In this document: positions 1-64,000 of the stretch, piece after piece
Numbering within the stretch: the stretch's first letter is position 1
Layout of the letters: each line of letters begins with the position of its first letter
Source: Candidatus Poribacteria bacterium
Lineage (GTDB): Bacteria > Poribacteria > WGA-4E > PCPOR2b
Length of the DNA: 64,000 bases
Assembly (NCBI GenBank): GCA_022822785.1
Contig: JAJEAL010000070.1
Coordinates: 1 to 64,000 of the forward strand
Direction of reading: 5' to 3'
The notes under the pieces: model-generated
Database searches by the model: none
The model's input: only the letters and a program-made list of their open reading frames with translations
Told to the model about the DNA's origin: nothing
Translations under genes and position numbers: made by a program

Positions 1-54
1 TTCGGTCAGTTCCGAATCTGATAAAGGGTGAACTTGTTTGGGGCGTTTCATCAT
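1..54 (-). CDS. Partial unidentified gene, N-terminus only
   Basis: Only the first 18 codons of a leftward gene lie inside the window. Two adjacent ATG codons at 54-52 and 51-49 follow a strong SD (GAGGAGGG, plus-strand positions 57-64). The peptide begins MMKRPKQVHPLSDSELTE and runs off the edge. A 'LSDSEL' segment near the start is compatible with a phytanoyl-CoA dioxygenase, since other PhyH proteins begin with a similar short helix before the first strand, but this is too short to assign. The frame differs from that of the upstream TauD-like fragment. Confidence 0.4.
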   Translation of the reverse strand, partial: MMKRPKQVHPLSDSELTE

Positions 55-60
55 ATCCCT

Positions 61-235
61 CCTCTTTATGCGAAAACGGTAAAAAGAAGGATACTATCGT
101 CAAACTCCATTGTCCAGAAATTAATCTGAAATCACTTAGCACTTCAAAGATGTCCACGGACACGGAAACCGAGAGATCCACGCCCTTTACGACCGCACCC
201 ACCGCCGGCGATACTTTTTGGATTGAAATTGACAT
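61..235 (-). pseudogene. TauD/TfdA-like dioxygenase N-terminal remnant
   Basis: A leftward reading frame starts at ATG 235-233 behind a very strong SD region (two GGAGG-type blocks at 240-256). The first residues, MSISIQKVSPAVGAVVKGVD then LS, match the N-terminus of alpha-ketoglutarate-dependent TauD/TfdA dioxygenases, which open with a conserved 'GAEI.GVDLS' segment. After about residue 37 the peptide (ISGQWSLTIVSFFLPFS) no longer resembles the family. No HxD iron motif appears before the next gene starts at 54. I read this as a truncated or frameshifted remnant that kept its start signals. It could instead be a chance resemblance. Confidence 0.4.
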
Positions 236-287
236 TTGTGCACCTCCTCTCCTCCTCAAAGATATGAACGTGATATGACATTAGGCT

Positions 288-1454
288 TCAAACCCATTCG
301 GTATCCTGCTTCGATTTCCACGCTGCGGCACGGCTGTAGCCTTCTGCTTCACGCCGCACTACGGGTGGATTTGCACGCAACACCTCCTGGTTCATTTCAA
401 TGCCGATGCCAGGAGCGGTTGGCACGTCAAAATATCCCTCCTTCTGGCGTGGGAACTCACCGACGACGACCTGATCAAACCAGGGCGCATGACCGCCCTC
501 TTGAATCATGAAGTTTGTCGTACAGACATCGACCTGTATGGCCGCCATCGTGTTGATTGGACCGTAGGGGTTGTGTGGTTGAAAACCGACATAGTATGCC
601 TCCGCCATTGCGGCGATCTTCTTCAGCTCCGAAATCCCACCCGCGTGGCACACATCCGGTTGAATCAGCGCTACAACCTGCTTTTCAAGCAGTTCAACAA
701 ACCCCCACTTGGTGTAGAGTCTCTCCCCCGTTGCGAGCGGAATATTTACGGCTTCCGCCACTTTTACCATAGCGTCAACGTTTTGGGGTGGTACGGGTTC
801 CTCATAGACATACGGTCGGAACTCCTCTAACGCATGGCCGATTCGGATTGCAGACGACGGCGACAATCTCCCGTGTACCTCCACCAATAGCTCAACATCG
901 TCTCCGACCGCCTCCCGTACCGCTTTGACCTTAGCGATAGCATCTCGCTCCGCCTCTGCACTGATGAACAATCCTTGGTGACCAAAGGGGTCGCCTTTTA
1001 GCGCAGTCAAACCCGTATCCACCTGACGCAGCGCATGCTCAACAGCGAGTTCAGGAGTCGCCCCATCGAAGCGTCCGTATGTCCAAATCCGATCGCGCAT
1101 TTGGCCCCCTAGCAGTTGCCACACCGGGGCGTTAAATGCCTTCCCCTTAATATCCCAGAGCGCGATTTCTATGCCACTGATCGCCGCCATCTGAATTACC
1201 CCACCCCGCACATTGTGATAGAGGTGATAGAGCCGTTGCCAATGCTCCTCAATCCGGAACGGATCTTTACCAATCAACGTCGCTCCGATTTCATCCACAA
1301 ATTGTGCGACAGACAGGGGACCACAAGTTGACTCGCCCCATCCAACTATACCTTCGTCCGTGGAAATTTTAACATAAACGTAATTGCTTCGCCCACCGCG
1401 CCTATTGGACACCGGTGACGCACTAGGAATTGCCTCAACTTTTGTAATCTTCAT
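288..1454 (-). CDS. Enolase-superfamily sugar-acid dehydratase, galactonate dehydratase-like
   Basis: This 388-residue protein has the mandelate racemase/muconate lactonizing enzyme layout: an N-terminal capping domain, then a (beta/alpha)7-beta barrel. It resembles D-galactonate dehydratase (DgoD) in several signatures. 'LVEVHGR' carries the first metal ligand (E) and the general acid H. 'YEEPV' and 'TGER' carry the other two metal-binding glutamates. 'QPDVCHAGGI' and 'QPHNPYGP' supply the catalytic Asp/His region. Enzymes of this family dehydrate aldonic acids to 2-keto-3-deoxy acids. The SD GGGAGG precedes ATG 1454. It is the last gene of a three-gene minus-strand set with an aldo/keto reductase and a 2-hydroxyacid dehydrogenase, which fits sugar-acid catabolism. 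The exact substrate cannot be read from sequence. Confidence 0.85.
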   Translation of the reverse strand: MKITKVEAIPSASPVSNRRGGRSNYVYVKISTDEGIVGWGESTCGPLSVAQFVDEIGATLIGKDPFRIEEHWQRLYHLYHNVRGGVIQMAAISGIEIALWDIKGKAFNAPVWQLLGGQMRDRIWTYGRFDGATPELAVEHALRQVDTGLTALKGDPFGHQGLFISAEAERDAIAKVKAVREAVGDDVELLVEVHGRLSPSSAIRIGHALEEFRPYVYEEPVPPQNVDAMVKVAEAVNIPLATGERLYTKWGFVELLEKQVVALIQPDVCHAGGISELKKIAAMAEAYYVGFQPHNPYGPINTMAAIQVDVCTTNFMIQEGGHAPWFDQVVVGEFPRQKEGYFDVPTAPGIGIEMNQEVLRANPPVVRREAEGYSRAAAWKSKQDTEWV

Positions 1455-1499
1455 CCTATGGACCTCCCTGCATAGAGTTACTGTAATCCGTTTATTCTC

Positions 1500-2429
1500 T
1501 TATGTCAGTTGCACCCACCCATCGTCCACTTCCTCAAAGCGGCGGTGTAATGCCTCAACAGTTTCCGCGGCAATCGGTAGATCTCGCGTTACCATCTCAA
1601 TATTTGATGACAGATGTGATGGGTTATGGGTACCTACAATAATCGTATCGACCTCTGGTTGTGCGAGCACAAACCCCAGCGCCAACAGAATAGGGTCATC
1701 AGGTGCTTCTGGCAGGGGTCCCATCTGCGCCATAATCTGGGCCCGGCGAAAGTATTCATCGGCATACGAGTACGGGCTATGCGCCTTACCCCACGCTCCG
1801 TTGGCAATAGGTCTCTTGATAATGACCCCCATCCCTTTCGCTTCTGCCAACTTAAATAACCCTTTGGTGCGAGCGTGCTGCTCTACGAGATTAAAGCTCG
1901 TTTGAAGTGTCTCGAACAGCCCACTTTCTACCGCCCACCGGGCCGCAGCGTTGTCCCCACTGTATCCGATGAAACGAGTTTTTCCTGCCTCCCTCGCCTG
2001 TACAAGGGCGTCAATAACCTCACTATTTTCTAGTATATCAATATTACACGAGTGGAGTTGGACGAGGTCTAAATGGTCTGTCCGCAGCCGGCGCAGACTG
2101 CGATCAATACTTTCAGAGACCGCCGGTCCGGTCCACGATTCATGTTCCGTCCACGGTATACCCCTGTCTCCGTCATCCGTGGTGTGACCACACTTTGTCG
2201 CCAAAATGTATTCATCTCGCCGGTGGGCAACGGTTTCACCGATAATTTCCTCGGTTCTGCCGTAACAAGCAGCGGTGTCGAGGAAATTAATGCCACCATC
2301 GAGTGCGGCGTTGAGCACCCGGTCCGCCTCGGCAACGGTCTTGGACCTCTCTTGACGCGAAATCTCGGCGAGTCCGAGACCGAGACGCGTAATTTTGAGA
2401 CCGGTTTTGCCAAAATCTGTCCTTTCCAT
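1500..2429 (-). CDS. Aldo/keto reductase
   Basis: The protein is an aldo/keto reductase (TIM barrel, NADPH-dependent) of about 309 residues. The catalytic tetrad is visible: D and Y in 'DTAACYGRTE', K in 'LATKCGH', and H in 'VQLHSC'. The start is set at ATG 2429 (MERTDFGKTGLKITRLGLG), because AAGGAGGGAG sits just upstream and the first beta-hairpin of the family begins there. A longer frame to 2486 would overlap the preceding gene. The gene lies 28 bases after the 2-hydroxyacid dehydrogenase and 45 bases before the galactonate-dehydratase-like gene, so the three are probably co-transcribed. It probably reduces or oxidises a sugar or sugar-derived aldehyde; related Poribacterial and planctomycete clusters often pair AKRs with enolase-family dehydratases. 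Confidence 0.85.
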   Translation of the reverse strand: MERTDFGKTGLKITRLGLGLAEISRQERSKTVAEADRVLNAALDGGINFLDTAACYGRTEEIIGETVAHRRDEYILATKCGHTTDDGDRGIPWTEHESWTGPAVSESIDRSLRRLRTDHLDLVQLHSCNIDILENSEVIDALVQAREAGKTRFIGYSGDNAAARWAVESGLFETLQTSFNLVEQHARTKGLFKLAEAKGMGVIIKRPIANGAWGKAHSPYSYADEYFRRAQIMAQMGPLPEAPDDPILLALGFVLAQPEVDTIIVGTHNPSHLSSNIEMVTRDLPIAAETVEALHRRFEEVDDGWVQLT

Positions 2430-2457
2430 ATCTCCCTCCTTATATGGGGCGTCCCGA

Positions 2458-3411
2458 CTAAAATCCTGCTTGCTTGTCACAGACATAGAGAAACGGTTCG
2501 CCTGCGATAAACCGCCGGAGGTTCTCCTTGAAAATCTGCCGTCGTCCCTCCCACATCTCAGCGGTCAACGCCGAAGCGTGAGGCGATAGGATAACGTTGT
2601 CCATATCCCACAACGGACTATCGGCGGGTAAAGGCTCGACATCCATGACGTCTAGCCCTGCCCCAGCGATTTGTCCGGAGCGTAACGCTTCTATTAACGC
2701 CTCCTCATCCAAGATGCCTCCTCGTGAAATAGCTATGATGTACGCACTCGACTTGAGCAACCCGATTCGCCGGCGATCAATTAACCCCGCTGTTTCTCGT
2801 GTGAACGGTGCCGTGATTACAAACCAATCCGATATCTGGAGCAGCTCATCCAGTCTGTCAAGTCCCCAGACCTCCTTCACTTCTGACGGCGGTGGCATCG
2901 AATGGGCATCAACGGCGTAGACCTCCATACCGAAACCGTATCCCCGTCGGGCGACTGCCATGCCAATACCGCCGAGCGCAAGGATTCCCAAGGTGCTTCC
3001 GGTGAGTTCTAATACCCGTTCATCATATTTTGCGGTATCCCAATGGTGCACTTTCTGGTCTTCCCACTGTTCACGTAAACAGTGTGCAAAGGTCAATATC
3101 ATGCCGAATGCATGGTCAGCCATCGGGTTGGCGTGTGGACCCCGGGCGTTGGTCAAGATAACATCGCTATCTCTTATCTCAGGTATCGATACAATTCTAT
3201 CGACACCGGTTCCCGGACACTGAATCCACAGTAGTCTTTGGGCGGCAAGAAAAACCTCGCGTGACGGTTCACCACAAAACACATCTGCATCTCGAATGAG
3301 CGCTACCTCTTCTTCTGGGGTAGCTGCTCGCTGAAAAGTTATGTCCGGGAAAGCGGTGCGAAGTTCATCCACGAACTGATCGGTTGCTCGACCAGCCAAT
3401 ACAATTTTCAT
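2458..3411 (-). CDS. D-isomer-specific 2-hydroxyacid dehydrogenase
   Basis: This 317-residue NAD-dependent dehydrogenase matches the 2-hydroxyacid dehydrogenase family. The Rossmann motif 'GILALGGIGMAVARR' lies near residue 140. The active-site Arg is in 'ISRGGILDEEAL', the Glu in 'DVMDVEPLP' and the catalytic His in 'LSPHAS'. The N-terminal catalytic half contains 'CPGTGVDRI', which is typical. The last Gly of the usual GxGxxG is replaced by Ala in 'GIGMAVA', which is common in this subfamily. The start ATG 3411 follows GAGG at suitable spacing. It is the first gene of the three-gene sugar-acid set and may reduce a 2-keto acid produced by the dehydratase step. Confidence 0.87.
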   Translation of the reverse strand: MKIVLAGRATDQFVDELRTAFPDITFQRAATPEEEVALIRDADVFCGEPSREVFLAAQRLLWIQCPGTGVDRIVSIPEIRDSDVILTNARGPHANPMADHAFGMILTFAHCLREQWEDQKVHHWDTAKYDERVLELTGSTLGILALGGIGMAVARRGYGFGMEVYAVDAHSMPPPSEVKEVWGLDRLDELLQISDWFVITAPFTRETAGLIDRRRIGLLKSSAYIIAISRGGILDEEALIEALRSGQIAGAGLDVMDVEPLPADSPLWDMDNVILSPHASALTAEMWEGRRQIFKENLRRFIAGEPFLYVCDKQAGF

Positions 3412-3779
3412 CTGTCATTACCTCATATTTTCAAACATTAGGGTTAGCATAGCTATTTCAACATTTCGTACCAACAACGTTGGTATTTAAGATGAAAAAT
3501 AGGGTACAATACTGAAAAAGAATCGATTGTTAATTTAATGTTTTCGACTGTATATTACTCGACTTTTCACCATATTCTAACATAAAATTCAGGCGTCTCA
3601 ACATCAAAAAATTGCCGTGACAGGAAAATTACGGTGCTCCTCAGCTTCGGTTGAACCTGAGTAAAGAAGCAGCGTCTTAAATCGTAGCTACTGCAACTTC
3701 GTTCTATTGTATGTGTCCCACAAATCGTCTTTGTCAATAGAAACTTAGTGTCAAAATACTGGCGTAAGGAGAAATTACA
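3412..3779. other. Divergent intergenic region
   Basis: This AT-rich gap of 368 bases lies between the leftward sugar-acid operon and the rightward enolase-family gene, so it must carry promoters for both. A possible rightward promoter is TTGTCA at 3731-3736 with AATACT at 3755-3760 (18-base spacer), 20 bases before the start at 3780. No clear leftward promoter or operator stood out. The long antisense frame covering this gap and the next gene is a shadow. Confidence 0.35.
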
Positions 3780-4865
3780 ATGCGTATCACTAGTATAGAT
3801 CCCTTTATTGTGAAAGCACCAACTGAAGGACCAGAAGGACCGACAACTGGAACTTGGGGCATCCTCCTCGTCCATACAGATGCAGGTATAACCGGGATCG
3901 GACGCGGCGGAAGTATCGAAGTCATCTCCCAAGAGCTGGCGCCTGTGCTTATTGGGCAGGATCCACGTCGGACAGCACTGCTCTGGGAACGGATGTATGA
4001 GACAGCATGGCGCTTTGGCGGTTCGGGCAATGCTGCGATGTCGTCCATTGGGGCACTCGACGTAGCCCTGTGGGACATCTGCGGAAAAGCTTGCGGTCAA
4101 CCTGTATGGCGACTTCTGGGTGGATATCGGGAGAAAGTGCCCGCTTACGCCGATGGCTCCGGATACATCGCGGAGGCAGACCAATCTCCCGAAGCAATTG
4201 CGGCGTTGGTCAAGAAGCACGCAGATCTCGGTTATAATGCGATGAAAATACACATGTACGAAGCCAAAAGTCCAGAGGAAATTGTGGAGCGGGTGCGACT
4301 TACGCGGGAATTGATTGGTATGGAAAAGAAATTGATGGTAGACTTGCACCGTGCATGGGACGGAAAGACAGCGGTGGAGATTGCTCGGGAACTTGAGCCG
4401 TACAACCTCTACTGGATAGAGGAACCGGTGCGTGGCGACGATGAGGCAGTCTACCTGCGTATGGTACAAGAAGCCACGAGCGCCATTGTTGCTGGTGGGG
4501 AGAGCGTCGGCACCCTTTATGGTATCAGACCATTTATTACAGAGGGTGCGCTCCAGCTGGTGCAGACGGACATCTTAATTGGCGGCGGCTTCACTGGGTT
4601 GATGCGAATTGCAGCGTTATGTCAAGCGTATCACCTGCCCGTCTCTCCTCACGGCGCCCAGTTCCCGGACATCAACTGTCATTTGGCAGCGGCAGTACCT
4701 AATAGTTCAATCGTTTCCGCTTATCCTGACTGCGAGCCCAACGAGATCTGGTCAAAGCTGTATGATCCGGCTTTTCAAGTGATAGATGGACACATCGCCA
4801 TGACTGAGAAACCGGGGCTGGGACTCACGTTGAACGAGGACTTTATTGATAGACACCGGGTTTGA
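3780..4865 (+). CDS. Mandelate racemase/muconate lactonizing enzyme family protein
   Basis: A 361-residue enolase-superfamily enzyme. The metal ligands are the D in 'VDLHRAW', E in 'IEEPV' and E in 'AGGESVG'. A basic pair sits in 'MKIHMY' on the second barrel strand, and the catalytic His is in 'SPHGAQ', followed by the 'HLAAAVPN' segment seen in acid-sugar dehydratases and racemases. SD AAGGAG at spacing 9 supports ATG 3780. It is transcribed away from the 288-3411 operon and may share regulation with it. The protein differs from the galactonate-dehydratase-like one in its second-strand motif (KIH rather than LKGD), so the two probably act on different acid sugars. No specific substrate is claimed. 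Confidence 0.85.
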   Translation: MRITSIDPFIVKAPTEGPEGPTTGTWGILLVHTDAGITGIGRGGSIEVISQELAPVLIGQDPRRTALLWERMYETAWRFGGSGNAAMSSIGALDVALWDICGKACGQPVWRLLGGYREKVPAYADGSGYIAEADQSPEAIAALVKKHADLGYNAMKIHMYEAKSPEEIVERVRLTRELIGMEKKLMVDLHRAWDGKTAVEIARELEPYNLYWIEEPVRGDDEAVYLRMVQEATSAIVAGGESVGTLYGIRPFITEGALQLVQTDILIGGGFTGLMRIAALCQAYHLPVSPHGAQFPDINCHLAAAVPNSSIVSAYPDCEPNEIWSKLYDPAFQVIDGHIAMTEKPGLGLTLNEDFIDRHRV

Positions 4866-4941
4866 AGGGTTGGCACCACGCCCGAAGCAGGTCGAGAGAT
4901 CCAGCGCGATAAGCACACAATTTGTTACACCAAGCGGACAT

Positions 4942-4982
4942 AAAAAAAGCCAAGCCACATCAAGAGTTCAATGCGGCTTGGC
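4942..4982 (-). terminator. Rho-independent terminator of the barrel gene
   Basis: Arms GCCAAGCC (4949-4956) and GGCTTGGC (4975-4982) form a perfect 8-bp stem. On the minus strand the stem is followed by seven T (plus-strand A at 4942-4948). It lies about 140 bases after the stop of the minus-strand gene at 5124-6347. Confidence 0.75.
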
Positions 4983-5123
4983 ACTGGGTAATTTTCATCA
5001 ACTTTATGGATACTAGACAAGGAGTAGTTGACGTTACTTACATCCACTCTAACGAGTTGGACAACCAACCGTTTCATCAATTTCGAAGATTTTATTTGGG
5101 GACCGAAATTGTATTAAGAAAAA

Positions 5124-6347
5124 CTAGTAGCTTGCCTGAAGTGTCATTGACACGACATTGTGAGTGTAATTCAGAAAGTCAAATATTTCGTTATCCTCAT
5201 TGGTGTCATTGCGCGTGAGTTGATAATCCGCAAGGAGCGTCAGAGAATTCCACACCTGCCAATGGATTTGGAAGTGTGCACCGAGTTGGTTATCCCTCCG
5301 TTTTTCCGCGTCCTCGTCAACCAATCCATCAGGGCCCCGCACCCGACGCCCATCAAAGGTGATGCCCAACCGCGACAGACGTAGACGCGCCCAATTCTCA
5401 TCGTTGATTTTGTAAAATCCGCTAACCGCTGCTTCAACCGTAGAAAAATCGTAGAAGGCGATATTTGAGTTACTCAGAAATAGATTCAACTCCTGCTGTA
5501 AGAGGAACCGATTCGCTGGAATTTGGATCAATTTCGCGGACACCAAGTTCCGCAGATCTCGTCGAGATGTCCCCTGTTCAATCCCAGCAATACCCAGCAC
5601 AAGGTTATTTAGATTATCTTTATAGTTTTCCCGTTCAAGCGAATACTCTAATTTCGCCAGTAGTGCTTTGAGGATTCCGAGTTGTACCCTCGCCCGTCCT
5701 TGATGATTTGTTGAACCGACAAGTAGGAAATCTTCCCGTCGCGTTATTTTATCGTCAAAACGGTTGATATAGAGATTATATTCCAACAACTTGCCAAAGC
5801 GGAAACTGATTTGGCGTTGCAGGTTATCAAAAGCATCGTCTCGCCGATTCAATCGCTGCAGTTGGTGTGATACACTTAAGGTCGGCAATTCCGCTGTCGG
5901 GCGGAAACTGAGCTCGGTTGCAAAAAGATCTGCGAACGCATCAAATTCGTTGAGCTGTCCATCTTCACCGGTATAGTTTTCCAATTGCGGATAGTATTGC
6001 AGCTTAAGCCCAAAACGTTTACCAAGGGGTAAGGTGCCTTGAATATTGACGCCGGCGAGGTTGATTAGACCGGTGAGTTGTGGGTCTTCACGCCCTGCAA
6101 GGCTACTTGTATTCGGATCTATACTCAGTCCAAACTCGACGTGATTGTTAAAGACATTGCTCACCTCATAATCGATGGTGAGGTCAGATTCAAAGGCTGC
6201 CGGCGCTTCTGTCTCCTGTTGGAACAGTTCCCGACCGTACTCCAGTTGGAGTTGTGCGGACGCAATTGAAGCCGCAAGCAGTAATAGCCCTATGACGGAT
6301 GCCCGGTAAATCGGCTTGAACGGAAATTGATGAAACCGTTTTCGCAA
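5124..6347 (-). CDS. Predicted outer-membrane beta-barrel protein
   Basis: I do not recognise a named family. The 407-residue product has an N-terminal signal peptide: charged MRKRFHQF, then a hydrophobic run ending near 'ASIASAQ'. The rest is rich in alternating hydrophobic/polar strands (for example 'RARVQLGILKALLAKLEYSL') with no long alpha-helical core. It ends in an aromatic residue (...SMTLQASY), as do many substrates of the outer-membrane assembly machinery. The start is TTG at 6347, supported by GGGAGG nine bases upstream. A terminator at 6364-6416 separates it from the small lipoprotein gene upstream, so it probably has its own promoter. A role as porin, transporter or surface barrel is inference. 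Confidence 0.7.
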   Translation of the reverse strand: MRKRFHQFPFKPIYRASVIGLLLLAASIASAQLQLEYGRELFQQETEAPAAFESDLTIDYEVSNVFNNHVEFGLSIDPNTSSLAGREDPQLTGLINLAGVNIQGTLPLGKRFGLKLQYYPQLENYTGEDGQLNEFDAFADLFATELSFRPTAELPTLSVSHQLQRLNRRDDAFDNLQRQISFRFGKLLEYNLYINRFDDKITRREDFLLVGSTNHQGRARVQLGILKALLAKLEYSLERENYKDNLNNLVLGIAGIEQGTSRRDLRNLVSAKLIQIPANRFLLQQELNLFLSNSNIAFYDFSTVEAAVSGFYKINDENWARLRLSRLGITFDGRRVRGPDGLVDEDAEKRRDNQLGAHFQIHWQVWNSLTLLADYQLTRNDTNEDNEIFDFLNYTHNVVSMTLQASY

Positions 6348-6363
6348 TTTCTGTTTCCTCCCG

Positions 6364-6416
6364 AAAAAATAGGGGCACAGCTCCCGAAGACGTTCCGTAG
6401 GATGGCGTGCCCCTAT
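6364..6416 (-). terminator. Rho-independent terminator after the small lipoprotein gene
   Basis: ATAGGGGCAC (6369-6378) and GTGCCCCTAT (6407-6416) form a perfect 10-bp stem with a 28-base loop. On the minus strand it ends in a run of six T (6369-6364). It follows the lipoprotein gene at 6437-6676 by 20 bases and separates it from the barrel gene. Confidence 0.75.
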
Positions 6417-6436
6417 GAATAAAGGTCAGATAATTT

Positions 6437-6676
6437 TTAGTAGATTATACAAGCTCCACCTGCACAGATGCTGCCCGCTTTTTTCGTCACATCACCGGCA
6501 ACCGCACTTGCTTCACTAGCTTCAAAATCCGCAAGGAGGTCCGTCGTTTCGTTCGCCGATGCAGATAGACCAATCTGCAATTGACCACTCGATGTAAAAG
6601 TCGTGACGCAGCCGGAGAAAACAATTAATCCCAGAAGCATCACTGAAATCACACAACCCAACCAGAATCCTTTCAT
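6437..6676 (-). CDS. Small lipoprotein of unknown function
   Basis: A 79-residue protein with a lipoprotein signal peptide: MKGFWLGCVISVMLLGLIVF then the lipobox FSGC, with the acylated Cys near residue 23. The mature part is short, Ala/Ser/Glu-rich, and ends in a Cys pair in 'SICAGGACIIY'. The SD GGAGG sits at good spacing before ATG 6676. It follows the DUF362 gene by 57 bases, with no terminator seen in between, so it may be the last gene of the TlpA-peroxiredoxin-DUF362 operon. I do not recognise a family. Confidence 0.7.
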   Translation of the reverse strand: MKGFWLGCVISVMLLGLIVFSGCVTTFTSSGQLQIGLSASANETTDLLADFEASEASAVAGDVTKKAGSICAGGACIIY

Positions 6677-6733
6677 GATATTGACCTCCTGTTGCCTCGA
6701 ATGTGAAACCGATTCTCTTTTTCCTACAACTGA

Positions 6734-7903
6734 TTACACCTTCACCTCTTTATAATCCACTTCATCAAGGTCGTTAGTACCTAAATCCATTCTCGATGCT
6801 GAACGGATATATCTCGACAATCGAGAGATAGAGGGGAGTTGGAGTTCTTTTCGTTTCTCTTCCACGGTTTGATAGACGATTTGATCTAACGCAACCGGAT
6901 CTTGGCTGATAAGGATACCGCCATAGTGCCATACACCGTCAGGGTTGTACGTCGGCCCACCATCAAATGCGGCGAGCAAGCCATCGACAATGTTCAAAAC
7001 AACTTTATCCTTGAGGACAGTGTGAGCAAAGACATCTGCAATAGCGGGGTTACAATTCAGGGGATTTGAGTGGAAGCGGTGGGTATTATCGACACTACCG
7101 AAGGCAAGATTTTTTAGGCAGCCACTCACACCAGTAATCCCGTGATGTTTCATCACCGGCACGTTAATGACTATAGTCAACTCTTTGGTAAGAATGTTTG
7201 TGTACCGGGAGAGAATACTTCCGTTCTCACGGCGAACAGAGACATCCTTTTCAGTTTCATAGAACACTTCATCATCGTAACCGACACCTTCGCTGTCGGA
7301 GGCAAAGCATCGGACCCCTCGATCGCTTTGGTTAATTTCGTAGCCTGCGTCGATCAGATGCGACTCAAACCGATCCCAGATGATAATCTGGTTGTGGAGG
7401 ATACCCGCCCCGTACAAGCCATCAATAATTTTATCAACGATAATCCGATGGGTGCTCAGCTGTCTTCCGGCGAGTGGGTTAATTTTGATCCCAACGATGT
7501 CGGTCGGCAGAACAAAATCCTTCCAAGCTTCTTTCGCCGAGTCAAGACCAGTAAGTTTCATCATGGCACGGTCGATCATTTCACTGACGACCTGCTCGTC
7601 AAGCAGATCACCATTCCACACCTTTTCGCTGGTGGCTTCGACCAAAGGCGTTAACTGTTCTTCGACGGCTTCTCCTGGCGGGGCACCATGCTGATGTCCC
7701 AGTTGTGCAAAGGCAGCGGTAGTCGCTGAAGTTATGCTCCCTAGCGCGAGCCCCATCCCAACGACCCCTTTTGAAGTCTGACGCAAAAATCGTCGTCGAT
7801 TCACCGATTCGGTCATAGCTTCCGTTGTATGCGAAATCTGGTCGCAATCCGCTTGGATTTGTGCAACAACAGGATTTGATTGGGATGATATTTTATTTGT
7901 CAT
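6734..7903 (-). CDS. Tat-exported DUF362 domain protein
   Basis: A 389-residue protein whose N-terminal region has a twin-arginine signal, 'NRRRFLRQTSKG' near residue 36, followed by a hydrophobic stretch ending around 'ATTAAFAQLGHQHG'. The remainder matches DUF362: 'DIVGIKINPLAGRQ', 'INVPVMKHHGITGVSGCLKN' and 'NIVDGLLAAFDGGPTYNP'. Members of this family are often linked to iron-sulfur or redox proteins, but the reaction is not known. The export signal implies that the folded protein acts in the periplasm. The gene starts 11 bases after the end of the selenoperoxiredoxin gene, so they are co-transcribed. The start could lie further in; the first 30 residues before the RR motif are unusually long. 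Confidence 0.82.
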   Translation of the reverse strand: MTNKISSQSNPVVAQIQADCDQISHTTEAMTESVNRRRFLRQTSKGVVGMGLALGSITSATTAAFAQLGHQHGAPPGEAVEEQLTPLVEATSEKVWNGDLLDEQVVSEMIDRAMMKLTGLDSAKEAWKDFVLPTDIVGIKINPLAGRQLSTHRIIVDKIIDGLYGAGILHNQIIIWDRFESHLIDAGYEINQSDRGVRCFASDSEGVGYDDEVFYETEKDVSVRRENGSILSRYTNILTKELTIVINVPVMKHHGITGVSGCLKNLAFGSVDNTHRFHSNPLNCNPAIADVFAHTVLKDKVVLNIVDGLLAAFDGGPTYNPDGVWHYGGILISQDPVALDQIVYQTVEEKRKELQLPSISRLSRYIRSASRMDLGTNDLDEVDYKEVKV

Positions 7904-7914
7904 AGTTTGACTCT

Positions 7915-8940
7915 CTACAAACCTTTCAGCTCTGCGATAATCCTGTCACTCTTTAGCCGATTCCCATTACGTACATCAAGGAACTTCCAGCGGATAACCC
8001 CTGCCTCATCAATGATGTAGGTCATGGGACGTGCAATCCGACGATTCAAGGGATCTCTCGCATTATATGCCTCGATTGTTTCCAAATTCGCGTCGCTTAG
8101 CAACGGGAATGCGATGTCAACGTTACGCTGATTTTTTACCTTAGCAATCGCGCTCTTTGCCTGTGCTGCGTTATCTGTACTGATTGATAACAATTCAGCA
8201 CCCTCTGCTTGAATCGCTGCGTAATTCTGTTGCAACTCTCCGAGTTGCCCAATGCAGGTCGGTCACCACTCTCCCCGATCAAAAACCAACACAACCTTCT
8301 GCTTGCCCGCGTAATCTGCAAGCGCTACCATTTCTTCATCGCTATCAGGTAGGTTGAAATCTGGTGCTTGCACACCAACGACTAAGCCATCGCCCTCCGG
8401 AAGTTGGTCTGGATTGAGAGGGATTAGCTCGACCTGCACTTTCACCGTTTCGCCGACTGGAATAGGATCAACAACGAACTCCTGTTTCTCATATTCGTCG
8501 GGATCAATAGAGACCGTGAGCCCCTCGTTCGCGGTAACGTTTTCAAATTCAAAGACACCCGCTGCAGTTGTTAGTGCCTCTGAGGCAACCCCGGCTTCAT
8601 CGGTCAGTTGAACACGTACATTGCTGAGTGGCGCTTTAGTTATTTGATCCAATACGAGTCCGCGAACAGTGGTTACCACCTCTTCAACGTCGCCAACTTC
8701 TTCTGCCGGCATATCAGCTGGAATAACGGGATCCGGTTGCACGGTAGATTCGTCAACTTCTTCTACCGGCATATCAATCGGGATAACAGAATCCGGTTCC
8801 TCAGTTGATACCTCTGGTTCCACGGTTGTATCCGGCTCCACGATAGATTCGTCAGCGGTCCCACAACCGAGACACAACATTAGCATAGCTGCTAACAACA
8901 TGAGTAATTGCACTCTAGTTAATCGCTCTTTTATAGCCAT
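7915..8940 (-). CDS. Probable selenoprotein: lipoprotein AhpC/TSA peroxiredoxin-like, UGA at 8263-8265 read as Sec
   Basis: Two frames separated by a single in-frame TGA (8265-8263) form one protein of about 341 residues. Residues 1-25 are a lipoprotein signal with lipobox CLGC. An acidic Pro/Glu-rich linker with two near-repeats (PDSVIPIDMPVEEVDEST and PDPVIPADMPAEEVGD) follows. Next comes a carboxypeptidase-regulatory-like domain ('VRGLVLDQITKAPLSNVRV'), and then a thioredoxin-fold AhpC/TSA domain starting at 'GVQAPDFNLPD'. The TGA falls exactly where the peroxidatic Cys sits in the family motif RGxWCPxC: the product reads RGEW-U-PTC-IGQLGELQ. Downstream residues ('ELLSISTDN', 'FPLLSD', 'MTYIIDEAGVIRWKF') are intact peroxiredoxin sequence. 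A SECIS-like hairpin follows the TGA. The start overlaps the TlpA-like gene by 10 bases. The alternative is a nonsense mutation. Confidence 0.75.
8232..8248 (-). promoter_or_regulatory. Candidate bacterial SECIS hairpin
   Basis: On the minus strand, GCAACTC (8248-8242) and GAGTTGC (8238-8232) pair perfectly around a GGA loop (8241-8239). The loop begins 21 bases after the in-frame TGA (8265-8263). Bacterial SECIS elements are expected in this place, lie within the coding sequence, and need a G among the first two loop bases. All three conditions are met. The assignment as a SelB-binding element is inference. Confidence 0.65.
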
Positions 8941-9482
8941 TTTTTCAACTCACTTTCGTAGATTTTTTTATCGCCTTGTGCACCGTTGAATACCTTTACA
9001 ATCTCGCCATTACGATTAATAAGATAAGCAGCGGGTATTCCGGGCACTTGGTACTTCTGAATAATCTCGGAATCTGCTAGCAGAATCGGGTAGTTCATAT
9101 CGAAGCCTCTTGTACTCAGCTCTTCAGAAAAAAGCTCGATAGCTTCTAACCGTCCCTCCACGTCATCCGTGGAGATACCGATCATCTCAAATCCTTGTTC
9201 CCCAAACTGATCGTAGAGTTCAATGAAAAGCGGAATTTCTTCCTGACACGGTTGACACCACGTCGCCCAGAAATCAACGATGACAACTTTGCCCTGATAG
9301 TCTGAAAGGCTAACTTCTTCTAGTTCTGTGCTTAGCAGTGTGAAGCGTGGGGCAATTTGAAACGAAGGATTTGCATCTACACCTTCGGCACCTGTCATTT
9401 TGTCGCTTGTATCGTCTGAACACCCTAACGTCCCTAGTAAACAGAGAACGAGACCGAACAGACAAAGCCGTTTCCAATACAT
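8931..9482 (-). CDS. TlpA/ResA-like thioredoxin-fold lipoprotein
   Basis: A 183-residue protein with a lipoprotein signal (MYWKRLCLFGLVLCLLGTLG then C near residue 21) and one thioredoxin-like domain. The redox motif is 'FWATWCQPCQEEIPLF' (CxxC, no Sec), with the cis-Pro region in 'YQVPGIPAAYLINRNG'. Proteins of this group act as membrane-anchored periplasmic thiol-disulfide reductases. SD AGGAGG precedes ATG 9482. It is the first gene of the operon and its stop overlaps the selenoperoxiredoxin start by 10 bases, so it is a natural candidate electron donor for that protein (inference). A 20-bp palindrome lies about 70 bases upstream. Confidence 0.88.
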   Translation of the reverse strand: MYWKRLCLFGLVLCLLGTLGCSDDTSDKMTGAEGVDANPSFQIAPRFTLLSTELEEVSLSDYQGKVVIVDFWATWCQPCQEEIPLFIELYDQFGEQGFEMIGISTDDVEGRLEAIELFSEELSTRGFDMNYPILLADSEIIQKYQVPGIPAAYLINRNGEIVKVFNGAQGDKKIYESELKKWL

Positions 9483-9549
9483 ATACGCCTCCTAATGCTC
9501 AAAAAGCCAAGTTCTTCGGTGATTGCGTATCGAAGAAGCACGCTTTCAG

Positions 9550-9569
9550 CACAATTTGGTCAAATTGTG
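9550..9569. promoter_or_regulatory. Perfect 20-bp palindrome upstream of the redox operon
   Basis: CACAATTTGGTCAAATTGTG is a perfect inverted repeat (9-bp arms, 2-base centre), centred about 77 bases upstream of the TlpA-like start at 9482. It overlaps a possible -35 box (TTGACC on the minus strand). Size, symmetry and position fit an operator for a dimeric regulator. It has no T-run, so a terminator is unlikely. Confidence 0.45.
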
Positions 9570-9621
9570 AACACGCACACTGCACCATATAGGGCAAAAA
9601 ACATCGCTCATGTTGAGATTT

Positions 9622-9695
9622 AGTGCAAAGAAACCGAGTTTTTTCTTCAAAACTCGGTTTCTCTTCGTACTTTGCACTTTCTTTTTACATGAGCC
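9622..9695. repeat. Nested palindromic repeat, family B copy 1
   Basis: Inner arms 9629-9642 and 9649-9662 (core AAACCGAGTTTT / AAAACTCGGTTT) form a 14-bp perfect stem. Outer arms AGTGCAAAG (9622-9630) and CTTTGCACT (9670-9678) pair around it. The right tail up to 9695 (TTTGCAC, then CTTTTTACATGAGCC) recurs almost exactly near 57294-57322. It lies between the stop of the YCF48-like gene and the TlpA-like start and may also act as a terminator. Confidence 0.65.
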
Positions 9696-9702
9696 AAAAA
9701 CA

Positions 9703-10641
9703 TTAACCGAGCCGCAGAATAGTACCCTTCGATCCAACAATCCAAGCCCGTGCTTTATACAGACAGATGTCCAAGAGGTGCCATGTCGCACCACTTGGCT
9801 GCGGAGACCAGGTCCCCCCGGCGTCAGCTGTATGTAGGATAAGTCCATCTTCACCTACCGCCCAGCCCTCATTGGCATCTCGAAATGCGACGCCACGCAG
9901 ATTTTTGTATGTGCCACTTTTCTGGGAGGTCCAGTTCACGCCGCCATCGCTTGTGTGTAGAATTAGCCCACTCGTTCCAACGACCCAGCCGCTCTCTGAG
10001 TTGACGAAATAGACACCGAGCAGCGATTCTTCGGTATTGCTTCGCTGGGCGTGCCAGTTCTCACCACCGTTATTCGTGTGGAGGATTGTCCCTTCTTTCC
10101 CGACAGCCCACCCGTGCTTAGCATCGGCAAGATGTACAGCCCACAGATGCGGCACCGGTGGCGTATTTTGGCGGATCCATGTACCACCACCGTTATTCGT
10201 GTGAAGGATGGCGCCGCTACCGCCGACCGCCCACCCTTTCGTTTCATCCACAAAATAGATGTCGAGCAATCCGTTATCTGTATTGCTCTTTTGTGCTGTC
10301 CACGATCTGCCGCCGCTGCCTGTGTAGTGAATTTGCCCCCGGATGCTGACCGCCCAACCGTGGTTGGGGGTGGAGAAATGCACCTTATTAAGGGCGTTTG
10401 GGGTAATCGCTTTCTGCGGTGAGCGAACCTGCCACGTCAAACCGCCGTCTTCTGTGAACAACACCAAACCGTCCGTGCCGACTGTCCACCCCCGTTTCAC
10501 ATCAACGAAGTGGACACCGTACAGGTGCGCCTCTGTTCCCGACTCGATCTGTCCCCAGCCGGCCGGTGTTTTGTCGCCGCCGCAACCGACATAGCTGACA
10601 ATACAGATGAAGGTAATGACTGTACAAATATGTCTCCTCAA
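9703..10641 (-). CDS. YCF48/BNR-like beta-propeller lipoprotein
   Basis: About 312 residues. The start is TTG at 10641 (MRRHICTV), because GAGGAGG lies nine bases upstream and a lipoprotein signal follows at once (TVITFICIVSYVGC, acylated Cys near residue 20). A longer frame to 10746 adds a segment with no signal-peptide character. The mature protein is a run of about seven repeats of the form 'GWAVG..G.ILHT.DGG..W..Q.S', the signature of YCF48-like photosynthesis-system assembly factors and related sialidase-type propellers. In non-photosynthetic bacteria their role is unknown; they are usually surface or periplasmic. No linked operon partner is evident. Confidence 0.83.
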   Translation of the reverse strand: MRRHICTVITFICIVSYVGCGGDKTPAGWGQIESGTEAHLYGVHFVDVKRGWTVGTDGLVLFTEDGGLTWQVRSPQKAITPNALNKVHFSTPNHGWAVSIRGQIHYTGSGGRSWTAQKSNTDNGLLDIYFVDETKGWAVGGSGAILHTNNGGGTWIRQNTPPVPHLWAVHLADAKHGWAVGKEGTILHTNNGGENWHAQRSNTEESLLGVYFVNSESGWVVGTSGLILHTSDGGVNWTSQKSGTYKNLRGVAFRDANEGWAVGEDGLILHTADAGGTWSPQPSGATWHLLDICLYKARAWIVGSKGTILRLG

Positions 10642-10775
10642 GCTCTCTTTCCTCCTCAATTTTATGGCATTGAGTCTATGCCCCTGCAATTTTCGTGACA
10701 ACTTCAATCTTGACCCAGCTATCCCGTGATTCGGCGCATACCCCATTCCAACGGTCCTCGGTCAAATCGTTTTCT

Positions 10776-11807
10776 CTAAGAATAAGAGAATATGACCGCG
10801 CATATACAGAATACAACGGCACTTCCTACAGCAAATGGAAGTGTTTTATCCAGAACACCAAGTGCCTTTAGCAGTCCCATACCGATAACTAGATGAGCCA
10901 CGTAGAGCGTCAGAGCAAGTTGACCAGTTACTATGAGCGGTTTCGTCCACCTGACATCTGGATACTTCTCGGTTAGCATGAGACTGCCTCCAATGATTGC
11001 CGTGGCGATCCCACACATACCAAGGATATAAGGCAAGGTGAATAGCATCATCTCCCATTCAGAACCGTCTCCTCGGAAAGGGCGATTTGGTACCAACAGA
11101 ACATAGCGGAGTAGCGACGGAGCATAGCGAATCAGTAACCACGGAGTACACGAAACCAAGACAACAGCGATTCCACCGAAGAACATAACCTTCCGCACGT
11201 TAGGGGAGGACATCGTCTGTCGTCCTAAACGCATACCAATCAACAGAAAAGCGGTCCAGTAAAATATCCAGTGAAATCTAGAAACGTATAGACGAAAGAT
11301 CATACCTTCAACTGTCCAAGGATCGCTATCCCAAAGTGCTTCCCAATTCCGGATAATCTCATTGATGATTTTATAATGGTCAAAAATCAAAAACTGAAAT
11401 GCAGCCCAGATTGAGACGAAGATGAAGGCAAGCGGCCATAACCAACGGTTAGAAACTGTCAAAAGAAGCGCACCGATACCAATACAAATACTGTAGAAGC
11501 ATAGGAAGTTGTCATGCCAAATTACGTTACAACAGATACCGACTACTAATAGGGACGCAGTGCGTTTTATCAATCGCTTTCGGCTATCCGCAGATTTGTG
11601 AGCACCGCTCGTTCTTTGATCCCGTTGCTTCAGGAGGGATATACCGACGCCACCCAATCCCAAAAAAGCTACGATAGCACCTCCTCGGATTAAGTCATAT
11701 AGCAAATCGAGTTCAACGTGTTCAACATCTCCACTAAAATTTGCGACCACCAGCCCAAACAACGCAAGAGATCTGGCAAAATCGTAACCGGCGATACGGG
11801 TGCACAT
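10776..11807 (-). CDS. Multi-pass membrane protein, DUF418/YeiB-like
   Basis: A 343-residue integral membrane protein with about eight to ten predicted helices. The opening 'RIAGYDFARSLALFGLVVANF' and the closing 'IVTGQLALTLYVAHLVIGMGLLKALG' are the two characteristic segments of the DUF418/YeiB and DUF1624 acyltransferase-like group. Members are thought to be membrane acyltransferases or transporters, without a settled substrate. SD GGAGTGG precedes ATG 11807. The gene ends 22 bases before the aminotransferase start region on the same strand, but the order (aminotransferase upstream) suggests co-transcription is possible. Confidence 0.72.
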   Translation of the reverse strand: MCTRIAGYDFARSLALFGLVVANFSGDVEHVELDLLYDLIRGGAIVAFLGLGGVGISLLKQRDQRTSGAHKSADSRKRLIKRTASLLVVGICCNVIWHDNFLCFYSICIGIGALLLTVSNRWLWPLAFIFVSIWAAFQFLIFDHYKIINEIIRNWEALWDSDPWTVEGMIFRLYVSRFHWIFYWTAFLLIGMRLGRQTMSSPNVRKVMFFGGIAVVLVSCTPWLLIRYAPSLLRYVLLVPNRPFRGDGSEWEMMLFTLPYILGMCGIATAIIGGSLMLTEKYPDVRWTKPLIVTGQLALTLYVAHLVIGMGLLKALGVLDKTLPFAVGSAVVFCICAVIFSYS

Positions 11808-11828
11808 TTAATCCACTCCGTTTCAATG

Positions 11829-13046
11829 CTAAATCTTTTCTCCTATTCGCATCAATCGGTCGGCAGCTTCACGTAAGGTCGCTTCGTCTTTGCTGAACAT
11901 AAATCGCAGCTTCGTTTTACCGAGTTCCGGGCGGCTATAGAAACTTGACCCCGGCACCCCGCCGACACCCATTTCTTTTACAAGCCAGTGTGCAAACTCG
12001 GTATCATCGGAAAAACCGAAATTGCTGATGTCGGTCATGATGTAGTACGCGCCTTCGGGGATATAGCACTGAAAACCCGCTTCCCTCAACAAAGCTGAAA
12101 ATAGCTTGCGATTCTCATCATATTTTCTGACCAGCTCGCGGTAGTATTCCTGTCCCAGCTGCAGGGCAACCACTCCGGCTTGCTGTAACGGATGGGGCGC
12201 CCCGACCGTCAAGAAATCGTGCATCTTGCGGATCGCGTTTGCGAGATATTCGGGTGCGATGACGTAACCGAGTCGCCAACCGGTCATCGAGTAGGTTTTG
12301 CTTAGCCCTGAAACGGTGATGGTTCGACCTCGCATCTCCGGCAAAGAACCGATGCTGATATGCGGACGTTCATCGTAGATCATGTGTTCATAGATCTCGT
12401 CCGTTACAGCGAGGGTATCAAACTCGCAGCAGAGTGCAGCAATCTCTTTCAGTTCCGCGCAGGTAAATACTTTTCCGATCGGATTGCTAGGGGTATTCAG
12501 CACGATTGCCTTTGTGTTTGGGCTGAAAGCGTTACGCAACTCGTCGGGGTCGTAGGTAAAGATATCGCCTCTCTCCGGGCAGCGTGTCTCTCGCAGCGGC
12601 ACATAGATGGGCGTCGCGCCGGAGATGATTGTATCGGGACCGTAGTTCTCATAGAACGGCTCAAAGATGATAATTTCATCGCCGGGGTTGATGATCGCTA
12701 GCAGCGACGACATCATCCCCTCCGTCGAACCACAAGTGACAGTAACATTCCGATCCGGATCCGTCGGAATGCCGTTAAACGCCGTAACCTTGTGAGCAAT
12801 CGCCTCACGAAATTTTGGTGTTCCCCACGTGATACTGTATTGATTGTATCCCGCGTGGATGGCGTCAATTGCGGCAGCCTTCACCTCATCGGGCGGTTCA
12901 AATCCGGGTGTCCCTTGCGAAAGGTTGATTGCACCGTAACGGTTGCAAAGCTGTGTCATGCCCCGGATGACCGATTCCGTGAACAGGGTCGATTTATGTG
13001 AGATCATCGGTTTTGCGGTTGATAATCCGTTTTTCATATCGATCAC
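11829..13046 (-). CDS. Class I/II PLP-dependent aminotransferase
   Basis: A 405-residue fold-type I aminotransferase of the aspartate/aromatic aminotransferase group. The PLP lysine is in 'SGLSKTYSMTGWRLGY', 'NTPSNPIGKVF' carries the Asn that contacts the cofactor, and 'VTDEIYEHMIYD' carries the Asp/Tyr pair. A conserved Arg for the substrate carboxylate is in 'KLRFMFS'. The GTG start at 13046 is used here; ATG at 13037 is a possible alternative because AAGG lies 4 or 13 bases upstream respectively. It follows the Gfo/Idh gene by six bases, so the two are probably one unit. Substrate not determined. Confidence 0.88.
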   Translation of the reverse strand: MIDMKNGLSTAKPMISHKSTLFTESVIRGMTQLCNRYGAINLSQGTPGFEPPDEVKAAAIDAIHAGYNQYSITWGTPKFREAIAHKVTAFNGIPTDPDRNVTVTCGSTEGMMSSLLAIINPGDEIIIFEPFYENYGPDTIISGATPIYVPLRETRCPERGDIFTYDPDELRNAFSPNTKAIVLNTPSNPIGKVFTCAELKEIAALCCEFDTLAVTDEIYEHMIYDERPHISIGSLPEMRGRTITVSGLSKTYSMTGWRLGYVIAPEYLANAIRKMHDFLTVGAPHPLQQAGVVALQLGQEYYRELVRKYDENRKLFSALLREAGFQCYIPEGAYYIMTDISNFGFSDDTEFAHWLVKEMGVGGVPGSSFYSRPELGKTKLRFMFSKDEATLREAADRLMRIGEKI

Positions 13047-13052
13047 ACCGCC

Positions 13053-14111
13053 TTACGGATGCATTGACTCCCCACGAAGCAGGAATGCACGAATATCATA
13101 TCTGCCCGGACGTTCAACCGGCAAGTCACCGTTCTCGATCATCACTTCCAGCGGTGACGCGTGGGTGCGGACCGGCATCTGTACCACTTCATGTAGTCGC
13201 GCAGAGTCGTAGATTGCCATGATAATCTCCACAGCCGCGCGTCCGTTTATCGCCTCGCCCCGATGCCCGCTTCTCCCTTCGATCCATGAGAGCAGCTCTC
13301 GGACTTGCGCCACGGACGGATTTTCGCCCGCCGCGCGACGGTCTTCCCATTCCGCCCGTTTGCTGTTGAGCAGGAGGGCTCGTTGTTCGGTCAGATCTAT
13401 GATACCGTCGGAACCGTAGATAATCCCGCCTTGGTAGTTGGGACCCGCAATCTCCTGAAGCAGCAATCCGATGCAGCCCCCCTGGAAGCCAACAATCCCC
13501 GCGCTTCGATCTTCGATTGGGATATCGCGCTCGTAACGCTCCGTCTTGCGCTCAACATTGCCGAGAACCCATTCGGCATCAGGATCGCCGAGAACATAAC
13601 GCATCATGTCAAACAGATGTGAGCAGTCGTTCAGGAGACCTTGACCACCCTTGCACACAATTTGGCGGGGTTCGCCGATGGCACCGTTAGCAATCAGTTG
13701 ACGGGCATCCGTCCAGACCGGGTTAAACCGGCGTTGATGTGCGATTGCAACTTTCACACTGTTTCGCTGCGCTGCGATTAGCATCTCGTCGCACTCGCCG
13801 AGATTGGTCGCCATCGGTTTCTCACAGAGCACCGCTTTCGGCTGCCGTGCACAAGCGGCAATTGTCATAGGCGCGTGGAGCCTGTGCCATGTCGCCACAC
13901 TTACGATGTCGAGGTTCTCTTTGTCGAGCATCTCGCGGGGATCGAGGTAGCGCGTTTGGATATTGTAGCTTTCCCCGAAAGCGTTCAGTGCCTCCTCAAC
14001 GGGGTCGGCGATAGCGACGATTTCAACCTCTTCGACACCTTGATAGCCTAGCGCATGCAACCTCGCGATGCCGCCACAACCGATAATTCCAACACGATAT
14101 TTATCTGACAT
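13053..14111 (-). CDS. Gfo/Idh/MocA family oxidoreductase
   Basis: A 352-residue NAD(P)-dependent oxidoreductase. The N-terminal Rossmann motif is 'VGIIGCGGIARLHALGY' and the family signature 'CEKPMATNLGECDEM' supplies the catalytic Lys. The C-terminal alpha/beta domain carries 'NDCSHLFDMMRYVLGDP', with the usual active-site Asp/His. These enzymes oxidise or reduce sugars or inositols. SD GAGAGGAAC precedes ATG 14111. It is followed within six bases by the aminotransferase, a pairing found in amino-sugar pathways. That the two act together is inference. Confidence 0.88.
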   Translation of the reverse strand: MSDKYRVGIIGCGGIARLHALGYQGVEEVEIVAIADPVEEALNAFGESYNIQTRYLDPREMLDKENLDIVSVATWHRLHAPMTIAACARQPKAVLCEKPMATNLGECDEMLIAAQRNSVKVAIAHQRRFNPVWTDARQLIANGAIGEPRQIVCKGGQGLLNDCSHLFDMMRYVLGDPDAEWVLGNVERKTERYERDIPIEDRSAGIVGFQGGCIGLLLQEIAGPNYQGGIIYGSDGIIDLTEQRALLLNSKRAEWEDRRAAGENPSVAQVRELLSWIEGRSGHRGEAINGRAAVEIIMAIYDSARLHEVVQMPVRTHASPLEVMIENGDLPVERPGRYDIRAFLLRGESMHP

Positions 14112-14249
14112 GTTATTGGTTCCTCTCTTAATTAACGCAAGTTACGACGCGTTGTTTCAATGCTTGTCTGAGTCGTGAAACGGAATACGTAAAAAGTTCA
14201 TTATGGGTTCATTGATTCATTTCGTCCTAGCGAGGTCGGCGATTTGCAC

Positions 14250-14281
14250 ATAGGTTACGGCATACGGAGTATGCCTACTAC
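14250..14281. repeat. Dispersed palindromic repeat, family A copy 1
   Basis: A 32-base unit with the core GGCATACGGAGTATGCC (7-bp stem, GGA loop), flanked by ATAGGTTAC and TACTAC. It is identical to 30936-30967. Shortened or decayed copies lie at 29952-29973 and 36890-36908. It is in the gap before the MDR reductase stop. Confidence 0.75.
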
Positions 14282-14290
14282 ATGGGTAAA

Positions 14291-15298
14291 TTAGGTGACT
14301 TTGACCAGTTGCTTACCGATATTACTGCCCTTCAACATCCCGATGAAAGCGGCGGGCGCATTTTCAAACCCCTCTGTTACTTCCTCCCTGTATTTCAATT
14401 TTCCAGCCTGAATCCACTCCGCCATCTGTCGAAGACCGTCATCATGTTTGTCCGCAAACTCAAAGACAAGAAAGCCCTCTATTTTCGCTCGTTTGACAAT
14501 GAGGTGCCACAGAAAGCGGGGCCCCTGTTCTGGATTTTCTAGATTATATTGGGAGATTTGACCGCAGATAGCTACCCGCGCTTTAACGTTAATCAATGGG
14601 AAAACGGCATCGGTAATCTCACCACCGACGTTGTCGAAATACGCGTCTATTCCGTCCGGGCACTGCTCTACTAGCTTTGCGCTGTAATCCGCAGTGGTTT
14701 TGTAATTAAACGCGGCATCAAAGCCGAGCTCGTCCACGACGTAATCCACCTTCTCGTCGCTGCCGGCACTTCCGACAGCGCGGCAACCCTTTATCTTCGC
14801 AATCTGCCCCACCGCAGAACCGACCGCTCCCGCCGCTGCGGATACAAAAACCGTTTCTCCCGCTTGTGGATTGCAGAGCTCCAACAAACCGAAATATGCC
14901 GTCAACCCCGGCATACCGAGAATTCCTAAAGATGTCGATATGGGCGCAAGGGCGAGATCTACCTTCCTCAGATTACTTCCGTCGGACACCCCATACTCCT
15001 GCCAGCCCAGTCCTCCGGTAGCGAAGTCCCCCACCTGAAAATCGGGGTGTTTGGAAGCGATAACTTCGCCGACCACGGTGCCGACCATCACTTCGCCGAT
15101 TTGCACGTTTGGCGCGTAGGAGGCTCTATCGTTCATACGTCCACGCATGTACGGGTCTACAGACAGATAATTTGTGTGGACAAGTACCTCCCTATCTGTG
15201 GGGGTAGGAATCGGCTCAGTCACTAGGTCGAAATCTGATAGTTTTGGATAGCCAATAGGTCTTGCAGCTAAAGTAATTTTTCGATTAACGCTTGGCAT
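14291..15298 (-). CDS. MDR-family NADPH-dependent oxidoreductase (leukotriene B4 dehydrogenase/CurA-like)
   Basis: A zinc-independent medium-chain reductase of about 335 residues. 'LSVDPYMRGRM' and 'VGEVIASKHPDFQVGD' are hallmarks of the prostaglandin reductase/CurA (YncB) subfamily, and the cofactor motif 'AAAGAVGSAVGQIAKIKG' supports NADP binding. These enzymes reduce the double bond of alpha,beta-unsaturated ketones or aldehydes. The start ATG 15298 is chosen (MPSVNRKITLAARP) because GGAGGAAAT lies directly upstream; a longer frame to 15361 would overlap the Fur gene. It ends at 14291, just after repeat family A. Confidence 0.88.
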   Translation of the reverse strand: MPSVNRKITLAARPIGYPKLSDFDLVTEPIPTPTDREVLVHTNYLSVDPYMRGRMNDRASYAPNVQIGEVMVGTVVGEVIASKHPDFQVGDFATGGLGWQEYGVSDGSNLRKVDLALAPISTSLGILGMPGLTAYFGLLELCNPQAGETVFVSAAAGAVGSAVGQIAKIKGCRAVGSAGSDEKVDYVVDELGFDAAFNYKTTADYSAKLVEQCPDGIDAYFDNVGGEITDAVFPLINVKARVAICGQISQYNLENPEQGPRFLWHLIVKRAKIEGFLVFEFADKHDDGLRQMAEWIQAGKLKYREEVTEGFENAPAAFIGMLKGSNIGKQLVKVT

Positions 15299-15339
15299 TG
15301 AAATATTTCCTCCGTAACAGGCATTCCGGATATAATCAG

Positions 15340-15801
15340 TTAGATGCCGTCTTTCTGGCATTCGACACAGTATCCCAAGATTTCATTTCTGTATTTTACC
15401 GCTTTGAACTGATGTATATTACACACCTCTTCTTGGAGCGCATCGATTTCTGGACTTTCAAACTCAATGATACTACTGCACCGCAGACAGATTAGGTGGG
15501 CATGTTCTTGCTGTGAGTGAATGTGTTCATAATGAGACTGTTTCTGTGCATCAATTACCTCTGCCAACAGCCCACTTTTGACAAGCAGCGGCAAGGTCCG
15601 ATAGATTGTCGCACGCGAAGCCGCATATCCGTTTTGTCGCATACGCACCAGCAGGTCATCAGCGCGGAAATGGTCATCGTAAGCAAAAACCTGTTCAAGG
15701 ATGTTCCGCCGCTCCGTGGTGAATCGGAGGGCGTTATTTTGTAGGTATTTGTTAAATCGTTGTACAATCTGTGGAGGAATTGTTTGCTTCTCTTCTTGCA
15801 T
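15340..15801 (-). CDS. Fur-family metal-responsive regulator
   Basis: A 153-residue Fur/PerR/Zur-type protein. The winged-helix half contains 'TTERRNILEQVFAYDDHFRADDLLVRM' and 'ASRATIYRTLPLLVKSGLL'. The metal-binding half has 'HSQQEHAHLICLRC' and a C-terminal 'CVEC', forming the two CxxC structural zinc pairs. SD TAGGAG precedes ATG 15801. It may regulate iron, zinc or peroxide genes; the subclass cannot be decided, although the HxHxxC segment and the second CxxC resemble Fur and PerR. The MDR reductase lies immediately downstream, with its start 41 bases after the Fur stop. Confidence 0.9.
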   Translation of the reverse strand: MQEEKQTIPPQIVQRFNKYLQNNALRFTTERRNILEQVFAYDDHFRADDLLVRMRQNGYAASRATIYRTLPLLVKSGLLAEVIDAQKQSHYEHIHSQQEHAHLICLRCSSIIEFESPEIDALQEEVCNIHQFKAVKYRNEILGYCVECQKDGI

Positions 15802-15876
15802 GATAGGAATCTCCTACTTGTTTTTGACAAATATATTTTTGAACGGTCAACCTGTTTTTGCACACAAAACCTTTGC

Positions 15877-15900
15877 AGGGAACGCAAATCTGCGTTCCCT
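15877..15900. repeat. Palindromic repeat, family C copy 1
   Basis: AGGGAACGCA (15877-15886) and TGCGTTCCCT (15891-15900) form a perfect 10-bp stem with an AATC loop. Related copies lie at 20731-20754 and 31074-31095. It sits between the MGMT stop and the Fur start. Confidence 0.65.
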
Positions 15901-15932
15901 ACGATAGTTGCAATACAGATTTTTCGGAGTAT

Positions 15933-16466
15933 TCAAACCGCTTCCGCTTTTCGCTCCATGGCAAGTAGTTTTCGTTTCCAGTGCAATCCGCCCCCATAGC
16001 CACCGAGCCCTCCATCGCTGCGGACGACGCGATGGCAGGGGACAATGATTGCCAACGGATTGGCACCCATTGCCCCGCCAACGGCTCGCATCGCCTTGGG
16101 GTTTTCGATTTCCCGGGCAATCCAACCGTAGCTTTGGACCTGACCGTACGGGATCCGGAGGGCAGTCTCCCAAACGCATCGTTGAAACGGTGTTCCGAGA
16201 CTGAGATCGAGTTCAATGTCAAAATCAACAGGCACGCCGTTGAAATATTTCTTCAACAGTTCCTCTACCCTCAACAGTTCTGGATTTAGAGGGTCATGTG
16301 CAAGTGAATTTAACCCCCGTTTGCGGTGGGAACCGTTGAGTAGGCGATCGATTACCGCTGCGTCCGTCTGCCCACCAAAAGTCACGCGAGCAATCCCTTG
16401 ATCCGACGTGGCAACACCGACCCAACCGAACTCTGAATTGAAACAAATGTAATTCATAGCGGTCAT
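15933..16466 (-). CDS. ogt: Methylated-DNA-protein cysteine methyltransferase
   Basis: A 177-residue O6-alkylguanine-DNA alkyltransferase. The suicide cysteine is in 'IVPCHRVVRSDGGLGGYGGG' near residue 144, and the helix-turn-helix region 'GTPFQRCVWETALRIPYGQVQSYGWIA' precedes it. The family usually spans about 170 residues, so the protein is full length. It repairs alkylated guanine by self-alkylation. The start ATG 16466 overlaps the stop of the upstream small gene by four bases (ATGA), so the two are translationally coupled. The symbol ogt is by family and does not separate it from ada-type enzymes. Confidence 0.92.
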   Translation of the reverse strand: MTAMNYICFNSEFGWVGVATSDQGIARVTFGGQTDAAVIDRLLNGSHRKRGLNSLAHDPLNPELLRVEELLKKYFNGVPVDFDIELDLSLGTPFQRCVWETALRIPYGQVQSYGWIAREIENPKAMRAVGGAMGANPLAIIVPCHRVVRSDGGLGGYGGGLHWKRKLLAMERKAEAV

Positions 16467-16696
16467 ACAGCGGCTCCGAGTTGGGAACTTTCGTCCGTTG
16501 GAATCGACTCACCCTCAACGTCAACCTTCACCCATTCGCGACTGAGTAGATCGAATAGAGTCACGACTGCCTGACGCTGGAGGAGGCTGTCAAGTGGCAC
16601 TTCAAAGGTAAGGGTTGCAAATTCTTCTTTCTGTACATCACCCTCCTTGTTGAATTTCACAGGGGTGATTTGAATCTTTTTTAACTTAGCATCCAT
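16463..16696 (-). CDS. Small conserved-looking hypothetical protein
   Basis: A 77-residue acidic protein with no signal peptide or transmembrane segment. I recognise no family. It carries a regular strand-like pattern ('IQITPVKFNKEGDVQKEEFA', 'TLTFEVPLDSLLQRQAVVTL') and ends in 'SQLGAAV'. The four-base overlap with the MGMT start argues that it is a real gene expressed with the repair enzyme. The ATG at 16696 has only a weak SD. Confidence 0.6.
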   Translation of the reverse strand: MDAKLKKIQITPVKFNKEGDVQKEEFATLTFEVPLDSLLQRQAVVTLFDLLSREWVKVDVEGESIPTDESSQLGAAV

Positions 16697-16766
16697 AGTT
16701 TAGCGGTTTCCTTCCAAATTTGGTTTATTGATACACGAAACGTGAAGCTGCTACTAGCAGTTCGCG

Positions 16767-19085
16767 CTAAAATAGTCCAACCTTGAGTAGGTGTGACAGC
16801 TTGATGAAGACAATCTGTTCGGTTTCACCGTCCCCCTCGCGGTTGTTATTGTAGACCAGAAAGAATGTACTTTCAGGCAGATATTCGTAAGCAAAAAGCG
16901 CGAAGATTCGTTGCTCATCGTCAATGGTGATCTCTGCACTGGAACGGAAGAACATCCGTTGTGCGAATTGATAATTGATGGCAAGGCGGCGCGTCCACTG
17001 CTCAAGACTACCATCTTCTACCAAACGCTGCAAAGTCAGCTCAAAGTCAAGTTTCGACGTCGGTCGGACTGTTATCTCCGGACGGATGAAGAATGTGTTT
17101 TTATCGTCCCGGATACCGACAGATCCAAAATTCCGTATCTGCACCCACTTGGGGGGGAACCAGCCGGTGAAGAAATTGAGGACCGTATCTGTGTAAGCCA
17201 CCCCATCATCATTGACATGATAGTACCACTCTGGCCCGGTGAAAATGAAGATATTCTTAACCCCAATCAGTCCATCGATCCGATAGCGCTCATTGGTCAG
17301 CTCACCCGCATGGTTATATAAGCGTTCATACCTGCCTTCGCCGCGTAGCCGTTGTACCAACCCAGCATACTGCTTATTGTAGCGGGAAGAGAGCTCCACA
17401 CCTCGCCGATCCGTCCTTGGAATAAAGCCGGTCTCTACATCAAAATTCTCTCCAATGTCGATATATCGTGCCTCGAAAGAGAACTCATTGGCTCGACGAG
17501 AAAATTCGGCAAAGATGATATCATCGCTGATGGAGTCATCGCTCAAGATTCCGGACCGCCACTCTCTGGCATATTCAAAGTTGAAATTCACATCGGCGGG
17601 CAGCCTAAAACGCGCATCAATTCCCCCCGCTCGGTCATATAGCGTCTCGCCCTGTTTGTTCACCCCCAATAGCCCGATTGCCGAGCTATTCCCAAGTTCC
17701 CGTTGCACACGGAGTACAGAATAGTTGTATTCATCAGCCGGCAAATGATCTCCCTCCACCTCGTAAACGTTTAGGCGATCCCCCTGCTCGATGATAGTGT
17801 ACTGTTTCTCTTCCTTCGTATCCGTTACCAGCCATTTGCTCTCTTTATCTTTGACCACAGCAGCGGCAACTTCGGAAAGTGAGATGTCATTCCGCTCAAA
17901 GACCTCGCGCAAATCTCCCGAAACCATTTCACGATCGAGATCGCTACTGAATTGCGATTTCGTTCTGAAAACGGTGTTTTCCGGACCTGCCTGCGCGTTC
18001 AGGAAAGCAAAGTTGTAATTACCTAGCTTCCCAATCGCCTTTCCCCCATACATTAGATCTTCGATTCGGCGACTATAAAATAGCTCAACCGGCGTCTGGA
18101 AGAGCTCGTTCCCTTCTAGGAAGAAAGGTCGCTTCTCTGGAAACCGGAGCGGGATGTCCGAGAGGTTAACACGGTCGGGATCCGCTTCAATTTGTGCGAA
18201 GTCGGGATTGAGCGTGAAATCGACGGTCATACTGGAGAAAGGATACCGAACATCAAGTCCCGTAGCGGCATCCAATTCAGGGCCCTCATCTCCTATTTGC
18301 TGCGGCTTTAGGGTCCCATACGGTTTAACCTCCAACGGCCGTGTCGTAACCAGTTGATCTAACGGCAAGTCGGTCAAATGTCCAAACCGTGAAACGGCGT
18401 ATTGCCGTCCACCCAGATCTGTCCACGACAGTTCCTCCTGACGCGATTCATCATTTCGCCAAAAATTGATACCCCAAGCCGCCTGGGGGGTTTTCTTAGG
18501 AAAACGGAGTTCCGCAAACGGGATTGAAAATTCCGCTGTCCATCGGTCATCGTATTGGGCTGCATAACCAGCCCAATCACAATCCCAAGCGATAGCAGAA
18601 CCGACATTAGAGCTACTCTGTCTCACATTTCCGCCCTCATTTGTGATTCGTCGGTCAGTCTGTGTGCTGAGCGGATTTAACGAGAAGGCATAACAGTTAC
18701 GCTGATCAAGATAGGTGTCAATCAAGACTTCGACATGGTCATCAGAGAAGAAAAAAGAGTCTCGCTGAACCGAATTTGCAGCGAGGACGTTCATGTCACT
18801 CTTGAAACATTCAAAACCGACATATAGCCGATTCGGATCGTAAAGCAGATAAACTCTCGTCTTATGGGTGGCAGGTTCACCGGCGTTCGGCTCAAATTGG
18901 ATAAAGTCGCCGGTCTGTGCTGCTTTTTGCCAACATGGATCGTCGAGTTTACCATCAATTTCCGGCGGTGAATCGGTCTGAACGACTGAGATTTTTCTGA
19001 GTATCGGATCGTCCGCCGCGTAGATTGTACTGATGGACAATACAAATATGCCTATTACAATTAGTGTTAGTAACGGTTTGACCAT
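16767..19085 (-). CDS. DUF5916 protein: carbohydrate-binding-like N-terminus with outer-membrane barrel
   Basis: A 772-residue secreted protein. A signal peptide (MVKPLLTLIVIGIFVLSIST then IYA) is followed by a CBM9-like region: 'PPEIDGKLDDPCWQKAAQTG', 'HKTRVYLLYDPNRLYVGFECF' and 'DDHVEVLIDTY'. The middle contains 'TVDFTLNPDFAQIEADPDRV' and 'RPFFLEGNELFQTPVELFYSRRI', both signatures of DUF5916. The last half is beta-strand rich ('VNFNFEYAREWRSG', 'DFELTLQRL') and the chain ends in an aromatic residue (KVGLF). Such proteins are found in glycan-utilising Bacteroidetes and Planctomycetes and probably sit in the outer membrane. SD GGAGGG precedes ATG 19085. A good sigma70-like promoter lies at 19191-19219. 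Confidence 0.85.
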   Translation of the reverse strand: MVKPLLTLIVIGIFVLSISTIYAADDPILRKISVVQTDSPPEIDGKLDDPCWQKAAQTGDFIQFEPNAGEPATHKTRVYLLYDPNRLYVGFECFKSDMNVLAANSVQRDSFFFSDDHVEVLIDTYLDQRNCYAFSLNPLSTQTDRRITNEGGNVRQSSSNVGSAIAWDCDWAGYAAQYDDRWTAEFSIPFAELRFPKKTPQAAWGINFWRNDESRQEELSWTDLGGRQYAVSRFGHLTDLPLDQLVTTRPLEVKPYGTLKPQQIGDEGPELDAATGLDVRYPFSSMTVDFTLNPDFAQIEADPDRVNLSDIPLRFPEKRPFFLEGNELFQTPVELFYSRRIEDLMYGGKAIGKLGNYNFAFLNAQAGPENTVFRTKSQFSSDLDREMVSGDLREVFERNDISLSEVAAAVVKDKESKWLVTDTKEEKQYTIIEQGDRLNVYEVEGDHLPADEYNYSVLRVQRELGNSSAIGLLGVNKQGETLYDRAGGIDARFRLPADVNFNFEYAREWRSGILSDDSISDDIIFAEFSRRANEFSFEARYIDIGENFDVETGFIPRTDRRGVELSSRYNKQYAGLVQRLRGEGRYERLYNHAGELTNERYRIDGLIGVKNIFIFTGPEWYYHVNDDGVAYTDTVLNFFTGWFPPKWVQIRNFGSVGIRDDKNTFFIRPEITVRPTSKLDFELTLQRLVEDGSLEQWTRRLAINYQFAQRMFFRSSAEITIDDEQRIFALFAYEYLPESTFFLVYNNNREGDGETEQIVFIKLSHLLKVGLF

Positions 19086-19190
19086 TTATCCCTCCAAACT
19101 GTGTGTGGGGAATAACACACGTTATCTCCTCTCAAGAGAAACAAGCGCACAAAGCTCAGCTTCTCCAAGAAAAGGTAGCAGGCCTATACT

Positions 19191-19219
19191 ATTATAGTGT
19201 GTCTTAACAATCTGTTCAA
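19191..19219 (-). promoter_or_regulatory. Sigma70-like promoter of the DUF5916 gene
   Basis: On the minus strand, TTGAAC (19219-19214) and a perfect TATAAT (19196-19191) are separated by 17 bases. They lie about 106 bases upstream of the start at 19085. Confidence 0.6.
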
Positions 19220-19631
19220 TCGAAATCTGTAGTTATTAAAATAATTGGCAATCGCACTGACCGAAATGCCGTTGTCACTTTATCGTAGATTTTCAGTTGG
19301 GGCTGTTGTATACTAAAAAATAAATAGAGTTTCCAATTATAGTATTCTTGGCGCAGGCGACAGAGAAGCACGAAGTGTGTGAAACGTGACACATGAAAAC
19401 GTGAAAAGGTGCAGCCGTTCGTTGCGAAATACGAGCGGACCGCTCCCACCCCCGATAACTGGTTCCGCACAGCGGAATCCCCGTGCTGTTCCGAGCGAAA
19501 TCGGAACCTGTATGACCTGCCGAAAGCCCTCGACGAGTCGGAAGATGCGAGTTGAAAACTCTTGGAACGGAGCACCTACGTTTTTTCTATAATAAATGCT
19601 AAAAATAAATAGACACTTTCCTTCCCCGGTA
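19220..19631. other. Intergenic region with decayed repeat fragments
   Basis: This non-coding stretch holds a GTGAAACGTGA-type motif (19378-19390) and a second near 19400. A hairpin GAGCGG-A-CCGCTC (19433-19445) is followed by CACCCCCG..AACTGG.TCCG, which matches part of the MITE-like element at 27416-27530. An inverted pair GGTTCCG (19461-19467) / CGGAACC (19502-19508) completes it. Antisense frames here do not look coding. Confidence 0.5.
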
Positions 19632-19653
19632 GGTGCGGTTTCCTAACCACACC
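19632..19653. repeat. Imperfect hairpin upstream of the MDR dehydrogenase
   Basis: GGTGCGGTT (19632-19640) and AACCACACC (19645-19653) pair with one mismatch around TCCT. No T-run follows on either strand, so it is not an ordinary terminator. It lies about 65 bases before the start at 19719. Confidence 0.4.
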
Positions 19654-19718
19654 GGTTTGGAGTGTCTCATTCATTCTAAGACCCACTATAAATTATTGTT
19701 TACATTAAGGAGGGATGG

Positions 19719-20714
19719 ATGAAAGGACAAAGAATTGTTTGGCCCAGTCAGGCAACGGTTGATATTGAGGAATTTGAGCTCCCATCCTTTGGGGATAACG
19801 AGGTGCTGGTAGCCACGGAATGTTCGCTTATTAGTCCGGGTACGGAGCGGGCGTTCCTGCTCGGCCTTCCCAACGCACGAGGACGCTACCCATCATACCC
19901 CGGCTACAGCAATGTCGGAGTGGTTATTGATAAAGGTAGAGATGTCGATGGTTTGGCTATCGGCGATCGGGTTGTTTCGTCCAAAGGACATACCAGTCAT
20001 TTCGTCGCCACGCCGGAGAGCCTGCTTAGAATAGCGGAGTCTGGACTCTCATCGGAAGACGGAGTATTCTTTAATCTGTGTACCATCGCGCTGCAAGGGG
20101 TACGGAAAGCCAAGGTTGAGCTGGGGGAACCGGTGCTGGTGTTAGGCGGCGGTTTAATCGGTCTGTTTGCGATGCAACTTGCGAAACTCAGCGGCGGATT
20201 GCCCGTGATTACGGCAGACCTGTCCGATAACCGATTAACGCTTGCCACACGGGTTGGAGCGGATTATACCTTAAACCCAGAGGCTGACGATTTCAATGAG
20301 CAGCTTGACAGAGTTACTAGCGAAAAAGGAGTAGCTGTTGTTATTGAGGCGACAGGGCACCCACCGGTCGTCAACACCGCTTTTCAGTTGGCGGCTTGGC
20401 ATGGACGGGTCGTCCTACTTGCTAGCACACGCGGGGAGACAGAGCATGTGAATTTTTACCGCGATGTCCACGGAAAGGGGCTGACGGTGGTAGGTGCCCA
20501 TAATTCCGTGCGTCCGCGTCACGACTCCTCACCGAACTTCTGGACGACCCGTGACGATTGGGAACTATCGCTGCAGCTCATCGCTCATGGGCGTGTCGTG
20601 GTCGCCCCGTTGATTACCCATCGGATGCCAGGGATTCAGGCGACAGACGCGTATCAGCTATTGATGGAATGGGATCCCAATCTATTGGGGGTTGTATTGA
20701 ATTGGGAAGATTAA
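19719..20714 (+). CDS. Zinc-type alcohol dehydrogenase-like MDR protein
   Basis: A 331-residue medium-chain dehydrogenase/reductase. The N-terminal GroES-like part has 'SLISPGTERAFLLGLPNARG' and 'PGYSNVGVVIDKG', as in the subfamily that pairs with Gfo/Idh enzymes. The cofactor motif is 'VLVLGGGLIGLFAMQLAKLSGG' and the Rossmann domain is full length. Classical structural-zinc cysteines are absent. SD AAGGAGG at spacing 5 sets ATG 19719. The Gfo/Idh gene follows after 67 bases on the same strand, which suggests a two-step sugar oxidation. Substrate unknown. Confidence 0.85.
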   Translation: MKGQRIVWPSQATVDIEEFELPSFGDNEVLVATECSLISPGTERAFLLGLPNARGRYPSYPGYSNVGVVIDKGRDVDGLAIGDRVVSSKGHTSHFVATPESLLRIAESGLSSEDGVFFNLCTIALQGVRKAKVELGEPVLVLGGGLIGLFAMQLAKLSGGLPVITADLSDNRLTLATRVGADYTLNPEADDFNEQLDRVTSEKGVAVVIEATGHPPVVNTAFQLAAWHGRVVLLASTRGETEHVNFYRDVHGKGLTVVGAHNSVRPRHDSSPNFWTTRDDWELSLQLIAHGRVVVAPLITHRMPGIQATDAYQLLMEWDPNLLGVVLNWED

Positions 20715-20730
20715 TTGACACAGGTCTGGT

Positions 20731-20754
20731 CGGGAAAGCAGATCTGCGTTCCCG
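20731..20754. repeat. Palindromic repeat, family C copy 2
   Basis: CGGGAAAGCA (20731-20740) and TGCGTTCCCG (20745-20754) pair with one mismatch around GATC. It lies between two co-directional genes and has no T-run after it. Confidence 0.6.
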
Positions 20755-20781
20755 GCGTTCGCTAACACACAAGGAGATTCT

Positions 20782-21816
20782 ATGGTTAACACAGCAGTCA
20801 TCGGATACGGCTACGCAGGTAAATCATTCCACACCTATCTCGTCGGCCTGGCAGAGGGGCTTAATTTATATGCGATTGCGACCCGTAGCCCGGAAAGACG
20901 GCAAGCCGCCGCACAAGCGCATCCCGATGTGAAACTGTATGAGGCTATTGATCAGGTCATTGCAGATGATGACGTAGATTTGGTTATCCTCGCCACACCG
21001 CACGACACACACGCTGAACTCGCGATCCGGGCGATGGAGGCGGGAAAGCACCTCGTTACGGATAAGGTGATGTGTATGAACGCCGCCGAAGCCGATGCGA
21101 TGATTGAGGCGAGTCAGCGCAACAATGTCATGTTAAGCGTGTTTCATAATCGCCGATGGGATTGGGACTACCTGACCGTCAAAAAGGTGATTGCCGATGG
21201 CCTCCTTGGAACACCGTACCTGTTTCAGGTCGCTATCATGAGATATGGCGGACCGAGAAGCTGGCGAGGGGTTAAAGAGCGGAGCGGCGGCATCCTTTTC
21301 GATTGGCCCGCACACTTTATCGATCAAGCCCTACAGCTAATCCCCGCACCAGTCAAGACTGTTTTCTGCGACGTCCATTACGGATCGCGGTGGGATATCG
21401 ACATTGGCAACTATGGTAACTTGCTGATTAAATTTGAGAACGATGTCCGCTATCAGATAGAGGTAGGTAACTTGGCAAAGGTCGAAAAGCCGCGCTGGTA
21501 CGTCGTCGGCGATCTCGGCGGATTAATTAAGTACGGATTAGATCCACAGGAGAGACCGATGGTCGCGGGAAACATCGACGCAGCAGCGGAGGATCCCGCC
21601 AACTATGCACAGGTATCGACCGAAGCGGACGGTGAGCAGCGTGAACTTGTCATTGAGAGCGTGAAAGGGTCATGGAAGTCGTACTATCAGAATATCTCCG
21701 ATGTCCTAAATAGAGGTGCAGAGCTAATCGTTAAGCCGGAGCAGATCAAACGGGTGATGCAGGTTTACGACGCGGCGATGCGTTCTTCAGATACGGGGGA
21801 AGCGGTCCAGTTTTGA
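20782..21816 (+). CDS. Gfo/Idh/MocA family oxidoreductase
   Basis: A 344-residue oxidoreductase with the Rossmann motif 'VIGYGYAGKSFHTYLVG' and the signature 'AGKHLVTDKVMCMNAAEADAM'. The catalytic Lys sits in 'TDKVMC', not the usual EKP, a variant seen in the YgjR/Rhizopine-catabolism-like branch. The active-site region 'GGILFDWPAHFIDQALQLIP' has the Asp/His pair. SD AAGGAG precedes ATG 20782. It is paired with the upstream MDR dehydrogenase. Two hairpins (ATGAACA / TGTTCAT near 21831-21850, and CAGGAA / TTCCTG near 21860-21884) follow its stop at 21816. Confidence 0.87.
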   Translation: MVNTAVIGYGYAGKSFHTYLVGLAEGLNLYAIATRSPERRQAAAQAHPDVKLYEAIDQVIADDDVDLVILATPHDTHAELAIRAMEAGKHLVTDKVMCMNAAEADAMIEASQRNNVMLSVFHNRRWDWDYLTVKKVIADGLLGTPYLFQVAIMRYGGPRSWRGVKERSGGILFDWPAHFIDQALQLIPAPVKTVFCDVHYGSRWDIDIGNYGNLLIKFENDVRYQIEVGNLAKVEKPRWYVVGDLGGLIKYGLDPQERPMVAGNIDAAAEDPANYAQVSTEADGEQRELVIESVKGSWKSYYQNISDVLNRGAELIVKPEQIKRVMQVYDAAMRSSDTGEAVQF

Positions 21817-22006
21817 GAACATCTGACCATTTTATGAACACCCCTGTTCATTTATTGGACAGGAACGCAGCGGATATTCCTGTGAGCGTCAATAGGCACA
21901 ACACCTCGGATATTGGCACGGTACTTGCCTAGACCTTGCTTAGATTCCGGTATGCTGCTACAAGGATCGTTCATCGACTACTCAAACATTACGGAGATTA
22001 TATGCC

Positions 22007-23098
22007 ATGAAATTGACCAATAGACACAAATACGCAATCGTTTTATTCGCCATCCTCCTCTTGAGCCAACCGCTGTATGCGGATAACCACGGAGGCTCTG
22101 ATTACCAAGATCTGAATCCGAGAGTGTTGGCAGCAATCGATAAAGGATTGGAATGGCTGCAAACACAGCAGGAAGATAGTGGATTGTTTAGGCATCACCC
22201 CGGTATGACAGGACTAGCACTCACCGCCTTTCTGCACCACCCAGGAAACCGGTACGCGGAAGCGGATAACCCTTTCATTCGGAAAGCGATTAAAGCGATG
22301 TTAGCGGTGCAGCAACCCAATGGCGGGATATATAACGCCGAGATGCAGCCCGCATTGCCGAATTATAACACCTCTGTCTCGCTGATGGCGCTCTCAGCTA
22401 CAAATAATCCTGAATATGATGACGCAATCGACAAAGCACAGAGGTTCATCAAGAGCCTACAGATAACCGATGAAAACGATGTCTACTTTGGTGGGATCGG
22501 CTATGGAAGTCGGGAGAGTGTCCACGATCTATCGAACATGAATATGGCTATACAGGCACTTACAGAGAGCGGCTTCGATGACCCGGAGGTTTGGCAGAAA
22601 GCGGTTAAATTCCTCGAACGAACCCAGAATCGCAGCGAGACCAACGACCAAGATTGGGCAGGAGACGACGGCGGTTTTATCTACGCGCCCGACGGCGAGA
22701 GTAAAGCGGGCGAGCATCGATCTTATGCCAGCATGACTTACGCCGGACTGTTGAGCTTCATCTATGCTAAGGTTGACCGAGACGATCCGCGGGTACAGAG
22801 TGCGGTCGAATGGATTAAGAAACACTTTACCGTTGAGGAAAATTACGGTATGGGTCAACAGGGGCTCTTCTACAACTACCATACAATGGCAAAGGCGTTA
22901 AAAGTGTATGGAGAACCCACCATTGTCGATGGCAAAGGGGTTGCTCACGATTGGTACAGGGCACTCGCTGAAAAGCTGATTGACGAGCAGAAACCTGAAG
23001 GCTTCTGGATCAACGAGAACAGTCGTTGGATGGAGCAAGATCCGGTGCTTGTTACCTCGTATGCGCTAATAGCGCTTGCAACGGCTTACCCCGAATAG
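22007..23098 (+). CDS. Secreted prenyltransferase/squalene-cyclase-repeat protein
   Basis: A 363-residue protein with a signal peptide (MKLTNRHKYAIVLFAILLLS, then QPLYA). The rest is built from squalene-hopene-cyclase/prenyltransferase-type alpha-alpha repeats: 'GLEWLQTQQEDSGLFRHHPG', 'LAVQQPNGGIYN', 'AVKFLERTQN' and 'LIDEQKPEGFWINENSRW'. It lacks the DxDD catalytic motif of the cyclases, as is usual for secreted members of this family found in planctomycetes. The job of these proteins is unknown. An SD (GGAG) precedes ATG 22007. A strong terminator follows at 23119-23146. Confidence 0.82.
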   Translation: MKLTNRHKYAIVLFAILLLSQPLYADNHGGSDYQDLNPRVLAAIDKGLEWLQTQQEDSGLFRHHPGMTGLALTAFLHHPGNRYAEADNPFIRKAIKAMLAVQQPNGGIYNAEMQPALPNYNTSVSLMALSATNNPEYDDAIDKAQRFIKSLQITDENDVYFGGIGYGSRESVHDLSNMNMAIQALTESGFDDPEVWQKAVKFLERTQNRSETNDQDWAGDDGGFIYAPDGESKAGEHRSYASMTYAGLLSFIYAKVDRDDPRVQSAVEWIKKHFTVEENYGMGQQGLFYNYHTMAKALKVYGEPTIVDGKGVAHDWYRALAEKLIDEQKPEGFWINENSRWMEQDPVLVTSYALIALATAYPE

Positions 23099-23118
23099 CC
23101 TTAACCTACCTTTATCAC

Positions 23119-23146
23119 AGCCCGGGCGATATGCTCGGGCTTTTTT
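23119..23146 (+). terminator. Rho-independent terminator after the repeat protein gene
   Basis: AGCCCGGGC (23119-23127) and GCTCGGGCT (23133-23141) form a near-perfect stem, followed on the plus strand by six T at 23141-23146. It closes the transcript 20 bases after the stop at 23098. Confidence 0.8.
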
Positions 23147-23499
23147 GTGCTCGGTCAAGTTTCGGCCCTATTGACATTTGGGTGTCGAGACATGAACATT
23201 GACCTACAGGCTATGTTGATTCATTAGAATGACAGGCCTTACGCAAATTTAGTAGGCGACGTGAGATTTTTTAATTTTTTACCCCCTAAATCCCCTTGTC
23301 AAACGCACTTATGAAAGTCCCAAATGATTAACACTTTGGTAGAGAAAATTCTTTTCACATCCCATCCAAGAACTGGTATAATATTGGTGGAAGCTGATAC
23401 TCACTAGACCTAGCAGGTCACAGGATAGGTGAGGATAATTTATCAACAACAACATCACATGCGGGCACACCCGTGACCCACAACATGTAAGGAGAAATT
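23147..23499. other. Intergenic region with a dispersed fragment
   Basis: A 353-base gap. Positions 23171-23215 resemble 28684-28733: both read roughly TTGAC, then GGTGTC, ATGAA and GACCTACA with about 70% identity. Both lie upstream of a rightward gene. No clear promoter for the NIPSNAP gene was found. Confidence 0.4.
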
Positions 23500-23820
23500 A
23501 TGTTTTTTGAGCTTCGGCAGTATCGAATGAGACCCGGTCAGGAGGATAACTGGGTGAATTACATGGAGGAGGTGATTATCCCCTTTCAGATCTCAAAAGG
23601 GATGGTGATCTTAGGAAGCTTTGTCGGCGAAGAGGAAAAAGATTTGTACGTTTGGATCCGCCGATTTGAGAGCGAGGAACAGCGGGAGCAGTTGTATGAC
23701 GCGGTCTACGAAAGTGACACGTGGAAAAACGAAATTGCCCCCAAAATTCCGGACATGATGGATCGGTCACAGATCAAAGTCACACGCCTTGAAGCGACAC
23801 CCCGATCGGTCATCCAGTAG
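23500..23820 (+). CDS. NIPSNAP family protein
   Basis: A 106-residue protein that opens 'MFFELRQYRMRPGQEDNWVNYM' and contains 'YVWIRRFESEEQREQLYDAVYESDTW', both typical of the ferredoxin-like NIPSNAP fold. There is no signal peptide. These proteins are dimeric and of uncertain function in bacteria, often near oxidoreductases. SD TAAGGAG precedes ATG 23500. No operon partner is clear; the next gene starts 151 bases on. Confidence 0.85.
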   Translation: MFFELRQYRMRPGQEDNWVNYMEEVIIPFQISKGMVILGSFVGEEEKDLYVWIRRFESEEQREQLYDAVYESDTWKNEIAPKIPDMMDRSQIKVTRLEATPRSVIQ

Positions 23821-23971
23821 GGATATATCAATTCGGGCCTCTGAAGAGAACGGTTAAAATCGCCGTTATCACTGAGACGTAATCCTATAAGGCGCAGATG
23901 AAATGCAGTTCCCAAGGTTGTTCTGGGGACAGGATTTAACTAACCCGATATAGGGAAAAGGAGAAAGTTTC

Positions 23972-24406
23972 ATGGAAGCCTTAAAGCGAGTTATAGGTGT
24001 TGTTCTGATTCTGATTGCGGCAATTGTCGCTATCCATACAGTTATTGAGCCACTTTACCACACTTCCAGCGACGCTCAACCGTCCAGTAGTGCTTGGGAC
24101 TGGATCAACTGGCTCTCTGCTATCTCAATAGTACTGGGATTGATATTCGGTTACATTCGCATGAGCGGTGCTAGCGCGAATTCGAGCGGTCCAGAGTTCG
24201 TGGCTGCTAACACACTATTCTATGGATTCCTGTTCGTGGCCATACTCTTCTTCTGGAACTGGTTCGGTATCAGCGGCGCCGGACAAGATTTTACCGCCGT
24301 CAGCGCCGATACCCGAGGGTTAGTATGGATTATCTTTGATGCTATACACCCGTTGTTAAGCGGTGCGATGGGTGCTCACCTGTTGCGGTCCAGTGCCAGC
24401 GAATAG
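23972..24406 (+). CDS. Small multi-pass membrane protein
   Basis: A 144-residue protein with about four membrane segments: near 7-26 ('VIGVVLILIAAIVAIHTVI'), 46-66 ('WLSAISIVLGLIFGYI'), 84-104 ('LFYGFLFVAILFFWNWF') and 120-138. I do not recognise a family. SD AAAAGGAG precedes ATG 23972. A stem without a T tail follows at 24449-24470. Confidence 0.7.
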   Translation: MEALKRVIGVVLILIAAIVAIHTVIEPLYHTSSDAQPSSSAWDWINWLSAISIVLGLIFGYIRMSGASANSSGPEFVAANTLFYGFLFVAILFFWNWFGISGAGQDFTAVSADTRGLVWIIFDAIHPLLSGAMGAHLLRSSASE

Positions 24407-24773
24407 CTCGTTTGTAACCCATCTGTAGAATATCAGCGTTATACTTTTTGCGTCCGGGTTGCCGGGCGCAGAAGCCTTATCTATCTAGCGTAAAACGCGA
24501 AATCCCGGTTTCGCCAAGGATTCTCAATGAAATTCGCGATTTATGGGAATTCTCGTGAAAAGGAACGGGACATAAAAAAACGGTGCTCATGGGCGACAGT
24601 GTCGGAATCCACTCGTAAATTACGGCAATTTCAGACAGAACCGAACACCAAAATCTCAGCGTAATGATTGCTTTTTTTTATCGGTATGCTTCCACTCAAC
24701 CGACTTTTCGCCCTTGAACGATGCAGGAGCGACCTCCTCAGCCGCGAGCACCAAAAGTTATTAGGAGAGATTT
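24407..24773. other. Intergenic region with a stable hairpin
   Basis: A 367-base gap. TGCGTCCGG (24449-24457) and CCGGGCGCA (24462-24470) form a 9-bp stem with one G-U pair, about 45 bases after the stop of the membrane-protein gene. No T-run follows, so a terminator is uncertain. The remaining sequence shows no coding frame. Confidence 0.4.
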
Positions 24774-25121
24774 ATGGCAGTTAACGTCCGCCAACGAGAA
24801 GGCGTTATTATTTTAGAACTGAGCGGTAAGATTTTTGGAACTGCTGCACTTGAATTCAAAAGGGTATTTGACGAACAGATTGCCAGCTGCAAAGGGGCCC
24901 CCAAATTCTTGATAGACTTTGCCGATGTCACCATCATGGGAAGTTCGGGACTGGGCGCCTTAACAGGGGGATATATATCCGTGGAACAGAAAGGGGGACT
25001 GGTTGCACTCATCAACATCGGTACGAACATCCAGAACCTTATGATTCGGAGCAGACTGGTCGATCAATTTGAGCCCTTTGATAACGAAGATCAGGCGCTA
25101 GAAGCCCTGAATGCCGAATGA
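24774..25121 (+). CDS. STAS-domain anti-sigma-factor antagonist-like protein
   Basis: A 115-residue single STAS domain. The loop 'DFADVTIMGSSGLGALTG' contains the Ser that is phosphorylated by a partner kinase in SpoIIAA/RsbV-type proteins. The N-terminal strand 'GVIILELSGKIFGTAALEF' fits the fold. SD TTAGGAG precedes ATG 24774. No anti-sigma kinase or phosphatase gene lies nearby, so its switch partner is probably elsewhere. It converges with the PhyH gene, with 13 bases between the stops. Confidence 0.9.
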   Translation: MAVNVRQREGVIILELSGKIFGTAALEFKRVFDEQIASCKGAPKFLIDFADVTIMGSSGLGALTGGYISVEQKGGLVALINIGTNIQNLMIRSRLVDQFEPFDNEDQALEALNAE

Positions 25122-25134
25122 ACCCCTAGCATGG

Positions 25135-25950
25135 CTACCGAACCCAATGCCGATAGAGCGGTTTGACCTCCGCTGGCAGTCCTTCGTAAATGGCAGAGGA
25201 AACTGGGACAACTTCATTCTCATTCCCGCCCGTTTCATCCACGATGCGAGCTCGATCATCAGAGCCGGGCATCAATACGTCGAGATTCAGCCACCACGGC
25301 GCATATCGCACCGCGATCCCCACGCGCGGCTTGTCGGTTCTGTTAGGGGCGGTCGCATGCCAGGTCCGACTGTCAAGTATCAATACGCTACCGGCATCAC
25401 CCGTCGCCTGCATCTCGGTGGGATAGGGTTGCAATGGGTCAACACCGTTGTCGCCCGACGGATTGTTCGAGGAGCGGTGACTTCCCGGAACAACGAGTGT
25501 GCCACCGGTATCGGGCGTAAACGGCGAGAGCATCCACAATGTGGTGAGGTGCATAACAGCATCGGGATAAGGAGCGGGAATATGTCCGGCGTTGTGTTGG
25601 TTGAAGGGCCAATCTGCGTGTAGGGGGCCACGGATATTGCCCGGATAGTTGATATGCGCGGTTGTAAAAGAGATGCGCACATGAGGGCCGAATATCACTT
25701 CAGCGATTCCCAATACACGCTTGTCGGCGAGGTAAGGAGCAAACGATTGGTTGAAGGCAAGGAGGCCCTTCCGAGTGCCCACCCCTTCGACACCGGTATA
25801 AGTTCCGTATGCTTCGACTGTCCTCTCAACGCTTCTGCGTATCAACTCCACTCTATCCTTCGGGATAACATCCTCAACCACGCACCAGCCATTGATCTGG
25901 AGATGTAAGCATGCTGACTCGACAGCTGCGGCTGCCTTTCCATCCGCCAT
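25135..25950 (-). CDS. Phytanoyl-CoA dioxygenase (PhyH) family protein
   Basis: A 271-residue Fe(II)/2-oxoglutarate dioxygenase. The metal motif HxD is in 'GPLHADWPFNQ' and the distal His is in 'SRTWHATAPN', with the 2-oxoglutarate Arg at 'KPRVGIAVRY'. The double-stranded beta-helix core is complete ('MLSPFTPDTGGTLVVPGSHR'). SD GGAGGAGG precedes ATG 25950. The methyltransferase gene begins its stop three bases beyond the start region, so they may share a transcript. PhyH enzymes hydroxylate diverse substrates; none can be named here. Confidence 0.9.
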   Translation of the reverse strand: MADGKAAAAVESACLHLQINGWCVVEDVIPKDRVELIRRSVERTVEAYGTYTGVEGVGTRKGLLAFNQSFAPYLADKRVLGIAEVIFGPHVRISFTTAHINYPGNIRGPLHADWPFNQHNAGHIPAPYPDAVMHLTTLWMLSPFTPDTGGTLVVPGSHRSSNNPSGDNGVDPLQPYPTEMQATGDAGSVLILDSRTWHATAPNRTDKPRVGIAVRYAPWWLNLDVLMPGSDDRARIVDETGGNENEVVPVSSAIYEGLPAEVKPLYRHWVR

Positions 25951-25952
25951 CC

Positions 25953-26714
25953 TTATGCCTCCTCCTTACGCGCGGTAAAATTAATCCGATCCGAATGTCG
26001 ATTCCAACGGCTGAAAGTGTACATATCATAGGCACTGAGCATTTTGTACCCGTTCTGTTTCAGCAATTTTTTGACGGTGTTGACCTCAAAGATTTTCTGG
26101 ATGTGAATCTCTTCAAAACGGCGAAATAGCTCACCCTCACGGATGAAAAAGGTGAGCGCGGTTCGGCACACTTTATCGTGGTAGGTGTACATATTCTTCC
26201 ACATATAGGAGTAGTCAGGATGGTTGTCTGCAAATGTCTGCCCATGGAAGTGCTGAACGATGTTGCGCTCGGTAGTGACATCAAAGATAAACAGCCCGGA
26301 CGGGATTAGATGCTTTGAAACTGCCCGGAAAACTGCCTCAAGTTCGGCCTCGTCAACAGCATAGTTGATGCTGTCGTAGATACAGAGTACCGCGTCAAAC
26401 TGTTGATGAAGGTCGAAATCACGCATATCGCCACGAATAAACGGGATATCTAGCCCCTGCTCCGCTGCCTTTTGACGCGCAACCGTTAGCATACCCCCGG
26501 CTCGGTCTAAGCCGCACATCTCGTAACCGCGCTCCTCCATAAGCAGCGTCAATGCTCCTGTGCCGCAGGCGACCTCTAAAACCTTCTGTGGTGTAGATTT
26601 ATAGTGCTTGAAAAGGTCTTCAATATAGCTCGCCCAGCGGACATAGTTGACATTCGCCATCATACGGTCATAGGGATATGCAAATTTCTCGTAAGGGTCC
26701 GTCAGTTCTTTCAT
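25953..26714 (-). CDS. Class I SAM-dependent methyltransferase
   Basis: A 253-residue Rossmann-fold methyltransferase. Motif I is 'VLEVACGTGALTLLMEERGY', with the acidic residue after strand 2 in 'CGLDRAGGML' and motif III/IV in 'DAVLCIYDSINY'. The post-core 'FIFDVTTERNIV' is like those seen in ubiquinone- or small-molecule-type methyltransferases. An SD (GGAAC) lies before ATG 26714. The gene lies three bases from the neighbouring membrane-protein gene and three from the PhyH start, making a likely three-gene unit. Substrate unknown. Confidence 0.87.
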   Translation of the reverse strand: MKELTDPYEKFAYPYDRMMANVNYVRWASYIEDLFKHYKSTPQKVLEVACGTGALTLLMEERGYEMCGLDRAGGMLTVARQKAAEQGLDIPFIRGDMRDFDLHQQFDAVLCIYDSINYAVDEAELEAVFRAVSKHLIPSGLFIFDVTTERNIVQHFHGQTFADNHPDYSYMWKNMYTYHDKVCRTALTFFIREGELFRRFEEIHIQKIFEVNTVKKLLKQNGYKMLSAYDMYTFSRWNRHSDRINFTARKEEA

Positions 26715-26717
26715 CCG

Positions 26718-27131
26718 CTACTGTTCCTTTCCTTTGAATCCGACAGCGGCATCTGTCATTTTCAGCAGCGTATTAATTTCTTCCGCACTCCACACCCCGT
26801 CTTCGTTCGCTTTCGACGCATAATCAATTGCAATTTTCACTTTTCTCAAGCGCACCTGTCCCCGCAAATAGCTTAACGGCATGGTTCGCATCGTCTGTTC
26901 GACGCGATTAAACGTCGCCCTAATGGCTTCTGCATCCACGCCATCAGGAGCTTGTTGTATGAGTTGAGTCTTCATGAGGCCCGCAGCAAAATCGAATAAC
27001 TCCGTTATCAAATACCACTGTAAAAAGAAAAAAACAAGCATGACAATGAGGAGTAACACGAGCAGTTTGGTAACAAACGGTATCCGTTTGCGCGGCGGTG
27101 CCTGAAGTGAATCTGTCGAATTTTCTGCCAT
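26718..27131 (-). CDS. Single-pass membrane protein of unknown function
   Basis: A 137-residue product when started at ATG 27131 (MAENSTDS), which has GAAGGAG directly upstream; a longer frame to 27188 lacks such a site. One strong membrane helix, 'VTKLLVLLLIVMLVFFFLQWYLI', lies near residues 20-42. A short cytoplasmic head precedes it, and a helical, Arg/Glu-rich outer part follows. No family recognised. It is probably the first gene of the unit with the methyltransferase and PhyH genes. Confidence 0.72.
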   Translation of the reverse strand: MAENSTDSLQAPPRKRIPFVTKLLVLLLIVMLVFFFLQWYLITELFDFAAGLMKTQLIQQAPDGVDAEAIRATFNRVEQTMRTMPLSYLRGQVRLRKVKIAIDYASKANEDGVWSAEEINTLLKMTDAAVGFKGKEQ

Positions 27132-27415
27132 GTTTTTTTCTCCTTCAGCAGTCGTAGAATCAGGATAGCTTCTGCGACATGATAGCACCGGTGGAATGGC
27201 TTGTCAACCGAAAATTTCCGTTGCGTTTCATGGACAAGATATCTTACAATTGTCTTGGTAAGAGAAGGCATAATTATTGGCTGAATCGGGCTGCTCAGCC
27301 CTGAAGGATTTGCACTAGATAGGCAACGCGATGCGGGAAAACTCAACGTTGGGCTTCACAGTTCCGGTTCAACCTAACCTATCAATGAAGCATAATGCGT
27401 AATACCTAAGGACAC
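27132..27415. other. Intergenic region, nothing clear seen
   Basis: This part of the gap upstream of the membrane-protein gene shows no credible coding frame, terminator or promoter. The MITE-like element begins at 27416. Confidence 0.3.
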
Positions 27416-27530
27416 TGTCAGATAAATACTAATGGTCCTGCTCGTAGTGGATTGCCCAATCCACTACACCCCCGCAAAACTGGCTCCGACTTCGCCGATC
27501 GGTAAGTTACTTGTCACAACTTATCTGACA
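27416..27530. mobile_element. MITE-like 115-bp element with terminal inverted repeats
   Basis: TGTCAGATAA (27416-27425) and TTATCTGACA (27521-27530) form perfect 10-bp inverted ends. Inside lies a perfect 11-bp hairpin, GTAGTGGATTG (27444-27454) / CAATCCACTAC (27457-27467). A segment CACCCCCGCAAAACTGGCTC follows and resembles part of 19433-19508. It carries no gene. The structure fits a non-autonomous mobile element, or a structured repeat. Confidence 0.5.
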
Positions 27531-27656
27531 AAGTACTAGTGCACAAGAAAAATGGAGTGGCGTTTTCTGAGCGGTAAAGTATTTCACGAGTACGGATTTC
27601 TCGTGTCTATGAGAAGAAGCAATTTTACATTAACGCATTAAGTACGGAGTGATATT

Positions 27657-28514
27657 ATGACAGATTTTCCGATTGTTGATACGCACATCCACCTCTGGGA
27701 TCCAAGCGTACTGCGGTATCCGTGGCTTGAAGAGGTCCCGTTTCTGAATAAATCTTATCTATTGCCGGATTATCGGGACGCTTGTGGCGAGGTTGATGTT
27801 GAAACGATGATTTTTGTGCAGTGCGATACGCATCCGGACGATAATCTGAAAGAGGCTGAGTGGGTGACATCACTCTCGCAAGCGGATCCAAGAATCCGAG
27901 GGATTGTGGCTGGGGCGCCGCTTGAGGCGGGGGACGGTGCTAGAGCGCAGCTTGAGCAGCTGGCTGAGAATCCGCTGGTCAAGGGGATTCGTCGGCTCAT
28001 TCAATCGGAGAGTCTCGACTTTTGTGTGCAGCCCAACTTTATTCGCGGTGTGCAGTCGCTTGAAGAGTTTGGGTTGAGCTTTGATATCTGCATTTACCAT
28101 CCGCACCTCGCCAACACGATTCAGTTTGTCAAGCAATGTCCGAACATTCAATTTATACTGGATCATATCGGCAAGCCGAACATCAAAGATCAGCTCTTTG
28201 AGCCGTGGAGCCGCGAGATTAAGGCGTTATCGGAATTCCCCAACGTTTCTTGTAAGGTCTCCGGTTTGGTGACCGAAGCTGACTTTGAAAAGTGGACAGC
28301 AAAGGATTTGAAACCTTATATTGATCAGGTGATCGAGTGTTTCGGGTTTGATCGTGTGATTTACGGCAGTGATTGGCCCGTCGCAGCGCAAGCGACCAAA
28401 TATCCGAGATGGGTTGAGACTTTGGAGTGGGCGGTCAGCGGCTGTTCGGATGATGAATTGAGAAAGTTGTTCCGCGATAATGCGCTTCGATTTTACAGGG
28501 TTTCTGTTCATTGA
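27657..28514 (+). CDS. Amidohydrolase-2 family lactonase, L-fuconolactonase/rhamnonolactonase-like
   Basis: A 285-residue metal-dependent TIM-barrel hydrolase. The N-terminal 'IVDTHIHLWDPSVLRYPWL' is typical of the fuconolactonase-type subfamily and supplies the first two metal His. 'FILDHIGKPNI' and 'VIYGSDWPVA' (the catalytic Asp) complete the site. Such enzymes open sugar lactones formed by dehydrogenases. SD ACGGAG precedes ATG 27657. The Ldh2-type dehydrogenase follows on the same strand after 296 bases, so a shared role in sugar-acid breakdown is plausible. Confidence 0.85.
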   Translation: MTDFPIVDTHIHLWDPSVLRYPWLEEVPFLNKSYLLPDYRDACGEVDVETMIFVQCDTHPDDNLKEAEWVTSLSQADPRIRGIVAGAPLEAGDGARAQLEQLAENPLVKGIRRLIQSESLDFCVQPNFIRGVQSLEEFGLSFDICIYHPHLANTIQFVKQCPNIQFILDHIGKPNIKDQLFEPWSREIKALSEFPNVSCKVSGLVTEADFEKWTAKDLKPYIDQVIECFGFDRVIYGSDWPVAAQATKYPRWVETLEWAVSGCSDDELRKLFRDNALRFYRVSVH

Positions 28515-28555
28515 TGTTGATTCATTGAAATAACGTGAAACCTAACGAACAGTGT

Positions 28556-28600
28556 GTAAGGCGCGAGATAAAGCGATGGACGGAGAAATCCCGCGCTTAC
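28556..28600. repeat. Hairpin after the lactonase gene
   Basis: GTAAGGCGCG (28556-28565) and CGCGCTTAC (28592-28600) pair with one bulged G. No T-run follows. It lies 41 bases after the lactonase stop, so it could be a weak terminator or transcript end stabiliser. Confidence 0.35.
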
Positions 28601-28810
28601 GGAAGTTGATAGCCGCTTAATTTACGCAAGGGGTGGATCACTGGGTAAATTATCCCCAATCATCTAACAGAATCTAACACTTTTGACGAAATTGGTGTCC
28701 GGATATGAATCTCGACCTACATATAACATGTTTGGAATCGGCTACCGCAAAATATCAACATGCCCTAGCAACTTGGGTACGGAGACAAGAATGGGGGAGG
28801 GAATAGAATC

Positions 28811-29881
28811 GTGGGAACAACGCACGCTTTTCAGGCAAGCTATTTACACGCGATGACGCGAGAAGTGCTTATAGCGTCGGACACACCGCGTCACATCGCG
28901 GAAAATGTAGCGGAGATTTTGGTGAATGCAAACCTCGCCGGACACGACTCCCACGGCGTAATTCGCATTCCGAGCTATCTGCAAAGTATCATAGATGGTA
29001 GAACGCAGCCCGTTGCTGAACCAGAGTTTGTCAGCGAAACCGCCAATACCTTGCGCGTTGATGGTGGAAGCGGTTTCGGTCACCACACTGCGCGAAAAGC
29101 GATGGAACGGGCAATTGAGAAGGCAAAGGAGGCTGACAGTTGTAGTGTGACTCTCGTCCACACCGGGCATATCGGGCGGCTTGGCGAATACGCAGAGCAA
29201 GCCGCACAGGCAGGATGCATCGGCATCACTACCAACGGCAGCGGTTCACAGGACGGCGGGAACATTGTTCCCTTTGGTGGTGCCCGTGGGGCGCTCGGGA
29301 CCAACCCGATTTCTGTTGGGATCCCTACCGGCGATGATACACCATTTATCATCGACTTTGCCACGAGCATGATCGCCGGCGGTAAGATTCTGTTTGCCCA
29401 GAGCCGAGGCGTGGACCTGCCCGAAGACTGCATTGTAGATAAGCACGGCAATCCCAGCGTTAAGACGGCGGATTTCTATGACGGTGGATTTCTACTGCCG
29501 TTTGGCAAACACAAGGGATATGCATTTTCGCTGCTGATGTGTTTGTTGGGTGGATTAAGTGGAAATTTCGATCTGGAACGTGGCGCGATGGGTGGGCAAT
29601 TTATGCTAGCGTTGAATGTCAGTGCATTTACACCACTTGAAGCGTATCAAGAAGGGGTACGCGCGTTTCTTGATGGCATTAAGTCGATACCGGCTGCGCC
29701 CGGTTTTGATGAGGTATTGGTGCCCGGCGATTTTGAGCACCGCTCTCGCCTTCAGCGTTTGGCGCACGGCGTCGATATACCAGATACTACCTACCAAGAA
29801 ATTTTGGAGTGGGGCGAGAAATTGGGGGTTTCTTTGAGTGAAGAGGTAGTTGAAGCCGCCGATGTGGAGCGATACGAATAG
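28811..29881 (+). CDS. Ldh2 family malate/lactate/ureidoglycolate-type dehydrogenase
   Basis: A 356-residue NAD(P)-dependent dehydrogenase of the Ldh_2 family (type-II malate/L-lactate dehydrogenase), not the Rossmann LDH. 'LAGHDSHGVIRIPSYL' carries the catalytic His, 'GHIGRLGEYAEQAAQAG' and 'GTNPISVGIPTGDDTPFIID' form the cofactor cleft, and 'LPFGKHKGYAFSLLMCLLGG' is the family signature. The GTG start at 28811 follows a GGGGGAGGG region. Such enzymes reduce 2-keto acids; related members act on sulfolactate or 2,3-diketogulonate, which would fit a sugar-acid role. Confidence 0.88.
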   Translation: MGTTHAFQASYLHAMTREVLIASDTPRHIAENVAEILVNANLAGHDSHGVIRIPSYLQSIIDGRTQPVAEPEFVSETANTLRVDGGSGFGHHTARKAMERAIEKAKEADSCSVTLVHTGHIGRLGEYAEQAAQAGCIGITTNGSGSQDGGNIVPFGGARGALGTNPISVGIPTGDDTPFIIDFATSMIAGGKILFAQSRGVDLPEDCIVDKHGNPSVKTADFYDGGFLLPFGKHKGYAFSLLMCLLGGLSGNFDLERGAMGGQFMLALNVSAFTPLEAYQEGVRAFLDGIKSIPAAPGFDEVLVPGDFEHRSRLQRLAHGVDIPDTTYQEILEWGEKLGVSLSEEVVEAADVERYE

Positions 29882-29951
29882 GAATTGTGGTACATCTTAA
29901 GAAGGAAGTAAAGCCTAAAACGCCACGAGTAATGGGTAAGAAACCTACGCG

Positions 29952-29973
29952 GGTTACGGCGTATGCCTACTAC
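29952..29973. repeat. Dispersed palindromic repeat, family A copy 3 (shortened)
   Basis: GGTTACGGC joins directly to GTATGCCTACTAC. Compared with the 32-base copies at 14250 and 30936, seven internal bases (ATACGGA) are missing, which removes half of the stem. It lies in the gap between the Ldh2 gene and the convergent epimerase-like gene. Confidence 0.55.
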
Positions 29974-30111
29974 TTACTATTCCCATTGGTTGGGCTAGGA
30001 AGTTTAACCTACCCACTTACGCAGTTGGACGTTATCACTCATAGGGAACAATGACCGTTGTTCCTTACACACAGGCTATACCCTTCCTTCGTTTTAATAA
30101 CCCACCTATTA

Positions 30112-30870
30112 CTAGCGATAATCTTCTGCTGCGTCTTCTGGTTCGTATCCAAGCACCTCGCGAGCATGTGAGATATCACGGTATGCCCACCTGTTATTGG
30201 ACACAACATCGAAAATATCGAACTTCACACTATCGGGCGCTTCAATGGACTTCTCGACTATCTGTGCGATGTCGCGTTGGCTGCACCACACAGAGAAACC
30301 GCGAGGCGGTGTAGGACGGTTTTCGCGGGTAACCGCACCTATACGTAGGCAGATTATCGAGATATCGTAACTGTCCGTAAAATGTCGCGCCAACGCCTCG
30401 CCGAAAACTTTGGTGCACCCGTATAAACCTGCCGGCCGTGTCAGCGATTTGTGGTCTACTTTTTCCCACGTGTCGGGGACCTCATCGTAACGCCCCTGGG
30501 TGATTGCGTTGTAGGGAAACTCTCGATCCCAGTTACTGACAGCTGACCCGCTGCTCGCGAAGACAACCCGCTTAACGCCTGCCTCCCGTGATGCCTCAAA
30601 GACATTGTAGCAGCCCACAATATTTCCACTTAACAACTCTTCCCACGTAACGCCCGGTTGTGCCATCGCCGCTAGATGCACAACGACATCAATCCCCTCA
30701 AAAGCAGGTCGGACAGCCTCCAGATCCACGATATCGGCTTGATGACATTCCACTCCGGGGACAGGTCGGCGATTTAGTGCACTCAAGATATACTTTCTCT
30801 CCAAACGCTCTCGTACGAGACCGCCAATTAATCCGCTCATTCCGGTGACGAGTACCTTTTTTTCTGCCAC
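30112..30870 (-). CDS. NAD-dependent epimerase/dehydratase, uronate-dehydrogenase-like
   Basis: A 252-residue extended short-chain dehydrogenase. The cofactor motif is 'VLVTGMSGLIGGLVRERL', and the catalytic Tyr-xxx-Lys is in 'LYGCTKVFGEALARHF', with the Ser in 'FASSGSAVSN'. The segment 'PPRGFSVWCSQRDIAQIVEKSI' is close to bacterial uronate dehydrogenases, which oxidise glucuronate or galacturonate to aldaric lactones. The start is GTG at 30870, with GGAGG at good spacing. It is a single gene on the minus strand. If it is a uronate dehydrogenase, the nearby lactonase and enolase-family dehydratase would continue that route. This is inference. Confidence 0.82.
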   Translation of the reverse strand: MAEKKVLVTGMSGLIGGLVRERLERKYILSALNRRPVPGVECHQADIVDLEAVRPAFEGIDVVVHLAAMAQPGVTWEELLSGNIVGCYNVFEASREAGVKRVVFASSGSAVSNWDREFPYNAITQGRYDEVPDTWEKVDHKSLTRPAGLYGCTKVFGEALARHFTDSYDISIICLRIGAVTRENRPTPPRGFSVWCSQRDIAQIVEKSIEAPDSVKFDIFDVVSNNRWAYRDISHAREVLGYEPEDAAEDYR

Positions 30871-30935
30871 GGTTTTCCTCCGCTTCTATTGGTTCGTCAA
30901 AATAACGTGAAACGTGATGCGTAAGATAAATGTGT

Positions 30936-30967
30936 ATAGGTTACGGCATACGGAGTATGCCTACTAC
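30936..30967. repeat. Dispersed palindromic repeat, family A copy 2
   Basis: This 32-base unit is identical to 14250-14281 and carries the same core hairpin GGCATACGGAGTATGCC. A GTGAAACGTGA motif lies about 25 bases upstream (near 30907-30917). Confidence 0.75.
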
Positions 30968-31073
30968 TTTGATCGTCGGTTGAATTATACATCACCTATA
31001 CCAGACTGTCAAATTTCGCATATCTATCAATACAGCAGCACAGAGGGATAAACTGACTCACGAGACGTGCTTG

Positions 31074-31095
31074 ATGGACGCAAATCTTCGTCCAT
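31074..31095. repeat. Palindromic repeat, family C copy 3
   Basis: ATGGACG (31074-31080) and CGTCCAT (31089-31095) pair around CAAATCTT. The CAAATCT centre resembles copy 1 at 15877-15900, with a shorter and changed stem. It lies in the 468-base gap before the PhyH gene at 31339, which otherwise shows no coding frame. Confidence 0.45.
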
Positions 31096-31338
31096 TCAGA
31101 TCTAATCAAAGGTCAGGAAGCACCGACGCGAGTCGGCGGCAGGTGATATGCCTATGATGGAACGTTTTCGGTTTTCTGCCTGCGTGTTCGTCGGGATTGG
31201 AAATCCCTCCTACAGCATTGTTAAATACCCTCATCTATTAAAGCGTTCGCTATTTACAGCTTGTGGGCAGTGTGATAGAATCAACTCAGATTGACCGTAT
31301 TACTTAATGAAAAGCAAAACCAGATACGGAGGACAAAT

Positions 31339-32169
31339 ATGGTTACACAAGAACAGACACGATTTTTTGATGAAAACGGTTATCTCAAGTATGGGAAGGT
31401 TTTAGAATCCAACGAGGTGCAAAGACTTATTGATGGGTTGGATCGGATTGTCGATATCGAGTTGGCAGGAGGGGATGATTCGTCAGTCGAGTTCAGCGTA
31501 GGGCACCGTCGCTCAGTTAAAGCAGCGCAAGATGAACCGCGTGTCCTCACTCAGTATGTGAATATGTGGAAACGGGATAAGGAGTACAAAAAAACGGTAC
31601 GACACCCGTTGATTACTGGGATTGCTAAGACGCTTTTAAGAACAGCGATGGTTCGGCTGTGGCATGATCACATCATCTCTAAACCGCCGGCGGATAACGG
31701 TCATTTCAGGTTCCATCAGGATTTTTACGGTTGGCCCCTCTCCGAACCGAGAATCCTCAGCTGCTGGATAGCACTTGACGATGCCACTGTGGAGAACGGT
31801 TGTATGCACGTGGTTCCGGGCAGCCATCGTGATCACCGTTTCTCTCCTGAAGCGAAAAAGAGAGAGGACGAAGCGTTAGCGAAAGATCCGACCTTTAAGA
31901 CCGAACGAGCGAAAATGGAGGAGCGTCCCGCCAGCTTCGGCGTCCCCGTGGAGCTTTCGACCGGTGAGTGCATGTTCCACCACTGCCTGAACTTCCACGC
32001 AACTCCGCAGAACACAACGAATCGGCAACGTCGCGCCTTTGTTATAATTTATTACGCTCAAGGGGTCTGTTTCAACGATGCACAAGCCTCGCACCATTGT
32101 CTAATCCCAACCATCGAAGTCAACCATGGCGAGCCCCTCGTTGGCAGTGGGTTTCCAGCTGTGGGCTAG
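31339..32169 (+). CDS. Phytanoyl-CoA dioxygenase (PhyH) family protein
   Basis: A 276-residue product when started at ATG 31339 (MVTQEQTRFFDENGYLKYGK), which has CGGAGGACAA immediately upstream; a longer frame from 31291 has no such site. The metal motif HxD is in 'FRFHQDFYGWPL' and the distal His in 'LNFHATPQNTTNRQRRAFVI', with the 2-oxoglutarate Arg nearby. 'WIALDDATVENGCMHVVPGSH' is a typical core segment of the family. It is the second of at least three full PhyH genes in the window. The substrate is unknown. Confidence 0.9.
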   Translation: MVTQEQTRFFDENGYLKYGKVLESNEVQRLIDGLDRIVDIELAGGDDSSVEFSVGHRRSVKAAQDEPRVLTQYVNMWKRDKEYKKTVRHPLITGIAKTLLRTAMVRLWHDHIISKPPADNGHFRFHQDFYGWPLSEPRILSCWIALDDATVENGCMHVVPGSHRDHRFSPEAKKREDEALAKDPTFKTERAKMEERPASFGVPVELSTGECMFHHCLNFHATPQNTTNRQRRAFVIIYYAQGVCFNDAQASHHCLIPTIEVNHGEPLVGSGFPAVG

Positions 32170-32261
32170 TATTAGCGATGTGCAAAGCCCTGACAGGGCG
32201 ACATGTACGCAGAATCGAGACATCCCAGCAATCCATTCGTCTAGATGAGCGACCATTAGAT

Positions 32262-32331
32262 AAAAAAACGCCTTGATGCAACCATCGCAGCTCCGATTGT
32301 TCCAAAGTCAAGCAACGTGTGACACCAAGGC
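32262..32331 (-). terminator. Likely bidirectional terminator between the PhyH and TonB receptor genes
   Basis: Minus-strand GCCTTGGTG / CATCAAGGC pair across a loop of about 40 bases and end in seven T (plus-strand A at 32262-32268). A shorter T-run (CATTTTCTT) ends the plus-strand copy. Stem GCCTTG/CAAGGC lies at 32270-32275 and 32326-32331. The large loop lowers confidence. Confidence 0.5.
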
Positions 32332-32400
32332 ATTTTCTTAACAGGTTTTCAAGTTGTAGTCTCTATTATGACAACTTGTGCGAGACATCAACGTGATTAA

Positions 32401-35400
32401 TTAAAATGTTTGCGTCAAGCGGACCAGAGACAGACGCCCAATGTCCGGCGCACCAATAAACGGCTGATATTCAGTGCCCAGCAGATTTTGGACTGTCAAT
32501 GACAGACGAGGTCTCGTTGCAAACGGTATTTCATAACCCGCATTCAGGTCGATAGTTAAATACGATTCGACCTCACCGATGTAAACCCCTGAATTAACAG
32601 GGAACCCAGCCACATAATTCAACCGTACCCCCGCTCCCACGCCTAGATTGGTGTTATTGTACTGCACATTTGCTCCGAACTTATTCTTAGGCGCGTTGAG
32701 GGCGATGCTCCGGAGACCTGTCTCGAATAGGTCCTCGCTGACGAAGGAATAATTCCCACCAAAACTCAAACTCGGATTGAGGTAATAGGTTAAACTAGCA
32801 TCAAATCCGTTGAGTGAGATGTCACCGTAGTTGCGATAGGTCAACAAAACCGCGTTTGGATCCGATGCCTCATCGGGTGTTACCGTGCCAAACGGGATGA
32901 AAGCGGGACCGTTGTTCTCGGTACCAGCCACAAAGAGTTGTGTTAACTCGTCAATAGCCGAACCGTTGCCATTACCTCCCTGAGCCGGATCGTCAAACGC
33001 CAACAACGCCTGGTTAAGGGTGGCATTTTGGGGATCGCTCAACACCGTTGTGAAGTGCTGTGTGAGGAACGCACCTAACGTCTGCGCGTCTAGGAACACA
33101 TTCGGAGTTTCAACGACCAGAGGACCGACAAAGTCCCTAATTCTCGTGTGGTAGATATCGGCGGAAAACGCCAACTTATTCATGAGAATGCCTTTGTAAC
33201 CGAACTCATACGTTTGGGTAATCGTCGGTTTAAGCGGGTCAACGCTGGTGGCATCTTCGATATCCGCAAACTCGCCTGTTTCCGGGTTAAGGGTGCGTAA
33301 GACATTTTTTACCCCATCTACCTGCTCAGGGACAAGACTAGCAAATCCAGTAAGAATTTCTTCCTCTGTAGATGCTGCAAGAGACGCTGCAAGACCTTGT
33401 ACAATTTCTGGTGGCAGCGCTTGAAGCACTTGCGGCACTATCTGCTGAAGCTGTTCAGGCGGCAACGCAGCTATCGCCCCCGGTTGAAGCAATGGAGCAA
33501 ACTCTGGCGGAAGCCCCTGCAGCGCTTGCGGCGGCAGCGTTGAGAGTGCTTGGGTTGCCACTCCTTGAAGTGTCTCCGGCGGCAGCGTCGCAACAACCTG
33601 AGGCAATGCCTGTGGTGAGAAGGATTGCTGTATAGTTTGCTTCACTGCGGCTTCAAAAACCGGCTGCACACCAGCCATGACAGCTCCTCGCCCGATGCCC
33701 CACATGAGATTGGTGGCAAGAGGGTCATCAAGAGGAAGATGCGCGTCTGCTGGCAGCTCTGCCACTGGTGAGAAGGGGGACCGAAACAGCGGACGTCCAG
33801 CTGCATCCCTTTTGAAGGTAAATCCCGTTTCACTGCCAGGCCCCTGCGCGCGTACATCAATCTTAGGATTAAACCCTAAAATTGGTTCAAAACTGCTGCC
33901 CAACCCATAGGCGTCTGGAACTGCTAGCCTGTCAAGGAACAGGTTGCTAGCTGTCGGAGTACTGAACGCCCGGTTATAGGTCAACCTCAAGTTATGGTCG
34001 TCGTTCGGTTGGAAAGCAAGTGCTGCACGTGGTGAGAGGACTATACTATCGAGGTGATTATGATCGTCAGCTCGCCCGGCGAGGATGAGCTTTAACTGCG
34101 AAGTAAGCTCAGTTTCCGACTGCACATACACACCGATCTCATTGATGTTGTCGTTGTCCTCATTGCGGCCATTAATTGTGCCCTCAGTGTCGGGACGGGT
34201 TAGTAACAGATCGAGACCGTAGGTGAAGCGTTGACGCTCTCCGAGGCCGTAACCGTGTTGAATCTGCCCAACGTACAGGTCGGACTTATCTACGACTGGC
34301 AAGCCATCCCGCAGGGTATAGGTATCGGCGGCATCACTACTATTCACAAAGAATTGCGCGAAAAGGTCTTTGTAAATGAATCGCGTTTGGCCGTACATGT
34401 AACGCCAGTCTTTGGCTTGACCGGCTCCGAGACCCGTCAGTTCCGTACCGGTGGTTTGCGTGCCGCCGAAGGCAAAAATCGCCATCAGATCATCGTTGGG
34501 CTTATAATCCACACGAGCTTCGCCGCCCGCTCTGTATGTATCAAAGATCGGTTCACCTGGGCCTTCAAGGTCTTCTGTTGACCGTCCCTCTTCCCAATCG
34601 TTTCCTCGGAAACCGTTGACTGAAAGCTTATAGCCGAGCGTTTCATTGATAACGCCGGCATGTCGAAGTGATCCGAGCATCATACTCCGCTCACCGCCGC
34701 CGATGCTGATCGTCGTTCCTTGAGAGTCAAACGGCGAACGGGTGAGGATGTGCATGACGCCGTTGGCGCTATTTGGACCGTAGAGCGCCGAACCCGGTCC
34801 CGAGACCACCTCAATCTGTTCAATATCCTCGCTTGAGGTCGGAATGAGGGTATAGGCATTGAGCCGCAGCGAAGGAACCCGAGCGATGCGATTGTCAACG
34901 AGCGCCAGAAGTGAGCCCGAAAACACGTTGTTGAAACCGCGGACGACAACATGCGACGACCCCAATCCAGTGTTCACAACATCTACTCCACGCACCGATT
35001 TCAAGTGTTCGGTAACACTTGGGGCAACACGGTCTTGGATTTGTGACGCATTAACAAGGGCGACTGATGCCGGAGCTTCAAGGACCTTTTCCCGACGCCG
35101 TGATGCCGTAACGGAAACTTGATCCAGTTCAATAACCTCTGAGGAAAGAGCAATTTCTACCGATGTGGTTCCGTCTGCGGCTAGCTCGATGTTTTCCATA
35201 ACCTTATCGGCATAACCGGAGGCAGAGGCGGTAATCGTGTAATCATCAGCGGATAAATCTCCAATTTCAATCATGCCGGAGGCATCACTGACACCTTCAG
35301 CGGAAGCACCAGCTTGTGACATGACGGTGATAGAAGCACCGTTTAGTTTGGCACCGGTTTGGGCATCTGTCACGGTAACATTTAAGGTGGCAGCTTGCGT

Positions 35401-35463
35401 TGACACCGCAGCGACACACAAAACAGCAACCAAGACGAATAACCAGACCTTCAATTGTTTCAT
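32401..35463 (-). CDS. TonB-dependent receptor with N-terminal regulatory domain and an LPPE-repeat insert
   Basis: About 1020 residues when started at ATG 35463 (MKQLKVWLFVLVAVLCVA), which has GGGGAGG at spacing 7. The signal peptide (to 'VSTQA') is followed by a carboxypeptidase-regulatory-like domain near 28-115 ('DAQTGAKLNGASITVM'). The plug carries 'VTASRRREKVLEAPASVALV' and 'EVVSGPGSALYGPNSANGVM'. The barrel ends in an aromatic residue (RLTQTF). Residues about 613-698 are an unusual repeat-rich insert, with 'LPPETLQ', 'LPPQALQ', 'LPPEQLQ' and 'LPPEIVQ'. The gene has its own strong promoter and a long leader. It probably imports a glycan or metal complex. Confidence 0.9.
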   Translation of the reverse strand: MKQLKVWLFVLVAVLCVAAVSTQAATLNVTVTDAQTGAKLNGASITVMSQAGASAEGVSDASGMIEIGDLSADDYTITASASGYADKVMENIELAADGTTSVEIALSSEVIELDQVSVTASRRREKVLEAPASVALVNASQIQDRVAPSVTEHLKSVRGVDVVNTGLGSSHVVVRGFNNVFSGSLLALVDNRIARVPSLRLNAYTLIPTSSEDIEQIEVVSGPGSALYGPNSANGVMHILTRSPFDSQGTTISIGGGERSMMLGSLRHAGVINETLGYKLSVNGFRGNDWEEGRSTEDLEGPGEPIFDTYRAGGEARVDYKPNDDLMAIFAFGGTQTTGTELTGLGAGQAKDWRYMYGQTRFIYKDLFAQFFVNSSDAADTYTLRDGLPVVDKSDLYVGQIQHGYGLGERQRFTYGLDLLLTRPDTEGTINGRNEDNDNINEIGVYVQSETELTSQLKLILAGRADDHNHLDSIVLSPRAALAFQPNDDHNLRLTYNRAFSTPTASNLFLDRLAVPDAYGLGSSFEPILGFNPKIDVRAQGPGSETGFTFKRDAAGRPLFRSPFSPVAELPADAHLPLDDPLATNLMWGIGRGAVMAGVQPVFEAAVKQTIQQSFSPQALPQVVATLPPETLQGVATQALSTLPPQALQGLPPEFAPLLQPGAIAALPPEQLQQIVPQVLQALPPEIVQGLAASLAASTEEEILTGFASLVPEQVDGVKNVLRTLNPETGEFADIEDATSVDPLKPTITQTYEFGYKGILMNKLAFSADIYHTRIRDFVGPLVVETPNVFLDAQTLGAFLTQHFTTVLSDPQNATLNQALLAFDDPAQGGNGNGSAIDELTQLFVAGTENNGPAFIPFGTVTPDEASDPNAVLLTYRNYGDISLNGFDASLTYYLNPSLSFGGNYSFVSEDLFETGLRSIALNAPKNKFGANVQYNNTNLGVGAGVRLNYVAGFPVNSGVYIGEVESYLTIDLNAGYEIPFATRPRLSLTVQNLLGTEYQPFIGAPDIGRLSLVRLTQTF

Positions 35464-35631
35464 TACATAACCTCCCCTATTTGGGTAGTGTGGTAGCTGC
35501 CTCAATGAGCAGCAAATCACAATCAACGGATTAGCATCATTAATAGATAAATACCTAATTTTCCGGTTTCCACTAACGTGGCACACCGGGGCACACCTAC
35601 TATACACACAATATACAGGTGTATTTCTTAT
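35464..35631 (-). other. Long 5' leader of the TonB receptor mRNA
   Basis: The strong promoter at 35632-35661 predicts a leader of about 160 bases. It contains a hairpin GCTGC...GCAGC (35493-35510) and an inverted pair ACACCT (35593-35598) / AGGTGT (35617-35622), which may be an operator. I looked for cobalamin-riboswitch features and did not find them. Confidence 0.4.
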
Positions 35632-35661
35632 ATTATACACAATATATCTACTATTTGACAA
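35632..35661 (-). promoter_or_regulatory. Sigma70-type promoter of the TonB receptor gene
   Basis: On the minus strand, TTGTCA (35661-35656) and a perfect TATAAT (35637-35632) are separated by 18 bases. They lie about 170 bases upstream of the receptor start. Confidence 0.65.
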
Positions 35662-35974
35662 CATTTAGAGGGATTCATCAGGTTGGAATGAGCATTTTTT
35701 TCTAAAAAAATGTCACTTAGCTTTCGTTTATCAATCTTGAAAGCAAAAGTGCCCGGTTTCGACGCGGAAACGGTTTTAACCATACCTACACAGCAGACAA
35801 CATTTTTTTATAAACCAGGAAGGGGTAATCATTTTGCGACATGTCGCTCCGCCACGGTTTTGGCGCGACCTTGGAACCTTGGGGGTATCAGCTTCACCTT
35901 CAATCCAACTAGGTTCCGAGGCACCTCGACCTAACCCGAAAAACCTAGGGTAATATAGCCGCAATTTGAGCCGT
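35662..35974. other. Gap between the TonB receptor promoter and the DUF58 gene
   Basis: A 313-base AT-rich stretch upstream of the TonB receptor promoter and downstream of the DUF58 stop. The short frames seen here have no supported start site and no recognisable family. A convincing terminator for the DUF58 cluster was not found. Confidence 0.3.
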
Positions 35975-36847
35975 CTACATGATAGTGAGCACCTCGGAGG
36001 CAACTAACGCTTCCAATCGCCAGTCGCTCAATATTTCCTCCGCAACAACCGTTGTCATAATCGCCCCTGTCTGTTTTGCGGCGAGATGCCAACTCTCTTG
36101 ATGGCGAGTGAGGGCAGCACGATACCGTTTCTCAGCCGCGGCATCCACGAAAATCTCCTGCACCTGATCTGTCTCCGAATCAATGAGTCGGATGTTGCCG
36201 CGTTCGGTCGGATCTACGTCAACCTCCCCTAAGACCTGCACCACAACGACAGCCGATGCCTGCTCGGCAAATTGTGCTAACAGTGCCAGTGGATCTCCGG
36301 GCCAGAGTAGATCGCTGATCAAGACACGCAAGCCAAAGGGCCGCCACGACGGGGGAAGTTTGATAAATGATGTTGGCAGGACTCCGCGATAGGTAAAATC
36401 CAGCCCTTCCCAGATCGACGGTCGGTCCCTCCCATTGTCGACTTGCTGACAACCATCTCCCGCCCACCAAGCCGTGTGAGAGTAGCCGACATTTGATGCT
36501 GCAGTCGCAAAAACTGCCGCTAATCCGAGCGTCGCTTGCGCCTTGGGGCTATTTTCAAGTGCCATAGAACAGGAACTGTCGATGACAACATCCAGATGTG
36601 GATTCACCTCATCACGATATAACTTGACTGTCAGTTTATCACTTCGTGCGAAGCCACTCCAGTCGATTCGGCGCAGGTCATCGCCCGGTTGGTATTCGCG
36701 ATGATCAATGAACTCTAACGAACTCCCGGGGCGCTTCCCCATTTGACTGCCGGCAACGCCAAAGGGGACATTGCGTGGTGCTGTCAAGGCGTATCGAGCA
36801 CCCGCGCGTTCACCATCTATGAGATATTGTCGGTAAATTTCGTTCAT
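35975..36847 (-). CDS. DUF58 domain protein (Bat-type cluster)
   Basis: A 290-residue protein with the DUF58 signature: 'SLEFIDHREYQPGDDLRRID' then 'WSGFARSDKLTVKLYRDEV'. The following domain is von Willebrand A-like: 'DVVIDSSCSMAL' has a DxSxS metal site and 'LRVLISDLLWPGDP' the later strand. These proteins are partners of MoxR-type ATPases. It lies downstream of the VWA gene on the same strand. A decayed family A repeat is in the gap upstream of its start (36890-36908). Confidence 0.88.
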   Translation of the reverse strand: MNEIYRQYLIDGERAGARYALTAPRNVPFGVAGSQMGKRPGSSLEFIDHREYQPGDDLRRIDWSGFARSDKLTVKLYRDEVNPHLDVVIDSSCSMALENSPKAQATLGLAAVFATAASNVGYSHTAWWAGDGCQQVDNGRDRPSIWEGLDFTYRGVLPTSFIKLPPSWRPFGLRVLISDLLWPGDPLALLAQFAEQASAVVVVQVLGEVDVDPTERGNIRLIDSETDQVQEIFVDAAAEKRYRAALTRHQESWHLAAKQTGAIMTTVVAEEILSDWRLEALVASEVLTIM

Positions 36848-37018
36848 ATAGCTTTGATAATTTTGTTATTTATCCTAACGCAAGTTGCTAGTAGTAGACA
36901 TATTCCGTTCCGATCCCATTGGTCCCAAATCGGAATAGATTTTATGGAGGAGGAACACAATGTATAAGATTCACCAATTGGATCAACCAACCCACTAATG
37001 AACCAATGGATCAATGAA

Positions 37019-39790
37019 CTAATCACGTCCCGTCCGTCCGCTTGCCCGTTTCCGTGCTTGACTTAAAGCGTCAAGCATCCCATCTCGATCGGAGGGTGTT
37101 TCAGGCTTTTCTGGTTTCTCTGGCGCGGCCGGTGCTGTTTCCTCCTGGGAAGGTGGTGCAGTAGTCCGAGTCACCTCACGCCCTCTGCGTGGTATGCGTT
37201 GTGACACCGCGGTTACAAACCGGCGTCCATTTCCCGTGGAGAGCAGGCCTGTATGACGTTCCAAAACTTCAAGAAGCAGGAGGAGGAGCGCCAGAACCAG
37301 CAACCACGGCTGAAGCGATAGCAGCCGAGGTTGTCGGGGTAAGTCGTCCCAAATCTCGCCCAGATTAATCCGATTTTTCCCATCAGTCGCTCTGGCGAGT
37401 CGTTTCAACGTCCGAAGTCCTGATTCTGTGTGGGCAGGCTTAAATTCTGGTGAATACGGCAGACAGACGGGGGACAGTGATACATTTCCAACCCCGGGCA
37501 CCTCCACCGTCGTCAATACCGTTTCAACTCCGTGGATTGGGATAGCGACTGCAAGCGTGTCGGCAGATGTCCAAGACAAGTCGGTTCTATCAATAGTTGG
37601 TGTTTCCCCAATAACGCCTCGGAGTACCGTCACGGTGGGCAGTTCCCTGAAAATCTCCCCTTCTCGTTCCGGGTCAAGGTGAAGCTCCACCACATTGATT
37701 CCATTTCTAACCCTCTGTGTCAGTAACATCTCGTCGGGCAGATTACCGGCAGCGCCCGCTGTCCAGCGGACCAAACTTGTGAGAAAGTTACCAACATCCT
37801 CCCAACCGGCAATGGGACCCGTATGTGCCCCATCTGCTTCACCTGTATAGCAGAGCACCCGTCCAATTCCCACCTGCCACGCTGCGACAACGGGCGCTTT
37901 GTACTCGTCTACCGTTACGGCAGCGAGATTCGCATCGGGACGAAGGTAACAGAGATTGTACCCGCCGATCAGAAAAGGTATCTGATATTGTTTGCCGGTC
38001 AGCGAGACCATACCGCCTGTTGTCCGAATTTCGGTCAGTTCCTCAATAAATGTGCTGCGTGCGACAACGAAGGTGTCTTGGGCAAACAAACGCGGCAACT
38101 CTTCGGCATTCTCAGTAAAGAAACAACGCCCATTCCCAAGGCGGGCTATATCGCGCAGCAATTCGGCGTCAACGTCATGGGGTGTGCCTAGACCGACGAC
38201 GCTGACAGTGATGTTGGCTTTTTGACATTCTGCAAGCAGTTCGCGGTATCGTCCGGGGTGCTCCGAATCGGCGGCGTCCGCAAAAAGGATAATGTGTCGA
38301 GTGCCGGCTTGGGCATTTAAGAGCATTTTGGCTGCAGCGGAGAGCGCCTCGTAGACATAAATCCCGCCGCCCCGTGAATCGATGCGCAGGATGTCACCGC
38401 GGACGTGTGGTTGATTTTCGACCGGCGCGAGTTTAGCGATAATGTGTGGGGCGCTATCGACTGCTACCACGCCAAATTCATCCATCGGTGACAGCATATC
38501 AAACACCTCCGCCGTGGCAATGTTAGCGAGGTGCATTTTTGTCCTGCCACCTCCTACTGTCATTGACATACTACCGGATCTGTCCATCGTCACCACGATA
38601 GCGAGCGATAGCTTCCGGTGCTCTTGCCGTAACTCCATTGAGACTGGCATTATCGGTTCAAGCGGCGAGCGGAAGTAGCCGCCCGGCCCGTAGGCGTGTT
38701 GTCCACCCGTCATCATGAATCCCGCTCCGGTCTCTTTCACCCAAACAGCGAGGTTTTCCATACCGGGAAGCCCAATCTCATCCGCTAACACATTCTCAAC
38801 TAGCACAGCGGAATACCCTGATAACTCATCAAGTGACCAACGGAACGCTGACGGGGAGATGGTTTTTATATCCAATCCACTCGCCTGCAGTAGACGCGCA
38901 AGCCCGGAATCGGGGGTGGTAGTGACGTGCAGAATCGGGCGTGGTCCTTCAATACCGACCAGAATCTTTGCTGTATTATTCTCTGGTACAGGATCGGTTT
39001 CAGTCCCCGTAACCCGCAAGGTGTATTGATGCGTGCCCGGTTGTGCCGCTTTGTCCCGAAAGATGAGACGGCTCAACCCGGACGACACTTTTCGCGTACC
39101 AGCCGCTAAGCGTCGGTTTCCGCGGAGTAATTCAAACGAGATTTCGCCCGGAACCGGCGCGTGTACCCATGCGGCGAGCATAAAGGATTCGCCGGGGTTG
39201 ACAGTCTCCGGCGCATCTATATGAGAAATGGCAACATCATTTGTCGAAGCCCGTTGTATGGGGCGGTAATCGAGGGGGAGGCCCCGCGCTGCGGCTTGCG
39301 CTGTTGCATCCGATGGATCTTTGCCCGTCCATCTCCCATCTGATAGCAGGAGCAGTCTGCCGGGCGCGTCTTGCGGGATGAGTGCCATCGCCTTCCCAAT
39401 GGCACCATTCAGGTCAGAGGCATCACCGTGTACCTTATTGACAAATCCGGCGAATTTTCCACTTTGGGGAGATTGCTCGATGGCGGCGACTCTGCCAAAG
39501 GAAACCACGGCAAGGTTAGAATCGCTTCCCATCGCCCTCTGTATTAGGTCGATCGCCTCTTTTTGCCGCGCCTCGCTGTTGGGAGGCATTGACTGACTTC
39601 TGTCCGCCACAACAACAATCGTGCCCGTCCGGCTCGGCAATTTCACAGCCAGTCCACACATCGCTAGCAAGATCAGAACCAGGATCGCCAGACGTATCCC
39701 CCCCAAGAAACGGGAAGGCAGTGTCCACACGCGCAAGGATATAATTAGGGGAATGAGCAGTAGCAGCCAGATTGGATGGAGGAGTGTCAT
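37019..39790 (-). CDS. Large membrane-anchored VWA-domain protein
   Basis: About 923 residues from ATG 39790 (MTLLHPIWLLLLIPLIIS), which looks like the true N-terminal membrane segment; a TTG at 39847 would overlap the upstream gene by four bases. Two membrane helices come first, then a VWA-like region with 'ADRSQSMPPN'. A central glutamine-amidotransferase-like segment follows ('GAGFMMTGGQHAYGPGGYF'), then a full VWA domain with MIDAS 'MDRSGSMSM'. A C-terminal helix ('WLLVLALLLLLLEVLE') and a charged tail close the chain. Such proteins occur in MoxR/DUF58 clusters of planctomycete-like bacteria. A role in envelope function is inference. Confidence 0.84.
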   Translation of the reverse strand: MTLLHPIWLLLLIPLIISLRVWTLPSRFLGGIRLAILVLILLAMCGLAVKLPSRTGTIVVVADRSQSMPPNSEARQKEAIDLIQRAMGSDSNLAVVSFGRVAAIEQSPQSGKFAGFVNKVHGDASDLNGAIGKAMALIPQDAPGRLLLLSDGRWTGKDPSDATAQAAARGLPLDYRPIQRASTNDVAISHIDAPETVNPGESFMLAAWVHAPVPGEISFELLRGNRRLAAGTRKVSSGLSRLIFRDKAAQPGTHQYTLRVTGTETDPVPENNTAKILVGIEGPRPILHVTTTPDSGLARLLQASGLDIKTISPSAFRWSLDELSGYSAVLVENVLADEIGLPGMENLAVWVKETGAGFMMTGGQHAYGPGGYFRSPLEPIMPVSMELRQEHRKLSLAIVVTMDRSGSMSMTVGGGRTKMHLANIATAEVFDMLSPMDEFGVVAVDSAPHIIAKLAPVENQPHVRGDILRIDSRGGGIYVYEALSAAAKMLLNAQAGTRHIILFADAADSEHPGRYRELLAECQKANITVSVVGLGTPHDVDAELLRDIARLGNGRCFFTENAEELPRLFAQDTFVVARSTFIEELTEIRTTGGMVSLTGKQYQIPFLIGGYNLCYLRPDANLAAVTVDEYKAPVVAAWQVGIGRVLCYTGEADGAHTGPIAGWEDVGNFLTSLVRWTAGAAGNLPDEMLLTQRVRNGINVVELHLDPEREGEIFRELPTVTVLRGVIGETPTIDRTDLSWTSADTLAVAIPIHGVETVLTTVEVPGVGNVSLSPVCLPYSPEFKPAHTESGLRTLKRLARATDGKNRINLGEIWDDLPRQPRLLSLQPWLLVLALLLLLLEVLERHTGLLSTGNGRRFVTAVSQRIPRRGREVTRTTAPPSQEETAPAAPEKPEKPETPSDRDGMLDALSQARKRASGRTGRD

Positions 39791-39843
39791 GATAGGTATG
39801 GTTTTGCGTTTAGAAATGTATAATTCAGTTCGGTTTAGATCAA

Positions 39844-41133
39844 TCAACCTTCCACAGCCGCGTAGACCAATGGCTTAACTGCATGGCTCAACGCGGAAAA
39901 GGGAATATGCTGTGCCAAAATGATTGCTACTAACTCATCCCGCGGCGAGATCCAAAATTCGGTGCTGGTTCCGCCAATCCAGCCATATTCACCAATCTGA
40001 GAGGAGGGCACCCAGTCGGTCTGTTGAACGCGAACCGAGACACCCAACCCAAAGCCAAGCCCGCCATAGCGATCTTCAGGTTTCTTGTCGAGTGGTATCA
40101 AGTTTTGGGGTAAATGGTTGCGAGTCATCAATTCGACGGACTCCGCCTTTATCAGCCGTTTCCCGGATAGGGCTCCCTTGCCTGAAAGCATCAGGCAGAA
40201 CCGGGCGAAGTCGGCTGCTGTCGAAACCAAGCCCCCACCAGCAGACAAGAATCTCGGTTTCTTTATAAAACTGGTTTTGGATATATGTCCGGTGCCGCCC
40301 GCCGGCGCATCAATACGCTGTAAACCTCCCGTCGGTTTTGGACCGTACATTCCCGCCAACCGACCGATCTTCTCCGATCGCACATAGAACCCGGTATCAA
40401 CCATGCCCAATGGCTGGAAAATGCGCTCGGCTAAAAACTGATCGAAGGGTTGACCGGAAGTGACTTCGATGAGTCGTCCCAAGACATCGGCAGCGATGCT
40501 GTAGTGCCATTTTGTACCGGGTTGATACAATAGTGGGATTTTGCCAAGCCGCTCGACAAGCTCTTGTAGATCGCACTCAGGCAAATGGTGTAAGCCTGCT
40601 TTGCGGTAGAGCTTATCGACTGCGGTAACCCCGTTCATATATCGGGCAGCGCCGGGCAATCCGGCGGTGTGCTGCATCAGATCTTGAACGGTCATTTCCC
40701 GATCCGCCTTGACCGGCGTAAACACTTCGGCATCAGAGGCTTGTGCTACCTTCAGTCCACTTAATTCGGGCAGATATGCCGAAGCCGGGGCGTCGAGCGT
40801 CAGTTTTCCCTCCTCACGGAGCATCATCACTCCTACAGCTGCAACCGGCTTGGTCATCGAATAGATGCGGAAAATTGTGTCTTTCTGCATCAGTTTATCG
40901 GTTTCGATATTCATCATACCGCATACCTCAAAGTGAGCCACCTTGCCGCGCCGGGCGACAACCGTGACTGCGCCGGCGAGCTGTCCATCGTCAACGAATC
41001 GTTGTGTTGTTGAGGAGATAGCCTTAAGCCGTTCTTCGGAAAGCCCGACAGCCTGCGGTTCAGCGGTCGAGCCACGGAGGTTACTATCACAATCGCTAGA
41101 TATCTGCGCTTCAGAAGTTGATTGCTCGGTCAC
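39844..41133 (-). CDS. Serine beta-lactamase-family (class C-like/esterase) hydrolase
   Basis: A 429-residue protein from GTG 41133, chosen because GGAGGG lies five bases upstream; a TTG at 41145 would put this SD inside the gene. The SxxK motif is in 'IYSMTKPVAAVGVMML', the Tyr of the YxN-like motif is in 'WHYSIAADVLGRL', and the third element is near 'WIGGTSTEFWISP'. No signal peptide is obvious, so it may act inside the cell or as an esterase. It is embedded in the MoxR/VWA cluster, which is unusual. The strong 17-bp hairpin at 41175-41212 lies directly upstream. Confidence 0.87.
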   Translation of the reverse strand: MTEQSTSEAQISSDCDSNLRGSTAEPQAVGLSEERLKAISSTTQRFVDDGQLAGAVTVVARRGKVAHFEVCGMMNIETDKLMQKDTIFRIYSMTKPVAAVGVMMLREEGKLTLDAPASAYLPELSGLKVAQASDAEVFTPVKADREMTVQDLMQHTAGLPGAARYMNGVTAVDKLYRKAGLHHLPECDLQELVERLGKIPLLYQPGTKWHYSIAADVLGRLIEVTSGQPFDQFLAERIFQPLGMVDTGFYVRSEKIGRLAGMYGPKPTGGLQRIDAPAGGTGHISKTSFIKKPRFLSAGGGLVSTAADFARFCLMLSGKGALSGKRLIKAESVELMTRNHLPQNLIPLDKKPEDRYGGLGFGLGVSVRVQQTDWVPSSQIGEYGWIGGTSTEFWISPRDELVAIILAQHIPFSALSHAVKPLVYAAVEG

Positions 41134-41174
41134 AAATCCCTCCAAATTTCAATGAAGGCGCAATAGAGTGTCCC

Positions 41175-41212
41175 CCTGCTTGGCTTGGATAGACATATCC
41201 AAGCCAAGCAGG
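41175..41212. promoter_or_regulatory. Perfect 17-bp hairpin between the SRPBCC and beta-lactamase-family genes
   Basis: Arms 41175-41191 and 41196-41212 (core TTGGCTTGGATA / TATCCAAGCCAA) pair perfectly with a GACA loop. It begins at the stop codon of the SRPBCC gene and ends about 40 bases before the next start. No T-run follows on either strand. It may be an attenuator, an RNA-processing site, or a degenerate terminator. Confidence 0.5.
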
Positions 41213-41656
41213 CTACGCGAGGAATTCCTTCAGTTTCGCTGTACGGTAGGCGAAAATTTTCTCGATGTCCGGAGCAACGAAAAACTTTTGAACAAGCCCC
41301 CCACCAAACACAGCATATTCGACCTCATCTCTTATCAGTGTGCCATCGAGAACTGGAACAAAAGTATGTCTATGAATCCAGCGTCGGTAGGGCCCCCGAC
41401 GCTGTTCATCAACAAAGGCGTGAGGTGGATTCCACATCGTTATCTCGCTCTGCCACCGGAGAGGGAGGCCCCGCAGCTTCAGGCGATAGTCGATAAGCGT
41501 TCCAACTTTCATCTCTATTGGCGCGGGGGTCAGAACCTGAAAATTGAGCCAAGGTGGCGTTATCTTCGTGAGATTGTGCGCGTTTGAGAAGAACTTGAAT
41601 AACTGATCTTGAGATTTCTCGATTTTCTGTTCGGTTTTTAGCCAGAATGTTTTCAT
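41213..41656 (-). CDS. SRPBCC (START-like) ligand-binding protein
   Basis: A 147-residue protein from ATG 41656, with GGTGAG upstream; a TTG four codons earlier is possible. It has the helix-grip pattern of SRPBCC/polyketide-cyclase-like proteins: 'QKIEKSQDQLFKFFSNAHNL' first, then 'TPPWLNFQVL', 'GTLIDYRLKLRGLPLRW', 'HTFVPVLDGTLIRDEVEYAV' and the long C-terminal helix. Many proteins of this subtype are of unknown ligand. It lies in the MoxR cluster, between the BatA-like gene and the beta-lactamase-family gene. Confidence 0.83.
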   Translation of the reverse strand: MKTFWLKTEQKIEKSQDQLFKFFSNAHNLTKITPPWLNFQVLTPAPIEMKVGTLIDYRLKLRGLPLRWQSEITMWNPPHAFVDEQRRGPYRRWIHRHTFVPVLDGTLIRDEVEYAVFGGGLVQKFFVAPDIEKIFAYRTAKLKEFLA

Positions 41657-41757
41657 TTTTCTCACCAATTTGGGAAGCGATGGATTGGGTATCCATACCG
41701 AAGATGTTATTTCAAATAAAATCAGAAGTATTACATAACGACGTTTTCTGCAGAATA

Positions 41758-43545
41758 CTACGTTTCACGTTTCACAAGTAACAGATGCACCGTTAAAACA
41801 CCGAGGGCAAGCAGCAGGAAGAACCACGCAAAACTTTGGTAGCCCCACCAGCGCAACGTTGTTTCACCCCAATCGCCCCAACGCCCTGTAGCTTTATCTG
41901 TAAGGTCTGATTCGACTTGATTAAGCGCGTTTGAGGCGAAGGCGTATTTGTCCGTCCCTGCGCGTATCTCATATATACCTACCTCCTCAGCTTTGAGGCT
42001 TATCGTCCTGTCCGGAACGGCTTTTACAGCTACCTCCCCATTGGGTAACATGACCTCCACAGATGTTGTGTCCGATTTAGTCGTTAACATAATATCTTCA
42101 CCTAGTCGAAGGTTGCTGCGTTCCAAGCCGGGTGCTTGCGAAGCTCGCCATTGGAGAAGATTCCACATCAGAATGGGCCAATTTGGCGAATTTTGGAGTG
42201 TTGATAGATCCGGCTGCAGGCGTAATCGGATTTCATGGATTCCGGTAAACCGCTCGGTGTCAGTCAACAAAGGCACATTTCCGGCGGTAATAATCGGTGT
42301 ACCCATAAACTGTTCATCCACGCCAGCTCCCCACACTACGCCGCTGAGTGAAAGCCCCTCGGTCAATGGATGCGTCAAGTCAATAACAAAAGGACCAAGA
42401 TATGCCGATGCCTGTTGTTCGGTAATAATCCGCATATACCATGCCTCGGAGGAGTCATCGGCAACCACTGTATCATCCAGAAACACCAATTCGGGGGTCG
42501 CTTTTGCCGACAACGCCCTATCGGTTGATACCAGTGCATTCTCAATAAGTGATCGGAGTCGCGGTTCCTGGACACGAATATCCACATGCACCGGCTTTCG
42601 ACGTTCCGGCAAGAGCACAACTTTGTTATCAAGTGCAAGAACGTCATCGCTAATCTGTGCCTTCAACGGCGGTGTCCCAGCTGGAACGTTAAGGAAAATC
42701 CGGCGCGTCGCTTTCGGATTGACATCAAGAGTCGAGCGGTGCAAAATTGCAGATGACGATTGGGACGTAGTGTCATCAACCCCCACGATTAACTCCGTAC
42801 TGCCCGCGTGCGATGAGAGATTGGTTATCTCCAACAAACACCGTTCACCTGCATCGGTGGCGGTTCGTGTAGCATTGACAAAGGCAACATTGGATTGCGG
42901 AATCCCGAAAGCCCACCACTGCATCCGGCCCACCCCTAGTATTTGCGGCGGAGGTTCATCTGTCAAAACAAGGATGAGCGCTTTCTCGCCTCCAAGCTCG
43001 GCGGCGAAGTTTACTGCTGCATCCAGATCCGCAGATGGCGAGAAACATTGCCACGCGTCCAGTTGGGCTATCGCCTCATCCGCAGTTCGCGCCGGTTCCT
43101 TTAGCACCTGCGGCTCTGTGCCCGCAAGTACGTAGCGGACCGCATAGCGGCGATTGGCAAGTGGATTAAACCTTTGGGGAGCAAGTTCCTCTTCCAGCGC
43201 CGCAATCGCTCGACTTTGGGGTGTCTCACCGACGCCTGCCAACATTGAAAAGGAATCATCAAGCACCACTGTCAGCGGCATTGCGCCTCGCATCGTCCGA
43301 ATGATTGGGGCCGCCGCTGCGATGGCAAGTAATATAATGGCAAGCAATTCTAAAAAAAATAACAGAGGCGTATGCAACCGTTCAACGCGCAAGCCGCCTT
43401 GACGTGCTTGCTGCTGGTTCGCCCAAAGCATCAGGCTGGACACAGGGTAACGTCGTGATCGGGTACGTAGCAGATAGATGGCAACAAGCCCCGGAATCGC
43501 CAAAAGTGAGAGAAAACCGAGTGGAAGAGTAAAAGTGGGGATCAT
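41758..43545 (-). CDS. BatA-like membrane protein with VWA domain
   Basis: A 595-residue protein with the BatA N-terminal motif: 'MIPTFTLPLGFLSLLAIPGL' then 'VAIYLLRTRSRRYPVSSLML', with two membrane helices by residue about 80 ('TPLLFFLELLAIILLAIAAA'). A VWA-like domain follows, with the metal site in 'VVLDDSFSML'. A C-terminal helix ('SFAWFFLLLALGVLTVHLLL') anchors it again. It belongs to the MoxR/DUF58 cluster. The ATG at 43545 has a weak SD (GGGTGA). A further membrane-anchored metal-dependent protein-protein role is inferred. Confidence 0.86.
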   Translation of the reverse strand: MIPTFTLPLGFLSLLAIPGLVAIYLLRTRSRRYPVSSLMLWANQQQARQGGLRVERLHTPLLFFLELLAIILLAIAAAAPIIRTMRGAMPLTVVLDDSFSMLAGVGETPQSRAIAALEEELAPQRFNPLANRRYAVRYVLAGTEPQVLKEPARTADEAIAQLDAWQCFSPSADLDAAVNFAAELGGEKALILVLTDEPPPQILGVGRMQWWAFGIPQSNVAFVNATRTATDAGERCLLEITNLSSHAGSTELIVGVDDTTSQSSSAILHRSTLDVNPKATRRIFLNVPAGTPPLKAQISDDVLALDNKVVLLPERRKPVHVDIRVQEPRLRSLIENALVSTDRALSAKATPELVFLDDTVVADDSSEAWYMRIITEQQASAYLGPFVIDLTHPLTEGLSLSGVVWGAGVDEQFMGTPIITAGNVPLLTDTERFTGIHEIRLRLQPDLSTLQNSPNWPILMWNLLQWRASQAPGLERSNLRLGEDIMLTTKSDTTSVEVMLPNGEVAVKAVPDRTISLKAEEVGIYEIRAGTDKYAFASNALNQVESDLTDKATGRWGDWGETTLRWWGYQSFAWFFLLLALGVLTVHLLLVKRET

Positions 43546-43578
43546 GAATCACCCTAGTCATTGTAACTTCTTGATACT

Positions 43579-45087
43579 TTATTTGGACTTGTTTGCTACG
43601 GAATTTCTTACCGTTTTTTCGGTAGGTGGACGAAAACCGGTAATCCGACGGACAAACCATGGTAGGCTGAGCACCCCAACGAATATCGCAAAAACAGTTC
43701 CAATGGCTATACTGTTAGACACATAACCTTCTGTAGCGAAAAACAGCAGTGGACCGAGAGGGCTAGCAACTAGCCACTCCTTATCCCAATTCCCTTCGAG
43801 AAAAAAGAGACTAAGCGGTACGACTGTTGTTGCAATACCTAACAGAATGAGAGCAATCACCCACGTATAGTTACTAGCGACTCGGTCAGCCAAAAAGCGT
43901 CTCCTTATCAGCAATGCACCTAGCGTGTAACTGAACGCATACAACCCCAAACTAGTCAACGCTCCGATAAATTCCGGCTCATTTCCAGTGGGCATGTATG
44001 GAAAAACGATCGACCATATACCTATGAACAACAACGTCAAGATAATCATTAAAGATGACCACACTACACCATTCGCATCACCACTATAAAAGAAAAATGC
44101 CAATGGGCGGAGAAACCAGTTGCGCGGAATAGTTCGACGGATGCGCCGTCCTAGAGTCTCCCTTTCGCTGACAGCAACAAACAGACCAATGGAATGCACA
44201 AGAATATGTAAGGTTGCCCACACTACTATCGGAGTGAGGCTATTAACTTCTATACTCCAAATCGCCGCACCGACGCCGGTTAGGCCCCAAGCTGTGGTGG
44301 CAAAGATACGCACAGGCAACGCTCGATTGGCGGATAAAGGGCTTATAAGCGCGGTCGATAGCAGAGCAAGGAGGCCAATGATTGCCGATCCACCGCCCAA
44401 TACACCCAAGGCACCTCGCCAAAATTTCCATGAATCGAGCTGACTCCCTATCCCAGAATCCAACAGTCCGCCGGGTGCGAACATCGCTGCGATCAAGGAA
44501 ACAAAACCGATAAACGTACCAACGAGCCATCCCACACCGAGAATCACCTTGAAGACCCGGTTGGCAGGGATACATCCGATGAGAATGCCACACTGAATAC
44601 TCACCGCCACCACGATGAAATCGAGCGCGAGTAGGATGAAAACCGATGGCAAGTCAACGCCTCGCAACAGATAGGTGAAGGTCATAAATGGCATACATGC
44701 ACTATAGAGCAGAATAGTAATTACTATCCCCGCGAGGAACTTGCCCCAGATGATTGACTGCGGTCGAAGGGTTGTAATGAACAGGAGATCAACATTGGCA
44801 TCTGCCCGTTCGTTTGCCAATCGAATACCGGTATAAGCGGGCACAAAGAACAGAGAGGTCCCCAACAGAATCCCCAGCAAAACCTGAAACACATTTCTGC
44901 CGGCGGTGAAAGACTCCGTAACCGCTTTATCTGTCAAGAATAACCCTACGGCTAATAGTTGGAGACAGAGAAAACTGATTAACACGACAATCAAGAACCT
45001 GCCTTGAACCGCTTGACGTAACTCTTTGACAACGATAGGATTGAGGCGATCATCAATTTTTTCAAAGGTTTCACTGATCGATTTCAT
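43579..45087 (-). CDS. ABC-2-type transporter permease
   Basis: A 502-residue multi-pass membrane protein with about 12 predicted helices in two halves. The opening 'DRLNPIVVKELRQAVQGRFL' then 'IVVLISFLCLQLLAVGLFL' is typical of ABC-2/GldF-type exporter permeases. SD AAAGGGAT precedes ATG 45087. It lies five bases after the ATP-binding gene, so both form one exporter. The cargo cannot be read from sequence; these exporters in MoxR clusters are often proposed to aid envelope assembly. Confidence 0.85.
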   Translation of the reverse strand: MKSISETFEKIDDRLNPIVVKELRQAVQGRFLIVVLISFLCLQLLAVGLFLTDKAVTESFTAGRNVFQVLLGILLGTSLFFVPAYTGIRLANERADANVDLLFITTLRPQSIIWGKFLAGIVITILLYSACMPFMTFTYLLRGVDLPSVFILLALDFIVVAVSIQCGILIGCIPANRVFKVILGVGWLVGTFIGFVSLIAAMFAPGGLLDSGIGSQLDSWKFWRGALGVLGGGSAIIGLLALLSTALISPLSANRALPVRIFATTAWGLTGVGAAIWSIEVNSLTPIVVWATLHILVHSIGLFVAVSERETLGRRIRRTIPRNWFLRPLAFFFYSGDANGVVWSSLMIILTLLFIGIWSIVFPYMPTGNEPEFIGALTSLGLYAFSYTLGALLIRRRFLADRVASNYTWVIALILLGIATTVVPLSLFFLEGNWDKEWLVASPLGPLLFFATEGYVSNSIAIGTVFAIFVGVLSLPWFVRRITGFRPPTEKTVRNSVANKSK

Positions 45088-45092
45088 TGCGT

Positions 45093-46013
45093 CTATCCCT
45101 TTGTAACATTCATGAACACCGATTCCAGATCGCTACCGTGCTGCTTGAATTCGACGATACGGTATCCATCTCGGATTAGGTTTTCGAGCAGACCGCTGCA
45201 GTCTTCATCAGAGCCAGTGATTTTCACCTCTATCTGATTTTCCAATCGGTTGACTGCGACAACATTCGGTATTAACAACAACATTTGATATAGGTCATCT
45301 TGTCGATCGAGGGGCCGAATCAGAACGGTCTGCTGCTCGACCTGCGGCTTGGCAATTTCTTGCAGTGTGCCGGCGGTGATGATTCGCCCCTGTTCAATAA
45401 TTACAGCGCTATCGCAGATTTCCGAGAGCTCGGTTAGGATGTGCGAGCTAATCAGGATGGCTTTCCCTTGGTCTGACAGAATTCTCAACAACTCCCGCAG
45501 TTCGACTCGTGCCCGCGGATCGAGTCCGGCTGCCGGTTCATCCATGACTAACACCGGCGGGTCGTGGAGCAGGGCACGTGCAAGGCTGACGCGTTGTTTC
45601 ATCCCCTTCGAGAGTGCATACAGGGTTCTTTCCCGGATGTCCGTAAGATTAGTAAATGCCTCAATGTTTTTAACTACTTGGCGGCGTTGCACACCGGTCA
45701 ATCCGTAAGCGCGAGCGAAGAAATCAAGGTACTCATGCACAGAGATGTCCCGGTGCATAGGTAGGCTATCGGGCACATATCCAACCAACCGACGTGCCCC
45801 CTCTGGCACTTCCACAATTGAGACACCATCAATTTTGGCATCGCCACTAGTCGGTTCATCAAGCGTTGCCAAGATTCTCATAGTGGTCGTCTTGCCCGCG
45901 CCGTTGGGACCGACAAAGCCGATAATCTGTCCTGACGAAAAGGTAAAGGAGATGTCGTCAACCGCTCGCGTTGCGCCAAAGTCTTTTCTGAGGTTAAGTA
46001 TATTGACGTGCAT
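45093..46013 (-). CDS. ABC-transporter ATP-binding protein
   Basis: About 306 residues from ATG 46013 (MHVNILNLRKDFGATRAVDD), where the family's first strand begins. A longer frame to 46070 adds a segment with no match. Walker A is in 'GFVGPNGAGKTTTMRIL', the signature in 'LSKGMKQRVSLARALLHDP', Walker B in 'VLVMDEPAAGLDP' and the H-loop in 'ILISSHILTE'. A C-terminal extension of about 90 residues resembles other CcmA/NatA-type subunits. No SD is clear for either start. It couples with the downstream permease. Confidence 0.9.
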   Translation of the reverse strand: MHVNILNLRKDFGATRAVDDISFTFSSGQIIGFVGPNGAGKTTTMRILATLDEPTSGDAKIDGVSIVEVPEGARRLVGYVPDSLPMHRDISVHEYLDFFARAYGLTGVQRRQVVKNIEAFTNLTDIRERTLYALSKGMKQRVSLARALLHDPPVLVMDEPAAGLDPRARVELRELLRILSDQGKAILISSHILTELSEICDSAVIIEQGRIITAGTLQEIAKPQVEQQTVLIRPLDRQDDLYQMLLLIPNVVAVNRLENQIEVKITGSDEDCSGLLENLIRDGYRIVEFKQHGSDLESVFMNVTKG

Positions 46014-46131
46014 GTATATGATGTCGTGGGTTACCGCAAAAACAATTTTTCTGTTGACCCACAGATCCACCCCCTAGGGAGTTTATGGACACAGTCTCTT
46101 TGCTCTCCGTGTTAAGGATTAGTCTATGTAA

Positions 46132-48276
46132 TCATTCTCCCCCTAAGATGCCGTAAACAATAGAACTGTATCGTGTTTTCGTCACTTTCCGCAGGGCATC
46201 CTCAATGAATGGAGAGACAGCCAAGGTAGCGATATAGCAACCGGGACGAAGATATTTTTTAGGGCTAGTTTTGATAGATTCGATGTTCTGTATCCAATTA
46301 TCAGAGGCAAAGACCTCGCGCAAGTTAGTCAACCTATCACTATAGACGCTCAACTCTTCCTTATTTTTATGGACTTCGATATTGTAAGAGCGTCCCCACC
46401 GCAGATCTGTTACTCTCCATCGGCGTCCAGGCTGTTCAACAAAGATTTCAAGATCGCTAGAAAGCGGTAAGCCGTAATCTACTATATGATGTCTTAAAAT
46501 CTCTGGCATCCGTCGCGCATCTAATTCTTTTTTCATTTGCGGATAACCCAGCTCAAACAGAAGAACCTCATCAGATTCGCTCACGCGTGCTCCCTGCAGC
46601 GGCATCAGTACAGCTTCTGCGCCCGCGGGAATATTGGAGGCCGAATACATTGCGCCATCCACCTCTGCCAGCCAGAATTGATTTATGTCGGCACCCAACC
46701 CGTTGACAATCCTCAGATCATTATCGGCTCCCCTTCTGATTGTCACACGTTCACGCCTCAGTTCGCTTTTACGGATCATAAAGTGCGCGGGCACACGGGC
46801 AGTTATCCATCCCTTCTCCAAGTGCTGATCGTGTGTCCAGTTGACCGTACGCGGCGTATTTGTGGTCATCGATTCGGCTAGAGGCGTCAACTCTGTTTCA
46901 TAGCCGAAGCGCAATCCATCGCTTGGCGTCAGTGCTGAATAGAAAGCGGTCCACCCAATAGTTGTTGCCCGGTGGACCCTTTCGTCAAGAATCGTCAGTC
47001 CTTCTGTCCGAACCCGTCGTTGCCATCCTTCGGCAAACGTTGCGTAGACAAACACAGCAAGACAGGCAACCACTGAAACAACTGGTGTTGTCCAGAGCAT
47101 CCAGATGCGCCGCTTTTTACGCGACAACACAATGAGATTTACCGGACCAATTACTACAGCAAAAAGGAGCATCAAAAAGAATAGCCCGCGTACAGGAATC
47201 CCCATACCCGCTACCACCGGAAACATCGTGTTGGCTTTCTCAACCACGCCTTCCCATCGCCAAGGTGTCGCAGTTTTCAGCCATGATGCTACAACTAGCC
47301 ACCAATGGTGCTGACCCAAATTTTTTGGATTGATCTCCGAACTTACAATACACCGACCGAAACCGACATCGTAGACCATTAGTCCTGGAGCATCAGCGGA
47401 CCGCTTAGCTTTCAGCGATTCCGCTACCCGCCAACTTTCGGGGAGTTCTCTGCCTCCTAGCACAAACAGGGCACCGCCACACTCAACATACCGCCATAGC
47501 GCGGATTGAACATCAGGCGTCATCCGTTGGATATCGTCACCTGTGACCACAACGCCATCGTAGCGAGAGAAACCGAGCCAGCTGGTGCTCCACTTTGACA
47601 CAGGAAATCCAAGATCGATAATTTGGTAAGGAGAACTAGAACGTCCTCCACTCGGAGGTGGAAACGTACCGGTGGAGGGGGATACGCTGCTTGAAGATAG
47701 GGAGTTGAACAGTTTATCAGCATAAGTATGTAAATCTGTCGCATCTACATCTCGACTTATCAAGATTTGGAGAGATAGAGAGGCGCCACGAATATGGACT
47801 CTCCTAGTCCCGCCTGTCGTCATATAGTTTATGTATACGTTCCGACCATGTTGACCAATCACCAGTGGAACATCTTCCTTTTGCACCTCACCGTTGACAA
47901 CGACCTCCAAGGCATTGCCGAGCATGAACATAGGTGGCTGAAGCAGGGAAACGTGGACCGTAGCGGACGGACCGACAACAACGGATCGGGTCATTTTCCG
48001 TATGTGCTGCCCAGAAAAACTGTAACTCGCTTTCGGCAGGATGAGTGTGACCTGATGGGCGGTGTCGGGCGAACGGTTCGATATGGCAATCCGGTATTCC
48101 GCATATCCGTGGGAAGTGTCGCCGCTTGGATGGAGTTCGGGCGTAACGGTTATGTCGCCAAAATCTGTTTGCGCGAGAGCATCAGAGAGGGCACAACACA
48201 TCCACACAGCGACCAGAAGGAAGATCACACGCAGCACAGAATATCGAATTGTTGACCCATAGGAGAGTGAACACAT
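46132..48276 (-). CDS. Secreted/membrane protein of MoxR cluster, DUF4350-like
   Basis: A 714-residue protein from ATG 48276, which has AGAGG at good spacing; a TTG two codons earlier is possible. A signal-like helix (YSVLRVIFLLVAVWMCCAL) is followed by beta-rich regions. A GATase-like stretch follows ('YDGVVVTGDDIQRMTPDVQS' and 'GGALFVLGGRELPESWR'). Two membrane helices lie near 'GLFFLMLLFAVVIGPVNLIV' and 'VVSVVACLAVFVYATF'. It sits directly after the MoxR gene, as in similar clusters. The function is unknown; the family guess rests on layout and position. Confidence 0.75.
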   Translation of the reverse strand: MCSLSYGSTIRYSVLRVIFLLVAVWMCCALSDALAQTDFGDITVTPELHPSGDTSHGYAEYRIAISNRSPDTAHQVTLILPKASYSFSGQHIRKMTRSVVVGPSATVHVSLLQPPMFMLGNALEVVVNGEVQKEDVPLVIGQHGRNVYINYMTTGGTRRVHIRGASLSLQILISRDVDATDLHTYADKLFNSLSSSSVSPSTGTFPPPSGGRSSSPYQIIDLGFPVSKWSTSWLGFSRYDGVVVTGDDIQRMTPDVQSALWRYVECGGALFVLGGRELPESWRVAESLKAKRSADAPGLMVYDVGFGRCIVSSEINPKNLGQHHWWLVVASWLKTATPWRWEGVVEKANTMFPVVAGMGIPVRGLFFLMLLFAVVIGPVNLIVLSRKKRRIWMLWTTPVVSVVACLAVFVYATFAEGWQRRVRTEGLTILDERVHRATTIGWTAFYSALTPSDGLRFGYETELTPLAESMTTNTPRTVNWTHDQHLEKGWITARVPAHFMIRKSELRRERVTIRRGADNDLRIVNGLGADINQFWLAEVDGAMYSASNIPAGAEAVLMPLQGARVSESDEVLLFELGYPQMKKELDARRMPEILRHHIVDYGLPLSSDLEIFVEQPGRRWRVTDLRWGRSYNIEVHKNKEELSVYSDRLTNLREVFASDNWIQNIESIKTSPKKYLRPGCYIATLAVSPFIEDALRKVTKTRYSSIVYGILGGE

Positions 48277-48308
48277 TTTCAAACCTCTTTATTCTTGATA
48301 ATATGAGC

Positions 48309-49358
48309 TCACGCTGAACGAATCTCAAGGTCATCGGGCAGATTGAGGTCGGTCTCGTCAAGGAGGGCGAGGAGGGTATCCACAACCGTAAAGGTATCCA
48401 CACCGTCAAATCGGGCTTGATAGTTCAGAATCACACGATGGTTCAACACGGCCGAAGCAACCGCTTTTACATCCTCGAATCCGACGGTCGGGCGACCGGA
48501 AAGTAACGCAGATGCTCGTGACGCCTCTGCCATCGCGATTGCTGCCCGTGGTGAGGCAGCGTATGTGACATATTGTTTTACCTCTTCGGTGGCTTCAGGG
48601 GCGTCCGGATGGGTAGCAGCGGTCAAACGTGATATGTAACGCGAGACCGGTTTGGGCAGGAAGATACGGCCCATTACATCGAACAGTTGGCGCAGCTGTT
48701 CAGCGTCCATTGACCACGTGGGGACAGGCGGTTCGCCCCGTCTGCGAGTTGAGATGATGTCGTCGAGCACATCTACATCCGCATGGGGAACAATCAGTTT
48801 GAACAGAAACCGATCCAGCTGCGCCTCTGGCAGTGGGTATGTTCCCTCTAATTCAATTGGATTCTGAGAAGCAAGCACAAAAAAGGGATTGGGAAGCGTG
48901 CGTGTGTTGCCAAGCAGCGTAACGGAACGCTCCTGCATCGCCTCAAGCAGAGCGGATTGAGTCTTCGGCGAAGCACGGTTTATCTCATCGGCGAGCAGGA
49001 TATTCGTGAATACCGGCCCCGCTTGGAAAGTCATTTCGCGTTCCCCCTCCGGGGTTTGCTGCAAAATATGTGTGCCGACAATGTCGCCCGGCATCAGATC
49101 GGGGGTAAACTGAACGCGATTAAAGTCGAGACGGAGCAATTGCCCCAATGCCTTGACGAGCGCAGTTTTACCAACGCCCGGCACCCCTTCAAGCAGGATG
49201 TGCCCCTGACTCAGGATGCCAATGAGCACCATGCGATGGAGGGCAGAACGGCCAAGCAGCACACGATTCAACTCCGCAAGCACCTTTTCTGTGAGTTCAA
49301 CAGCGGGATTAAGTTCTTCAGGCTGCAGGAGGTTCTCGGATTGTATGTTATCTTGCAT
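48309..49358 (-). CDS. MoxR-family AAA+ ATPase
   Basis: A 349-residue AAA+ chaperone-like ATPase of the MoxR family. Walker A is in 'LLEGVPGVGKTALVKAL', Walker B in 'NILLADEINRASPKTQSALL', and sensor residues are near 'LASQNPIELEGTYPLPEAQL'. The C-terminal lid domain is complete. MoxR proteins assemble or mature VWA-domain proteins, and this gene is followed by a cluster of exactly such partners. No SD is clear before ATG 49358. A small overlapping gene pair is inserted just upstream. Confidence 0.92.
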   Translation of the reverse strand: MQDNIQSENLLQPEELNPAVELTEKVLAELNRVLLGRSALHRMVLIGILSQGHILLEGVPGVGKTALVKALGQLLRLDFNRVQFTPDLMPGDIVGTHILQQTPEGEREMTFQAGPVFTNILLADEINRASPKTQSALLEAMQERSVTLLGNTRTLPNPFFVLASQNPIELEGTYPLPEAQLDRFLFKLIVPHADVDVLDDIISTRRRGEPPVPTWSMDAEQLRQLFDVMGRIFLPKPVSRYISRLTAATHPDAPEATEEVKQYVTYAASPRAAIAMAEASRASALLSGRPTVGFEDVKAVASAVLNHRVILNYQARFDGVDTFTVVDTLLALLDETDLNLPDDLEIRSA

Positions 49359-49387
49359 GGTTGTTTAGATGTGATATAGATCAGTAG

Positions 49388-49440
49388 TAAAGCTGCCCAG
49401 AGAAACCAAGTTTTTCGGAAAAACGTGGTTTCTTTGCATC
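49388..49440. repeat. Palindromic repeat, family B copy 2
   Basis: AGAAACCAAGTTTTT (49401-49415) and AAAAACGTGGTTTCT (49419-49433) pair with one mismatch. The left part (TAAAGCTGCCCAGAG) is related to the sequence at 49947-49960 on the other side of the two small genes. The stem also fits a terminator of the small pair. Confidence 0.5.
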
Positions 49441-49449
49441 TACCTAAAT

Positions 49450-49668
49450 TCAATTTGCTGCTATCAATACTTCCTCTGCTTGACGAGGCAGTTCAAGGAG
49501 GATAAAATAAGATTCGGGATACAAGTAGTCTTCCCCAGATTCATCCACGACTCTCATATACCCCTCTTGGGTTGCTGCTTCATCTGGCAGAATTTGGTAG
49601 AGCTTCCGCTTTTCAAGATCTTCACAATCACTATTTTCAATGCAAAGTGCAAATTGAGCTTTTTTCAT
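49450..49668 (-). CDS. Small protein, downstream member of an overlapping pair
   Basis: A 72-residue acidic protein starting MKKAQFALCIENSDCEDLEK and containing 'YMRVVDESGEDYLYPESYF', a pattern I associate with small conserved proteins of bacteria such as cyanobacteria. No named family is claimed. Its ATG at 49668 overlaps the stop of the preceding gene by four bases (ATGA), so they are translated as a pair. The size, coupling and charge would suit an antitoxin, but this is inference. Confidence 0.65.
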   Translation of the reverse strand: MKKAQFALCIENSDCEDLEKRKLYQILPDEAATQEGYMRVVDESGEDYLYPESYFILLELPRQAEEVLIAAN

Positions 49669-49907
49669 AACTTTTCGTCCAAGAATCGTTTGATTTTCAT
49701 TTTTCGCCTGCCAATCCCGTGCGCCTCATACCAATGCACTTCCGCTCTTCGAACGTGACCAGTGGTAAGCCGAACACGGGCAATCCCTTTGAGTTTTCGC
49801 CATCTTCCGGAACCGTATTGTCGGCGTAATCGCATAATCTCACGGATGCGACCACCTACAGCAATCGTTTCGATATCCTCAATCGTCCCGATGATTTCAA
49901 AGTGCAT
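49665..49907 (-). CDS. Small basic protein, upstream member of an overlapping pair
   Basis: An 80-residue, strongly basic protein ('MRLRRQYGSGRWRKLKGIAR', 'VRRAEVHWYEAHGIGRRKMK') with no signal peptide or membrane helix. It begins with 'MHFEIIGTIEDIETIAVGGR'. The four-base overlap with the next gene argues for a real coupled pair. Paired small genes of opposite charge suggest a toxin-antitoxin module, or a DNA- or RNA-binding protein with its partner. Neither family is recognised. No good SD lies before ATG 49907. Confidence 0.62.
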   Translation of the reverse strand: MHFEIIGTIEDIETIAVGGRIREIMRLRRQYGSGRWRKLKGIARVRLTTGHVRRAEVHWYEAHGIGRRKMKIKRFLDEKL

Positions 49908-50010
49908 TTGGTATGAATCACGATAGAATCACATGAATTGATAACTAAGCTGCCTAGAAAATCGAACATTTCTCCAAACGAAGAACTTTCAGGAAATTGC
50001 ACTCGGTTGG

Positions 50011-51384
50011 TCAGGGTCTCTCAAAATACCGTTTAACCGCCCCTTTATGCCGCGGCAGAACGGTTTGGAAGACGGACGAACCACCGCCAGCCGTTGCGCC
50101 ACTGAGTCCACCCGATTCCGGTGGAACGCTAGCGGTTTCGACCGATGGTGCCGCAGCACTAAATCCTACCAGTTCACTGTCTTCAAGAGAGGCGATATTT
50201 GATAGCGGGAGTGCTTCCGTTTTGAACTTCGCGCCCTCCTCCGTGGTCCCATCGCTCCAAGTCATGGGGGCGTCACCGGGCCCGCGCCCAATGCCTCGAC
50301 ACCAGCCACCGATACACTCAACCACCGCCTTACTATCTGCATTCTCGGCGAGAAACGCAGCAAGTCCCTCACTATCGCATACCCCAAGTTTCTCCGCTGC
50401 CTTGAGAATTTCTAAATCAATGAGATTGGCCTCATAAAGTTCCGCTAACCGGTCGTAGATTTCGCCTTTGGTAAAGCGCAACGCATCGGAAATTTCTTTG
50501 AGCTGCTCAGGTGTGAATGAGTTCTCAGCGCCCTCCAGATCGGGAAGCTGTGCCGCGAGCAACGCATTTTCTTGTGCTGCCTCCTGAACCAATCCAGATA
50601 ATGCTGCCATTGACTCCGCCAAAAGCGCAGCACCCATCTCCGATCCCTCGTTTATCAACCCTTCCGACAAGGTTTCCGCTTCAGTGAGACGTTCTGTTTC
50701 GTTCAATGCTTCTTGTGCAGCATTTGTTGACTCTTGAGAGAGGGTGCCTGCTAGATGGTCGAGGGTTTCCCACGTCTTGACCGGATCTTCGCCCGAAGCA
50801 TCCGCTTGGAGTTGAGCCAGTTTCTCTTCGAGCATTTCAGCCTCGGATAACTCGATAATCTCTTCCTCCTTGAGGACATCAATCCCGTCCGCCAACTGTT
50901 TTACCTCTTCGCGAATATCAAGAGGTTGTGCTTTAGAAATCTCCACAAAACGCTGCGGTATCAGAAAACTGACGCAAACGAATAGAACCGCGCCTACGAA
51001 CCGCGCCCAAGAGACGCCACCGTGCCAGCGCAAACGGGGTGTACGAATTAAGGGCATCCGTTTACGCCAGTTGCCCAGTTCTACTGTTTCTGCCGCCATC
51101 ATCAGTCCGCCGGCACGACTGTGCTGGTCGAGACTCGCTCGGAGAGCGGTTCGCGTCGGCATTTGACGCAACGCTAACACAACTGCACAACCGATAGCAA
51201 ATACCAGACCGATACTACCAGTCAATAAGGTCAAGGGTGGCAGCCCAATCGTCGCACGGAGTACAATAACGACTGTTCCCCAAACAAGCCCCCAAACGGT
51301 TACGAAAGCGAGTGCCTTTCTGAGGATCAGGAGTGTCACCATTTTGATTCTGAATTTACGGATTGTCTTGTTGTCAATGTTCAT
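50011..51384 (-). CDS. Membrane protein with long helical periplasmic or cytoplasmic domain
   Basis: A 457-residue protein. Two or three membrane helices lie in the first 150 residues (near 'LAFVTVWGLVWGTVVIVL', 'LLTGSIGLVFAIGCAVVLAL' and 'FVGAVLFVCVSFLI'). A long, acidic, probably coiled-coil domain follows ('DIREEVKQLADGIDVLKEEE', 'LSEAEMLEEKLAQLQADAS'). The tail is Gly/Ser-rich. I do not recognise a family, but such proteins head MoxR/VWA clusters in other uncultivated bacteria. SD AGGAGG precedes ATG 51384. It is probably the first gene of the MoxR cluster, and the small pair has been inserted after it. Confidence 0.75.
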   Translation of the reverse strand: MNIDNKTIRKFRIKMVTLLILRKALAFVTVWGLVWGTVVIVLRATIGLPPLTLLTGSIGLVFAIGCAVVLALRQMPTRTALRASLDQHSRAGGLMMAAETVELGNWRKRMPLIRTPRLRWHGGVSWARFVGAVLFVCVSFLIPQRFVEISKAQPLDIREEVKQLADGIDVLKEEEIIELSEAEMLEEKLAQLQADASGEDPVKTWETLDHLAGTLSQESTNAAQEALNETERLTEAETLSEGLINEGSEMGAALLAESMAALSGLVQEAAQENALLAAQLPDLEGAENSFTPEQLKEISDALRFTKGEIYDRLAELYEANLIDLEILKAAEKLGVCDSEGLAAFLAENADSKAVVECIGGWCRGIGRGPGDAPMTWSDGTTEEGAKFKTEALPLSNIASLEDSELVGFSAAAPSVETASVPPESGGLSGATAGGGSSVFQTVLPRHKGAVKRYFERP

Positions 51385-51604
51385 GCAAATCCTCCTGATA
51401 GAGATACAGTAGTTGCTGTTTTACCTTCCCGACTAAAAGGGGAGTGACCTTTCGCCGTTTTCAAACGACTTTTACCTTTCGTAAGATAACAATCTGTTTA
51501 CAACTGCTTTTAGATTGGCTGAGTCTCCCCTTAAGTATACAGATTAGCTTCTAAGGAAATTGCCATTGAATCAGTAGAATGAACAGCTATAAATAGACAG
51601 AGTC

Positions 51605-52006
51605 TTAGTGACCATGAGGTTCATCTTCTTTGGGTCCCGACCCAATTCGCAGAACGTGACCGTCTAGATCTTCTACCCGAAACTCGTACGCCCAAGGATA
51701 GTTTATTGGAGTTTCTCGGATTTTGGCGCCGCTCACCTTGTATGCTTCATAATATTCCCCGGCATCCTCAACGCCCATCCAAATCCAGGTTCCGGGGTGC
51801 CCCTGTTCACCCTCACATAACATGATGGAGCAGTTATCGCGTATGACGCTTCCAATATTCGGCGGATTACCCCATTCCCATTCCACTCTGAACCCAAGTA
51901 CGTTCACATAATAATCTATGCTAGCAGCGAAACTCTTGACCTTTAGGATAGGTATGATGCACTCTACCTTGGCGTCCGTTCCGTTTGCTGTGATGACACC
52001 GGACAT
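51605..52006 (-). CDS. Glyoxalase/bleomycin-resistance fold protein
   Basis: A 133-residue VOC-superfamily protein. It has paired beta-alpha-beta-beta-beta modules: 'CIIPILKVKSFAASIDYYVN' then 'VLGFRVEWEWGNPPNIGSVI', and later 'WIWMGVEDAGEYYEAYKVSG' then 'YEFRVEDLDGHVLRIGS'. Members bind divalent metal and act as lyases, dioxygenases or antibiotic-binding proteins. SD AAGGAG precedes ATG 52006. A sigma70-like promoter lies at 52126-52154. The metal ligands are not certain from sequence alone. Confidence 0.86.
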   Translation of the reverse strand: MSGVITANGTDAKVECIIPILKVKSFAASIDYYVNVLGFRVEWEWGNPPNIGSVIRDNCSIMLCEGEQGHPGTWIWMGVEDAGEYYEAYKVSGAKIRETPINYPWAYEFRVEDLDGHVLRIGSGPKEDEPHGH

Positions 52007-52125
52007 CTGAAGGTTCTCCTTCGATTATGAAATAGATAAGATCAATTCGACATAAGAAACAGTTCGACAAAAGATACGACATGTCTCTTTTTAGTGTCTA
52101 GCAGAAAAAATATTGAATTAAGCTT

Positions 52126-52154
52126 AAGATACATTATAGTCACACAAATGTCAA
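52126..52154 (-). promoter_or_regulatory. Sigma70-like promoter of the glyoxalase-fold gene
   Basis: On the minus strand, TTGACA (52154-52149) and TATCTT (52131-52126) are separated by 17 bases, about 120 bases upstream of ATG 52006. The rest of the gap (52155-52430) shows no convincing gene; one short leftward frame (52042-52335) has no good start site. Confidence 0.5.
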
Positions 52155-52430
52155 TAGGAATGTAGGGCAACGTAACGAGCAGCACACCATCTGCCATGAG
52201 ATATGCAGATTGGAAACCCCTAGACGGTTCGCCCTGGTCAAGTTTCCGGGTTCGATTAACTGCTTCCGCTGTTTTACAAAAAAGATGAAAACGCACAGGA
52301 TTGGCAAGTTTCTTGCTACTTTTTAATATCCCCATGAAAAGGGACAGTTGGGGACGGTTAACGAGAAATCTATTAGTCCGCTTATAACATCACCTGTAGA
52401 AAAGTTAAAAATTGTAAAGGAGAAATGTAA

Positions 52431-52709
52431 ATGGCTAAACACGAACAAGCAGCGGTAAATCCCAATTCAGCAGGGACGCAGGCACTGGTGTTCCCGCCAA
52501 GCGTTGATGCAAGGAGCAATCGGTTAGTGGAAGATGAAATCAACGTTTCACGACATACGGCGCAATGCCGCCGAAATCGTCGCAACCACTTTATGACGGG
52601 GCGATCGATAGCGAAAACTGGTTCGAGAGCCGTGCAGCTTGCGGCTCTATCAAAAGTTGTAAATAAGGCGTTCACAGGTTGGACGGTCAAGACGGAGAAG
52701 CCGGAATGA
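52431..52709 (+). CDS. Orphan small ORF with a strong ribosome-binding site
   Basis: A 92-residue frame beginning MAKHEQAAVNPNSAGTQALV with an AAAGGAG at good spacing before ATG 52431. The C-terminal half is basic ('TAQCRRNRRNHFMTGRSIA', 'VVNKAFTGWTVKTEKPE'). I recognise no family. It may be a real orphan, a decayed gene with intact start signals, or a chance frame. Confidence 0.4.
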   Translation: MAKHEQAAVNPNSAGTQALVFPPSVDARSNRLVEDEINVSRHTAQCRRNRRNHFMTGRSIAKTGSRAVQLAALSKVVNKAFTGWTVKTEKPE

Positions 52710-53354
52710 GAACTATCTGTGTCGGGCTTAAAAGGAACTAACTCGAAAGCGTCCGGACGACATTAGACGTAATTGATAGTGGCTCTTGTAACTCCGAAGA
52801 CCTTTCAATGTCAATTGAACTTGACCGTTGACTCACCGAAAAGCGAAACTGAAAATGAGAGTAAAAGTAGGAGAGGGGGGTAGGAATTGAATCGTTGATT
52901 CGAGGGGAGGCCGAATTAAAAGATTAACGAATCGATGAGTTTCCGCAACAGTTCTGCGGGTTTTAACGATTGCCCTGATGAAACGAGGGCGGAAATACGG
53001 ATTGACTGTGCTGTATGTAGCACGAATCGGGACACTTCAACGATTGTCCCAATGATAAATGGAATGAACGCAAAGAAAGCCATTGTTACCTCATACTTCG
53101 TCGTGTTTTATCTTAATAGATTATCCCGATATAGCGGGGATAGAGCGAGCGTCTTCAGATCCATAACGATAGCACTGTCTATTCGGTTTCAATTGTAATC
53201 GGCTAAAACTAGAAAAAAGATTGAGATGAAGGCTAGACCTCACATATTTCCCTGCGTCTAATATTTTTAGTTTCCCTTTTATCAGGGCATGGATTGGAAG
53301 CAATCGCGGATTATCAAGATAGGAATGCTCCATTATTCTCAGAAAGGTTATTGT
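52710..53354. other. Intergenic region, no gene supported
   Basis: A 645-base gap. The short frames here (such as 52935-53198) have no SD and no recognisable family. I found no clear terminator or promoter. Confidence 0.3.
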
Positions 53355-54383
53355 ATGCGTGTAAAATGTGTAATTGGCGTGTCGATACTACTTATCACGA
53401 TGGGCGGTGTCGCGTTAGCACAGGATGGTGCCGGAAAATTGGTTTTTGCCGTTCGTAAGCCGTTGGACCATCGGGACGGTTTTCGGGCGGCGACACGGAC
53501 ACTGGAAAGGGGGCGAGGGACGTCTAAATGGTGGGAGTTCTATCAGTATAATATCTGTACGATGAATCCAGACGGAACGGCTTGCCGCCAGCTTACGGAT
53601 GATGGATTTTCTCGTAGGCCCCGATGGTCACCGGACAAGGAACGGATCGCTTACATCTCCGGGGTCGATAGAGCGGAATCACTCTATGTTATGCGGAAAG
53701 ATGGGACCGAGAACAAGCAGATAATAAAGAGACAGCATCGCATCCACGATTTCTGGTGGTCTCCCCGGAGCGATGCCATTTTAGCTGTGGTCGAGATTGA
53801 CCGTGCGAGAGATCGTCTCGAAAATTGGGAAGTGACAATTGATGGAAAATCGACCAAACGGTGGCGAACAAGCCGGTGGGCGGAGGGTTGGTTCCACTGG
53901 GATACCAAAGGCGAAAACGTCAAAGAGCCGAAAAACAGACTGATTGAAACGTTGCCGGAGGGAATCAGTTGGCCCGAATGGTCACCGGATCGCAAGTGGA
54001 TTGCATTTGAGACAGAAGGGTTTTTGGCGTTGGCAGAACCTGATGTTGTCGGCACCACCGGACTCTGGTTTCTCCAAAACGATGAACCACCGTGTCAACG
54101 GATAGAGGAGTGGTCTCCAGATGGAAAGCAGATTCTGTTTTATACCTCAGGTGATATTTGCGTCGCGACGGTAGAGAAGGGTAAATTCACGAGTTATATG
54201 AACCTGAGCTTTTACAGGGGATGGGATGCAACATGGGGGCCGGACGGGAGCAAGGTCGCCTTTATTGGGAGCGATTCGGGCGGACGCCGAACTAGTGAAA
54301 TCTTCATCGTAGACGTTGCAACGGGTAAGCTGCAGCAGGTTACCTCAACTAGTGATGAGTATTTCGATCTCCATTGGCGATAA
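53355..54383 (+). CDS. Secreted TolB-like WD40 (PD40) beta-propeller protein
   Basis: About 342 residues from ATG 53355 (MRVKCVIGVSILLITMGGVA), where the signal peptide begins; an upstream frame adds a segment with no match. Repeats of the form 'PRWSPDKERIAYIS', 'EWSPDRKWIAFE', 'EWSPDGKQILFY' and 'TWGPDGSKVAFIG' make a propeller like TolB. The closing 'EIFIVDVATGKLQQVTSTSD' is a typical last blade. It is probably periplasmic; the partner is unknown. A small membrane-protein gene follows. Confidence 0.85.
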   Translation: MRVKCVIGVSILLITMGGVALAQDGAGKLVFAVRKPLDHRDGFRAATRTLERGRGTSKWWEFYQYNICTMNPDGTACRQLTDDGFSRRPRWSPDKERIAYISGVDRAESLYVMRKDGTENKQIIKRQHRIHDFWWSPRSDAILAVVEIDRARDRLENWEVTIDGKSTKRWRTSRWAEGWFHWDTKGENVKEPKNRLIETLPEGISWPEWSPDRKWIAFETEGFLALAEPDVVGTTGLWFLQNDEPPCQRIEEWSPDGKQILFYTSGDICVATVEKGKFTSYMNLSFYRGWDATWGPDGSKVAFIGSDSGGRRTSEIFIVDVATGKLQQVTSTSDEYFDLHWR

Positions 54384-54436
54384 AGGGTAAACGCGCTTCA
54401 GATGCTTGGGGAAATTCGTACGAAACGCTTAGCAAA

Positions 54437-54889
54437 ATGATGGTACATTATAAACATACCCAGATTGGTCACCTCCTCCTTATCTCATATAGTGTAGTCG
54501 CACTGTTTCTGGGCTATATAAATATTTTAGCGGGTTTTCACCCGGTTACTGTAGTCGGTCTGCTCATCGTGCTAGTTCCGCTTGGAATATTTTCACGCTT
54601 GACAGTCACGATTGATGATCAGACGATCGCGGTTCAATTTGGGCTAAAATTCGTCCGCAAGCATTTCCCCCTAAGCGAGATTGAGGCGTACGAGGTGGTC
54701 AAGAATCCTTGGTACTACGGTTGGGGAGTAAGATTGACGCCCCGAGGCTGGCTTTTCAATGTGTCGGGTCTCTCAGCGATTGAGCTGCGGATGAATAATG
54801 GGAAGCGATATCGAATAGGAACAGACGATCCCGATAATTTAGCAAGAGCACTCGGCGAAGCACTAGACAGCGCGAAACATGATGTGTGA
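54437..54889 (+). CDS. Small membrane protein with a PH-like C-terminal domain
   Basis: About 150 residues from ATG 54437, which avoids the 10-base overlap of a TTG start at 54374 with the propeller gene. Two membrane helices lie near 'LLLISYSVVALFLGYINIL' and 'VTVVGLLIVLVPLGIFS'. The C-terminal half is strand-rich ('FPLSEIEAYEVVKNPWYYGW', 'VRLTPRGWLFNVSGLSAIEL'), as in small membrane proteins with a PH-like domain. No named family is claimed. The start remains uncertain. Confidence 0.65.
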   Translation: MMVHYKHTQIGHLLLISYSVVALFLGYINILAGFHPVTVVGLLIVLVPLGIFSRLTVTIDDQTIAVQFGLKFVRKHFPLSEIEAYEVVKNPWYYGWGVRLTPRGWLFNVSGLSAIELRMNNGKRYRIGTDDPDNLARALGEALDSAKHDV

Positions 54890-54932
54890 ACCGCGAGGGT
54901 TGGGTTTTACGGCGCCCGTTTAACCCAATCTG

Positions 54933-55778
54933 CTACCCTCCTTGGCGATATAATCGGCTGATCATTGTGTGCGGTTTGGTAGGAATCCAAGCATTTTGAA
55001 TTTTGCAATCAGGATTGGGCATCGTCGGATACAGGTCTGCTGCCTGTAATTTTGCAGCGAGTTCAGGGGAGGTGGGTTTGTAGTCCAAATCGTGCCGCAG
55101 GTGTCGATAGTAGGAGTAATGGTTGTAAAAATGCACATTCTCCACGCCAAACGCCAAGAACATCGCATATTTTAATCCACTGATTCTACTGCCGCTATGT
55201 AAAATTCGCGGATCAAAGATAACACAATCGCCCGGTTGGGTGGCAACCCAGTCGGCATATCCAGAGAGTCGGTCGGTATGGCAAAGAAAGGAAATAAAGC
55301 TAGTCAACAGATTTCGCCGCCGCGTCAGTTTTTTTCCCAGTTTTGCGTTTATCCGATGACTCCCTCGAATAAAACCGAGACGAGAGTGACTCTCCTCGTA
55401 GCGTTGCAGATAGATACCCACACGCACAATCTGGTACGGGTATTGTGTTTCATCCCAATCGGACCCAACGCCGTAGGTACGGTTGACATTATCGCGATGC
55501 CACGACATCGATGAAAATCCAGCGTGTAGGTCATTATGTTGAAGGTAGCAGAGGTTCGGATCCAAGAGGTCACGAACCGTATCGAGCAGAGCTGGGTAAA
55601 ATATGAGGGGCCAGAAATCTCTGTTCTGATTAACACCATCAGGAAACGTCCAACTCCGCCTTCCGCCTCTAGACAATTCTTCCAATTTTTCTCGGTAAAA
55701 TACGACCTCTTCAGCCGGCAGAAGATTTCTCAGTACGGTGTAGCCGTTTGTCGTAAATTCCTTTTCCAATTGACTCAT
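54933..55778 (-). CDS. Phytanoyl-CoA dioxygenase (PhyH) family protein
   Basis: A 281-residue Fe(II)/2-oxoglutarate dioxygenase. It opens 'MSQLEKEFTTNGYTVLRNLL', typical of the family. The metal motif HxD is in 'SSMSWHRDNVNRTYG', the distal His is in 'DPRILHSGSRISG', and 'SHSRLGFIRGSHRI' is a core segment. SD AAAAGGAAA precedes ATG 55778. It is the third full PhyH gene in the window. The substrate is unknown. Confidence 0.9.
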   Translation of the reverse strand: MSQLEKEFTTNGYTVLRNLLPAEEVVFYREKLEELSRGGRRSWTFPDGVNQNRDFWPLIFYPALLDTVRDLLDPNLCYLQHNDLHAGFSSMSWHRDNVNRTYGVGSDWDETQYPYQIVRVGIYLQRYEESHSRLGFIRGSHRINAKLGKKLTRRRNLLTSFISFLCHTDRLSGYADWVATQPGDCVIFDPRILHSGSRISGLKYAMFLAFGVENVHFYNHYSYYRHLRHDLDYKPTSPELAAKLQAADLYPTMPNPDCKIQNAWIPTKPHTMISRLYRQGG

Positions 55779-55925
55779 TTCATTTTTCCTTTTTTATACA
55801 TCAAGCCTCAGGTCGAGGCGTATTCGTAGATGAATCTGTCTGAACACCGGGAAAATGGATTACCACATATCTGTGTGAATAGGTCAATTTTTGAGCATAA
55901 AGATGTCGATGTCGAGACAGGCATC

Positions 55926-57005
55926 TCAATCGGAGTCGGTAGTAGGTGGTACCCCTGTCAAACCTCGCTCAGTTTTAGATGTTCTGAAGTTCAGCAAGGC
56001 ATAAAGTAAAATGGCGTCAATAATCATAACCCAGTAGAATGTCAAAAAACGCCACCCTCCAACGACAATTGCCAGTATTTCGTCGGGTAGCTGTGATTTG
56101 AAGATCAGATAGAATAGTGCTTCGCTTCCACCGGTAGCACCGGGCGTAGGTATGAATAGTGTTAGGGTAAAAATGAACCACTGAAACACTAAAAAACGGA
56201 TGAGGTCAACTTCTACGCCTAAGCTAGTGACAAGCATCGCAGCAACAGCATTCCGGCAGATCCACTGTATTCCTGCAATGATGGTGCTTAGCAGGAGACG
56301 AGATTTACCCGTTCCCCCAATCGTTCGACAGACGTTCAAAAAATCTGACCCAGCTGCCTTCAACTGATCTTGAAGTCCCTCCCACCTCCGAATCCTCAGT
56401 CGTGACTTTCGATACAACAGTGCGAGTCCACCTCCCCCAATCAAACCAACAATTAGGCAAGGTAGCACCCAATGTAGATCAATTCCCTCTGAAATCAGAT
56501 CGAATACTGGATGATTCCATGACGATGAAATGGTCATCGCAACTGGCACTGCCACAATAAAAAAGAAGATATCTTCGATAGTAGGCAATGTTGCTATACA
56601 CGCTGCCCCGCCTGCCCTAACACCGACCTGAACCAGCATAGCAATCTTCAAGGGACCGCCGCCAATGGCAGTCGGCGTGATAGATGCCGCCAACTCATTG
56701 GCAAGAACAATTTTAAAGAGCTCAACCAAGCCAAGGCGGTAACCTAGAAATCTCGTCCACATAAGGACACGGACCGTGTGCCCTAACCAAGGCGCTAGCG
56801 TTAATACCATCGCTAAAAAAAGATAACGCACATCGAGATGGATGATTTCGGAGAGTTTTTGACGGTCCGTCGTCCAGAGACAGAAGACCAAATTACCAAT
56901 AACACCGATGATAACAAGAACGAGCAGAGATTTAACAATCTTATTGAGATTAAGCAGGGAGGAGCTGGAGCGCTTCTGTTCTGGTATATGGGCTGATTTA
57001 ATCAA
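55926..57005 (-). CDS. LPG-synthase-like/UPF0104 membrane protein
   Basis: A 359-residue protein with about eight membrane helices. It matches the lysylphosphatidylglycerol synthase transmembrane region (UPF0104/PF03706-like): 'NELAASITPTAIGGGPLKIA' then 'MLVQVGVRAGGAACIATLPT', and 'FIPTPGATGGSEALFYLIF'. Members include flippases and glycosyltransferase-linked proteins as well as LPG synthases; no synthase domain is attached here. The TTG at 57005 is used because no better start is seen. The gene lies near surface-sugar genes, so a lipid-linked transport role is possible. Confidence 0.82.
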   Translation of the reverse strand: MIKSAHIPEQKRSSSSLLNLNKIVKSLLVLVIIGVIGNLVFCLWTTDRQKLSEIIHLDVRYLFLAMVLTLAPWLGHTVRVLMWTRFLGYRLGLVELFKIVLANELAASITPTAIGGGPLKIAMLVQVGVRAGGAACIATLPTIEDIFFFIVAVPVAMTISSSWNHPVFDLISEGIDLHWVLPCLIVGLIGGGGLALLYRKSRLRIRRWEGLQDQLKAAGSDFLNVCRTIGGTGKSRLLLSTIIAGIQWICRNAVAAMLVTSLGVEVDLIRFLVFQWFIFTLTLFIPTPGATGGSEALFYLIFKSQLPDEILAIVVGGWRFLTFYWVMIIDAILLYALLNFRTSKTERGLTGVPPTTDSD

Positions 57006-57161
57006 TTGTCCACTATCTCTCTCTTTCTATCTTCCTCAACGGCGTGGGAAAATTATACTCGGCGGATGTTACGCGCTTATGGCAAAATTATCACAAATTC
57101 ATAACGTTTCTCTCTGTCTGCGATATTGTCAAAGTTCTGTTAAATTTCCGTAACATAACAC
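57006..57161. other. Intergenic region before the surface-sugar cluster
   Basis: The left part of the 372-base gap between the UPF0104-like gene and the GT-B gene. It is AT-rich and holds no gene I can support. The extended -10 box at 57162-57170 and repeat family B copy 3 at 57247-57322 follow. Confidence 0.3.
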
Positions 57162-57170
57162 TGCTATAAT
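57162..57170 (+). promoter_or_regulatory. Extended -10 promoter element
   Basis: TGC followed directly by TATAAT (57165-57170) is an extended -10 box; no good -35 is seen. It would give a leader of about 200 bases to the GT-B gene at 57378, with a palindromic repeat inside. Confidence 0.4.
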
Positions 57171-57246
57171 GTAACAATTCACTCTATATGTCCACTGCGT
57201 CAAAACGAAAAGATCGTGGTTACTCTTTTGGCTTACGTTAAGACAT

Positions 57247-57322
57247 GGTGCAACACACACCGAACTTTCAGGAAAACCCCCGGTGGTTGTTCGTACTTTT
57301 GCACCTTCTTTTTATATGAGCC
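57247..57322. repeat. Nested palindromic repeat, family B copy 3
   Basis: Outer arms GGTGCAA (57247-57253) and TTGCACC (57299-57305), inner arms ACACACACCG (57253-57262) and CGGTGGTTGT (57281-57290), with two mismatches. The right tail (TTTTGCACCTTC, then TTTATATGAGCC) is close to the tail of copy 1 at 9671-9695. It lies within the predicted leader of the GT-B gene. Confidence 0.55.
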
Positions 57323-57377
57323 CCTCTTTTATTTCGGAACGATTTAGATTTCTCACAACAGGACTTGGAGGTTAGGC

Positions 57378-58391
57378 ATGACAGAGCAAAAAAAGATTCT
57401 CTTTATTTGTGGCTCGATGAACATCACCACTCAGATGCACCAGATTGCACAAGCGTTACCAGAGTACGCACACCATTTTACGCCATTTTACGCGGACGGG
57501 TTTCTCGCACTACTTAACAGGCTGAAGCTCCTCGAATTCACAATCATCGGTGACAAGCGATCAAGCCAATCGCTTCACTATCTTGAATCTCAAAACTTAA
57601 CTGTCGATTATGGCGGCGAGCAGCACGATTACGACTTGATCCTCATGTGCACCGATCTGGTGTTGCAGAAGAATATTCGCGATAAAAAACGGATTGTTGT
57701 GCAGGAAGGAATAACGGACCCAGAGCGATTCGCGTTTCGGTTGGTCAAGACCTTCAAATTTTTGCCGAGATGGTTTGCAGGCACTTCAGCGAACGCAATC
57801 AGTGATTCTTACGACTTTTACTGCGTTGCCAGCGAGGGCTATCGAGACCTATTTATTCGGAAGGGCGCCACACCTGAGAAGATGCGAGTGACAGGCATAC
57901 CGAATTTTGATAACTGTAAACGGTATTACGAAAACGACTTTCCGCATACAGGCTATGTCTTGGTTTGCACATCAGATTTGAGGGAGAAGTTCCGTTACGA
58001 GAATCGGAAAAAGTTTATCGAAGAAGCGGTACAGATTGCAGACGGTCGTCAACTGATTTTTAAGCTGCATCCAAATGAGAATTTTGACCGAGCAACGCGG
58101 GAGATTAATAGGTGGGCTCCTAGCGCGCTCGTTTATTCATCGGGCAGTGCTGAAGAGATGATTGCCAACTGTGATGTCTTAATAACTAGTTTTTCATCGA
58201 CCGTTTACGTGGGATTAGCACTCGATAAGACCGTTTACTCAAGCCTACCGATGGAGGAGCTAAAGGCGCTCAAGCCCTGGCAAAACGGGTGTGCGGCAGA
58301 ACTGATTGCCGATGTGTGCCGAGAAGTGCTCGAAGGAAACCCCCAGACCACCGCTGAACGCAGTAGCAAAGGCGTTCAGCATTCAGAGTAA
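57378..58391 (+). CDS. GT-B-fold glycosyltransferase or CDP-glycerol-transferase-like protein
   Basis: A 337-residue protein opening 'MTEQKKILFICGSMNITTQM'. The C-terminal region 'LIFKLHPNENFDRATREI' and 'IANCDVLITSFSSTVYVGLA' is like that of CDP-glycerol glycerophosphotransferases and UDP-GlcNAc 2-epimerase-fold enzymes, with 'VTGIPNFDNC' before it. No signal peptide. SD GGAGG precedes ATG 57378. It is next to nonulosonate genes, so a role in transferring or activating a surface sugar is plausible. The donor and acceptor cannot be read from sequence. Confidence 0.72.
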   Translation: MTEQKKILFICGSMNITTQMHQIAQALPEYAHHFTPFYADGFLALLNRLKLLEFTIIGDKRSSQSLHYLESQNLTVDYGGEQHDYDLILMCTDLVLQKNIRDKKRIVVQEGITDPERFAFRLVKTFKFLPRWFAGTSANAISDSYDFYCVASEGYRDLFIRKGATPEKMRVTGIPNFDNCKRYYENDFPHTGYVLVCTSDLREKFRYENRKKFIEEAVQIADGRQLIFKLHPNENFDRATREINRWAPSALVYSSGSAEEMIANCDVLITSFSSTVYVGLALDKTVYSSLPMEELKALKPWQNGCAAELIADVCREVLEGNPQTTAERSSKGVQHSE

Positions 58392-58405
58392 CTTGCTGCC
58401 GGAGG

Positions 58406-59236
58406 TTAGTAGGGTAATTCCTCGTTGAATTCCTCCAGCGCGATTAAACCGATCACGCCGTAATGATCGGAGAACAGCGGTTTTTTGATAACGTCGCTGT
58501 ATTGTAACTTGACGTTGTATCCGGCAACCATTAACCCATCGATAACCGATCTCTCGGTCCGATTACCCGTTACTCGATTGACCCCTACCTGTGTTAATGG
58601 ATTATTAACAGCATCATAAGTTGGATCAGTCACGGCAATTTTGAAGCGCTTACCAACAGCTGCGTTCATCTCCATACGGCGTGTCAGCGGCAAATTGTAG
58701 TCTCCGCCGATCACCAAGTGGGGATATATCTTTGCTAGGTCCAAGACGACCTTGAACTGTGCTTCTGTAAGGTGTCGTTCTTCCGGCCCGGATGAATACA
58801 TGTGGGTATTACCGATAGTCAATCCCCCCCTGTCTGTGACCAGCAGCACCCCTTTTCTGGAGTGCTTTTCTTCAAAATTCCCCGTCTCTAGCTTGGGAAA
58901 TGGGACGAACGTTCTTTCAAATTTTCCCTGGTCTTTAGTTAGTGTAATCAACCCACCCCTGTTTATGGGATCACCGTCACTGCCAGACCAAAATGCCTGA
59001 TACTCGGACAATGCCTCGACCATCCAGTTGACATCGCTAGCGCACCACACCTCTTGAAGCAGTACATAGTCGAAATCCTGCTTTTTCAGGTACGTGACGA
59101 TCTTACGCTGCCTCGTTCGATTTTTTGAAGACAGCCAGAGCGGGAGACTCCACGCATTGAGTACGAAAACAGTTCTTGACTCTTGAGGCGAGAAGGCGGT
59201 GCAACTCGCCTCAAATTGTATAAATTTCTCATCCAT
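58406..59236 (-). CDS. Endonuclease/exonuclease/phosphatase (EEP) family protein
   Basis: About 276 residues from ATG 59236 (MDEKFIQFEA), which has CAGGAG at suitable spacing; a longer frame to 59254 is possible. The EEP signatures are 'YVLLQEVWCASDVNW' (metal Glu), 'LVIGGDYNLPLTRR' (catalytic Asp/Asn) and 'PLFSDHYGVIGLI' (Asp-His). Without a signal peptide, it could be a nuclease or phosphodiesterase. It converges with the GT-B gene (14-base gap) and follows NeuB on the same strand, so it may belong to the surface-sugar unit. Confidence 0.87.
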   Translation of the reverse strand: MDEKFIQFEASCTAFSPQESRTVFVLNAWSLPLWLSSKNRTRQRKIVTYLKKQDFDYVLLQEVWCASDVNWMVEALSEYQAFWSGSDGDPINRGGLITLTKDQGKFERTFVPFPKLETGNFEEKHSRKGVLLVTDRGGLTIGNTHMYSSGPEERHLTEAQFKVVLDLAKIYPHLVIGGDYNLPLTRRMEMNAAVGKRFKIAVTDPTYDAVNNPLTQVGVNRVTGNRTERSVIDGLMVAGYNVKLQYSDVIKKPLFSDHYGVIGLIALEEFNEELPY

Positions 59237-59323
59237 TTTAGGCTCTCCTGTCATAAAAATCCATATTCGGTTCGTAGTAGTTAAAGGTCAAATGGATTCT
59301 GTGACTACTAGCTGTCAACCCGT

Positions 59324-60223
59324 CTAGTCTGCAGCACAGGCATCATCGAGTGTATCTCTGCGACGCAACCGGAGCATGGCTTTTTTCTCATCGGGGTAGA
59401 CACGTTTAACGCCATCGCCCATAGCAGATTCGACAACCCGGATATACTTGACCAAACGTTCCAAACCTTGAGGTTCGACGGAGGCTGCCTGATCGCTTCC
59501 CCACATCGCGCGGTCGAGGGTAATGTGCCGCTCGACAAAGCAAGCACCCAGTGCGACTGATGCAACAGTTGTGGGCAATCCGACCTCATGCCCCGAATAA
59601 CCGATGGGGCAGTTAAATTCTCCAGCTAACCGCATAATAGTCCTCAGATTTAGTTGCTCCGGCGGACATGGATATGTACCGTTGCAGTGGAGCAGCACAA
59701 GGTTATCGGTGCCTAGCAGTTTGACAGCAGCATGTACCTGTGTGAGACTCGACATACCGGTTGATAAAACGAGCGGTCGGCCAGTGTTTCGGAGGTAGCG
59801 CAGCAACGCCGCATCGGTCAGCGTGGCTGACGGGATTTTGTACGCAGGCGGGTTGAACTGTTCAACGAAATCGACCGACGGTTCATCCCAGCAGGAAGCG
59901 AACCAATCGATGTTTTTGCTTCGGCAGTACGCATCCATTTCCTCATATTCTGCACGTTCAAACTCTACACGATGCCGGTATTCCATATAGGTGATATATC
60001 CCCAAGGGGTTTCCCGCATCTGGTTGCGTTGCTCCGGCGGAACACACAGTTCCGGTGTCCGTTTCTGAAACTTGACTGCATCGCAGCCTGACTGCGCGGC
60101 AGTATCAATCAGCTGTTTAGCGACTTCCAAATCGCCGTTGTGGTTGATTCCGATTTCAGCGACGATATAGACAGGTTCACCAACACCAATTAACTTATCA
60201 CCGATCTTAACGGTTGGCAGCAT
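59324..60223 (-). CDS. neuB: N-acetylneuraminate/legionaminate synthase-like (NeuB), without SAF domain
   Basis: A 299-residue NeuB-type synthase that condenses a phosphoenolpyruvate unit with a mannosamine-like sugar. Family motifs: 'VAEIGINHNGDLEVAKQLID' near 20-40, 'DAVKFQKRTP', 'PSATLTDAALLRYL', 'LHCNGTYPCPPEQLNL', 'IGYSGHEVGL' and 'ERHITLDRAMWGSDQAASVE'. Typical NeuB proteins have about 340-350 residues with a C-terminal SAF (antifreeze-like) domain. Here the chain ends soon after the barrel, and the next 69 bases show no SAF remnant. SD AAGGAGG precedes ATG 60223. It lies between NeuA-HAD and EEP. Confidence 0.88.
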   Translation of the reverse strand: MLPTVKIGDKLIGVGEPVYIVAEIGINHNGDLEVAKQLIDTAAQSGCDAVKFQKRTPELCVPPEQRNQMRETPWGYITYMEYRHRVEFERAEYEEMDAYCRSKNIDWFASCWDEPSVDFVEQFNPPAYKIPSATLTDAALLRYLRNTGRPLVLSTGMSSLTQVHAAVKLLGTDNLVLLHCNGTYPCPPEQLNLRTIMRLAGEFNCPIGYSGHEVGLPTTVASVALGACFVERHITLDRAMWGSDQAASVEPQGLERLVKYIRVVESAMGDGVKRVYPDEKKAMLRLRRRDTLDDACAAD

Positions 60224-60280
60224 GATATGCCTCCTTAATGTTGAAAAACGTTAGTTGCTACCTACTTCTTATTAATTTTC

Positions 60281-61603
60281 TTACGTTCGCATGTTTGCGA
60301 GAATTAAGTCACAAAGTTCACGGACAGCGCCGCGTCCACCGTCACGTCGAAGGATATAATCAGCGGTATCAAGAATTGTGGGATGGGCATCCGCGACAGC
60401 AACTCCACAGCCGACAAGCTGCATGCACGCTAGATCATTAAGATCATTACCAACATAGATAATCTCATCAGGTGGAATCTGATGTTGATTTGCTAACTGC
60501 CGGAGGGCAACGATTTTCTCCTCAATTCCGTGTTGACAACAGATACCTAGCTTTCGACACCGCGCACGGACAACTGGGTTCTCCTCTGACGATAGCACGA
60601 ACACACCGATGCCACGCTTCCGCAGCATCGACAATCCCATACCATCACTTCGGTTACATAACACGGCTTCATCGCCTGACTCATTGACCCACACACGATT
60701 GTCAGTCAGCACACCATCGAAGTCTAGTACGATCATCTTCGGGGATTCCGGCAGTCGATTCGCTTGGCTGCTCCTATTTATCGACAGCGGCAAATCGATC
60801 TCCAGATTTTCGTGTTCCAGAATCCACTCGCCGCGCTCCCAATCTTGCAGCGTGTCAATATCTATACAGTATTCGGGGGGCACAAAAACCGGAAGGACGA
60901 CATCCCCGGTCATGGATTTCTTTTCGACGATAGTACGGCATCGCATCACATCAAGATGCCCGGTCTGCCAGTATGTCAACGGAAGTTTCTGCCTAGGCAT
61001 GTTGTACGGTTCCGTCAAGCCCGTTTCCAAAAGCGGGGAGAGATAACCATCTCGCATCCGCCACATTTTATACGGATTCTGGCGTGAAGGGGCAACGGTA
61101 CGCACAGAGTCCGCCTGCGGATCGGCGAGCAGCTGATGGATAGCTTCATCGACCAACCCTTGCGGTCGAAGCGGGGAAGTGGGACGGAGTTGCACAATCA
61201 CATCCGGCGTATAGTCCTCGTACTGCTTGAGCCAATGTACAGCGTGATAGAATAGCGAAAAATCAACAGCATCGTCCGTCGCCAATTCTGCAGGACGCAT
61301 AAACGGCACTTCCGCCCCGTATGCGCGTGCAACGGCTGCGATTTCAGCATCATCCGTGGACACAATCAGCCGGGTTACAGTTGATGCCGCCTGTCCCGCA
61401 GCGATGCTGTAAGCGATCAGTGGAATACCGGCGAAGCGTCGAATATTTTTACCCGGAATGCCTTTTGACCCACCACGGGCTTGAACAATTGCCAGCACCT
61501 CCGGCCTCCACCCTTTACGGAGCGAACGCTTTAGCTGTATCGTCGGTTGACCATATAGGGGCCCGCTACCATCGTATTTTGATATATCTACCTGATTTAC
61601 CAT
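60281..61603 (-). CDS. neuA: CMP-nonulosonate cytidylyltransferase fused to a HAD phosphatase
   Basis: A 440-residue fusion from ATG 61603, which has GGAGG nine bases upstream (an ATG at 61612 sits inside the SD). The N-terminal half is a cytidylyltransferase: 'AIVQARGGSKGIPGKNIRRF' near 38-57, 'VIVQLRPTSPLRPQGLVDEA' and 'QTGHLDVMR'. The C-terminal half, from residue about 290, is a KdsC-type HAD phosphatase: 'VLDFDGVLTDNRVW' supplies the two catalytic Asp, 'YVGNDLNDLACMQLVG' the last motif. Animal CMAS enzymes and some bacterial NeuA proteins have this layout. The 5' end overlaps the SDR stop by seven bases, so they are coupled. Confidence 0.9.
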   Translation of the reverse strand: MVNQVDISKYDGSGPLYGQPTIQLKRSLRKGWRPEVLAIVQARGGSKGIPGKNIRRFAGIPLIAYSIAAGQAASTVTRLIVSTDDAEIAAVARAYGAEVPFMRPAELATDDAVDFSLFYHAVHWLKQYEDYTPDVIVQLRPTSPLRPQGLVDEAIHQLLADPQADSVRTVAPSRQNPYKMWRMRDGYLSPLLETGLTEPYNMPRQKLPLTYWQTGHLDVMRCRTIVEKKSMTGDVVLPVFVPPEYCIDIDTLQDWERGEWILEHENLEIDLPLSINRSSQANRLPESPKMIVLDFDGVLTDNRVWVNESGDEAVLCNRSDGMGLSMLRKRGIGVFVLSSEENPVVRARCRKLGICCQHGIEEKIVALRQLANQHQIPPDEIIYVGNDLNDLACMQLVGCGVAVADAHPTILDTADYILRRDGGRGAVRELCDLILANMRT

Positions 61604-62421
61604 GCTGTCCATCCTCCATCAACAACCAAATTTGCGCCGGTCATATAGGACGACGCATCCGATGCCAAAAAGAGCACAGCCCCACAATACTCTGATTTCT
61701 CAGCCATCCGTCCGAGCGGCGTTCGATAGCTATACCGCTCAACAAACTCGAGGTCATGGTCGTTGAAAACCCCGCCCGGCGTGAGTGCATTCACACGAAT
61801 ATTACGCCCCGCCCAATACGTTGCCAAGTAACGTGTTAAACCTAACACCGCACTCTTTGTTACGGAATAGACCACCGGTTTGTACGTCTGAAGGGCATCC
61901 GGTTCCCCTTTCTCATAGATTCGTTGATCGGGGCCCACCAAACCGTAGGTTGAGCAGATATTGACAACCGTCCCTCGCTGCTGGTCACGCATCACGCGGC
62001 CAGCCGTTTGAGCGCAGAGAAACATACCCGTCAAGTCCACATCAATGCCCTGCTGCCAAAGCGAAAGCGGGTAGTCCTCAAATGCGTTGACATGTTCACC
62101 GGCATGCGCTTTATCAAACTTTGGGTCGAGCGCAGCGTTGTTTATAAGAATATCCAACCGTCCAAATTCACGAAGCGTTCGTTCGACAAGCCACTCTACC
62201 GAAGTTTTATCCGTGACATCGGTTTCGACGCCGATTGACTTGGGCAACCTCACATCGTTTATTTTATCAGCGAGTCCTTTTGCAGCGCCGCCACGCAGGT
62301 CGCTGACAACGACATGGGCACCAGACTCCGCGAGTGCGTGACAGTATTCAGTTCCGAGCATACCAGCACCGCCCGTCACAACCGCCACGCGATGGTCCAA
62401 TCGAAAAAGATCTGGTTTCAA
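61597..62421 (-). CDS. Short-chain dehydrogenase/reductase of the nonulosonate cluster
   Basis: A 274-residue classical SDR. The cofactor motif is 'VAVVTGGAGMLGTEYCHALA', with NNAAL, a catalytic Ser in 'NICSTYGLVGPD' and Tyr-xxx-Lys in 'VVYSVTKSAVLG'. It resembles the PtmA-type SDRs found beside legionaminate genes. The TTG start at 62421 has GGAGG at spacing 7 and overlaps the Gfo/Idh stop by four bases, so it is co-translated with it. It probably makes a precursor of the nonulosonate; the exact step is not known. Confidence 0.88.
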   Translation of the reverse strand: MKPDLFRLDHRVAVVTGGAGMLGTEYCHALAESGAHVVVSDLRGGAAKGLADKINDVRLPKSIGVETDVTDKTSVEWLVERTLREFGRLDILINNAALDPKFDKAHAGEHVNAFEDYPLSLWQQGIDVDLTGMFLCAQTAGRVMRDQQRGTVVNICSTYGLVGPDQRIYEKGEPDALQTYKPVVYSVTKSAVLGLTRYLATYWAGRNIRVNALTPGGVFNDHDLEFVERYSYRTPLGRMAEKSEYCGAVLFLASDASSYMTGANLVVDGGWTAW

Positions 62422-63425
62422 TCTCGTACCTCCTTTTTTATTCTTACCGCAGTTCCCTGTACTGCTGATTTTTTGACCGCAAGGGCAATCCTGAGCGCAG
62501 CAATCCCATCATCTAAATTCACCAATGGCTCAGCTGTGCCGTGGATACATGAGAGAAAATGAGCCATCTCTCTGTGGAACATCGTATTCCGTTCAAAGTT
62601 TCGCGGCGGTTCGATAGTTTGCCATTCGCCTTTGTGTGCTTGATATAGCTGAACACAGTCATCAGTGTTATCCCATCGGATGGTGCCGTCCCTCCCGGTT
62701 ACCTGAAGCCAGTGCGAAGGGGGACGCTGTAGGTAATCGAGGTGAACAACGCCTAGTGCACCCGATGTAAAGCGCAGGTTGACATTCGCCGAATCTTCGA
62801 CATCAACGCCTAATCCCGCGAGTTGACCCGTCATCGCTGAAACGGATTCAATTTCGCCAACCACCCAGCGCAAGTAGTCGAAGGGGTGACATAGTGTCAA
62901 CACGACGCCGCCGCCGAGGTCGTTTCGCGCAGCGTACCCTTTCCGGTAATCCTCCCACGGATGCCAGTCAGGCAGGTATTCGCCCCAATGACTATGCACA
63001 TAGGTAACAGGACCAATTGCCCCATCACGTAGTAGATTGCGGATTGCACTCAAGCAAGGGTGGAAACGGAATTGAAATCCCACAACGACTTTCAGTTTTT
63101 TCTGAGCGATAATCGATCCGAGTTGACAGACACGTTTCATATTGTGAGAGATGGGTTTTTCAAGCAGGAGATGGCAACCGGCTTCGGCAGCGGGAATGGC
63201 AACATCAAGGTGATATGCAGTTGGATTGCTTACGATGACCGCAGCGGGTTGATGACGATTCAGAGCCTCATGTAAATCATGCTCGGTTAACATACCTGCA
63301 AGCTCCGCGTCAGGTAATGTCGAACGCCCCGAACGCAAGAGGATAATTTCCGCTTCATTCAAGGATCGAAGATTCCGCAGATGGCGTCGCCCGATGGACC
63401 CGAGCCCGGCAATGAGAAACCTCAT
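62418..63425 (-). CDS. Gfo/Idh/MocA oxidoreductase of the nonulosonate cluster
   Basis: A 335-residue oxidoreductase with the motif 'RFLIAGLGSIGRRHLRNLRS' and the signature 'LLLEKPISHNMKRVCQLGSI', carrying the catalytic Lys. The C-terminal domain has 'GGGVVLTLCHPFDYLRWVVG', with the active-site Asp/His pair. SD GGAGG precedes ATG 63425. It is the first gene of the surface-sugar unit and is translationally coupled to the SDR (TTGA overlap). Pairing with SDR, NeuA and NeuB is common in clusters for sialic-like acids, so it is probably a precursor oxidoreductase. Confidence 0.88.
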   Translation of the reverse strand: MRFLIAGLGSIGRRHLRNLRSLNEAEIILLRSGRSTLPDAELAGMLTEHDLHEALNRHQPAAVIVSNPTAYHLDVAIPAAEAGCHLLLEKPISHNMKRVCQLGSIIAQKKLKVVVGFQFRFHPCLSAIRNLLRDGAIGPVTYVHSHWGEYLPDWHPWEDYRKGYAARNDLGGGVVLTLCHPFDYLRWVVGEIESVSAMTGQLAGLGVDVEDSANVNLRFTSGALGVVHLDYLQRPPSHWLQVTGRDGTIRWDNTDDCVQLYQAHKGEWQTIEPPRNFERNTMFHREMAHFLSCIHGTAEPLVNLDDGIAALRIALAVKKSAVQGTAVRIKKEVRD

Positions 63426-63867
63426 GTGGTGCTACCTCCTTGGTGTTCGCTGTTGCTTTGTTTCAACTATCGTTAGAACTCATAATACCCTTAAGATTAT
63501 ACGCTTTTGATATTACAGAATCGTCGCTTTTATATAGTTTTTTTGCGACTTTAATATGACATAATTGTCAAGTCTGTATGGCGTTTTTGCAACATCTGAA
63601 ACAATCAGATTTTTTTGCAGTTGTATCACTGCCCGCAGACACTTGAATCTTTTACACTTGATCTAATACGGTTACGGGTTGTATAATCATTTCATTTGAT
63701 TCAACCGATTGCCGCCGAACACTTTAAATTGAGAAGACTTGGACCTTTGTCGATGCAAAAGGGAATGGAAGGACAAAAGAGAAAACAGGCATTAATCCAA
63801 CGGCATTATTTTGCTCCATGTGAGATACATTAACCCATCCCACCACACGAATCGAGGAGATAGCTTG
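63426..63867. other. Divergent intergenic region with a short palindrome
   Basis: A 442-base AT-rich gap between the leftward nonulosonate unit and the rightward PhyH gene. TGACATAATTGTCA (63557-63570) is a perfect palindrome and could be an operator. A leftward frame at 63724-63990 is a shadow of the PhyH gene. Confidence 0.4.
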
Positions 63868-64000
63868 ATGAGCACGAATAAAGCAGAAAATACAACGATA
63901 ATGGACACTTACGTTCAAGAGGGTGAACGGAAGGCTTATGAGATTGGCAATCGGGGACCAATCCGATTTAACGCCGATGGTACGCTGCACGAGGACATCG
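63868..64000 (+). CDS. Phytanoyl-CoA dioxygenase family protein, N-terminal part
   Basis: A rightward gene starts at ATG 63868 behind GAGGAG and runs off the window after 44 codons. The peptide begins MSTNKAENTTIMDTYVQEGE and contains 'EIGNRGPIRFNADGTLHEDI', which matches the N-terminus of a PhyH subgroup in which a conserved 'GNRGPIRFDADG' segment precedes the first helix. This is the fourth likely PhyH gene in the window. The catalytic residues lie beyond the edge. Confidence 0.65.
   Translation, partial: MSTNKAENTTIMDTYVQEGERKAYEIGNRGPIRFNADGTLHEDI

Follow-up and report, generated by a model that had tools for sequence, protein, structure and literature searches.

A TonB-dependent receptor with an extended loop

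The stretch of DNA analyzed here (the window) comprises 64,000 nucleotides from the genome of a sponge-dwelling Candidatus Poribacteria bacterium, and its minus strand carries the gene of a TonB-dependent receptor (32401..35463) with a signal peptide, a CarboxypepD_reg domain, a plug and a beta-barrel, delimited by Pfam matches and by the evidence for the start codon. The corresponding ORF, to which all residue numbers below refer, covers window positions 32401-35664 (minus strand, 1087 aa) and is open throughout. Its true start is probably Met68 (window 35463), because the motif GGGGAGG lies just upstream, a signal-peptide-like stretch follows, and the receptor frames of two genus members (L055 and L065) do not open until 31 and 47 codons after the beginning of the match. 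The protein possesses the Pfam domains PF13620, PF07715 and PF00593, all above their gathering scores; the plug model PF07715 reaches 61.3 bits (cut-off 23.9) and the beta-barrel model PF00593 107.9 bits (cut-off 27).

The receptor does not belong to the SusC/RagA family as defined by TIGR04056 (56.6 bits; curated cut-off 368.25), and none of the best 25 of 30 matching NCBIfam models, which would have named a siderophore, haem or B12 receptor family, reaches its cut-off; the CirA model, for instance, scores 58.6 (cut-off 745). A riboswitch as a clue to the ligand was likewise not found, as no Rfam family reaches its gathering score within the 64-kb window. By sequence, the best solved relative is Cir, the colicin I receptor of Escherichia coli (E 4.5e-14). 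Cir, BtuB and PfeA rank first in a Foldseek search with the full-length receptor model, in which Cir is also the closest by fold; this model is poor (24 sequences, mean pLDDT 53.3, pTM 0.40).

The alignment with Cir extends to residues ~575-577, which correspond to Cir residues 402-404, and a long loop starts after residue ~577. A count of strands by eye, based on the sequence and on the DSSP assignment of the weak full-length model (mean pLDDT as above), gives 22 strands, which would fit a barrel with 11 extracellular loops, and places the insert in loop 7. We accordingly delimit an extended extracellular loop 7 at residues ~577-812 (33229..33936, minus strand) and, by the same count and by the conserved columns of alignment A1 on either side, an extracellular loop 8 at residues ~850-942 (32839..33117, minus strand). 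The segment VDPLKPTITQTYEFGYKG beyond loop 7 resembles the usual NPdLKPE..ElGyk strand of such receptors. A weak profile alignment with PirA suggests an exit from loop 7 at NPKIDVRAQG instead of VDPLKP; this alternative, which is not preferred, would add two strands and would still place the insert on the extracellular side. In Cir, loop 7 contains Arg436 and loop 8 contains Arg490 (PMC12511343). Together with the alignment of residue ~577 to Cir residues 402-404, this supports the suggestion of an earlier note on this DNA that the insert could form an extracellular loop, and its location in loop 7 is well supported by sequence comparison.

The octad-repeat segment

The insert had been described in that note as a series of LPP-type repeats at 33370-33625 within the receptor, at residues 613-698 when numbered from Met68, i.e. 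residues 680-765 of the ORF. This description holds: the segment, for which a period test and the helices of the loop model define the boundaries 33367..33627 (minus strand, residues 680-766), contains five LPP units, four of which have the form LPPxx[LV]Q. In the strict sense, LPPxxLQ describes three of the units; the other two are LPPEIVQ and LPPEFAP. All five occur within residues 676-800 and none in the remaining protein; not one of 20000 shuffles of the segment matched this number.

The repeat is best read in units of eight residues. The five strongest periods of the segment are 16, 40, 24, 32 and 8 residues, and the highest z value was reached in none of 5000 shuffles; the rest of the receptor gives no period signal, its highest value being reached by 2520 of 5000 shuffles. 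The octads run LPPETLQG VATQALST LPPQALQG LPPEFAPL LQPGAIAA and continue with LPPEQLQQ IVPQVLQA LPPEIVQG LAASLAAS, so that the spacers between the LPP units (VATQALST, LQPGAIAA, IVPQVLQA and LAASLAAS) are octads as well. Among three long loops from other lineages, the strongest period is 8 in L011 (9 of 5000 shuffles), 12 in L014 (0 of 5000) and 32 in L034 (110 of 5000). Among these three, 8 is the top period only in L011, so that a strict octad characterizes the window's genus and the group of L011 and is less clear in the sequences outside these two.

Searches for similar segments returned few matches. In the window's genome, the octad segment finds only itself at E values up to 1; no copy was detected in phage or plasmid records, nor was the whole receptor found in plasmid records at E 1e-30. 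The loop alone has five weak matches in Pfam, the best with an E value of 0.08 and none reaching the cut-off. In a literature search, mostly of papers outside subscription journals, none of the titles and abstract openings listed dealt with an octad loop of this kind. Among solved chains, the loop sequence matches only HeliScrew4 (PDB 9zem), with an E value of 9.5e-8, or of 3.5e-4 when the profile of alignment A1 is used. The match depends on the order of residues: its score is 117, and none of 1000 shuffled versions of the segment scored above 76. Judged by its name and sequence, HeliScrew4 is apparently a designed protein. Both sequences consist of eight-residue repeats, and the periods of 8, 16, 24, 32 and 40 residues make the loop HeliScrew-like at the sequence level; yet HeliScrew4 stands alone and is built from units of the type LTPEQIAA, whereas the loop sits in a receptor and has LPPExLQx units.

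Predicted fold of the loop

When the loop is modelled by itself (201 residues, from an alignment of 24 sequences), the result is of moderate quality, with a mean pLDDT of 69.3 and a pTM of 0.56. The model is helical over its residues 19-146, and ten-residue blocks within 31-150 have pLDDT values of 75-90. After a helix of 34 residues (H19-52), the octad part contributes six helices, each 4-14 residues long (H58-63, H67-79, H83-87, H91-97, H101-104 and H107-120), and a closing helix of 24 residues (H123-146) follows; five of the helices, including the closing one, have the second of the two LPP prolines as their first residue. In the window, the first long helix corresponds to residues ~648-681 (33622..33723, minus strand) and the closing helix to residues ~752-775 (33340..33411, minus strand). 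A helical fold of the octad loop is thus well supported by modelling. Fold searches with the loop model gave no match at an E value of 0.001 or better (best Foldseek E 0.68, best VIA Z 5.4), and 9zem, which the searched library may lack, is not among the matches listed.

The sequences of both outer helices, of the closing one in its later part, also occur in short-loop orthologues, namely in 13 short-loop rows of the 24-row alignment A2. For this reason, the octads appear, by sequence, to be inserted between the two outer helices. In short orthologues, the match to the octad profile is confined to its end, beginning at position 75-82 and reaching position 109. (Alignments A1 and A2 were made without L078; A3 contains long loops only.)

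Occurrence and stability among relatives

Homologs of the whole receptor were found in 56 of 84 genomes of the phylum at 1e-50, and matches to the octad-loop profile in 49 of 84 at 0.001. Full-length profile matches, with E values of 1e-20 or better, are limited to 19 of the 84 genomes; in 30 genomes the match is partial and covers only the last 28-35 positions, i.e. the closing helix. By coordinates, all 50 profile matches fall in or at the orthologous receptor. For loop lengths and for the tree, we used 46 near-complete orthologues, that is, 55 orthologue ORFs minus seven fragments shorter than 880 aa (two each from L039, L051 and L052, one from L050) and two duplicates (L053 and L054). Fourteen of the 46 have a long loop and 32 a short one: the distance between the anchors is 185 aa in six (the members of the window's genus, including the window), 165-170 aa in eight and 98-111 aa in 32; the excluded fragment L050 (G007) has just 68 aa. 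On a phylogeny from which the loop was excluded, the other family shows long-loop and short-loop receptors interspersed. The earlier note asked whether the insert might be a normal loop of all orthologues; a loop is indeed present in the orthologues, but the full octad profile occurs in only 19 of 84 genomes.

Two further observations were made in this dataset. L046 and L047 (genomes G012 and G009, both of another family) each contain two adjacent copies of the receptor gene, all with short loops. The receptor frame is broken in L039 (within the loop), in L051 (just beside it) and in L052 (elsewhere); no common tandem repeat is visible by eye at these breaks, and pseudogenes and sequencing errors are both possible.

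Within the window's genus, the octad loop has an identical length in all six members, with one genome per species. Repeats at the DNA level are weak. The longest pair in the segment measures 26 nt at 77% identity; a shorter pair of 12 nt at 92%, located at 33370-33393, is the sole array reported by Tandem Repeats Finder (2.1 copies). Indels between long-loop lineages amount to 3-4 residues, about one helical turn, rather than to whole octads. The median dN/dS of the octad loop in the genus is 0.11 (0.04-0.21; 15 pairs, six members) and that of the plug and barrel 0.13 (15 pairs, six members); the initial, non-repetitive portion of the loop is the least constrained, at 0.21. With a mean dS of ~0.6, these are species-level comparisons. 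The low values in this genus give no sign of an arms race or of rapid diversification. Taken together, the octad segment looks like a maintained domain, neither hypervariable nor switching.

Mosaic receptor genes in a related genus

Evidence of exchange comes from relatives, and for the window's own gene we mark only the corresponding stretch, residues ~650-900 (32965..33717, minus strand), as deduced from sliding identity, trees and a segment test. A related genus has five long alleles (L011, L012, L058, L064 and L066), a group defined by loop length after the identity scan. Over their 10 pairs, DNA identity is 95.4-98.0% in the loop, 81.6-91.5% upstream and 85.2-95.7% downstream, the latter range including the remainder of the exchanged block. 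The mean identity of the 10 pairs is 79% at residue 640 and climbs to 94% at residue 650, which adjoins the conserved motif TNVMW; past residue ~900, in loop 8, it drops to 87-92%. (The windowed identity table covers five of the 10 pairs; the region identities and the mean scan cover all 10.) L011 and the short-loop L022 are 85-97% identical up to residue ~600, 66-80% from ~601 to ~912 in the scorable windows, and 88-92% thereafter. The outcome of the segment test on L011 varies with the second parent taken beside L022: it recovers residues 596-902 with L066 (z 16.7, against at most 4.5 in 200 permutations) and residues 577-939 with L064 (z 15.7; permutation maximum 3.9).

The phylogenies agree with this pattern. 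Block and flank trees were computed from 26 of the 49 rows of the identity comparison (23 of one genus and three of the outgroup, of which L041 was flagged as long and oddly composed). The tree of the block, computed from 534 shared columns, unites the five long alleles in one clade (100/100), a grouping that the flanks reject with a p-AU of 5.5e-146; the block in turn rejects the placement of L011 with L022 (p-AU 1.2e-7). The flank tree joins L022, which has a short loop, with all long alleles except L066 (85/96), which stands apart. The exchange may accordingly have gone either way: the long block was acquired by the kind of L011, or it was replaced by a short one in L022.

L011 and L012 are, in addition, 92-98% identical over residues ~149-346 in the plug region and 68-83% over ~369-640, and the block that they share extends to residue ~960. 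In view of this second mosaic stretch, what all five alleles have in common is the loop 7/8 block, but it is not the sole piece exchanged. An upstream ORF of the PfkB cluster (see below) is common to L058, L064, L066 and to short-loop loci such as L067 and L069, which fits an exchange at one locus. Single misassemblies are possible in these metagenome assemblies; as a cause of the mosaic they are unlikely, because five records agree. Receptors of the related genus thus seem, from their sequences, to have exchanged loop 7 and part of loop 8 by homologous recombination.

Possible role of the insert

Loops 7 and 8 of Cir are its longest, and the binding of microcin V or colicin Ia makes them swing open (PMC12511343). 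The receptor of the window differs from Cir in a loop 7 of ~235 residues that carries the octad segment and in a CarboxypepD_reg domain before the plug. We tentatively favour the view, to which we give slightly less than an even chance, that the insert enlarges the loop 7/8 gate by a helical element and helps to set what the receptor admits; both the role as a cap and the influence on the choice of ligand are inferred. According to this model, the LPPExLQx-like repeats would add six short to medium helices between two longer ones, and these would probably pack into a compact cap. The cap would most likely lie over the mouth of the barrel, because loops 7 and 8 form the mobile gate of Cir, and might there help to decide which ligand, or which toxin or phage mimicking a ligand, enters. 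Such an addition to loop 7 should affect access to the binding site, and an exchange of the loop 7 cap jointly with part of loop 8 would keep contacting parts of the gate together. The recognition surface proposed in the earlier note is plausible in this respect: recombination of the loop 7/8 block in another genus fits it, while the strong purifying selection in the window's genus gives no hint of rapid diversification.

A further-reaching proposal, which we regard as rather unlikely, is that octad cap and part of loop 8 form a portable module that moves between different receptors of Poribacteria and re-sets admission. If so, the nutrient, bacteriocin and phage admitted could be reset while most of the barrel stays unchanged, and a natural octad helical domain would serve as a recognition part at the surface.

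Other explanations do not involve the gate. The octad segment could be a docking site for a partner protein; candidates would be a surface lipoprotein and proteins from the host or from neighbouring cells. A compact helical element at the surface that is conserved within the genus would suit protein contact, and no observation speaks directly against it. No obvious partner occurs among the few neighbouring genes given family searches, and we consider this reading doubtful. Alternatively, the octads may be neutral or weakly useful filler in a tolerant loop that changes its length by small duplications and deletions. The patchy distribution of loop length on the tree would agree with this, as would the faster divergence of the loop relative to its flanks between distant long-loop lineages (41.4% versus 69.9% identity for L001 and L014). 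Yet filler is hard to reconcile with a dN/dS of ~0.11 and a constant length in all six genus members, nor would it explain why, in another genus, receptors with divergent backbones carry nearly identical long loops; it is unlikely in our judgement.

Two possibilities raised in the earlier note carry little weight. Its position in a surface loop would be appropriate for a repeat that switches the surface by phase or copy-number variation, but near-identical tandem units are absent from its diverged DNA, close relatives show no difference in copy number, and the indels between lineages do not comprise whole octads, so that switching is very improbable. Least credible of all is an artefact of the gene model or the assembly. 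The related genomes are metagenome assemblies and a few relatives have broken frames; the frame in the window, however, is open, and the full octad profile recurs in 19 of 84 genomes, always within the orthologous receptor.

Variation of loops by recombination is already known in TonB-dependent receptors. PMC3068627 describes recombination and variable extracellular loops for HmbR, the haemoglobin receptor of Neisseria meningitidis, which resembles the present case as a TonB-dependent receptor with both features. There, the variable regions are located in loops 2, 3 and 4 and contain positively selected codons; here, the loop 7/8 block is concerned, with a helical repeat segment and a low dN/dS in the window's genus. 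The present case is set apart by the octad helical segment and by its sharing as part of a loop 7/8 block. On the reading as a gate extension, an enlarged and exchanged loop 7/8 gate would offer a ready test, in an uncultivated symbiont phylum, of which part of a receptor sets its specificity, and the octad loop would provide a naturally occurring parallel to HeliScrew4, apparently a designed protein of octads.

Gene neighbourhood

Among 25 neighbourhoods, several of which end at contig ends, 16 contain an ORF cluster upstream of the receptor whose member in L067 is a PfkB sugar kinase; the cluster beyond it, represented in L067 by a Gfo/Idh/MocA oxidoreductase, occurs in 13 of the 25. Both clusters lie upstream of the receptor at L067:2934-5982 and at homologous places among L058-L078. 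They give a hint of sugar uptake by the receptor in other lineages, which remains a hint because in the window's genus the genes upstream of the receptor are of the DUF58 and VWA kinds and do not include these clusters. In the window, a gene at 30112-30870 (minus strand) encodes an NAD-dependent epimerase/dehydrogenase that is closest to the Azf glucose-6-phosphate dehydrogenase model, with a score of 167.8 bits, which is below the cut-off of 400, and a PhyH dioxygenase gene adjoins it.
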